From positions 1 to 41,393 of the IMG/VR virus record IMGVR_UViG_3300031227_000128: a DNA stretch of 41,393 nt; one strand, 5' to 3'. Below, piece after piece: positions 1 to 41,393 of this stretch (position 1 is its first letter; each line of letters begins with the position of its first letter). The notes under the pieces are model-generated. The model saw only the letters and a program-made list of their open reading frames with translations, did no database searches and had not been told where the DNA came from. The position numbers and the translations under genes are program-made. Source of the DNA: a virus.

Positions 1-267
1 CCAACGCTCCACTCATCGCCGCGACCAGCAGGTGTTTCTCCTCCATCTCGAGCATCCCTTTGCCGAACTTCTCCATAAACTTCCGGATCGCCCGTCCCTG
101 CAGGGCACTCTTGCCGCCGGAGATCATTCGCAGCAGGTGGCTGGCCTGGGTCTGTTCGATCGCCCCGGCCACCGGGCCGTAGATGTTCTTAACGAGCTTG
201 GCTTTCTCCAGCTGCTCGGGCGTGATCGGCCCGTCACCGTTGGCCTCCATAAAATAATCCAGCGTGG
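1..267. repeat. Left copy of 267-bp terminal redundancy (assembly closure)
   Basis: Bases 1-267 match 41127-41393 end to end with no gaps and three mismatches (positions 77, 113 and 140, all A/G). Reading the minus-strand gene through the repeat keeps the frame: 1,114 bases on the left plus 8,384 on the right give exactly 3,166 codons. This supports a closed circular or circularly permuted genome of about 41,126 bp, as expected for headful packaging. All three mismatches are synonymous third-position changes (Phe, Gly, Ser). Confidence 0.93.
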
Positions 268-1114
268 CTTCCTGGGCCAGTTCGCCCTCGATCGCCGAGC
301 CAAACATAAACGCCCCGCCATTGCCGCCGGACAGTACATGAGCACCCACAGAGGCAATCGTAAAGGGCAGCATATCCATAATCGTGTTCAATGTCTTTTT
401 GGGATCCGTGAAATATTCCCCAATCCCGTTAACTTCCAGGGGCGTCCACTCGGGGTGGTTCTCGATCACCTGCTGGGCGTAGTCGCTGCCGGAGCGGAAG
501 ATGCTCTGCATCGATTCCTCGATCCAGTTTTGGGCGTCCCCGACGGTGTCGCCGAAGAGCCGGTTCTCCATCCCGAATTTCTCGGCGGCCCCGATAGGGC
601 TCCGTCGCAGCTGCTCGTACCAGGGTTTACTTATTTCGGTTTCTAATCCTCCCTTGAATCGTTCCCACCAGGTGCCCTCGGTGGTATCCGGTACCTGTTC
701 CTGGCCGGCGGCTGCCGCCAGTCCACTCCGAGCGATCTCGAGGTGTCCGTGGGCCAGTCCGTGTGTCACCGTCTGGGTCCAGGTTTTGTCGCCCGTGGCC
801 GCGGCCCTGGTTGCCGGAGCGGCCAGGTGCGCTCGACGCCGGCGGGTCTGACCCAGGCTCCAGGCATCTTCCTCGGGTGTCGCCGATCCGTTCTGCCGCC
901 AGTAGTCCTCGCTGGTATCGTCCTGGTCCTGGTATTCGTTGATTAACTCCTGAGGACTGCGCAGCGGGGGGGATGAAACAGGCTCTCCGGTCCGTCCCAG
1001 CATGGCCATGCGGTCATCGGGCTGCACTTGCCTTTTTTCTTCTTTGACCGCCCGGGTGATCAACGCATAGGGATCGGGAGGGTTCTTCGTCAGCGTATTT
1101 TCAGTCAGACCCAT
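1..1114 (-). CDS. N-terminal 371 codons of giant polyvalent virion protein (continues from the right end)
   Basis: An open minus-strand frame starts at ATG 1114 and runs off base 1 without a stop. It continues in frame at 41126 and ends at 32743. The start has a good ribosome site (AGAAAGGAAA, about 6 bases upstream) and lies 37 bases after the preceding gene. The first residues are MGLTENTLTKNPPDPY. Residues 1-200 are charged and Gln/Arg-rich. Residues about 235-262 are hydrophobic and Gly-rich (around TIMDMLPFTIASVGAHV), then a helical segment runs into the repeated end. Such amphipathic N-termini are typical of very large phage proteins ejected with DNA. The gene is split only by where the circle was cut, so the window gives no hint of truncation. 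Confidence 0.88.
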   Translation of the reverse strand, partial: MGLTENTLTKNPPDPYALITRAVKEEKRQVQPDDRMAMLGRTGEPVSSPPLRSPQELINEYQDQDDTSEDYWRQNGSATPEEDAWSLGQTRRRRAHLAAPATRAAATGDKTWTQTVTHGLAHGHLEIARSGLAAAAGQEQVPDTTEGTWWERFKGGLETEISKPWYEQLRRSPIGAAEKFGMENRLFGDTVGDAQNWIEESMQSIFRSGSDYAQQVIENHPEWTPLEVNGIGEYFTDPKKTLNTIMDMLPFTIASVGAHVLSGGNGGAFMFGSAIEGELAQEATLDYFMEANGDGPITPEQLEKAKLVKNIYGPVAGAIEQTQASHLLRMISGGKSALQGRAIRKFMEKFGKGMLEMEEKHLLVAAMSGAL

Positions 1115-1150
1115 GTCGAGTTTCCTTTCTCGGTTTACGTCGGGGTTGCG

Positions 1151-2110
1151 TTAGGCGGCGGCCCCACTCATCGCCATCCCGCCACCCATCCCTCCGCCTG
1201 CCCCGGCTCCGGCTCCGGCTCCGGCTCCAGCTGCTCCGGCACCGGCCCCGCCGCCGCCAAAACTTGCCCCGAACCCGCCTTTGGAACCTTGACTCAGGAG
1301 GTTTCGCCAGCCAGAATCATTCATCAAGATCTTCTTGATCTGATCCCAGCTCATACCCTTATATTTTTCTTTAGCCTTGAAGAGACTTTCCCTCTGATCG
1401 TCGGTGAGGCGGCTCTTATTTATCCAATCCGGCATCTTGGATTTACCGGACGATTCGGCATTTTGCACCCCTTTGCCGGTGCCCCTGTCCCCGACCAAAT
1501 TTTTACTTGCATCGGACTGGGGCTGGCTGGAGGCTACAGTAACCGAGGGAACGCTGCCGCCGGTCCCGCCGCCGCCGCTTTGTTCATTGCCACTGCCTTT
1601 GGATCCTTTGTTGGGTGTTTTATTATCGCCCAGCTCGTTTGTGGGGGCTATGCCACCTCCTTCGCTACCTGGGCCGTTGCCAACCAATCCCCCCCGCATC
1701 ATATCAGTCATCGAGTCGTAGTATTTATCATGACTGTTCTTGGGCGCTAAGACCTGGCCGGCGTATTTCGATTCCATATCGGTCATGCCACCGCGGTAGG
1801 GGGCGTTGGGGTTCATCGATTCGGTGAATCGTCCCCAGCTGCTGATGCCTTGCTGTCCGACCGCTCGCTCCCGCAGGATCGCGGCCATTTCGGCCTGTCG
1901 TCCCTCGGGCGTTTTTTGACCCAGCAGCCGCTCGATGCTCTCGTTCTCGGCCCGGGCCATTTTATGGGCTTCCACTTTATCGAGGCCCTGGTTGATGTTG
2001 TCACCCATGCCATCCATCGAGCTCAACAATGTTTTTAAATGTTCGGAGCTCGCGGTCCGGGTGGTGGTCGTAAATCCGGTCCCGCTGAGTCCTATTCCAC
2101 CAATTCCCAT
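1151..2110 (-). CDS. Probable internal/ejection protein, Gly-rich C-terminus
   Basis: This 319-aa protein is of a type not matched to a named family. The N-terminal third is Gly/Thr-rich, then comes a helical region (about 25-80) with a possible coiled coil. The middle is low complexity (Gly, Ser, Asn). A compact helical segment near residues 225-270 (MPDWINKSRLTDDQ...) precedes an Ala-Gly repeat tail. A ribosome site (AGGAAAGGAT) lies upstream of ATG 2110. It sits between two other putative ejection proteins and directly upstream of the giant protein, the position of internal core or ejection proteins in podoviruses (compare T7 gp14-16 and P22 gp7/gp20/gp16). Role inferred from position and composition only. 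Confidence 0.7.
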   Translation of the reverse strand: MGIGGIGLSGTGFTTTTRTASSEHLKTLLSSMDGMGDNINQGLDKVEAHKMARAENESIERLLGQKTPEGRQAEMAAILRERAVGQQGISSWGRFTESMNPNAPYRGGMTDMESKYAGQVLAPKNSHDKYYDSMTDMMRGGLVGNGPGSEGGGIAPTNELGDNKTPNKGSKGSGNEQSGGGGTGGSVPSVTVASSQPQSDASKNLVGDRGTGKGVQNAESSGKSKMPDWINKSRLTDDQRESLFKAKEKYKGMSWDQIKKILMNDSGWRNLLSQGSKGGFGASFGGGGAGAGAAGAGAGAGAGAGGGMGGGMAMSGAAA

Positions 2111-2134
2111 GATTCAAATCCTTTCCTGGTTAGT

Positions 2135-2878
2135 TTACGCGGTTGCTCCGCCAGCGCCGCCGGCGACTGCCATCCCGGCCGCCGCGTACGGGTTGCCCGT
2201 CTTGGATCCCTCACTGAAGCCCTTCATCATCCCGGCGATCATCTCGCTGAACCGTGAGGGCTTTGCCTCAGTCATGTACCAGGGTCGCTGGTACCAGGGC
2301 TGATAGGACAACAGCTGCTGGGCGGCATCGGCCTTCATGGCGGTCGTCTGGTTTTCCTGGTTGAAGCTGGCCTGGTTCTGGGCCTGTTCCAGTTGCCGCG
2401 GCAGTCCGCCATATTGGCTGGACGCCGCCACGCGGGTGTATTCGTTGTCGCGAGCCCGTTCGGCCATCAACAACTGGCCCAGCAGCTGCAGCCGCTTGTT
2501 AGACATCCCCTCGCGGTACTGGCCCTCGGATTTAAGCGCCGTGGACGAACGGGTCATGCCGGCTTTTTGAGCGAAGCGACGAACGGCACCGGCCCCCTGT
2601 TCCTCTTCGGCCTGCAGCTCTTGCCGCATCCCCTGGTAATAGGGACTGGTGGCCGGATCGTATTGCGCATCGCCCGCCAGAATTTTTGCCAGAATGCCCT
2701 GTCCCTTGGATTCGTTGGCGCTCATCCCCGCAATCTTCAGTTCCGGAGCCTCATAGTCACTCTGCAGTCCCTGCAGGTAGAGCCGGTTCTGAGCGGCCCA
2801 GGGAGTTTCCATTAATTTGGCCTTGGGTCCCATGCGGACCCGGGCTTTCCGACTGCTAAAAAATTCTTCAAATCCCAT
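2135..2878 (-). CDS. Probable internal virion / DNA-ejection protein
   Basis: A 247-aa protein that is mostly helical and Gln/Ala-rich. The central stretch, about 80-190, is predicted coiled-coil-like (QELQAEEEQGAGAVRRFAQ...). The C-terminus (about 215-247) is hydrophobic and Gly/Ala-rich (KTGNPYAAAGMAVAGGAGGA), a tail often seen in small podoviral ejection proteins that meet membranes. The start at 2878 has AAAGGA 7-8 bases upstream. It lies 24 bases upstream of the next gene in the late operon. No enzymatic motif is visible. Assignment as an ejection-apparatus protein rests on size, composition and gene order. Confidence 0.68.
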   Translation of the reverse strand: MGFEEFFSSRKARVRMGPKAKLMETPWAAQNRLYLQGLQSDYEAPELKIAGMSANESKGQGILAKILAGDAQYDPATSPYYQGMRQELQAEEEQGAGAVRRFAQKAGMTRSSTALKSEGQYREGMSNKRLQLLGQLLMAERARDNEYTRVAASSQYGGLPRQLEQAQNQASFNQENQTTAMKADAAQQLLSYQPWYQRPWYMTEAKPSRFSEMIAGMMKGFSEGSKTGNPYAAAGMAVAGGAGGATA

Positions 2879-2894
2879 GGTATATTCCTTTATG

Positions 2895-4643
2895 TTACGG
2901 AGTTGTGACGGTTACAATAATTCCATTCACAACTGTGACTAAGTCTCCGTTCTCAATTGAAAACGATCCACTGAAAACAGCCGTGCCGCCGGTGATCGCC
3001 TCTGCATTTACTTTTAACTTTCCCCCATCACTCCAGTCGATGATCGCCCGTTCCGTGGCGTCAATGCCTAAGATAACATCATACCCCGGGCGGCTCGATG
3101 CATTATCTGTCGGCGAAGCCGCGGTGAAGAGGCAACAGTCAAAGGATTGCAAGGTTGATCCGCTCAGATCGAAATCAGGGAAGCCGCCGCCCAGTCCCCC
3201 ATTCACACTGCGGATCCCCAAACTATTTCCCACCACCGCCTCGGCGTGTCCAATGCAGGCGTACACTTCCGGGGTAGAGGTGGTATCACTACGAATCAAC
3301 ACTCCACACTGGTCGGCATCGTCGCTGACTGCCTGGGTAGTGGTGTACCAGGTGCTACTCCAAATCCGTTGTTGCCAATACCCCACCCCGTTGGCGTCTT
3401 TTCCAAACTCCACAGAGTACGTCACTCCATAGGATGCCGTGGACCCGACATATACATTCCCAGATCCATCCCCGGTCAGCAAACTGTTGCCAATCGTGGC
3501 GGTCCCGGCGGTCACGTCAATTGTGATTCCATCCAAGGTAAGGGAGCCCGCGTCAATGTCGGCGGCGTTCAGCGTACCGCGAATGTCGAAGGTTTCCAGC
3601 ACCTGGTCCCACTTGCACCCATTGTTGTTCGCGTAGTCGCCAAGGGTGACGTCCCCCGCATGGTCACCGGTCACTAAAACCTCGAATACCTTGGCTGGGG
3701 TACCCGCGTTGTTCCAGCAGGCGATCCCGGTAGTCGCGTCCGGGAAGATCTCCACCCGGCCACCGCTGGCAGCACTGACGATCACGGATCCGGTCAGTTT
3801 AATCCCTGCCCCGTCGAATACAAATTTTACTCCGGATGAGTTCCCGATGGACAATTTTGGTAATTTAGGCGGTCCAGCTTTCATTCCAATCCAGTACCCG
3901 GTTCCGGTATCAAAGTCCGTCTGACCGCTGCGAATGTAAGAATCATAATTGCTGGCGGGATTCAAGGTGATCCCTTTTTGGCTCAACAACAAACCATCTT
4001 CTATCGTGTCTAAGGTGCCGTCCCAATCCGAATCATTGGTTAACGACGAAACCGAGATGGTGGTGGTGGATATCTCGGTTGCTGTAACCGAGTTCGCTTT
4101 CAATAATCCGGCGTGCATGACCGGAGCCTGCACGGCGGGCCATACATTCGTTCCGTCAAACCAGGCCATAACCCAGTCGCCGACCTGCGGGGTGTAGGTT
4201 GACTCCAAGTTGTACGCGGTGAACGCTAACCCGCTATTGCGGGCGGGGTTCCATACGATAATATCGGAAGTGCTGCCGGTGCTGTCGTTCGCCACGATGT
4301 ACTCTGTGGCCCCGTACTTGATCGTGATCCCCGTCCAAACCGGCCCGCCGGAAACAGTAAAGGCTCCCGCGATCATCATGGGGAGCAGGAAGGTGTCGGT
4401 AGAGATGGCCGCAATCGCCGTGGTATTGGCGGCAACGGTCACCGATTCGAGTTCATGCGTATCGCCCCAGGCCTGGGCGTGGCTTTCCATGACTACCTCG
4501 ATCAGGGCGTTGAGCCGCTCGGTCAGGCTCTGTACCTGGGCCTCGAGCACCGCATTGCGTTCTGCGCTCGTGGCGGAGGGCAGCAATTCGATCGGATCCA
4601 TCGGTTCCGGCAGCAGCAGGGTTTTGGAGCCTTTCTGGGTCAT
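2895..4643 (-). CDS. Tail fibre / receptor-binding-like structural protein
   Basis: I take ATG 4643, which overlaps the stop of the upstream gene (ATGA), giving 582 aa; a longer upstream reading is possible but lies inside the previous gene. Residues 1-60 are a short leader with a coiled-coil stretch (AERNAVLEAQVQSLTERLN). The rest is Gly/Thr/Asp-rich beta-type sequence with repeated short motifs, typical of trimeric fibres or of proteins that decorate tail tips. No catalytic motif or chaperone cleavage site was recognised. It follows the gp10-like tail protein and precedes the ejection proteins, consistent with a tail needle or fibre component. Confidence 0.65.
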   Translation of the reverse strand: MTQKGSKTLLLPEPMDPIELLPSATSAERNAVLEAQVQSLTERLNALIEVVMESHAQAWGDTHELESVTVAANTTAIAAISTDTFLLPMMIAGAFTVSGGPVWTGITIKYGATEYIVANDSTGSTSDIIVWNPARNSGLAFTAYNLESTYTPQVGDWVMAWFDGTNVWPAVQAPVMHAGLLKANSVTATEISTTTISVSSLTNDSDWDGTLDTIEDGLLLSQKGITLNPASNYDSYIRSGQTDFDTGTGYWIGMKAGPPKLPKLSIGNSSGVKFVFDGAGIKLTGSVIVSAASGGRVEIFPDATTGIACWNNAGTPAKVFEVLVTGDHAGDVTLGDYANNNGCKWDQVLETFDIRGTLNAADIDAGSLTLDGITIDVTAGTATIGNSLLTGDGSGNVYVGSTASYGVTYSVEFGKDANGVGYWQQRIWSSTWYTTTQAVSDDADQCGVLIRSDTTSTPEVYACIGHAEAVVGNSLGIRSVNGGLGGGFPDFDLSGSTLQSFDCCLFTAASPTDNASSRPGYDVILGIDATERAIIDWSDGGKLKVNAEAITGGTAVFSGSFSIENGDLVTVVNGIIVTVTTP

Positions 4644-6496
4644 GTCCGCCTCCCATCTTCGATGGTGAACCAGGGGATCAACCCCACAAACCGGAACTGG
4701 GTGGCCCCGGCGATTTTCAGCAGCAAGGTACGGCAGCGCCAATCGAGTCCAGTCAGACGGACCCGAACAAACTTCTCGCCCGCCGAACTAACCAGGCTCA
4801 CCGTGCCGCCGGTCTGCCAGCTGCTCTCAAAGTCGCGTTTGTACGAGATCGTGAGCGAGCCGGTTTCCTCACGCCGGAACCAGAATTCGATTTCATGGAT
4901 CCGTTTATAGTGGGCAATCGCCTGCCGCGGATCCAGGGACCGGGGATACGGATTCAGGTGTAGAGTGAATGAACCGGTATAGGCACTGGACCCGTCCAGG
5001 ATCGAGCTGAACAACCGCCAGCCCTTCCCATCCGTATCCCCCGCGATCACCGGCCGATGGCCCGGCTGGACCTCCACCATGTTGATGGTGTCCCAGCTGA
5101 TCTCATCAATCGAGTCGAAGGGGATGGTGTCAATGGTATACCCTGCCGTGGGCTTGTAACTGCCCAGGGCACTGTAGCCCTCATCCCCCGTGACCCAGAT
5201 ATAGCCGGAGCCATCTTTCGTCAACATCAAGGTTTTATTGTTGCTGGTCGCATCCGCCCCCGACGGGATCGACCAGACCACCGCCCGGTACCGCGGGATA
5301 TAGAGACTGCGGATCAGATGCACATAGTCATCCGGGATCTCCCGGGCCAGCTCGGGGATGGCCTTCGAGACGATGGGAAACCCGTTGGTGGATCCAGCCA
5401 CCTGGCGGAAGGTTTTGTCACTGGCATAGAAAAACAGGCCCCCATCCGCCCCGTTACAGATCGAGTCGGGAGAGTAGGTGCCTATGGTATTGGACATTTT
5501 GACAATATTAAAGACCAGGTCGGTAGCCGTCAGCCACATTCTCGAAAAGGTCCGCTCCTTGAAGATCATCAAGAAGTCGCCATATTTCCCGAACCCGGTG
5601 AGCACATGCGGATTGGGCAGGGTGGCGGTCCCGGAATCACCGTCCAGAAAATTTGTCTCCACCCCCAGGGCACACCAATCGATATCCTGGGGACAGCTGT
5701 TACCGCCCTTTTGCGTATAGCCCAGGATCAGGTAGTTTTCATGCTCCACGCAGAAACAGGCGTAGCCGATATAGATGGCGGCGGAGTACTCGGGGCCGTG
5801 GTCCGACTGGATTTGGTAGGTTTTCCCGGTGATGTTGTCCCCATCAAACGCCCCGGTCAGGGTGATCTCGGTATTTCCCACCACGGTATCTACCACATAG
5901 GGTGCCGTCTGACCGGTAATGAAGACCCGGTCGTCTTCGCTGACATTGGCACTCCAGAGGGTATCGGTCCCGGTCAGGGTCAGGCTCTCATCGTTAATCG
6001 CTACCGTGCCGACCGAATACTCATCGGTTTCCGCCAGGTTCTGAAAGAGAGAGTTCGTCCCGTTCCAGTAGAGGGGCCGGTCTGCCGGGGACCCCGTCAG
6101 CCAGCCGTTGTTGGTGGCGATGAGTTGGTCATTAAAGGTAACGGTCGACCAGGCGGTACAGGTTTCCCGGCAGGTATGTTTCAGATCCCACTCCTTCCCG
6201 ACGGCATCCCAGTGATAGATGTGGTCGGCGGTGAACGCGCACAAATAACTGGTCAGGTCGTTTTTCTCCAGGAAATGATAGTGCAGGATCTCCAGCCCAT
6301 CCGGCATGGCCTGTGCATCCAGGTCGCCATCCACAAATTCCTTGACCGGTTTTTTGGCCCGGTGGATCTCACCATTATCGACCAGGACGTTGGTGTTGTC
6401 GGTATGCATCGCCGCTTCGAGCAATAACTCCGGCGCATCCTGCCGCAACCCCAGCACCGGGGCGAAGATCGGAAAAGGCTGTTTGTCCCTGGGCAT
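4640..6496 (-). CDS. P22 gp10-like tail / packaged-DNA stabilisation protein
   Basis: About 618 aa. ATG 6496 is preferred over ATG 6502, because the GAGGAG ribosome site is then 6 bases away instead of overlapping. The protein opens with a typical tail-hub style segment (FAPVLGLRQDAPELLLEAAMHTDNTNVLVDNGEI) followed by many beta-strand repeats with Asn-Gly turns. This resembles the propeller-like proteins that plug the podoviral neck (P22 gp10 family and similar). Residues about 300-340 (GKYGDFLMIFKERTFSRMW) match the pattern in these proteins where the hub contacts neighbours. The stop overlaps the start of the fibre gene. Family call is by pattern, not by alignment. Confidence 0.65.
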   Translation of the reverse strand: MPRDKQPFPIFAPVLGLRQDAPELLLEAAMHTDNTNVLVDNGEIHRAKKPVKEFVDGDLDAQAMPDGLEILHYHFLEKNDLTSYLCAFTADHIYHWDAVGKEWDLKHTCRETCTAWSTVTFNDQLIATNNGWLTGSPADRPLYWNGTNSLFQNLAETDEYSVGTVAINDESLTLTGTDTLWSANVSEDDRVFITGQTAPYVVDTVVGNTEITLTGAFDGDNITGKTYQIQSDHGPEYSAAIYIGYACFCVEHENYLILGYTQKGGNSCPQDIDWCALGVETNFLDGDSGTATLPNPHVLTGFGKYGDFLMIFKERTFSRMWLTATDLVFNIVKMSNTIGTYSPDSICNGADGGLFFYASDKTFRQVAGSTNGFPIVSKAIPELAREIPDDYVHLIRSLYIPRYRAVVWSIPSGADATSNNKTLMLTKDGSGYIWVTGDEGYSALGSYKPTAGYTIDTIPFDSIDEISWDTINMVEVQPGHRPVIAGDTDGKGWRLFSSILDGSSAYTGSFTLHLNPYPRSLDPRQAIAHYKRIHEIEFWFRREETGSLTISYKRDFESSWQTGGTVSLVSSAGEKFVRVRLTGLDWRCRTLLLKIAGATQFRFVGLIPWFTIEDGRRT

Positions 6497-6511
6497 GGTC
6501 ATCTCCTCTTA

Positions 6512-7492
6512 TTAGGGGCGCACGCCCCAGGCGGTCCAGTAATAGGTCTTGCCGCCATCGTTGACCTGGGCTTTACCGGCGATGACCGTAAACTCGGTCC
6601 CGTCGATAGTCAGGTCCTCGTTCTCTCCGCCACCTGAGGGATTCCAATAGACGGCACCGGCATCGGTCACCAGCCCGATCACCTCGCCGGTCCCGCCGTT
6701 GGTGGTCTTGATGGTCAGGTACCGGATGGTGATCGCGGTATCGACCGTGATCGGGGTAGAGTTATCAACGGATCCGGAATAACTGCCCCAGCTCATCACC
6801 GGGGACGCGACATCATCGGTATCGGTGTTGTCAGCCGGAGTCTTAATACTCAGCCCCACACCCGCTTCGTTGGCGTCCATATCGATGGTCACATCATCGC
6901 AGAAAAACCCCTTCGTCAACGCCACATGTCCCTTGCATATCCCGTTCGGGTCGGTTTCATCGGCATCCCCGGCCTTTAACTGCAGCAACCCGGCAGCAGT
7001 GATCTCGATCGTACTGTCATCGACGATATTACAGTCTGCCAGGATGAAGTCTTTGGGCTCCAGTTTCAGACAAGTCACATCGGCGGTCGAGTCGAACGCG
7101 GTCAGCTGCTTGACATAGCTCCCCTCATCCAACCAGGTCAGCTCGCTGATTACCGAGGCATCATCCGCCGCGGCCTCTTTAATGTACAGGATCCCCTGGT
7201 TGGTGCTCGGGGTCGGCTGGGTTTCGGCCGCGGTGTACCGGTCGTCAAAGGTGATCTTCCGGTGATACCCTATGTTGGGATCGTCACAGTCCGAATCGGT
7301 GTCCTGTTGGAAGCAGTGGTCCACATTGAGCCGTTCCTGCAGGGCGTACTTGGTTCCGGTCCGGATCATCTCATCGAGCAGGGTGGGACTCTCCGATCCG
7401 GTCGGGTAGTCACACTGAAACTCATAGGTGAACCCGCACAACATCGCGACCAGAAGGGCCGCCGAAAAGCATAAAAACAGTTTCGCTTTCAT
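6512..7492 (-). CDS. Exported virion-operon protein with signal peptide
   Basis: 326 aa from ATG 7492 (GTG 7495 is an alternative; AAAGGA lies upstream). The N-terminus has a clear Sec signal: basic KAK, then a hydrophobic core (LFLCFSAALLVAMLCGF), then a probable cleavage region near residue 22-25. The mature part has several cysteines (QCDYPTG, HCFQQDTDSDCDD, CLKL, DCNIV, CKGH, FFCDD), plausible disulfides outside the cytoplasm. The remainder is Thr/Asp/Gly-rich beta sequence, and the C-terminus (about 270-326) looks like a fibre knob (ENEDLTIDGTEFTVIAGKAQ). A signal peptide on a protein encoded among neck and tail genes is unusual. Function unknown. Confidence 0.62.
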   Translation of the reverse strand: MKAKLFLCFSAALLVAMLCGFTYEFQCDYPTGSESPTLLDEMIRTGTKYALQERLNVDHCFQQDTDSDCDDPNIGYHRKITFDDRYTAAETQPTPSTNQGILYIKEAAADDASVISELTWLDEGSYVKQLTAFDSTADVTCLKLEPKDFILADCNIVDDSTIEITAAGLLQLKAGDADETDPNGICKGHVALTKGFFCDDVTIDMDANEAGVGLSIKTPADNTDTDDVASPVMSWGSYSGSVDNSTPITVDTAITIRYLTIKTTNGGTGEVIGLVTDAGAVYWNPSGGGENEDLTIDGTEFTVIAGKAQVNDGGKTYYWTAWGVRP

Positions 7493-7504
7493 CACAAAAT
7501 CCTT

Positions 7505-8146
7505 TCATACATCATGGTATTTGGTTTGACGCGGTGGCGTGGGCCGATGCGTCCCGATCAATCGTTCGATGGCCTGTTCGTACAGGCCCTTGAAATCCGT
7601 GGCTCTGTCTGGCTGATCCTTACTCAGCAAGAAACGGTAGTAGGTCCCATGTGCGATCGCCGCGAAGAACTCATCGCCGTATTCGATCGTAGCGCTGCGG
7701 GCATGCCGCTTGGTGTAATCTGTCACCAGGGCATAGGCCACGTCCGGAGTCGGATCCAGGTACAGGCTCCCGTTGTACACCGCGTACCGTACCGGCCGAT
7801 CGGTGTTCGCGGGATCACTGGAGGATTCGCCCGCTTTTTCCGTCATCAGGGCGGCGTACGTTACTTCCTCCAGCGGGAGGCAGCGGCTGGCATTGGTATC
7901 ATCATCGATGAGCTGCAGCAACTCGATCCGCTTGAGCCCGGTCAGGGTACTCAGGGATACCGTTATGGTGTTGGCGGAAGTAGCCAGGCTGGTATCCTGG
8001 GCCTGCAGCAGATCCCCTTCGGGTCGATCGGACAGATCCACCAGGGTATCCTTCAGGGCGTGGACAAACTCCGTATCCGTATCGGAGATCGTCGCGCCGA
8101 AATAGTCGCTCATCCAGGCCGCAATTTCCACTGCTGTAATAGACAT
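7505..8146 (-). CDS. Head-tail adaptor-like protein
   Basis: 213 aa. The first 60 residues are helical (ITAVEIAAWMSDYFG ... FVHALKDTLVDLSDR), a mid-region of beta strands follows (about 60-140), and a helical C-terminus ends in a basic tail (YEQAIERLIGTHRPTPPRQTK). This layout is common to podoviral adaptor/gp4-type proteins, where N-terminal helices dock on the portal. A ribosome site (AGGAG) lies about 8 bases before ATG 8146. The gene stands between the tailspike and the exported protein, away from the portal, so the adaptor assignment is moderate. Confidence 0.55.
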   Translation of the reverse strand: MSITAVEIAAWMSDYFGATISDTDTEFVHALKDTLVDLSDRPEGDLLQAQDTSLATSANTITVSLSTLTGLKRIELLQLIDDDTNASRCLPLEEVTYAALMTEKAGESSSDPANTDRPVRYAVYNGSLYLDPTPDVAYALVTDYTKRHARSATIEYGDEFFAAIAHGTYYRFLLSKDQPDRATDFKGLYEQAIERLIGTHRPTPPRQTKYHDV

Positions 8147-8161
8147 ACTCTTGGCTCCTGT

Positions 8162-9889
8162 TCAATTGAACACGTTCTGGTTGCTTCGGTATCGAAGAAT
8201 ATAGTCATGAGACCCATTAGGTGTATCGACCGAGACCAAGCCCTCTACAGTCACCGTAGGAACGGTTTTGTCTGCTCCGTCATAACTGTAACTAAAAACG
8301 TCGGCAGTAAAAGCCAAAGGATTACGCAGAGCTAACTTTGTGCCAGTGCCTACCTTAATCGTATCTCCTGTGACTGTTCCTGCGACAGCACTTAGGGTTG
8401 CAGAGGTCAGTTGACTATATCCATAAGTGCAATCAATTTGTTCTGTACCCGTCCCTGCAAAGGTCAGCACTTCCGTTCGAGTTTGACCGCGACTGTCAGT
8501 GCCTATAAGAGTGAGTACTAAACCAGCTGTGATAGACGAATCAGAGTCAGTTAGTCTTACACAAATATTACGAGAGCAATCCGGCTGGTTACGTACTGTG
8601 AGTGCACCATTGACGGGTTCTACCGGCTCAACTAACTTATCCATAGACGAAGTAGGTGGGTTGGTAAAAACGTCCTCACAGGTGATGGCATCATTCACGC
8701 CCCCCATTGCTCCATCAAAGTAAGAATGAACACAACCAGTAATTATATTGTCTTTGAATGTGATCGTAGGTTGCAAACCGGTAAGTCCGTGCCTAAAACC
8801 ATATTCAGTGTCTGTGAATATATTATCGGTTATAATTGAAGTCGTGCCGCTAAAGTATAAACCATAATAGGGATCAACGCCGGCGGAGACTCCTCTGGAT
8901 ATATTACCATTAAAAACAGTTAAAGTAGCTCCGCCTATGAAATAATTACCTTTTGAAGCGTCAGTAGTGTTGTTATTCCACGCAATACATCCTTCCACCA
9001 CATTCGCGTAATTTACATTTCCTATTTTATTCATCGAGAGGCCAGTCATACCATTAGAACCAAACGAGCATTGTATTACCGAGGTTTCAAAGCACCCTCC
9101 CATGCGTAGTCCATCTTGCCCATTCCCTGCAAAATAACAGTTTTGCAAATAACACTCTTCTGAGGATAAGTACATACCATGTCCATCGCTCAACTCAAAC
9201 AGAGAATCTGTTACTCGAAGGCCCCATACCCGATGACCAGCAACGTCATTAGACGCAGTGCCATCTGGATCAACCTCTGCTACCCCAAGCACCGCGGCAC
9301 AGCCGGAGTGGTACATGCTGAACACTCGATCAATCTGGATGTCCATGATTCCCGCGGATGTGCCATACATGAATATTCCGTGACCGCCTTGGGCCCCAGT
9401 CTGATTATCCCGGTTGCCATTAAGGGTAAAATTACTGATCTCTATAAAGGATGCGGAGTGAGGCCCGTTATAAAAAATCATACCACCATTGGTCAAGGTA
9501 GTATTATCGGCCAGCTTAATTACCACTCCGCCGTTGTTGGAGTTTCCATTCCCTGTGCCGCGAAATTTAATATCTCGGTAAATTGTAATCCCATCAGATA
9601 TCAAATAATTTCCCGGAAGCAAGATAACCACCCCACCAACTCCAGAAGCAACAGTCTTGTCAATCGCTGACTGAATTTCCACGTTATCCGCTGTTCCGTT
9701 GCAGCGATAATCCGCCACCACTTGCGCCCCGGCAGTCGAATCACTGGCCGCCACCGAAAGGATCGCTCCTGGTGTGGAGCCAAACAGATCGTTGCGGCCG
9801 CTGCCGAAAAAGTCATTATAATTACTGGCATGGGCACCTGTCCCCAGGAGCATCGCCACCATCAGCCATAGAAGGGTTATCCGTTTCAT
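8162..9889 (-). CDS. Tailspike-like right-handed beta-helix protein with signal peptide
   Basis: 575 aa. Residues 1-21 form a Sec-type signal (KRITLLWLMVAMLLGTGAHA, likely cut after AHA). Residues about 60-110 hold the entry to a pectate-lyase-like helix (DNVEIQSAIDKTVASG, then VVILLPGNYLISDGITIYRD). Many coil repeats follow, rich in Asn and Gly with short aliphatic strands, to about residue 400. A C-terminal domain (about 410-575) may trimerise or bind a receptor. No catalytic residues can be named. The fold is the usual one for polysaccharide-degrading tailspikes. The signal peptide and the AT-richer sequence than the neighbours suggest a transferred gene. AAAGGA lies 8 bases before the ATG. 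Confidence 0.7.
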   Translation of the reverse strand: MKRITLLWLMVAMLLGTGAHASNYNDFFGSGRNDLFGSTPGAILSVAASDSTAGAQVVADYRCNGTADNVEIQSAIDKTVASGVGGVVILLPGNYLISDGITIYRDIKFRGTGNGNSNNGGVVIKLADNTTLTNGGMIFYNGPHSASFIEISNFTLNGNRDNQTGAQGGHGIFMYGTSAGIMDIQIDRVFSMYHSGCAAVLGVAEVDPDGTASNDVAGHRVWGLRVTDSLFELSDGHGMYLSSEECYLQNCYFAGNGQDGLRMGGCFETSVIQCSFGSNGMTGLSMNKIGNVNYANVVEGCIAWNNNTTDASKGNYFIGGATLTVFNGNISRGVSAGVDPYYGLYFSGTTSIITDNIFTDTEYGFRHGLTGLQPTITFKDNIITGCVHSYFDGAMGGVNDAITCEDVFTNPPTSSMDKLVEPVEPVNGALTVRNQPDCSRNICVRLTDSDSSITAGLVLTLIGTDSRGQTRTEVLTFAGTGTEQIDCTYGYSQLTSATLSAVAGTVTGDTIKVGTGTKLALRNPLAFTADVFSYSYDGADKTVPTVTVEGLVSVDTPNGSHDYILRYRSNQNVFN

Positions 9890-9899
9890 GTGTGGTCCT

Positions 9900-10682
9900 T
9901 TAAAAAGATCCGGCAGGGGCCGTAAGCGGATCCCCTACCGGATGTACAGAGTGTTTCGTTTTCGCTAATTCAAAATGATCCGCCAGCCAGGCCAGCGGTC
10001 GGTTCTGTTCGGGTCCGTCCCCGCGTTGGAACCGGGCTCCTAGTTCCGCCCGGGCCCGCAACATCGTTTTCTCACCCACCCCGTTCACCCTCTGTTTGCG
10101 GAACAGGTGCCCGCACAGCACATCCCGCGGTACCAGGGTCCGTCCGCCACTGAGCCAGATCTTCAGAGCCCATTCCGCTCCCAGGTTGCCGTACCGACCC
10201 AGGGATTCGTCACAGCCCTCCAGCTGGAGGTAGCGGCTCTTCTGGATCATCCACCCGCAACCGATCGAGGCACAGGTTTCGGCGATGTCCGGGTCATCCA
10301 GGGTAAAATCCCCTACCGCCAGGATCGCAAGATCCGGCAGCAACGTCACAAATCCGAACCCCTTTTCGGTCATCTCCAGCTGAGGAGTTGTCCGCAGCTC
10401 ACGGATCCGGCACACGGCCATGTCCTGCTCTCGATCGCAGACCTCTTTTAGACGGGTGTCCCAGCCCGGGGTCATCAGGCAGTGCCCATCCAACTTGAAC
10501 AGATACTTCCCGGTCGCGTCGGCCGCCATACGATTGAGCAGGGCCCGCATCCCATCCCCGGTATCATCACACTGCACCAACAGCTCGATGGGCCCCTCGG
10601 CGGTGTCGGTCAGGTTGTCCAGGGTTTGCTTCAGATGCGCCTCGAACAGGTCCGAGATCATTACGGTTACTAACTCACTCAT
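9900..10682 (-). CDS. GT-A family glycosyltransferase (GT2-like)
   Basis: 260 aa. The sequence shows the GT-A layout: N-terminal strand/helix region, acidic nucleotide-sugar site (YLFKLDGHCLMTPGWD, residues about 60-76) in place of a plain DxD, and a downstream segment (GCGWMIQKSRYLQLEGCDESLGRYGNLGAEWALKIW) like the acceptor/catalytic region with Glu-Trp of polypeptide-type and GT2 enzymes. The ATG lies directly against the stop of the upstream gene (TAAATG), so the two transferases are translationally coupled. Being in the virion operon, it may modify capsid, fibre or host surface sugars. The substrate cannot be read from the sequence. Confidence 0.68.
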   Translation of the reverse strand: MSELVTVMISDLFEAHLKQTLDNLTDTAEGPIELLVQCDDTGDGMRALLNRMAADATGKYLFKLDGHCLMTPGWDTRLKEVCDREQDMAVCRIRELRTTPQLEMTEKGFGFVTLLPDLAILAVGDFTLDDPDIAETCASIGCGWMIQKSRYLQLEGCDESLGRYGNLGAEWALKIWLSGGRTLVPRDVLCGHLFRKQRVNGVGEKTMLRARAELGARFQRGDGPEQNRPLAWLADHFELAKTKHSVHPVGDPLTAPAGSF

Positions 10683-11420
10683 TTAAAAATTCCTATCCAA
10701 ATAGGAAGGTCTGTCTTTATTTGCATGGTCATCGCTGTTCCCAGCTAAGATACTTTCGACTTCCCTCCTTATTCTTTCCTGTAACAATTTTACATAAGGA
10801 TTTCGTTTCTTCGTTTTTTGACAAGAGATTGCGCCAATTAAACAAGGGTGTTCGGAAAAGTCCACTATCTGCCTGTCCCTGGGAATCACATATCCTTTTT
10901 TTTCGGTTCTTGCCATTTTTAAAGCCAGCATATAATCACAATTTGCCATACTGTCTAAAAAATCTTCCTTTTGAAAATGAAGATATTCCGTATGAAACGC
11001 AACCGTTCCTGCCCCTAAAACGGGGAATTGAATTAATTCATCTTGCACCCATTGGCAATTCACTCGCTGCGTACAATCGAAGGTCCTTCCATGCAGTGAT
11101 ATTACGGCCTGGTTTGATAATTTATCCAACCAACCTGACATGAAATCCACATAATCATTGGGATAATGAATGTCATCATCACAAAGAAGATAAACAGCAG
11201 ACTTGTATTGTTCAGCCCAGGTCAGACGTGATGTATCATGCAACATATTCATAGGATCAATTTCTGCTTTTACATTGGAATATTCATTGATCCAATCTGG
11301 CATATGCTGATACCCGCTAAAGCACACATGAAATATATCGACTTGGGGCGCTAAGGTCCTGACAACCTCTCTGGCGACGGGTTCTCTACCCAGCAATGTT
11401 GACATAGCCATAACGCGCAT
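10683..11420 (-). CDS. Putative glycosyltransferase with DDD motif
   Basis: 245 aa. Opens MRVMAMSTLLGREPVAREVV, and at about residues 75-90 shows an acidic triplet in the right setting for a GT-A nucleotide-sugar site (VYLLCDDDIHYPNDYVDFM). A downstream Cys/Trp-containing region (GRTFDCTQRVNCQW) and a Lys/Arg-rich C-terminus follow. The DNA is clearly AT-richer than its neighbours, suggesting recent acquisition. A perfect 10-bp hairpin (11451-11475) lies just upstream. Together with the next gene it forms a two-transferase cassette inserted between the head fibre gene and the tailspike. Confidence 0.6.
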   Translation of the reverse strand: MRVMAMSTLLGREPVAREVVRTLAPQVDIFHVCFSGYQHMPDWINEYSNVKAEIDPMNMLHDTSRLTWAEQYKSAVYLLCDDDIHYPNDYVDFMSGWLDKLSNQAVISLHGRTFDCTQRVNCQWVQDELIQFPVLGAGTVAFHTEYLHFQKEDFLDSMANCDYMLALKMARTEKKGYVIPRDRQIVDFSEHPCLIGAISCQKTKKRNPYVKLLQERIRREVESILAGNSDDHANKDRPSYLDRNF

Positions 11421-11450
11421 AAGTTCGTATCTCCAGAACCACAGGGGATC

Positions 11451-11475
11451 GGCAGAGGGGTATGGCCCCTCTGCC
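11451..11475 (-). other. Intergenic hairpin (10-bp perfect stem, 5-nt loop)
   Basis: GGCAGAGGGG and CCCCTCTGCC flank a 5-base loop between the head fibre gene and the glycosyltransferase gene. There is no U-run after it on either strand, so it is more likely an mRNA-stability or processing element than a terminator. Confidence 0.7.
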
Positions 11476-11500
11476 TGAAATCCCGCATGGTCAAAAAGGT

Positions 11501-12481
11501 TTAGTCGTCGCGGTCGGCGATGACCCGAATATAGTCACAAATCAAGGCTTCGGCGTTAGCGCCGCCGGCCTTGACACTCAAGGCCAGATGCATCTCGGCC
11601 AGCCCCGCAATGGTAATATCCACCACATCATAGGCCGTACCATTAACGTACGGGGTGATCTTGCCGGTGACTCCATCGTTGAAATCGTAGGCAAAGCCCA
11701 GCCGGTACCAGGTGGCACTGACGTAGGCGACCATGTCGGAGTTTTCGTCCTGGTCCGTCAGGTTGGAAGCGATGAACTCCCAGTACATGTTGGCGTCGCA
11801 CTTGTAGAACCCGGCCCCATCGAAGCTGTCCGCCGGCCCGGCACCATCATCCTTCATAATATCCACCGTGATCAGGTCACTGATCCCGACAAACAGGTTG
11901 GCGGCGTTGGTAGCCGCTTCGGTGCATTTCACCCGGGCCTCAAAGAATAACTTTTTGTCCGTCTGGAACTTGAACCACTCGGCAATCGAGCCCATAGTAG
12001 AGGCATCGTTGTTGGTCGCATCCGAGGTGAGCGTGACATAGCCGTCCAGGTTGTCGCCGGTAGCCATGGTCCCGGAACCATCGTCTGCCAGGACGAACTC
12101 ATTGGTCGCATCGACGGTATCCTGGAACTCACAGAAGTACTCTACCGGGGGCAGACCGCGACTCATCGAGTCACCGCCGGTATTAAACACGATGGTATTC
12201 ACCGCCGGGGTCATTCCTATACACATTACGCGGGTTGTCTTACCAATGACATAGACATCGACAGAGTTCGCCGCAGACCAGAATTCCACCAATCCGTTCG
12301 TCAGCGCCTCAAAGACACTGGTGATGATCGGGTTGGTCAGCGCCGTCGCCGCCCCATCATCGTAGATGGTGGCGTCGGTATCGGTGCCCGCTGTTTTGAC
12401 GATGACCTGCAGGTCGTCGGTGACTACCGCCCCGCGTTCGTCCAGCACTTGAAAATAATATTTCTTTAATCCGTTCGACAT
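11501..12481 (-). CDS. Head fibre / decoration-like protein with lectin-like C-terminus
   Basis: 326 aa. The N-terminal 110 residues look like a capsid-anchoring beta domain (KKYYFQVLDERGAVVTDDLQV...). The C-terminal part (about 120-326) resembles a concanavalin/jelly-roll lectin domain with repeated beta strands (WFKFQTDKKLFFEARVKC, YVSATWYRLGFAYDF, YVNGTAYDVVDIT). It lies directly after the major capsid gene with a GGAG ribosome site, the usual place for decoration or head-fibre proteins. A receptor-binding or surface role is possible. No specific family assigned. Confidence 0.6.
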   Translation of the reverse strand: MSNGLKKYYFQVLDERGAVVTDDLQVIVKTAGTDTDATIYDDGAATALTNPIITSVFEALTNGLVEFWSAANSVDVYVIGKTTRVMCIGMTPAVNTIVFNTGGDSMSRGLPPVEYFCEFQDTVDATNEFVLADDGSGTMATGDNLDGYVTLTSDATNNDASTMGSIAEWFKFQTDKKLFFEARVKCTEAATNAANLFVGISDLITVDIMKDDGAGPADSFDGAGFYKCDANMYWEFIASNLTDQDENSDMVAYVSATWYRLGFAYDFNDGVTGKITPYVNGTAYDVVDITIAGLAEMHLALSVKAGGANAEALICDYIRVIADRDD

Positions 12482-12536
12482 TGTATTTCTCCTTCAGGGA
12501 GGTTACTGGTTTTGTTTTCGTACTGGGCCAAAGTTT

Positions 12537-12562
12537 CCCGCCCCCGCAGGTACGGGGACGGG
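12537..12562 (-). other. Strong hairpin just after the major capsid gene
   Basis: Ten-base-pair stem (one G-U pair) with a 6-base loop, about 20 bases after the capsid stop codon. It is not followed by a T-run. It probably protects or processes capsid mRNA, giving different levels for the capsid and downstream genes. Confidence 0.7.
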
Positions 12563-12582
12563 AGTTGGTTTCACAAAGCGGA

Positions 12583-13749
12583 TTAGGAATCCAGGACCAT
12601 CGCCGTATCGATCGGGATAACCCCGAAGTCCTCATCGTTGAACTCGGTTTTTTCAGCCGCCATGATGATATTCAGGGCGACACCGAAGATGTTGTCGTAA
12701 TCATCCGTTTCCTCGACCCACTTGATGTTACGTCCAACCGCATGCACGGCCGCCTGGGCTCCGCAGAACAGGGCCCGGCCGACGGTGATCGCGCTGTAAC
12801 AGGGGTCAGTGGATACGTCGAAGTACTCGCTCGCGGTCGCGCCACCGGCTCCGAGACGGGATTCGATCTTTTCCCATTCGTGGACAATCACACCATCCCA
12901 GACGCCTTCGGCCCCGGAGAAGAGCGGATTGTCCTCACCGCGGATATTGGCATCGGACTGCGCCGCGATCCAGGCTGCCTCACCCTTGAGGGCCTTCATC
13001 TGCAGCGGATGTACGAAGCACACATACCAGTTCTTGCCCTTGTAATGGATAGGCCGGATCTTGGGATACCCGCCCGCGGCACCCAGTTGGGCTTTGCGTT
13101 TCACCCAGGTGAGTACCTGGGTCCCAAACAGGTTGTTGGTGGCAGAATCGATCAACGCGTCGGTGGTAACCGACTCGACTACGCCGCCGGTCGTCTGTCC
13201 GCCCCGCCATATCCGGTTGGTACTGGGAGCGTTCCGGGCCAGGGTGGCCACGGCGTTAGGCAGTCCCGAGAGGGCCAGCAGGGTGTCCAGGTCCATGGTC
13301 TGAGCGAGCCAGTTACCCAGGGCAATCTTGGCATCCTCGCGGATGGACACCTCGGTCCGGAATTCGGTGATGTCATCGACACTCACCGCATGACGCCGCA
13401 GATGCACTTCCGGGCTAAAGGTGTAGTACGACAGAGCTTCCTCACTGTCTTTGAGGCGTTGGCTGTCTGCCTTCCCAGATCCAACCAAGGGGCTGAGGAT
13501 CCGGATGTCCACCGACCCGCGTCGTTTGGCCTTGGGCTCGGTCTTCAAGGTAACAATCGACTGGGTACCATTGCTGATATCCACCCCCTTGCTGCCCTGT
13601 CCACCGGTACGGCTGTCCGTGTCACCCATTTGGCGACCGATAAATTTCGAGAAAAACATGTTGTCTTGCGCCCACAGCCAGGCTTTCTGCGCATAGGCAG
13701 AACGCACCAGTTTTGGGTGAGAGGCAGCGGTTATAGTTGTTTGTGCCAT
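12583..13749 (-). CDS. Major capsid protein, N4-gp56 / Phage_capsid_3-type
   Basis: 388 aa. The arrangement fits N4-gp56-type major capsid proteins: an N-terminal arm (YAQKAWLWAQDNMFFSKFIGRQMGD), a Gly-rich stretch, a segment with the family-style RHAVSVDDITEFRTE pattern (about 125-140), then LAQTMDLDTLLALSG and a long alpha/beta core. Other typical signs are GVWDGVIVHEWEKI and ALFCGAQAAVHAVG towards the C-terminus. GGAG lies 8 bases before ATG 13749. It follows the scaffold-like gene and precedes the decoration gene. Confident as capsid; subfamily by pattern. Confidence 0.78.
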   Translation of the reverse strand: MAQTTITAASHPKLVRSAYAQKAWLWAQDNMFFSKFIGRQMGDTDSRTGGQGSKGVDISNGTQSIVTLKTEPKAKRRGSVDIRILSPLVGSGKADSQRLKDSEEALSYYTFSPEVHLRRHAVSVDDITEFRTEVSIREDAKIALGNWLAQTMDLDTLLALSGLPNAVATLARNAPSTNRIWRGGQTTGGVVESVTTDALIDSATNNLFGTQVLTWVKRKAQLGAAGGYPKIRPIHYKGKNWYVCFVHPLQMKALKGEAAWIAAQSDANIRGEDNPLFSGAEGVWDGVIVHEWEKIESRLGAGGATASEYFDVSTDPCYSAITVGRALFCGAQAAVHAVGRNIKWVEETDDYDNIFGVALNIIMAAEKTEFNDEDFGVIPIDTAMVLDS

Positions 13750-13778
13750 CAGTAGTCTCCAATCATAAAGTTAACCAG

Positions 13779-14843
13779 CTATCCCCCGCCGCGGATCTGG
13801 GACAACAGATGATCGATTTGGGCCGGATCGTCCAGCTGCATAATGGCAGCAGCCAGCCGATCCACCTGATAATCATTGAGATTGTCCGCAGGTGCCGGAG
13901 CGGTATTCGCCGGTAAGGTTTGAGTTCGCATCCCCGTGGGCGGCGGTGCCGCGCGTCCGACCACCGGGGCCGGATCTGGGGTGTTAGGGACGGCCGCCGC
14001 TTTCGCTTTGGCCAGGGTATACGCCATCTTGGCAGCGCCGGCGGGTGTACGCGCCGACATAATCTTCTGAAACGAAGCGGGATCCTGGCGGATCTCTCCG
14101 GCGACTTCGGCGGTCAGGACACCTTCATAGTCGTCGTACAGGTCATTGCCAGCCATGTCCGTGGCGACCAGGAAATCCTGGACCGCCTGGGTCTGTTCCT
14201 GCTGTTGCTGCTGGTTTTCGTAACGAAGCATCTCGATCTGATACTGCCCGTATTCCTCGGTCTGTTTCCGGGTCGGAATATCATCCGGAGCCAAGGCTTC
14301 CAACGGATTTACCGGGGGCCCAGATGGCTCGGCCGGGGCCGCCGGAGGGGCAGCGACAGGCGGAGTAGGCAAGGGCCGGTCCATAGCCGCTATCTTAGCC
14401 TTCAGGGCAGCGTTCTCCGCCTCCGCGGCCCGGAACTTGTCCCGATTCCGTTGTTTCGCGGCGTACAAGCCACGCTCCCGCTCATTGAACTGGGTCGGAT
14501 CCAACTCATCGGTTGGATCGGCCGCCGGGTCAGGGGTGGTCGGGGTGGTCGGGGTGGTCGGGACCGGAACTGGCTCCTCTTCCGGGGCCAGTTTGGGCTC
14601 CGGGGTCGGGGTCGGGGACGGGGCCGGGGACGGTTTTGGGTCGGGTTTGGGGTCGGGGTCCGGAGGATTCTCCAGTGCCTCTAACGCGGCCTCAGGATCC
14701 AGATCGTCCAGGTCGGGGTCGGGGTCGGGGTCGGGCTTGTAGCCTTCCGGCGGCTCCGGATTGGCCAGGATGTCGCCCACCACCGTATCGATCGCTTGTT
14801 CGTCTTCGTTCACAGTACCCTCGGTTTCTTTAGGGTCAGCCAT
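13779..14843 (-). CDS. Scaffolding-like protein with acidic Pro-rich N-terminus
   Basis: 354 aa from ATG 14843 (a GTG three bases earlier is less likely; GGAG lies upstream). Residues 1-120 are Asp/Pro-rich, including PDPDPDPDLDDLD and a PTTPTTPTTP run encoded by a GGTCGGGGT microsatellite. A helical Gln-rich segment (about 125-165, 200-230) and an Ala-rich C-terminal end follow, with a basic helix-type terminus (NLNDYQVDRLAAAIMQL). Placed between portal and capsid, acidic, helical and low complexity: the normal profile of internal scaffolds. The Pro-Thr tract resembles one in the giant protein. No protease domain is seen. Confidence 0.65.
   Translation of the reverse strand: MADPKETEGTVNEDEQAIDTVVGDILANPEPPEGYKPDPDPDPDLDDLDPEAALEALENPPDPDPKPDPKPSPAPSPTPTPEPKLAPEEEPVPVPTTPTTPTTPDPAADPTDELDPTQFNERERGLYAAKQRNRDKFRAAEAENAALKAKIAAMDRPLPTPPVAAPPAAPAEPSGPPVNPLEALAPDDIPTRKQTEEYGQYQIEMLRYENQQQQQEQTQAVQDFLVATDMAGNDLYDDYEGVLTAEVAGEIRQDPASFQKIMSARTPAGAAKMAYTLAKAKAAAVPNTPDPAPVVGRAAPPPTGMRTQTLPANTAPAPADNLNDYQVDRLAAAIMQLDDPAQIDHLLSQIRGGG
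14535..14565. repeat. Nine-base microsatellite in the scaffold gene (Pro-Thr-Thr repeat)
   Basis: GGTCGGGGTGGTCGGGGTGG and neighbours encode PTTPTTPTTP. Matches the array in the giant gene. In-frame slippage expected. Confidence 0.75.
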
Positions 14844-14866
14844 CACAAATCTCCATCACATCTTGA

Positions 14867-14928
14867 CTGGCGCTTCTGCCCGCCAGGAGCCTACCGACGT
14901 TAATCCGGCGTCGGGCCGGGACCCGGCC
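14867..14928 (-). other. Cluster of three small hairpins between portal and scaffold genes
   Basis: Inverted repeats occur at 14867-14886 (CTGGCG/CGCCAG), 14894-14914 (CCGACG/CGTCGG) and 14914-14928 (GGCCGGGACCCGGCC, nearly loopless). They fill most of the 110-base gap between the portal stop and the scaffold start. None has a T-run. The likely use is differential mRNA processing between head genes. Confidence 0.55.
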
Positions 14929-14953
14929 AAACGTGACCGGGAACGATATTGTT

Positions 14954-16903
14954 CTACCCCGCAGGCAATAGCTGCTGGGCAGACGATTGATTCATTAAGC
15001 GCGGATCCCGCCGCTGGAGCGGGTTATCATCCTTGGGGCTGTTCCCTTTCGGGGATCCGGGAGATCCGCCTCCTCCTTCGCCAGGCATACCGCCCTCCAA
15101 TTCCATCTGGGCCAGCATCGCGCGGCGTTCCTCGATCTTGGCGATCAACTGTTCACGGCGCGGATGGTCGCTCATCTCCAGGATGTCGATCGCATCGAGC
15201 TCCGCCCCCAGAGCCGGCATCTTCTCTGCCATACCCAGCAGGTTATTTAGCTGCTCGCGGCGTTGGGTAGGCTGACTGATATCCTCGGAGACCTTGAGCC
15301 CGTAGCGTCCCAGCCAGATCTCCTCGATCGCCTCGGGCCCCACCATCAGGTTGTTCTGGTCCACGATCTGGGAGATCTCTTGGGCGGAGTACACCTTGCG
15401 GCCGTTTTCATCGGGCCGCCGGATCCGCTCCACCAAATGCATATATTGTTGGTTTTGGGTAAAGTTGAAATGATCAAAGGGTCCCTCATTAGAGGTCAGC
15501 CCCTGTTCTCGCCTGGTCTTCAATGCTTCACCAGACTCCACGCCGGATCCTTCGGTTACGCCCCGGGTCGCGGTGTTGAGGTTGGTGATTTTCTCGAAAT
15601 CATCCTCCGCCAGGAGAGCCGCTTTGAGGTGGCCATCCGACAAATGGGTCGGTTCGATCTTATCGGGAGCTTTGTGGCCGGCAGCATACTCGCCCATGAA
15701 CCCAGCCCGACTGGAGTTGCGTTCGTAATTATCCAGCTGGTCGCCAACCAGGGTCCCTTTTTCATACTGCCAGCCGCTATTAGCAGACTGGTTCAAATGA
15801 TGCAGCAGCTGCGAGCGGCGTTTGTTCAGTTCCTGTTGCGGATCCTTCAGATTGTCCAACAGTCCCATCGGGTAGCCATCCAGCCAGTAGGGACAGTAAC
15901 GGAAGGCCGGGTATTCGCAGAGCCCGTTGAACGGGTCGCGTTTATAGCCCACCTCCAGCTCGTGGACCATGTCCGTATAATGCAGGGTGGGTACCTGCCG
16001 CTCGATGAGCACCAGAGGCTCCATCGATGCGGTCAGGGCCTTGGCGGCTTCCAGCTTATCGGTGGCATCCCAATACATATCCGTCTGCCGATTGAGCAGG
16101 AAGGTATGAGTCTTCCAGGTTTTGTACCAACACCGACGGAGCCGGTAGCGCCGGTTAGCCCCCCCGCGATGACGGTTTTCCCCGCCATGGCTGAAGGAGC
16201 TGGTCGAATAGTCATCCGTCTTGTTGGCGTTCTCGATCGCCCCCACCCGGACCTGGCCGCTGCGGGGCGTCAGTTCACCCAGGGATCCGCGGTAGTCATC
16301 GAGCTCGGCTTTCTTCTGCGGGTACAACAGCTTCAGTTGATCTATTTCGAGCCACCAGGATTGGAACAGAAATCGGTTGGGCGTCATAGGATCGTTGCGA
16401 TTGATATCATAGCCGCGATACATCGGGTCTTCGTTGATATCGAAACAGCTCCAGCTGCTGAAGCGGATGTCTCCATCCAGGATATCGTAGCTGTGATCCA
16501 GGTCGATGACGGACCACCATTTGCCCCCGATACACCCCATGAAGAATACTTCACTGTTGACAAAATCCCCATTCGGCCGGCTCATGTCCACACTATGGCG
16601 GCCCAGCTCGGTCAAGATGGTCGCAGCTCCTACTGTCCCCCCGCGTCGGGGGAGAATCGACAGGGACTCCCGATAACGTCGCTGATATCCACTGATCAAA
16701 TTAATGGTGGGCATGCACTTATTGAGCGTCAAGTGGGGACGGCCCTCTAGGTCCAACTGGACCAGGACGTCCTCATCCCATTGGTAGTCACCCCCAATGT
16801 AATATTGGAAGTTCTGCCGGAAGCGCACATTCTCCGCCTCGAGTCCGGCTTCGGACTCAATCCACCAGTCTTTGATCTCTTCGATCGTTTTTTTCTCGAC
16901 CAT
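14954..16903 (-). CDS. Portal protein (P22-like podoviral type)
   Basis: 649 aa, typical length for podoviral portals. The start MVEKKTIEEIKDWWIESEAG leads into a conserved early stretch (FRQNFQYYIGGDYQWDEDV ... LTLNKCMPTINLISGYQRRYR), the P22-like portal signature of Tyr/Gln-rich helices and ...N...SGYQRRYR. Later regions hold a stem/wing (YCPYWLDGYPMGLLDNLKDPQQELNKRRSQLLHHLNQ) ending near the clip. It lies between the small acidic gene and the scaffold. It forms the dodecameric DNA gate at one vertex. Family call from pattern. Confidence 0.82.
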   Translation of the reverse strand: MVEKKTIEEIKDWWIESEAGLEAENVRFRQNFQYYIGGDYQWDEDVLVQLDLEGRPHLTLNKCMPTINLISGYQRRYRESLSILPRRGGTVGAATILTELGRHSVDMSRPNGDFVNSEVFFMGCIGGKWWSVIDLDHSYDILDGDIRFSSWSCFDINEDPMYRGYDINRNDPMTPNRFLFQSWWLEIDQLKLLYPQKKAELDDYRGSLGELTPRSGQVRVGAIENANKTDDYSTSSFSHGGENRHRGGANRRYRLRRCWYKTWKTHTFLLNRQTDMYWDATDKLEAAKALTASMEPLVLIERQVPTLHYTDMVHELEVGYKRDPFNGLCEYPAFRYCPYWLDGYPMGLLDNLKDPQQELNKRRSQLLHHLNQSANSGWQYEKGTLVGDQLDNYERNSSRAGFMGEYAAGHKAPDKIEPTHLSDGHLKAALLAEDDFEKITNLNTATRGVTEGSGVESGEALKTRREQGLTSNEGPFDHFNFTQNQQYMHLVERIRRPDENGRKVYSAQEISQIVDQNNLMVGPEAIEEIWLGRYGLKVSEDISQPTQRREQLNNLLGMAEKMPALGAELDAIDILEMSDHPRREQLIAKIEERRAMLAQMELEGGMPGEGGGGSPGSPKGNSPKDDNPLQRRDPRLMNQSSAQQLLPAG

Positions 16904-16924
16904 CGGGAGTCACCGCCTTCGGGT

Positions 16925-17296
16925 TTAAATGTACCTGGTTACCTGCTCGCCCAAGACATTGAGCGTGACCGGCCGGCCGGGGGCCTGGATCTTCGGTTTC
17001 TTCCCGATATCCAGGCCGGGGTTCTTGGCCCGAGAGAGATCGATCCGGTTGGCATCGATGCGTTGCCGGAAATCCGTCAGCGTCTCATTGATCTCATCGA
17101 TCTGGGACTGCAGGATCGCCATGGACAACTTGCGTTTGGCCGGTCGTTCCGGCGGGGGATCGGCTGCGTCAGACTCTGGGGGATCCGGATCCAGAGTCGT
17201 ATCCTCGGGGACGCCACCCATGTCCGCGGCCAGCGCCTTCATCTTAGTCTCCAGATCTTGCTCTGTTTCGTTGAGTTCTGCATCGTTCGGCATCAT
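16925..17296 (-). CDS. Small acidic protein between terminase and portal
   Basis: 123 aa, with an acidic Pro-rich middle (PEDTTLDPDPPESDAADPPPE) and a helical stretch (about 60-95, LSMAILQSQIDEINETLTDFRQRIDANRID). It fills the gap between TerL (stop 17314) and portal (start 16903). The size and charge suit a small scaffold-like or assembly factor, but no family is recognised. Two adjacent ATGs (17296/17293) could serve as start. Confidence 0.6.
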   Translation of the reverse strand: MMPNDAELNETEQDLETKMKALAADMGGVPEDTTLDPDPPESDAADPPPERPAKRKLSMAILQSQIDEINETLTDFRQRIDANRIDLSRAKNPGLDIGKKPKIQAPGRPVTLNVLGEQVTRYI

Positions 17297-17313
17297 ACAT
17301 CTCCTACATCAGG

Positions 17314-18783
17314 TTAAGCCGCCATAGAGGAGCGTCGTGCTCCCCGGCGTTTGGGGGTTTTCTCGCGCTTGGGAGGCGAGTCGAATAGATATTTCTGATA
17401 GGCATACCAGCCCATCACCGCGGTATCAGCCCGGTCGGGGCTGCTGTTGAGCTCTTCCTTGGTTTCTTCCTTGGGAGTGCAATAGATCCGCGGGCCGCGG
17501 AAATCGTATTTGGGGGTAGTCAGCTGCCCGTGGAACTTCATCAGGTCATCCAAGCTCATCCACTTGTTCCAGCTGCCGGCGATCTCGCCATCCTCCAGCA
17601 TCCGCGCCGAGACGTCCCACATTTCCGCCCGCGTGTTCACATAGCGCTCCGGCTGAAACGCTTTGGCGGCAGAGTTGATGCCGATGACCCGGTATTTCCC
17701 GCCGGCCATCGCATTCAGGCTGTCTAGGATCGGGGCCCCCAACCCGCAGCTGTCGATCACGATCGCCTGGCTCTTGCGGGCCAGGGCCATGATGTGCAGG
17801 AAGTTGGTTAACTTGTTGGTGTCGCACTTGCCGAAGATCTGCTGCTCGACGATATCCGTATTGAGGAATCGATAGATAACGCATTCATCATCCCCAAACC
17901 GGGCCGGGTCACAGACCAGGAAATTCGCCGGTTTCGCGGCGGCCACAACTTTGTGCATCAGGGCCTTGTCCACCCAGTTACTGCGGATCAGTTGGTCAGC
18001 ACCTTCGAACGCGCTCCAGTCGCCGTAGAGGTAGGCTTTGAGCAGCTCGGGCCGGTGGCGGAATGATTCCTGCAGGATCTTCAGGTACTCATCGCCCAGC
18101 CAGGGGTTATCGCCCGGGAGGGCCTGGACAAATCGATAGCCTTCCCGCGGTGCCTGGATGAAATCTCGTTTCAACCAGCAGGGACCGGGGTTGGCAGTAT
18201 AAAGTCCTTTACTGGGGATCTTGATGCCATTGAGTATCAAGCGCCGGGTAGCCCGCAGAACGTCCACCTTGGACTCGGGGACCTCCTCAGCCTGGTCCAG
18301 CCCGATGACCGCATACTCGGCCGAGTTGAATTTATGGGTAGCGTTCTCGCTGTCGAGCCCGCCGTAATCGATTACGGCCCGATCGCAGATGACCAGCTTC
18401 TGGTCGGCTTTATTGTGTGTATATAGCTCCGGAGGAATGAATCGATGCCAGGTCTGCAGGGTGGTGTCCTTGAAATGCTTACCGACCAGCCTACCCATCC
18501 AACCCACCGGGGGCGGGGTAGTGGTGACCGGCAACTGGCACTTTCTCGCGATCTCGATCGCCATCCAGCACATCATGCGGCACAACCATACTGATTTGCC
18601 CCCGCCTTTGGCACCCCCATAGAGGATTTCCTGGATGGCGGGCTCTTGGACCGCCTGCCAGGCCAGGGTCTGGCGCGGGCTCATGTCCCAGCGGACCTTC
18701 CCCTCCTCAACCTTTGCCTGGACCGGGATGTCTCCTGCGGCACTTAGGCTGGTCTTTTGGATAGCAGCGGTGGCGGTAGTCAT
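17314..18783 (-). CDS. terL: Terminase large subunit
   Basis: 489 aa. Walker A GGAKGGGKS (about residue 56-64), Walker B-like YAVIGLDQAEEVPES (about 140-155), and a C-terminal RNase H-type nuclease region with acidic residues (LVCDPARFGDDECVIYRF, then AIVIDSCGLGAPILDSL). The N-terminus shows the adenine-binding segment (SPRQTLAWQAVQEPAIQEILY). ATG overlaps the TerS stop (ATGA). It packages DNA into the procapsid by ATP hydrolysis and cuts concatemers. Headful use is consistent with the circular, permuted-looking genome. Confidence 0.9.
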   Translation of the reverse strand: MTTATAAIQKTSLSAAGDIPVQAKVEEGKVRWDMSPRQTLAWQAVQEPAIQEILYGGAKGGGKSVWLCRMMCWMAIEIARKCQLPVTTTPPPVGWMGRLVGKHFKDTTLQTWHRFIPPELYTHNKADQKLVICDRAVIDYGGLDSENATHKFNSAEYAVIGLDQAEEVPESKVDVLRATRRLILNGIKIPSKGLYTANPGPCWLKRDFIQAPREGYRFVQALPGDNPWLGDEYLKILQESFRHRPELLKAYLYGDWSAFEGADQLIRSNWVDKALMHKVVAAAKPANFLVCDPARFGDDECVIYRFLNTDIVEQQIFGKCDTNKLTNFLHIMALARKSQAIVIDSCGLGAPILDSLNAMAGGKYRVIGINSAAKAFQPERYVNTRAEMWDVSARMLEDGEIAGSWNKWMSLDDLMKFHGQLTTPKYDFRGPRIYCTPKEETKEELNSSPDRADTAVMGWYAYQKYLFDSPPKREKTPKRRGARRSSMAA

Positions 18784-19403
18784 GAGGGGACTCCGTCAAA
18801 GGTGGGTAAATGATCCAGAGGAGCCGCGGGAAGGCTCTCTGACTCCTGGGTGGCAGCGATATCGCGCTGGTCCTCCTGTTTTCCATGGTGCATGTGGATC
18901 TCGATGATGGGCAATTCTTGACTGTTGATCGCTTCCCGGCGCTGCTGCCAGCGGGCTGGGTTACGGTTACAGAGCCAGAAGATGGCGGCGACGACGTTGG
19001 CGGGCTCGTGTTTACGGACCCGGCGGGTTTCGAAGAGGAGAGGGGGCGGGGTGATCGGGCCGTCGGGAGTGAGTTCGGGTTTTTCCTGGCGGAGCTCGTA
19101 GTGGGTTTCATCGTATTCGTAGCCCAGAGCCCGGTCTTTGAGAGCCTTCTCTACCGTACCGACGTCGAACTCATCCTTCCCCTGCCGCATCGCGGTGGCA
19201 AACTCAGGGTGCTTACCCTTCCAGAGGCCCAGGGTCGCCAGAGCACAGCCCAGGACGCGGGCCATCTCGACTTCCGCCGCTCCCAGGCGAGCCAACTCCA
19301 GGATCTGAGCGACAAAGCTCGCCTGGTATCGGGTCGGTTTACCGCGTTTCTTGGGCTCACGGCTGGGTTTAGGGCTATTTTTTCCAAAATCCTTGGTTAC
19401 CAT
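18780..19403 (-). CDS. terS: Terminase small subunit
   Basis: About 207 aa from ATG 19403; a TTG start at 19442 with AGGA is possible and gives 220 aa. Residues about 25-60 contain a helix-turn-helix (EVEMARVLGCALATLGLWKGKH) for cos/pac recognition. A helical oligomerisation region follows (TVEKALKDRALGYEYDETHYEL), and a C-terminal segment probably contacts TerL. Its stop overlaps the TerL start, as is usual for this pair. Confidence 0.8.
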   Translation of the reverse strand: MVTKDFGKNSPKPSREPKKRGKPTRYQASFVAQILELARLGAAEVEMARVLGCALATLGLWKGKHPEFATAMRQGKDEFDVGTVEKALKDRALGYEYDETHYELRQEKPELTPDGPITPPPLLFETRRVRKHEPANVVAAIFWLCNRNPARWQQRREAINSQELPIIEIHMHHGKQEDQRDIAATQESESLPAAPLDHLPTFDGVPS

Positions 19404-19442
19404 ATAGATATTGTTTGCTGAATTTGGTGTAACACAAAACAA

Positions 19443-19480
19443 ATATCCTGGCTATTTATATAATTATATAACATACAAGG
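19443..19480 (-). promoter_or_regulatory. AT-rich late-operon leader with 16-bp palindrome
   Basis: The short gap before TerS holds TTATATAATTATATAA, a perfect 16-bp palindrome (19456-19471), with TATAAT-like hexamers but no convincing -35. This is the only spot where the late operon's promoter and any operator could sit. Candidate only. Confidence 0.4.
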
Positions 19481-19485
19481 CGCAA

Positions 19486-19524
19486 AAAAAGGGCGATAAA
19501 GGTCTATCAAACCCTATCGCCGCA
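19486..19524 (-). terminator. Rho-independent terminator of the early operon
   Basis: On the minus strand, GGCGATA pairs with TATCGCC around a short inner stem, followed by CTTTTTTT. It lies directly after the last early gene (stop 19534) and before the terminase genes. It separates early and late transcription. Confidence 0.75.
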
Positions 19525-19533
19525 ACCCCACCT

Positions 19534-19917
19534 TTACTGCTTATTTAACTCAGCCCTACTAGCATGTTCCCCCAGAAAAGCCAGGGTGTAGGGCGTCAAA
19601 GAAGCGTTGGGGAGCCCGTACATGCCACACACCCCACGCAGCTCCCGGCCGCTGAACCGGTGGCTCTTCGCCCAATACGTGCGGACTATGCTGTACTCAT
19701 CATGGTCGAGTTTGTACCCGCAGCTCCCTTGGCCTAGCCCATGGACCGTCTTGATACCCCACCCCAGGATCCGCAGGGCGGTTATGGCCATCTGTATCTT
19801 CGTGCGCGTCGCCTCATCATCCGCCCCCATCACCTCACATAGCCACTCTATGCTGGCGTTATCAGGGGAGAGCTGTACCAATACCTCAAAATTCGCACTG
19901 CCGTGCCCTTTCTTCAT
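19534..19917 (-). CDS. Putative winged-helix regulator (possible late-gene activator)
   Basis: 127 aa. Residues about 20-70 look like a winged helix-turn-helix (SIEWLCEVMGADDEATRTKIQMAITALRILGWGIKTV), and the rest is a short helical/strand tail (YSIVRTYWAKSHRFSGRELRGV). As the last early gene, just before the terminator and the late operon, it sits where phages often keep a late activator or antiterminator (Q position). This is only a positional inference. ATG overlaps the previous stop. Confidence 0.6.
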   Translation of the reverse strand: MKKGHGSANFEVLVQLSPDNASIEWLCEVMGADDEATRTKIQMAITALRILGWGIKTVHGLGQGSCGYKLDHDEYSIVRTYWAKSHRFSGRELRGVCGMYGLPNASLTPYTLAFLGEHASRAELNKQ

Positions 19918-20126
19918 GACTCACGCTTCACTTCCTGATCCCGGGCCCACTCCACCCCCAGGGCATACGCGACCAGCATGCAACCATGTACCTTCTCTTT
20001 CTGGGTATGCTTCACGTCCCCCATCCTGACAATGGGCACCACTCGCTCAGCCAGATTCTCCATACTGATTACCTCTTCGTCCGTCACTTTGTGTACATCT
20101 ACCAGCCAGTCCGTCATAGTAACCAT
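19914..20126 (-). CDS. Small early protein of unknown function
   Basis: 70 aa from ATG 20126 (GGAGAG upstream). Ends ...HGCMLVAYALGVEWARDQEVKRES. A short helical Gly/Ala/Val segment is seen (GCMLVAYALGVEWA), too weak for a confident TM. No family recognised. Its stop overlaps the next ATG. Confidence 0.55.
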   Translation of the reverse strand: MVTMTDWLVDVHKVTDEEVISMENLAERVVPIVRMGDVKHTQKEKVHGCMLVAYALGVEWARDQEVKRES

Positions 20127-20179
20127 CAAATGCTCTCCATCGGGTTATGGTGGTATCCTCGAGAGAGGTCCACCAGGTC

Positions 20180-20407
20180 TTATATATAGTAAAAGCCCAG
20201 CAGCAGCTGCATCAGTCGCCGCCAGAGCCATTTTGGCAAGTACCAGGGTTTCGGCTTGATGAACATCACCACGATCTCTTGCAGCAAGACATGGTACTCA
20301 TCCCCATCCTGATACCCGATCCGCGTATTGTACCGCGTATTGTAGGTGAACTTCCCCATGTCCGTAAACCTCGGCCACACATCGACTTTCAGTTGCTCAT
20401 CACTCAT
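20180..20407 (-). CDS. Small aromatic-rich protein
   Basis: 75 aa. The C-terminal half is Trp/Leu/Tyr-rich (YLPKWLWRRLMQLLLGFYYI), perhaps membrane-associated. The N-terminal half is charged. Next to several tiny membrane proteins in the early operon. No family recognised. Confidence 0.5.
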   Translation of the reverse strand: MSDEQLKVDVWPRFTDMGKFTYNTRYNTRIGYQDGDEYHVLLQEIVVMFIKPKPWYLPKWLWRRLMQLLLGFYYI

Positions 20408-20422
20408 CGTCTGTCTCGCTTT

Positions 20423-20518
20423 CTAAATGCCTGTTATGTAAATGACAGCTTCTAACACCAAAAACAAAACCACAGTACCTGTATAAAATCCAACTATAAA
20501 ACAACCTTCTTTACTCAT
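20423..20518 (-). CDS. 31-aa single-TM peptide
   Basis: MSKEGCFIVGFYTGTVVLFL, followed by an 11-residue tail, reads as one membrane segment. The ATG overlaps the stop of the upstream gene (ATGAGTAA), so it is probably translated by coupling. A small toxin, antiholin or membrane-remodelling peptide is possible. Confidence 0.5.
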   Translation of the reverse strand: MSKEGCFIVGFYTGTVVLFLVLEAVIYITGI

Positions 20519-20783
20519 CTTTCGCCTCGCTTTTTATGCCTCTGGCGTAAGGTTCAGTACAGATCCCAAATTTATTTATTTTACCCTTCGCCTCGCTTTT
20601 CTTTTTCCTGTTTGCATACCATTTTCCGAATGATACCCCGTACAGAAATCCTTTCATAAAGCCGTGGGGCGTAGTGAACGCGGACTCGCAATTTGCTATA
20701 ATAGCACCTTCCGCCTCATCCAGAGCGTCCAACACTGGTTCTGTCATATTGGCATGGGAGGGCTTCCATTTTTCATTACTCAT
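20511..20783 (-). CDS. Small early protein (90 aa)
   Basis: From ATG 20783, which overlaps the stop of the previous gene (ATGA). Residues 1-50 are helical; then a basic stretch (FGKWYANRKKKSEAKGKINK). No family recognised. Confidence 0.55.
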   Translation of the reverse strand: MSNEKWKPSHANMTEPVLDALDEAEGAIIANCESAFTTPHGFMKGFLYGVSFGKWYANRKKKSEAKGKINKFGICTEPYARGIKSEAKDE

Positions 20784-21013
20784 CAGGCACCTCCCCACAT
20801 GAACCAGCCAGCGATCGCCAGGACCAGAAACACCAGGTCCCGGACCGCCAGCCCCCACAGTTTCGCCCGGTAGTGGATGATCAGCGTAGCGAGATTACTG
20901 ACCATCCACAGCAGGAAACACTCCCGCACCCGGGCATTATTCAGAATCACACCTGTGATCGCTAATGCCGTTGTGAACCACTCCAGGACCTTGAACCATT
21001 GGGCCTTTTTCAT
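20783..21013 (-). CDS. Small polytopic membrane protein (PnuC-like pattern)
   Basis: 76 aa. Two to three hydrophobic segments (WFTTALAITGVILNN, FLLWMVSNLATLIIHY, LVFLVLAIAGWFMWGG) with a W...SN pattern that recalls nicotinamide-riboside transporter-like small phage proteins. Too short to be a full transporter. Role unknown. Confidence 0.55.
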   Translation of the reverse strand: MKKAQWFKVLEWFTTALAITGVILNNARVRECFLLWMVSNLATLIIHYRAKLWGLAVRDLVFLVLAIAGWFMWGGA

Positions 21014-21522
21014 TTCGCAAACAACCTCAAGCTTTCCGCGGTGGCAATCTGATGTCCCTGTTGTTCGTTGACCCTGGCTTCTATCTTTTTGAACGAACTT
21101 TTCCGGCTGCAGAGCTCGAGGGCACCAGCCACACTCAGGGCGGTATTGAGTCGTATCTTCTCTTCATCCGAGATCTCAGGGTCCATGGATGCCGCGTTCA
21201 CTACCGTCTTAGTGGTGCGTCGGATCCGTTTCCGAAGCGACGCCATAGTCCCCAGCATCTTCCCGGAGTAGCTGCGGGAGAGCTGGAGCCCTTTGCTCCG
21301 CACCACCGCAAACATCACCTGGTATTCCTTTTCCACATCCGCGCGGGCTCCCACCATGATATACCAGTTTTCCCCCTGCAGCTTACGCCCCACAACGGCA
21401 TCACATTCCGCGTAGCTGACAAAGGTGGCCTTCTCATCGATGAACTTCATCTTCAGGAAATCTCCCAGGATCTTGCGGTCCTCACACTTCTCAAAGCTCG
21501 GTCGGTTGGTTACTGTCTCCAT
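21010..21522 (-). CDS. Early-region protein of unknown function (170 aa)
   Basis: From ATG 21522, right after the stop of the previous gene (TAAGATGG). Helical, with a charged segment (ASLRKRIRRTTKTVVNAA) that may contact nucleic acid. In many phages a similar-looking gene lies downstream of a protein like the next one (21524-22108); I recall the pattern but cannot name a family. Confidence 0.58.
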   Translation of the reverse strand: METVTNRPSFEKCEDRKILGDFLKMKFIDEKATFVSYAECDAVVGRKLQGENWYIMVGARADVEKEYQVMFAVVRSKGLQLSRSYSGKMLGTMASLRKRIRRTTKTVVNAASMDPEISDEEKIRLNTALSVAGALELCSRKSSFKKIEARVNEQQGHQIATAESLRLFAK

Positions 21523-21523
21523 C

Positions 21524-22108
21524 TTACGGCTCCTCCCATTTGCAAACCGGAACACCCTTGCCGTTGGCTTGAATCCCGAAGCGGCCCCAGGTGCCATTGT
21601 TACTGGGCCGGTAGAATCCCAGCCCGATAAATTTCCCCGCCTCACCCAGGGTCTTCAGGAATATGTCCTTAGTGATGATGTCGTCCAGGATGTAGAACGT
21701 CACCAGCCCGCGCCACTTGTGCAAGATCGGGAACATCTTCCACACCCTGACCTTCCCGCCTGGCTTGCCGTCCGCCGGGAGAAACAACCGGACACAATCC
21801 ATATCCTCCAACCGGACCCCCAGGGAAAGATCCTCGGGGACCAGAACCCCGGACTTGAACTTTTGCGTCCAGGTTTTATTGTTCTTCCCCTTGATCTTCT
21901 CGCTCATATACCCGGCGGCCGCGGTCAGGCAGTTCTTGAAGAAGTTCGCCGGGATGATAACCGTCCCTTCGGGATCGGTATGGGCCTTCTGCCGCCAGGT
22001 CCGCACCGCATAGTCCGCGGGGGACTCCTTCTCCAGCTTGGGGGTATCGTGGTTCCTCCCAAAGCCTATCGTACTCACTGATTCCAACATTACTTGTGCC
22101 GTTTTCAT
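21524..22108 (-). CDS. Uncharacterised conserved-looking early phage protein (RAMP/Cas7-like pattern possible)
   Basis: 194 aa from ATG 22108 (GAAAGGAA 6 bases upstream). Shows a FGRNHDTPKLEKESPADY motif (about 16-33), IPANFFKNCLTAAAGYMSEKI (about 52-72) and an ending GFYRPSNNGTWGRFGI (about 170-185). The Gly-rich end resembles the glycine-loop found in RAMP proteins such as Cas7, though there is no proof. It lies directly downstream of the period-5 repeat block, with the repeat running up to its ribosome site, so it could be regulated by or bind that RNA. Confidence 0.62.
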   Translation of the reverse strand: MKTAQVMLESVSTIGFGRNHDTPKLEKESPADYAVRTWRQKAHTDPEGTVIIPANFFKNCLTAAAGYMSEKIKGKNNKTWTQKFKSGVLVPEDLSLGVRLEDMDCVRLFLPADGKPGGKVRVWKMFPILHKWRGLVTFYILDDIITKDIFLKTLGEAGKFIGLGFYRPSNNGTWGRFGIQANGKGVPVCKWEEP

Positions 22109-22130
22109 AATCGTTCCTTTCAAAAAAAAG

Positions 22131-22578
22131 TCTTATCGTGTCTTATCTTGTCAAATCCAAACATATCCAATCATATTACAACTTAACCCATGCCATCCGA
22201 TCTGGTCGAATCAAATTCATTTCGTGTTCCTCCGCAAGTCTCATCTTGTCTTATCACATCACATCGAATCATAGCTGATCACGTCGCGTCGTATTGATTC
22301 GTGTCCCTCCGCAAGTCTTATCGTGTCGTATCTGGTCGAATCTCATGGCAACCCATCTCATCTCATCTGATCACAGTTATTCGTGTCCCTCCGCAAGTCG
22401 TATCATGTCTTATCGGGTCAAAACACATCACAGGCTATCGTATCCCGTCGAAACTCATTGCGTCTTATCTTTATTCTTTTGTTCCTCCGCAAGTCTTATC
22501 GTGTCTTATCGTGTCTTATCAGATCCAATCTGATCTGAACCGATCCTATCCAATCGAAACATGTCACATCGCATCTTA
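22131..22578 (-). repeat. Period-5 repeat block (TCNNR) with four SD-like 18-mers
   Basis: About 450 bases between two genes consist of five phased runs of pentamers. On the plus strand most are TCNNR; by eye about 58 of 72 start with TC and nearly all end in a purine. On the transcribed (minus) strand they read YNNGA. The runs are separated by four copies of an 18-mer, TTCGTGTYCCTCCGCAAG (at 22221, 22298, 22380, 22476), which on the transcript is CTTGCGGAGGRACACGAA and contains GGAGG. Not coding. May bind a ring- or filament-forming RNA protein, sequester ribosomes, or be a DNA site. Confidence 0.85.
22176..22220 (-). CDS. Possible 14-codon leader peptide inside the repeat block
   Basis: ATG 22220 lies 8 bases after GGAGG of the first 18-mer copy, the only copy with a well-spaced ATG. 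The peptide MNLIRPDRMAWVKL is short and ends at TAA. It could act as a leader for the gene that follows. Weak support. Confidence 0.3.
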   Translation of the reverse strand: MNLIRPDRMAWVKL

Positions 22579-22986
22579 CTTTTGATTCATCTTCACCAGG
22601 AGCCTCTTTATGTCCGCGTTGTCTTCCTGGAGCTCTTCTATCTCCCGCCGGTGTTCCATCAGGGTTTTACCCATCTCATCGATCATACTCAATTCGGCAT
22701 CCTTAAATAATTTCGGTTGCGTAGACACCGCTTTCAGCTTCGCCTCCTTCTTGGCTTTCTCACGCTCCTGGCGGAGGTACTCCAACCGCGACTGGATCCC
22801 CAGGACCACACAGAGTCGCTGCAGCTTGTCAAGAGAGATCCGCAGCCCATGCAGACGCCATAGATCGTCCCGCAGTGGCCCGTACCCGCGGAACTTGCAA
22901 TGCAGCTTCTCCCGCTGCGTTTCGAGAAAGTTCTTGATAATTATGAAATCTTCAACGGTTGCGATTTGTGGTTTGTCGGTAGTCAT
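22576..22986 (-). CDS. Helical/coiled-coil early protein downstream of the recombinase
   Basis: 136 aa from ATG 22986, whose start follows the recombinase stop by a few bases. The middle holds a helix-turn-helix-like stretch (GLRISLDKLQRLCVVLGIQS), followed by Lys/Glu-rich coiled coil (EYLRQEREKAKKEAKLKA, then EELQEDNADIKRLLVKMN). It may be an excisionase-type or accessory DNA-binding partner of the recombinase. The stop is immediately followed by the period-5 block. Confidence 0.58.
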   Translation of the reverse strand: MTTDKPQIATVEDFIIIKNFLETQREKLHCKFRGYGPLRDDLWRLHGLRISLDKLQRLCVVLGIQSRLEYLRQEREKAKKEAKLKAVSTQPKLFKDAELSMIDEMGKTLMEHRREIEELQEDNADIKRLLVKMNQK

Positions 22987-22987
22987 A

Positions 22988-24148
22988 TCATTCCTTTCCG
23001 ATAATGTCCGCTTGTTTCTTACTATCAATGGTCAGGTAGTATTTCAGGGTGGTTTCAATCGAGCTGTGACCCGCTACGGCCTTCAGGTCCGCGATATCCA
23101 TCCCCGCCTTACTCCAGCGAGTCAGGGCACTGCGCCTTAAGTCATGCAAGGTGAACCGCGCCTTCTGCTTGGGGCCCAGGGTCAATCCCGCCTGTTCACA
23201 GATCTTCCGGAAACCATCGGACGCCCGGGGGTGGGTGTCCAGTGTAGGCTTGAGGCTGGTGCTCTTTACGATGCGCCCCTTGCGGTACTGGCGTAAGTCC
23301 CAGGTACACAACATGTAACTCAGATGGTTCATGAGGGATCGACTGGCCACAATGGTCCGGTTGTGTCCGCTCTTAGTGGGGTGGTGCTTCTTATTGCGGA
23401 TCACCAGCCGGGGCGGATCATCATCCAGGTACAGGTCCCGATTCTCCAGGGCCAGGATCTCTCCGATCCGCAGCCCGGAATGGTAGCCCAGGTGCAGGAT
23501 CGTCAGCCAGTCCAGGTTAGGGGCGGCCTGGACCAGCCTGGCAAACTCGAGCGGGTTCACCGTCTCGTGGTAGGTGTCCACCTCATCCACAAACAGTGCC
23601 TGTGTGATCGGGTTCACTTCGGTGGTCCATCCCCGCCGGATGGCCCGGTTCCAGGCAGCCCGCAGCAGCCTCAGATCCGTATTGGCTGTGGCGGGGGCGT
23701 TACATATCAGCCGCTGCTGGATATACAACTCGCAGAGCCGGTAGTTCACATCATCCAGCCACACCGGCTCCATCCCGTTGGTGATATACCGATACACCAG
23801 ATCATACTTCTCTACCGTCGAGGCCCGTCGGTGGGAGTCCAACCAGTCCAGATCCATCTCGACGAACTTCCGCCAGGTGATCCGATGCTTGCTGGTCCAT
23901 TCGGATAGCTGGGCCCGTACCTGGGCCTGGGCCGCCTTCGCATCGCGCTTACGCCACTGCTGCCGGCTCCAACTGCGGCGTTTGCCGGTCAACGGGTCGA
24001 ACCAACGGATCCGCCAGATGGCCCGACGCGCATCATACATCTTCCCCTTGAGGCGGGGGAGCAGCCCACACTTCTCTAGCCACACCCCTCCGTTCCGCAC
24101 ATTGCGGGGCGAGGGGATCTCTTTCGGTTTCCGCGGAGCAAGCTTCAT
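22988..24148 (-). CDS. Tyrosine recombinase (second integrase)
   Basis: 386 aa. N-terminal arm-type region (MYDARRAIWRIRWFDPLTGKRRSW), core-binding domain (about 95-200), catalytic domain with Arg (YHSGLRIGEILALENRDL), Lys around KKHHPTKSGHN, HxxR (HDLRRSALTRW) and GHSSIETTLKYYLTI with the nucleophile Tyr. All key residues are visible. It is transcribed with the early operon on the minus strand, unlike the plus-strand integrase. It could be the excisive, dimer-resolving or alternative-site enzyme. Confidence 0.85.
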   Translation of the reverse strand: MKLAPRKPKEIPSPRNVRNGGVWLEKCGLLPRLKGKMYDARRAIWRIRWFDPLTGKRRSWSRQQWRKRDAKAAQAQVRAQLSEWTSKHRITWRKFVEMDLDWLDSHRRASTVEKYDLVYRYITNGMEPVWLDDVNYRLCELYIQQRLICNAPATANTDLRLLRAAWNRAIRRGWTTEVNPITQALFVDEVDTYHETVNPLEFARLVQAAPNLDWLTILHLGYHSGLRIGEILALENRDLYLDDDPPRLVIRNKKHHPTKSGHNRTIVASRSLMNHLSYMLCTWDLRQYRKGRIVKSTSLKPTLDTHPRASDGFRKICEQAGLTLGPKQKARFTLHDLRRSALTRWSKAGMDIADLKAVAGHSSIETTLKYYLTIDSKKQADIIGKE

Positions 24149-24329
24149 AGTCCTATCTCCTTACACATCAATCACTTACTGCTGTTTTTTTCTAAAAACT
24201 ACTCAAAAATAATGTTCGCGCATCCGGTGGCACTGCTTAATCGCCCTATATTTAGCCAAACCCTTGTCAGATAACAGTTCCACAGTAATTACTAGTTCGT
24301 TCGGGTTCTGGGATTTTACGAGTGGTTAA
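24149..24329. other. 180-bp gap between recombinase and kinase gene
   Basis: The gap contains no clear ORF; a 26-codon GTG reading (ELLSDKGLAKYRAIKQCHRM...) is possible without SD. It is AT-rich next to the recombinase start. It might hold att or arm sites for that recombinase, but none can be defined here. Confidence 0.35.
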
Positions 24330-31178: not shown

Positions 31179-31219
31179 GCGTGTACCTCCGTACCAAATA
31201 AATTCCTTGACATCTCCGA

Positions 31220-31238
31220 ATCATTGCCATACAATGAT
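31220..31238. promoter_or_regulatory. Inverted repeat near the early promoter
   Basis: ATCATTG-CCATA-CAATGAT is a 7-bp inverted repeat just upstream of the first early gene, a candidate repressor site. No repressor gene was recognised in the window. Confidence 0.4.
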
Positions 31239-31280
31239 CCACTGGCGTTGGAATTTTTCCCTTGAAACAACGCCCTTTTG

Positions 31281-31324
31281 CGGAGCGTGGCGCAGTTTGG
31301 CTAGCGCGCTTGACTGGGGGTCAA
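31281..31324 (+). other. Candidate attP core: 5'-half of tRNA-Pro(GGG)
   Basis: CGGAGCG, then GCGCAGTTTGGCTAGCGC (D-arm), then CTTGACTGGGGGTCAA: acceptor 5' strand, D-arm and anticodon arm of bacterial tRNA-Pro with anticodon GGG. The sequence then changes and no T-arm follows. A gene fragment ending at the anticodon stem, about 150 bases from a tyrosine integrase, is the usual sign of an attachment site in a host tRNA gene. Confidence 0.72.
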
Positions 31325-31360
31325 TTCCATATCGCCTTTATTACTATAATCGTCGTCACC

Positions 31361-31398
31361 ATTGACGTCAATCCATAAATAAAAATATTTTTTTATGG
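31361..31398. promoter_or_regulatory. Two palindromes upstream of the integrase promoter
   Basis: ATTGACGTCAAT (31361-31372, perfect) and CCATAAA...TTTATGG (31373-31398, AT-rich) lie side by side. They are candidates for operator or integrase/IHF-type accessory sites. Confidence 0.5.
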
Positions 31399-31415
31399 AG
31401 CACCATGTCTTTTCA

Positions 31416-31443
31416 TTGCATTGTGTTTGGTTGTAAGTATAAT
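31416..31443 (+). promoter_or_regulatory. Sigma70-type promoter of the plus-strand integrase
   Basis: TTGCAT, 16-base spacer, TATAAT, ending 27 bases before ATG 31471. Near-consensus. Confidence 0.7.
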
Positions 31444-31470
31444 GGTAGTCATGTTTTATGGGAATGAGAT

Positions 31471-32349
31471 ATGGGGAAGAGTGCGAGCCATTATGCGATC
31501 AAGGAGGATCTGGGGAAAATAATTTTAGCTTGGCAACAGGAAAATAACCTGCAGTGCGTGGCCAATCATGCCGTCGCTAAAAATACTTATCTCCGCAAAT
31601 ATCTAGTGGCCCAAGGTGTCACCGGTTTTATTGATATTACTGCCCCTTCTATCCAGGCGTTCAAATTATCATGCGGTTTTAAAAAAAATACTGGGCGGAC
31701 CATACGAGCCAAGCTGGCGGCCATCAGTAATTTTTGCGAGTACGCCATCGACCAGGGTTGCATGAGCTGCAACCCCTGCCAACATATTAAGCGGCCTCGC
31801 CTGCAGGAAGGGGTCGTCGTTTACTATTATGAACAGGAAGTCCGACTGATCCTGAAAGCGGGACAGGAACAGAATATCTATCTGCCGGTATTCATGGCTC
31901 TCAAAACGGGCCTGCGGGCCGGAGAACTTCGGCGGCTGCAATGGGAACAGATTGACTTGCATCGCCGGGTGATCACGGTTATAAATACTAAGTCGAAAAA
32001 AATTCGCTATGTGCCGATCGCCGCGGATATGCTGGCGGTGCTGGTGTCCCGCGTAGGGACGGGACCGGTATTTCCGAACCGCTCGGGGCAATGCTGGGGA
32101 CGATCCACATGGGACAATTGGATCAAAAAACTAGCGGCCGCTTTGCCTCTGATTTTTATTAAGCCCCGGCCCAACGGCGGACCCGGGAACGGCTGGCACG
32201 GGTTCCGATCCACCTGGATCACCAACTGCGTCAACGCCGGCATCCCGGTGCATAAGGTCGCCAAGTGGGCTGGACATTCAAATATAGCAGTCACCCAGCG
32301 GTATCTGTTTGCCGCATCGGGCTACGATGATGACATCGAAAAATTATGA
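31471..32349 (+). CDS. int: Tyrosine integrase (XerC/D-like length)
   Basis: 292 aa, the only confident plus-strand gene. Core-binding N-terminus, catalytic Arg in KTGLRAGELRRLQWEQ, Lys near NTKSKKIRYVP, HGFRSTW (HxxR), WAGHSNIAVTQRYLF with the catalytic Tyr. No arm domain. The tRNA-Pro half-site upstream is its likely substrate. Its own promoter lies upstream and a small membrane ORF follows. Confidence 0.88.
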   Translation: MGKSASHYAIKEDLGKIILAWQQENNLQCVANHAVAKNTYLRKYLVAQGVTGFIDITAPSIQAFKLSCGFKKNTGRTIRAKLAAISNFCEYAIDQGCMSCNPCQHIKRPRLQEGVVVYYYEQEVRLILKAGQEQNIYLPVFMALKTGLRAGELRRLQWEQIDLHRRVITVINTKSKKIRYVPIAADMLAVLVSRVGTGPVFPNRSGQCWGRSTWDNWIKKLAAALPLIFIKPRPNGGPGNGWHGFRSTWITNCVNAGIPVHKVAKWAGHSNIAVTQRYLFAASGYDDDIEKL

Positions 32350-32746
32350 AGGGAGTTATGATGGAAGTAGTACTGAAAGTTCTTGGTGGATTACTAATGG
32401 TGGCCATCCCGGCGGCCGTCTGTGGAGCGATTGTAGTTTTGGGGGGCCGCGGTTTATTATGGTTGTTATCTAAGTTTAAGAAGTAGCTGGTTGGTGACGA
32501 TAGCGGAGGAGGATGATACCGGAAGACCGTTTCGAGTAAGTGCTTGATCGCTTCCTGATTGGTTTTAATATTGAGCATGTTTTCCTCGATGCGGGATCCC
32601 TGCTGCTCCAGCACCTGCGTATGGCAGCTCAACCGGTAGTTGACATGATACGCGCCCAGGCTGATCAGCATCAGGGACATCGTACCCATAATCGACCACA
32701 GCAGGGTCGCGTTGATTTCGATTTTTCCGGTACTGTTTGTCGTCAT
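32291..32746 (-). CDS. Single-TM protein at the end of the late operon
   Basis: 151 aa from ATG 32746, which overlaps the giant protein's stop (ATGA). One TM (LLWSIMGTMSLMLISLGAYHV) follows a short N-terminus, then a coiled-coil stretch (HTQVLEQQGSRIEENMLNIK). The last part is low complexity and lies antisense to the plus-strand genes. May be a holin- or spanin-type protein; uncertain. Confidence 0.5.
   Translation of the reverse strand: MTTNSTGKIEINATLLWSIMGTMSLMLISLGAYHVNYRLSCHTQVLEQQGSRIEENMLNIKTNQEAIKHLLETVFRYHPPPLSSPTSYFLNLDNNHNKPRPPKTTIAPQTAAGMATISNPPRTFSTTSIITPFIIFRCHHRSPMRQTDTAG
32361..32486 (+). CDS. 41-aa membrane peptide downstream of integrase
   Basis: MEVVLKVLGGLLMVAIPAAV, then CGAIVVLGG, WLLSKFKK. 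AAGGGAG lies 5-8 bases before ATG 32361 (32358 possible). Hydrophobic with basic end. It converges with and overlaps the minus-strand gene 32291-32746 by about 196 bases. Confidence 0.5.
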   Translation: MEVVLKVLGGLLMVAIPAAVCGAIVVLGGRGLLWLLSKFKK

Positions 32747-35700
32747 GGCGTCGCCCTTTCCGGGGTTCGGCGGCGGGCTCCCTTGGGGATCCGCTGCTGT
32801 TCGCGTCGTTGCGGGGATTTTATGTTCTGGCGGATCCGGTACTGCATCCGATTCATTACATCGAGCATGGTCATCCCGGTACGACCCGGGTGGTCGGTAT
32901 TCCATTGGCGGACCAGGGCTCCGACCTGATTCCGTTTGCCAGAGTTCATCAGAGCTTCCGCCTCGGCCAGGGTTTCCTTCCAGGTGCGGCTGGCAGCGCT
33001 ATCCTCGTAATACGACAGCGATTTGAGCTTGATCCGTTCGAGCCGTTCGGCGAGCTCATCATCTACCAGCGGGTGAGCGATGACCGCGTCTACCTGCAGG
33101 TTGAACTTGTGGATCTCGGCTGGGGTAATCTCCAGGTTGCGGATTGTCTTAGATTTCTCCTCCCGCTGGGCACTGAGATCGTAGGCGTGCCGCCAGAGTT
33201 CGGAGACTTTTTTATCTTGCTCACTGATGGTGCCGCGGACGCCGATGATGGCCCCTGCTGCCGAGATCAGCTTGCTGTTGGTCTGGCGGAACAGGTGCCG
33301 CCCACTGCTGAACGGGATCGGCTCGACCCGCTCCCAGATGTGTCCGGCAAACTTGGCGGCCTTGATCGAGGCGGGTTCGGTTTGGTAGAAGACCTCATCG
33401 CCCTTCCAGTTCACCAGGACCTCTCGCATGGCTACTGTGACAACGTCCTTGGCGATTCCCAAAACCGACGATTTCATGCCTCCCATTGTCTTGATAAAGT
33501 TTTGGACCGCGGTCTGAGATGCTTCCTGCGGATCCCCACCGAGGGTAGCTTGCCACAAGGGCTTGACCAGCTGCTCGTAATAATCCTTGTCGGAGGTCAT
33601 AATATCGATGTACAGGGGACGGTCATACCGGTCGGTCATGCCCGGGACCTTGATCTTGAACTGGTCCCGCAGCTCATCCTCATCCTCGGGCACCTCGGGG
33701 GGTTCTCCGGTCAGAATCATGTTAGCGATCGAGGCGGTCAGCCAGGTGAAGAATAGGTATTGCGGGACATTCAACGCACTCCGCCAGGCTCGGCCGCGAG
33801 GCCCGCCCTCTTTATCGTAGGCGACGCCCAAGGCTTTGTACATGGTTCGGTAATTGCCTTCGCGGAAGCCAGGAGCCAGGAAGAAAAACCGCATGGCACT
33901 GATCGTGGTGCCGGAGCGGCCGAACAGGACCTTCTCGTTCATCTCGCCGTAGAAGTTCTGTCCCTCTTTAATCATCTTGATCTTGGCCCGGGCGTCTGGC
34001 TCTGTTCCCTCTTTTCTGAGGTAGCTATCGACCTGTTGGCGGTATTTGATGTATTTGATGTAGGGGATGTAATTATCGAACACGAAATTGCTGAGGGCCT
34101 TATACCCCTTGATGCTGATGTCCAGCCCTTTTAGAGGGAACTTCCAGGCCCACTTGTCATCGTTGTGTTTCAGCAGCCGGTTGATCCCCTGGTGGATGTC
34201 GTCCTCGAGGCTGCCGGTATGGCTGCCACCCAGTCCGAGATACTCCTGGTATTCGCCGGTAGCAAATATAGGGTCATCTTTCTTGAACTTCCCTTTGAGC
34301 TTCCAGCGGGTGGGGACCAGGAACCCCCCGAGCCCGGTGTCGACCATAGCCTGGGCCATGATGGTCCGCAAGTGGAAAAACGGTACCAGGAACTTAATAG
34401 CGTTCATCATGTGCACCGCCTGACGGAACTGCTTCCAGCCCCGCTGGCTGGTCTTGTTGACCGCAATCATATTGCTGACATGGCGGGCGACGTCCGGATG
34501 AAAGAGCAGCCCGTTGAGCTGCGGATCCGGGATCATCTTCCACTCGGCCAGCTGCTCATCCGAGGCATTCAGCCGCTCGATGACGGCCACCCCGTGACTC
34601 GATTCCAGCAGCTCTTTCTTCAGCTTCCGGATCGAGGCCAGCCGGAGGATCCCCAGCATCTCCCGCCGTGCATTGTCCACCGGGTTAATGTCCTTCAGTT
34701 CCAATCCCAGGGCCACCCCATCGGCGACCGAGGGCAAAATTTTGTGCTTGAGAAACGTGGTCGTGGTCTTGTAGTGCTCCAGGGCGTTGACCGCTTTGTG
34801 GGTTTTCTTCCAGGCCCCATAGAAGTAATCTTCGTAATAAGTGGCATCCATATCCATGGACAATAAGAGCTTGTAATTGTAGTCGTAGATCTGCCGCATC
34901 GCAAACACATAGTCGCTCAGTTCTTTGTCGTCCCCAATACGACCCAGGGCATCCCGCTGCAGCTGCTTGCCTTCTTCAGAGTAGGGCTTGCCCAACGCCA
35001 TCATAATGTCCTCTTGCTGCTGGGGTTTCAGGTGAGCCATTTTGTCCCGCAGTTGACCGATCGTCATATCGCCCAGGGTGGCCACTTTCTCCAGGGTCCA
35101 CCGTAATCCCTCTTTTTCGGGTAACGCGGCGAACTCGATGATCTGGGTGTGGACATTCTTATCCAGCTGCTCGGTCAACTTGGCTGGCTCCACCGCGGCG
35201 AGAAAGGCGGTCTGCACTTTCTTGAGCGTACGACCCAGCCAGTTGGTTTGTTGGCGGGCGGTACGCCGGGCCGCAGCGGCGGCAAACAACCGATCGAGCT
35301 CGGCATCCTTCGCCGGGGCCTCCTCATTAAATCCGGTCGACTGACTCTGATCCTGTTTCCATGTCCAGTATTCCTCCGGCGTCTCGAATTTCCGCGGCCG
35401 GGCGTTCTCCAGCTCCTCGACCTGTTTGCCCCGCACCTGGCGATCGCGACGCTCCAGCTCGGTAGCGATCTCGCCCAACCGGGTCTGGACCTCGGTGAGT
35501 TTCTTGGGGCCTAGCCCTCCGCGCCGCTGCATCCGGTCCAGCTTGGCGAATTCATCGTTCAGCTTCGCCGCGGCGGTCTGGGCGTCCTTGCCGCCGTCCG
35601 CCTCTTGTCCACTCACCTGGTATTTCGGAAGTCCTTTCTGTAACGCCGTCCGCAACTCCTCGGTGATCTTAATCGCGTGGGTATGGGGGCTTTCCCCCCG

Positions 35701-38700
35701 GCCCGTGTGACTGGCACCGGCATAGGTGCTGACATCGATCTCGATCGATTCGGTTTTGAGCCCGTGTTTTTTCACCAGCTTATTGGCGATGTGAGGGATC
35801 ATTTCATCGTAGAACGTCTTCATCCCCTGGCCGCCTACCTGCAGATCGTCCCCAGTAAATTCGTAGACCCCGGCCCGGGCCTTCTTGGCGATCTCGACGC
35901 CGACATACTCCCCCAGTTCCGCATCCGGGATGATCTTGTCGATACGTTGCACATCGTTCTTGTACGCCTTCATCAGCCAGGATCTTCCTTCTTGCCCGTG
36001 TCGCGAGTCGAGCTTGATCATGTCCACCTGGTCCCCCAGGTCGTAGCGTTCGGTCTGCTGGGCCCCCGTGGTCCAGGCCAGGTAATCGTAGTTTTCCTGG
36101 GCCGCCATCAGCAACATCCTTTTGAACGTCAGATCCGGCCAGTTCTTTTTGAAGGGGGCATCCGGGGCCAGCTGCCCGGTGTCTTCCTCCAAACCAACCA
36201 GGTTTCTTCGCAGCCACCGGGCCCGGTCCCCTGTCTCGTAGAGTTGGGCGTGGAGGGGTTGAAATTCAGCTAATTGTTCGCTCGTGTGTTCTGTCTTCAG
36301 CCCTGGATCGTTGGGTTTGATATAGTACTGGAGGAGGTAATAGTTTTTCATTTTGGGGTCATCATATTTTTTTGCCGAAAGGAAGGTTTCATTGGTGGTG
36401 TGGAAGATCCGTACCCCTTCAAACCCCTCTTGCGTGTCAGACCGGAAGATCAGGGTGTCACTTATATTCCGACCCAGCTCCTCCTGGATGTACTTATTAT
36501 ACCGGGCCCGGGCTTTCGTGGCCCGGTTTTCGGCTGCGTCCACCTCATCTTGTAATTTTTTATGGAATTCTTGATAGGCGATCGGATCATCCTGATACCC
36601 ATATTCCCGTCCCTGCTGGTGCCAGTCGCTCTGAAACTCCTCCACCAGTAACACTCTCCCCCCATCGGCTTCGTTACGGTGATCGCTGAAGCGGGTGTGC
36701 ATCAGCAAATTCTTGGCCATGTTGAAGTGGGGGGACTGGTAGACCTTATCCCCACCAGCGGGCGGTTTGATCAGCAGCAGCTCGCGGTAGTTTTCCCCGC
36801 CGCCCAGGGTGTATTTGCCATATTCCGTTTGGTCCTCGGTCAGGTCGTTGTATGCCGATTCCATCAGGGCCAGCAGCCTGATCTTCACTTCCTCGGTAAT
36901 AGTGCCCTTTTTATACATCCTTTCCGCCTCAGCGTAGCCCCGAATAGTGAGTAGATCATCCCCGACATGGATGTGGAATCGGAGCGGATTGTCATCGTCG
37001 CCCCCTCTTGTCGAGATTCCTTCTTGCTCCAGGGCTTCAATCTCTTCCCGGTGTTCTTTCCTCCAGTCGAATACGTCGATTAGATGCGATTGGGTGCGCA
37101 GATCCTCGACCAGCTGCACATCGTGGTCCTTGATCCACTGCAGCACCTCGACCTTAGTGATCGATTCATTCTCATCCATCGACTGCAACAGCCCCGCCAG
37201 CCCGGTCCAGTCCCATTCATCTTTTTTAATCCCCGCCTTCAGCAGCATCTTCTCCAGCTGACGCACGGGCATGGACTTGCCCATCTTCTCCTCGATCACC
37301 CGTACGGATTTCAGATACAGATCCGGGGTCAGCTTCGATCGCACCTGGTACTTGCGTCCCTTCTCATCGCTCAGCACCTGGTATTTCCCCACCTGCTTCT
37401 GCTGTTCTTGCTGCAGATATTCGAACGCCTCCACCGACTCCGGCATATCCTGGAAGCTCCGCTTGGTCCCCGGAGTGATGTAATAGTCTATAATGTCTTT
37501 CACGGTTCCTTGGTCGGCCTGATTATCTTTGCTATAGCCTTCGGCTTGCTGCCAGCCCCGGATAATGGTTGCGGCCGCGGCGTAGTTGAAACGCGGGATC
37601 ACTACCTTCTGTTTGCTCTGTACCGCCGTATCGGTCACCAGTTTCATGTAGCCGGGATGGGTCGTCACGGGTTGCCCGTTAGGCATCACGATCCCCTCAA
37701 ACCGCGGAACCAGGTCCAACTCCTTGCATTGCTGCAAAAACTTAGCCCGGTTGTTTTGATGCTGCGCATATTCCAAATGCGGCACATCCTCCCCCTGGTG
37801 TGCCTTCCTGTCCCGCCAGGTGTCATTCTGTTTACGCGTGTAATCTTCCCAGCCCATGGTGTGGTACACCTCTGCCGGGATCCCGGAGCGGTGGAACGGA
37901 ATGATCAGCTGGATCCAGTCCTGGTCCAGGCCCCAGACCACCTGGGCGTCGTTGGAGGCCATGAACATCACGCCGGCATCGGCGTATTGTTTCGCCAGCT
38001 TTTGCACCTCGTCCCATTCCATCCCATCATCGGTATTGGGTGTAATTTCTATCCCGTTTTCTCCGCCGCGGGCCGCAATGGACATATTGATCCGCATCCG
38101 AGTGGCCCCGAAGATCCGCACAAAGTCCGCCTGCTTGGTGTAAAAGTGCATCGGGTGCCCGCCGCCCTCGGCGGCGACATCGGTAATCAACTGCATTAGG
38201 TCGATGATGTGATCTACCTTGAAGTCGCTATTGCTGAATCCCCGCAGCCCGGCCCGGGCATCGATTTTCTCCCACTCCCCGGCCGTGATCTTCCGCACCT
38301 GGTCGAGGTACTCATTGTATCCGGTCGCTATTTTGGCCACGGAGATCGCCTGGGCGTTCCCCCGAGCTGTCTCCAGGTCACGGGCTACCCGCTCATCCTG
38401 GCTATGCTCACTTCGATAGTCCTCATCCACAAACAATCGATCATCCATCGCCGCATGGGGCCGGTTCTGGGCCCGATCTTCTTTCCACTCTTCAATCCAC
38501 TCCTCCAGCAGGGCCAGTTTCTGTTTCGATCGGCTGGTGCCGTACAGTAGTTTTTCCAGCTGTTTACGGGGGATCCGGGTGCGTTCGGGCTGGGCGTCCA
38601 GAACCCCAAAAATCTGCCGTTTAGATTCCAGTACCGGGGCCCGTCCCGCCCGGTAATTTCGCCGAGCGCCCTCGACGTAGCAATACAGGCAGGGGACCAT

Positions 38701-41393
38701 CTGCTTCATGCGCCGCATATAGAACGCCAGGTGAAACAGTTCCCGTGCGGTCAGGGGACGGGCGATCTGGTGCTCGATGGCCGCTATATTGGCATTGTAA
38801 CGCAGGTTCCGCGGACAGATGGTATCCAGATCCACACTGAGGACATAGTCGGCATTGGAGCGGATCGGGGACCGTCGCTCAGACGGATCGACCGCGTGCG
38901 GCAGGAACTGGGGCTTAGCCGCCAGGATCTGCGCGGTTTGGCGGATCGCTTTGATTAAGTCTGGGATCTTTCGCCGCACGGAGGCCGGGGCGGACCCGGC
39001 TTGTTTTCTGAGTTCGGCCTCCCAGGCAGGGAGTGTCTCAATGGAATACTTGGTCGGGGTGGGCGGTCTTATGCTTTGGGTGGCAGGGTCGTAGCCGGTG
39101 CCGTTTTCTTGGCGCGGAGCTTTCGCTCGGCCCTCCACTTTTTCAGGAAGCGCCACTCGCTGGTCGTCACCGGTTCGATCGAGGGTTGCCTCGTTGGCAG
39201 CGGTATGGGTTGTGGGAACTTGATTACCATGTGGTTCATTATCGGCTTTCCCCACCGACTTGTCAAGGGATTTTTTCGGGGCTTGATATTTCGGCAGCGG
39301 CGGGGTGCTTTTTCCAGGGCTATTGGTTACGCCGGAATCAGTCTTACCTCCCCCGCGTGCCGCTTGTTTTTGGAGGGCCTCTGCCACGGCTACCGCCACT
39401 CGTTCTGCCTCTGCCGGCGTGACGGCACCGCCCCGCCGGGCCAGGCGGGTAGCGCGTCCGCGTGGACCTGTGTACGGTTCTTCTTTCTGTTGAGATTCAA
39501 ACGCTTCCGTCGCGGTCATGTCTGCCCGTATTATCTGCCATCCCGCGGGGAGCTGGGCCCGGGTTAGGGCCGCTTCATAGGGCGGATTGCTTTTCGCCCC
39601 GAATCCGCCCGGCAGATCCACATAGACCATATTTTTCCCGTAGACATCCCCACTCAGGGTTGTGGGGATATTGTGCTGGTTCAATGCGTCCACTAATGGC
39701 TTCACCTTGGGGTTGATGGCCACATCATTTGTTTGTTCAATTTGGGTGCGGGTCTGTCTCTGGGCCTTGTTTTCCCGCACCTGGTGCTGGACTTCGCTGG
39801 CTTTTTGGGCCTGAGTTTTACGTTGGTATGCTTCCCCGGTCCGTACCCTCTCGAAGGTGGCTTCAGCACTCGTGGCGCCGAATTTCTCCAGTAATCTCTT
39901 GAAGAATACGCGGATCTTGCGGAAGACCGGATGATGCGTGTCCCCTTTCCAGTCCGCGTACGCCTGGGCCATGGTTTCCTCATCGCCGTAGCGCCGGTCC
40001 AAGGACCGTTTCTCGCCCTCGGTCAGAGCCATGTCCATGGCGACATGGAACGATTCGTGGTCCAGGGTGTTGACCGGATTCTGGGATTGTTTCGACAGGA
40101 GGATCAGCTGGGCAGGTTGGATCACTTTCCCGGTGGTCTGGTCGGTGACCTGGATCCAGGGCTGGGGGATCGTGGTGCCGGCAACGTATTGTCCTTCCTC
40201 GAGTTGTGTCTGCCCGTATCCCTCTTCGAGTGCTTGCGGGTCGGGATCGATCTGTTCCGCGGTTTCGATCAGGATGGGCGATTTGGGACGATTCGGCATG
40301 GTGACCAGGTAGCTGTGTTCCCCGGGCATCCGTCCACCTACCTCGGTAATATCGGTGGCGGTGGGGAAGGCAGCCTCTACCATCGCCTGATTCAGGGTCC
40401 CTGGCGTGGGTGGGGTCGTAGCTTCCGGTTGGGTTTCTATAGGAGGGGTTGCTTTGGCTGCCGGTGTCGGCTGTCCCGTCGGTTCCGCACTGGCCGCCGG
40501 CGGGGCAGCTTGCTCGACAACCGGTGCTGCGGCAGCCTCCTGCGTTTCGGCCTGCGCCGGAGTAGTAGGGGTAGGGGTAGGGGTCGGGGATGGCGGCTCT
40601 TTGATTTCCAGCGGTCCCAGGTGCTCCGTCGCATCCTGCAGGTTGTTGACGGGCGCGGGTACTGGTATGTCGGTGGTCGGGGTGGTCGGGGTGGTCGGGG
40701 TGGTCGGGGTGGTCGGGGTGGTCCGTCGCTCCAGCTCCGCCGTTATGGCTGGATCTCCCTGGTTTTGGTCGGAAAAGTCTGCCAATTCTTCATCGGTCAT
40801 ATTGGCGAGGATGATTCCCATCATAGGAGTCTCACTGGCCGCTGCACCTGCTGCGAGGCCGCCAGGGGGAAGCTGGTTCCCCGTAGGAGGGGGTGTTTTG
40901 CCGTCAGCGGCGGATGGGGGCGTCTGAGTAGGTTCTATTATTTTTTGCACTCCGCTTCCGATCGCGACGGTACCGCCACCGGTAAACGCCGCGGGCAGCC
41001 CCACCATGGCCAGTTTCTCGAGGTAGCCCAGGATCCCCTCCTCTTCCGTATAGATCGGGATGTCGGCCACTGCGAACATCGTGGTAGATTGGGCCAGTTC
41101 CTGCAGCATCTCTTCCAACGCCTCCCCCAACGCTCCACTCATCGCCGCGACCAGCAGGTGTTTCTCCTCCATCTCGAGCATCCCTTTGCCGAACTTCTCC
41201 ATGAACTTCCGGATCGCCCGTCCCTGCAGGGCACTCTTACCGCCGGAGATCATTCGCAGCAGGTGACTGGCCTGGGTCTGTTCGATCGCCCCGGCCACCG
41301 GGCCGTAGATGTTCTTAACGAGCTTGGCTTTCTCCAGCTGCTCGGGCGTGATCGGCCCGTCACCGTTGGCCTCCATAAAATAATCCAGCGTGG
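32743..41393 (-). CDS. Giant polyvalent virion protein (3,165 aa in total; runs off the right edge)
   Basis: Joined with 1-1114 it has 3,165 aa. In whole-protein numbering: hydrophobic N-terminal helices (about 235-262, 390-430), a Pro/Thr linker (about 505-525), a zincin domain with HESFH (728-732) and a downstream acidic/AYADW segment, a Cys-containing barrel-like domain (about 1120-1520; C1142, CLYC 1184-1187), a phage polyvalent segment with EEFQSDWHQQGR (about 1867-1878) and QQTERYDL (about 2060), and a C-terminal region (about 2340-2950) like LPD38-type domains (FGRSGTTISAMRFFFLAPGF). Probably ejected with DNA to act on the host. Domain names beyond the motifs are inference. Confidence 0.85.
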   Translation of the reverse strand, partial: TLDYFMEANGDGPITPEQLEKAKLVKNIYGPVAGAIEQTQASHLLRMISGGKSALQGRAIRKFMEKFGKGMLEMEEKHLLVAAMSGALGEALEEMLQELAQSTTMFAVADIPIYTEEEGILGYLEKLAMVGLPAAFTGGGTVAIGSGVQKIIEPTQTPPSAADGKTPPPTGNQLPPGGLAAGAAASETPMMGIILANMTDEELADFSDQNQGDPAITAELERRTTPTTPTTPTTPTTPTTDIPVPAPVNNLQDATEHLGPLEIKEPPSPTPTPTPTTPAQAETQEAAAAPVVEQAAPPAASAEPTGQPTPAAKATPPIETQPEATTPPTPGTLNQAMVEAAFPTATDITEVGGRMPGEHSYLVTMPNRPKSPILIETAEQIDPDPQALEEGYGQTQLEEGQYVAGTTIPQPWIQVTDQTTGKVIQPAQLILLSKQSQNPVNTLDHESFHVAMDMALTEGEKRSLDRRYGDEETMAQAYADWKGDTHHPVFRKIRVFFKRLLEKFGATSAEATFERVRTGEAYQRKTQAQKASEVQHQVRENKAQRQTRTQIEQTNDVAINPKVKPLVDALNQHNIPTTLSGDVYGKNMVYVDLPGGFGAKSNPPYEAALTRAQLPAGWQIIRADMTATEAFESQQKEEPYTGPRGRATRLARRGGAVTPAEAERVAVAVAEALQKQAARGGGKTDSGVTNSPGKSTPPLPKYQAPKKSLDKSVGKADNEPHGNQVPTTHTAANEATLDRTGDDQRVALPEKVEGRAKAPRQENGTGYDPATQSIRPPTPTKYSIETLPAWEAELRKQAGSAPASVRRKIPDLIKAIRQTAQILAAKPQFLPHAVDPSERRSPIRSNADYVLSVDLDTICPRNLRYNANIAAIEHQIARPLTARELFHLAFYMRRMKQMVPCLYCYVEGARRNYRAGRAPVLESKRQIFGVLDAQPERTRIPRKQLEKLLYGTSRSKQKLALLEEWIEEWKEDRAQNRPHAAMDDRLFVDEDYRSEHSQDERVARDLETARGNAQAISVAKIATGYNEYLDQVRKITAGEWEKIDARAGLRGFSNSDFKVDHIIDLMQLITDVAAEGGGHPMHFYTKQADFVRIFGATRMRINMSIAARGGENGIEITPNTDDGMEWDEVQKLAKQYADAGVMFMASNDAQVVWGLDQDWIQLIIPFHRSGIPAEVYHTMGWEDYTRKQNDTWRDRKAHQGEDVPHLEYAQHQNNRAKFLQQCKELDLVPRFEGIVMPNGQPVTTHPGYMKLVTDTAVQSKQKVVIPRFNYAAAATIIRGWQQAEGYSKDNQADQGTVKDIIDYYITPGTKRSFQDMPESVEAFEYLQQEQQKQVGKYQVLSDEKGRKYQVRSKLTPDLYLKSVRVIEEKMGKSMPVRQLEKMLLKAGIKKDEWDWTGLAGLLQSMDENESITKVEVLQWIKDHDVQLVEDLRTQSHLIDVFDWRKEHREEIEALEQEGISTRGGDDDNPLRFHIHVGDDLLTIRGYAEAERMYKKGTITEEVKIRLLALMESAYNDLTEDQTEYGKYTLGGGENYRELLLIKPPAGGDKVYQSPHFNMAKNLLMHTRFSDHRNEADGGRVLLVEEFQSDWHQQGREYGYQDDPIAYQEFHKKLQDEVDAAENRATKARARYNKYIQEELGRNISDTLIFRSDTQEGFEGVRIFHTTNETFLSAKKYDDPKMKNYYLLQYYIKPNDPGLKTEHTSEQLAEFQPLHAQLYETGDRARWLRRNLVGLEEDTGQLAPDAPFKKNWPDLTFKRMLLMAAQENYDYLAWTTGAQQTERYDLGDQVDMIKLDSRHGQEGRSWLMKAYKNDVQRIDKIIPDAELGEYVGVEIAKKARAGVYEFTGDDLQVGGQGMKTFYDEMIPHIANKLVKKHGLKTESIEIDVSTYAGASHTGRGESPHTHAIKITEELRTALQKGLPKYQVSGQEADGGKDAQTAAAKLNDEFAKLDRMQRRGGLGPKKLTEVQTRLGEIATELERRDRQVRGKQVEELENARPRKFETPEEYWTWKQDQSQSTGFNEEAPAKDAELDRLFAAAAARRTARQQTNWLGRTLKKVQTAFLAAVEPAKLTEQLDKNVHTQIIEFAALPEKEGLRWTLEKVATLGDMTIGQLRDKMAHLKPQQQEDIMMALGKPYSEEGKQLQRDALGRIGDDKELSDYVFAMRQIYDYNYKLLLSMDMDATYYEDYFYGAWKKTHKAVNALEHYKTTTTFLKHKILPSVADGVALGLELKDINPVDNARREMLGILRLASIRKLKKELLESSHGVAVIERLNASDEQLAEWKMIPDPQLNGLLFHPDVARHVSNMIAVNKTSQRGWKQFRQAVHMMNAIKFLVPFFHLRTIMAQAMVDTGLGGFLVPTRWKLKGKFKKDDPIFATGEYQEYLGLGGSHTGSLEDDIHQGINRLLKHNDDKWAWKFPLKGLDISIKGYKALSNFVFDNYIPYIKYIKYRQQVDSYLRKEGTEPDARAKIKMIKEGQNFYGEMNEKVLFGRSGTTISAMRFFFLAPGFREGNYRTMYKALGVAYDKEGGPRGRAWRSALNVPQYLFFTWLTASIANMILTGEPPEVPEDEDELRDQFKIKVPGMTDRYDRPLYIDIMTSDKDYYEQLVKPLWQATLGGDPQEASQTAVQNFIKTMGGMKSSVLGIAKDVVTVAMREVLVNWKGDEVFYQTEPASIKAAKFAGHIWERVEPIPFSSGRHLFRQTNSKLISAAGAIIGVRGTISEQDKKVSELWRHAYDLSAQREEKSKTIRNLEITPAEIHKFNLQVDAVIAHPLVDDELAERLERIKLKSLSYYEDSAASRTWKETLAEAEALMNSGKRNQVGALVRQWNTDHPGRTGMTMLDVMNRMQYRIRQNIKSPQRREQQRIPKGARRRTPERATP
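40676..40722. repeat. Nine-base microsatellite in the giant gene (Pro-Thr-Thr repeat)
   Basis: Tandem GGTCGGGGT units code for a TTP run. A near-identical, shorter array lies in the scaffold gene at about 14535-14565. Length is a multiple of three, so copy-number change keeps the frame. Confidence 0.75.
41127..41393. repeat. Right copy of 267-bp terminal redundancy
   Basis: Same sequence as bases 1-267 with three synonymous differences. Shows that the ends overlap. Confidence 0.93.

Follow-up and report, generated by a model that had tools for sequence, protein, structure and literature searches.

HExxH domains in giant phage proteins have been assigned to zincin peptidases in the main text of the work on phage polyvalent proteins (Iyer et al., 2017; PMC5512222). 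The word “radical” is absent from that main text, although an LPD left unnamed in that work could overlap with the domain described below. For the HExxH domain of the N4 vRNAP, a recent preprint cites fused radical SAM/alphaKG-HExxH enzymes (PMC12633501). Campylobacter phages carry 11–12 radical-SAM genes, which are discussed as metabolic enzymes (PMC2853527), while the accessible sections of a review on ejection proteins do not mention cysteine (PMC8954989). A literature search confined to texts outside subscription journals and supplements brought up no account of a radical-SAM protein packaged in virions and none of ejection proteins that exclude cysteine. Both protein classes are known separately; what is new, in the sense that it was not found in the literature searched, is the combination of a polyvalent ejected protein with radical SAM, and the cysteine-triad family to which the present protein belongs. 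The best reading of this locus is that it probably encodes an ejected polyvalent protein in which a divergent radical-SAM enzyme stands beside a metallopeptidase-like domain.

The DNA analysed (the window) comprises positions 1 to 41,393 of a viral record (IMGVR_UViG_3300031227_000128). Upstream of the giant gene and on the same strand, a PHROGs scan of 20 ORFs identified terminase, portal and major head proteins together with tail-appendage-like and fibre-like proteins, the relatives of the portal being distant (21–25% identity). Because the scan also named two integrases, a kinase and a replication protein, the phage is temperate as judged from its gene content. The two integrase-family genes of this one phage record are different (22988–24148, minus strand; 31471–32349, plus strand), and a predicted tRNA-Ala (ggc) near the second (30772–30865, minus strand) could be an attachment-site relic or a phage tRNA. 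The late module ends with the giant gene, which two Cys-free ORFs (247 and 319 aa) precede. A tape-measure family was absent from the 20 other ORFs scanned with PHROGs, in agreement with one half of a preliminary description of a “podovirus without a tape measure”, the podovirus half being a deduction. The giant protein was also rejected as a tape-measure protein, having no match to such a family and a predicted barrel fold.

Positions 1–267 and 41127–41393 of the window are identical at 264 of 267 positions, and the three mismatches speak for a mixture of strains or for ends that are nearly identical, and against an exact assembly overlap. Since ORF 1114–2 overlaps the main piece in frame, coordinate arithmetic across the joined ends gives a gene of 9498 nt, encoding about 3165 aa. 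An assembly artefact was rejected as the source of the giant gene, the frame continuing through the 267-bp overlap. The single late gene of about 9.5 kb proposed in the preliminary description is upheld; its main piece does lie within 32743–41393, and the part at 1–1114 had been omitted. Below, residues are counted along the 2882-aa piece (full chain, plus ~283), the two pieces having been analysed separately. The features of the gene and of its neighbours are listed in Table 1.

Table 1. Features of the giant gene and of the adjoining late ORFs in the window.
Feature	Coordinates	Strand	Residues (2882-aa piece)	Basis and remarks
Giant ORF, main piece (2877/2882 aa)	32743-41376/41391	minus		ORF call; 5′ end open at record end
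N-terminal piece of giant gene (371 aa)	1114-1	minus		ATG at 1114; Cys-free; in frame across the 267-bp end overlap
Pro/Thr-rich linker	40372..40944	minus	about 150-340	Composition; 11-20 Pro per 100 aa
Zincin-like HExxH segment	39952..40104	minus	430-480	Motif; H445, H449, then a Glu-bearing stretch (EETMAQAYADW from 471)
Radical-SAM-like partial TIM barrel (predicted)	37792..38874	minus	840-1200	Family comparison and predicted models
First Cys of triad, after strand beta1	38815..38817	minus	859	Alignment and model
Cys-x2-Cys (CLYC), start of helix alpha1	38680..38691	minus	901-904	Alignment and model
Domain 3, an unannotated phage domain	35422..36924	minus	1490-1990	tblastn, scans; EEFQSDWHQ, AWTTGAQQTERY, VGGQGMKTFYDE
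C-terminal region	32743..35394	minus	2000-2882	tblastn, phmmer; without detectable relatives among the loci compared
Late ORF directly upstream of giant (319 aa, Cys-free)	1151..2110	minus		Candidate companion ejection protein, by position and composition
Late ORF (247 aa, Cys-free)	2135..2878	minus		Candidate companion ejection protein, by position and composition

On the window, Pfam, NCBIfam and PHROGs yielded a single weak match, to PHROG 7348 (“endolysin”), inside domain 3; an endolysin function was rejected on that basis, PHROG 7348 itself being a 2564-position giant, and Pfam matches to CdiI_2 and ParE were rejected as below cut-off. Matches of the whole piece by tblastn were confined to domain 3 in phage records and to residues 1379–1895, the domain 3 region, in plasmids. 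An 8-residue pattern scan built on the window protein alone gave no matches, the 371-aa N-terminal piece had none in phage sequences, and among the collected loci the zincin and C-terminal segments of the window had no relatives by iterated phmmer. No membrane segment was predicted (KD hydropathy scan, threshold 1.6). The Pro-rich linkers noted in the preliminary description correspond to a Pro/Thr-rich stretch. The “LPD-type segments” proposed there failed to appear: Pfam gave no LPD on the window, and the LPD38 and LPD23 models had no match in the record, a negative that is partly weak in that one of these two model searches matched nowhere at all.

Residues 840–1200, which no Pfam model clearly covers and which are silent in Pfam, NCBIfam and PHROGs, belong to a family that is widespread, as comparison of viral loci indicates; neither this spread nor the cysteine pattern is mentioned in the preliminary description. 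The DNA pattern for PCxYCYVE was found at 32 viral loci, 26 with a real ORF, two with trivial ORFs (12 and 39 aa) and four without such a frame, and most of the 26 ORF-borne loci were matched to the window over residues 720–1318 by tblastn. With further members from two alignment-guided scans, the family comprises 51 viral contigs and one Bacillota MAG, all of which carry a triad of the form C-x(8 to ~55)-C-x2-C. Scanning of 84,980 bacterial and archaeal genomes confirmed one locus out of 23 pattern matches; exact patterns undercount, so this is a sign, not proof, of a bias to viruses. The triad is spaced C859-x41-C901-x2-C904 in the window and has x8 between its first two Cys in compact forms (L012, L016, L270, L037); long and compact forms are one family by hhalign (99.7–99.8%). 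The first Cys is in none of the search patterns. A chance triad was rejected, at least 20 contigs recruited by a Cys-free pattern keeping all three. Invariant in 31 diverse members (window numbering) are D854, C859, C901, C904, Y905, R910, G1048, R1050, D1056, K1086 and H1167, with Tyr905 replaced by Phe in three rows outside this alignment (L060, L274, L275). The gene, the family, its conserved triad and the pairing of that triad with HExxH in half of the relatives are read directly from the sequences. Solo radical-SAM-like proteins of about 216–218 aa, with Cx8CxxC and a CC..C..C..CG tail, are encoded at L270:3917–4567 (+) and L037:1650–2303 (+). By eye, the L270 gene adjoins DNA polymerase and RecA-like genes on a 200-kb viral contig. 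The Cys-rich tail of the compact forms is missing from the window.

A partial TIM barrel is predicted by AlphaFold both for the window domain (pLDDT 73.6, pTM 0.71) and for the solo 216-aa relative L270 (pLDDT 85.7, pTM 0.85). In the window model, strand beta1 (850–853; model 101–104) is followed by C859, two insert helices and the CxxC that opens alpha1, and then by beta2 (GLRGFSNSDF), beta3 (FYTK), beta4 (RINMSI), beta5 and beta6. Structural rows 1–30 for L270 are all radical SAM, led by QueE (Z 9.4; rmsd 4.3 over 181), PFL-AE (9.0), viperin (9.0) and spore photoproduct lyase (SPL; 8.6), with Z ≥ 8 for 24 of 1000 chains. Among its 50 best structural entries, 46 are what we take, partly from entry titles, to be radical SAM, the rest being three GH71 entries and one methyltransferase component. 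Rows 1–21 of the VIA re-alignment of the window model are likewise all radical SAM (QueE Z 7.4, RlmN 7.3, SPL 7.2), the best Z of 7.4 falling below 8, in the range that the tool warns is one of common arrangements. No PDB match of either model reached E ≤ 0.001 in Foldseek, whose top rows for L270 contain viperin among designed and other TIM barrels. In a viral model library, the best named structural relatives are GP88-domain and radical-SAM proteins, a GP88-domain protein standing at rank 2 (E 5.4e-5).

Pfam Radical_SAM (PF04055) matched 0 of 24 and 0 of 31 members, hhalign reached at most 21% against true radical-SAM groups, which is not significant (DUF5131, 1.9%; control DHPS, 0.1–0.4%), and profile and sequence searches of the PDB returned nothing or merely spurious helices. 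The CxYC is in register with two true radical-SAM groups in these hhalign comparisons, which are not significant overall. A partial (beta/alpha)6 TIM barrel is present in the predicted models, and three Cys in the beta1–alpha1 loop are indicated by position and conservation; the spacing of these Cys (x41/x2 in the window, x8/x2 in compact forms) is not the canonical CxxxCxxC. Because sequence profiles reach known radical-SAM families without significance, the claim is limited to a predicted radical-SAM superfamily fold with its triad, without assignment to any named family. Within that limit, the Cys-containing, radical-SAM-like barrel of the preliminary description is supported by the alignment and by both models. 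The non-canonical spacing, the lack of a significant profile match to catalytic radical-SAM families and the absence from the window of the Cys-rich tail would also suit an ejected polyvalent protein whose barrel performs no radical chemistry, being either a relic that still binds metal or a structural domain with iron-sulphur or zinc, of use for example in redox sensing or as a refolding aid. We regard this as unlikely, given that non-Cys residues near strand ends (R, GxR..D, K, H) are invariant over 31 members, in the manner of an active site, and that the triad is retained in a class of proteins that otherwise drops Cys.

The 2882-aa piece has one HExxH alone, at 445–449, 456 residues before the CxxC. 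This metallopeptidase-type motif supports a putative zincin-like segment, as in the preliminary description; MPTase-PolyVal (PF18818) had no match in the record at E ≤ 10. Among 34 non-duplicate relatives with at least 390 aa upstream of CxxC, 17 have HExxH 246–389 aa upstream and four more have HExxxH, the upstream HExxH being missing from half of the relatives. In total, 24 HExxH occur in 35 ORFs, against 2.2 in shuffles. The 21 aligned segments of the relatives, two of them duplicates (L029, L032), show HExxH followed about 45–65 residues on by (D/E)E..AD, a gluzincin-like arrangement. The segment of the window aligns poorly with these and, as aligned, is of another subtype, with a Glu about 22 residues downstream of HExxH whose alignment is not confident. 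Fused radical SAM/alphaKG-HExxH enzymes were reportedly described by Morishita in 2024. A similar joint modification of peptides or proteins by the HExxH and radical-SAM domains, with no peptidase involved, would account for the co-occurrence of HExxH and triad in half of the relatives, and such enzymes are cited for the N4 vRNAP domain in its preprint (PMC12633501); it is nevertheless improbable, since the segments of the relatives are gluzincin-like and the main text of Iyer et al. (2017; PMC5512222) places such domains of phage giants among zincin peptidases.

Cysteine is rare in the giant protein. It occurs in the 2882-aa piece at 859, 901, 904 and 1222 only, giving four in about 3165 aa for the whole chain, as opposed to 95 in 6952 aa for 19 other minus-strand genes of the phage (Fisher, 1.8e-11; Poisson, 2.6e-14). 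The ejected proteins of T7 (gp14, 1/196; gp15, 0/747; gp16, 0/1318) and N4 (vRNAP, 0/3500; 66 kDa, 0/644; 16.5 kDa, 0/150) have similar counts. Most other T7 and N4 late proteins have some Cys; because the N4 coat protein (0/401) and gp57 (0/405) are also Cys-free, absence of Cys alone is not proof of ejection. Among 21 ORFs of at least 1500 aa that carry domain 3 without CxxCYx4R, 13 are Cys-free and the remainder have one to five Cys. The triad is present in all 39 barrel-bearing rows of at least 1000 aa, two of which are duplicates and many of which are cut at locus ends. Five of these rows (L006, L024, L027, L034, L282) have exactly three Cys, the triad itself, another five (L009, L020, L023, L026, L033) exactly eight, the triad plus a five-Cys CC..C..C..C tail, and others up to 18. 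Cysteine exclusion in barrel giants, as counted from sequence, is a strong tendency, not a strict rule. Proteins threaded unfolded along an oxidising route (virion, periplasm) would lose Cys, and those that remain would be needed. The pattern points to an ejected protein with a functionally required triad, and because Cys would be excluded from ejected proteins that cross unfolded, retained triads would mark genuine cluster sites.

Domain 3 occurs in at least 120 viral stretches and is common to some of the barrel giants; there is no Pfam model for it. Its motifs E.QSDWHQ, AWTTG.QQ..RY and GG.GMK.FYD (window and L135–L254) are found in giant and smaller phage proteins alike. Several unrelated domains (HExxH, radical-SAM-like barrel, domain 3) are combined in the one late protein of the window, as in polyvalent proteins, and giant relatives carry the polyvalent domains LPD38 (L028) and ART-PolyVal (L005, L023), which agrees with the polyvalent company proposed earlier; three other relatives scanned (L019, L006, L016) had no Pfam matches. 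The giant of L023 lies between endolysin-like and tail-fibre-like genes. In L036 the giant is preceded by an 862-aa ORF, by an internal virion protein (phrog_418) and by a T7-like tail protein (phrog_376). We take these two PHROGs to be those of T7 proteins, and by analogy the giant of L036 would occupy a T7 gp16-like slot. This slot, the position of the giant gene at the end of the late module and the cysteine exclusion in common with proven ejected proteins all argue against a late cytoplasmic enzyme or processing protein that is never packaged. Such a protein, which we consider rather improbable, would be compatible with two solo relatives that clearly fall outside the giant virion proteins (L270, with replication genes around it; L037, in a MAG). 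Gene order, the slot in L036 and the exclusion shared with T7 and N4 likewise lend the injection proposed in the preliminary description a support that is indirect throughout, and that does not extend to the disarming of hosts mentioned there.

As an ejected polyvalent protein, the gene product would serve a temperate and probably short-tailed phage as its large ejection protein: synthesised late and packaged in the virion, it would enter the next host as an unfolded thread and regain its fold inside. Its three invariant Cys would hold a [4Fe-4S] cluster that cleaves S-adenosylmethionine to give a 5′-deoxyadenosyl radical, used in the newly infected cell for C–H modification, and the upstream zincin-like domain may cut the giant chain or a host protein. 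Packaging and ejection are very probable and binding of a cluster by the triad a shade more so, while catalysis by the barrel is likely. A nucleic acid or nucleotide is a tentative first guess for the substrate, as it is on these that the structural neighbours QueE, viperin, SPL and RlmN work; PFL-AE and SuiB act on proteins or peptides. That phages carry active radical-SAM enzymes in their virions and inject them, in the form of domains within giant ejection proteins, with retained triads as genuine cluster sites, seems to us evenly balanced. If true, cysteine exclusion with retained metal triads could provide a general test, from sequence, for ejected phage enzymes, a cheap criterion for both the ejected proteins and their functional metal sites. 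Phages would then deliver radical enzymes with their DNA, an enzyme class of which no description was found in the literature searched; an oxygen-sensitive radical enzyme that passes through the virion and refolds in the host would add a new kind to the activities that phages deliver, and the origin of its cluster is a testable question. The barrel family also supplies uncharacterised phage enzymes ready for study, and its solo forms of about 216 residues suit bench work.

Compared with radical-SAM enzymes (QueE, viperin, PFL-AE, spore photoproduct lyase, RlmN), the window family shares the predicted fold, the triad in the beta1–alpha1 loop and a GG ending beta2, and differs in its Cys spacing, its lack of a Pfam match, its long helical inserts and its position inside a giant phage protein. 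GP88-domain (PF17338) viral proteins are among the best structural matches to the barrel, although the GP88 model matches only 1 of 24 and 2 of 31 members, weakly (best E 0.0008), with no match in the window and no useful matches anywhere in direct model searches; Che8 gene 88 was rejected as a GP88 member, being too short at 156 bp. In Gp37/Gp68 (DUF5131, PF07505), SxSD and TK are in register with the barrel family at a profile–profile probability of 1.9%. The window protein resembles N4 vRNAP and T7 gp16 in being encoded by the last large gene of a late block, after smaller companions, and in its cysteine exclusion, and N4 vRNAP has an HExxH domain too (PMC12633501). Unlike them, it has no sequence match to either and shows neither polymerase nor transglycosylase, and it carries a Cys triad that both lack. 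The barrel family and domain 3 are set apart from phage polyvalent proteins by having no Pfam LPD match, whereas the window protein shares with them the form of a giant multi-domain late protein with a zincin-type HExxH, as described in the main text of Iyer et al. (2017; PMC5512222), and its relatives share their LPD38 and ART-PolyVal domains.
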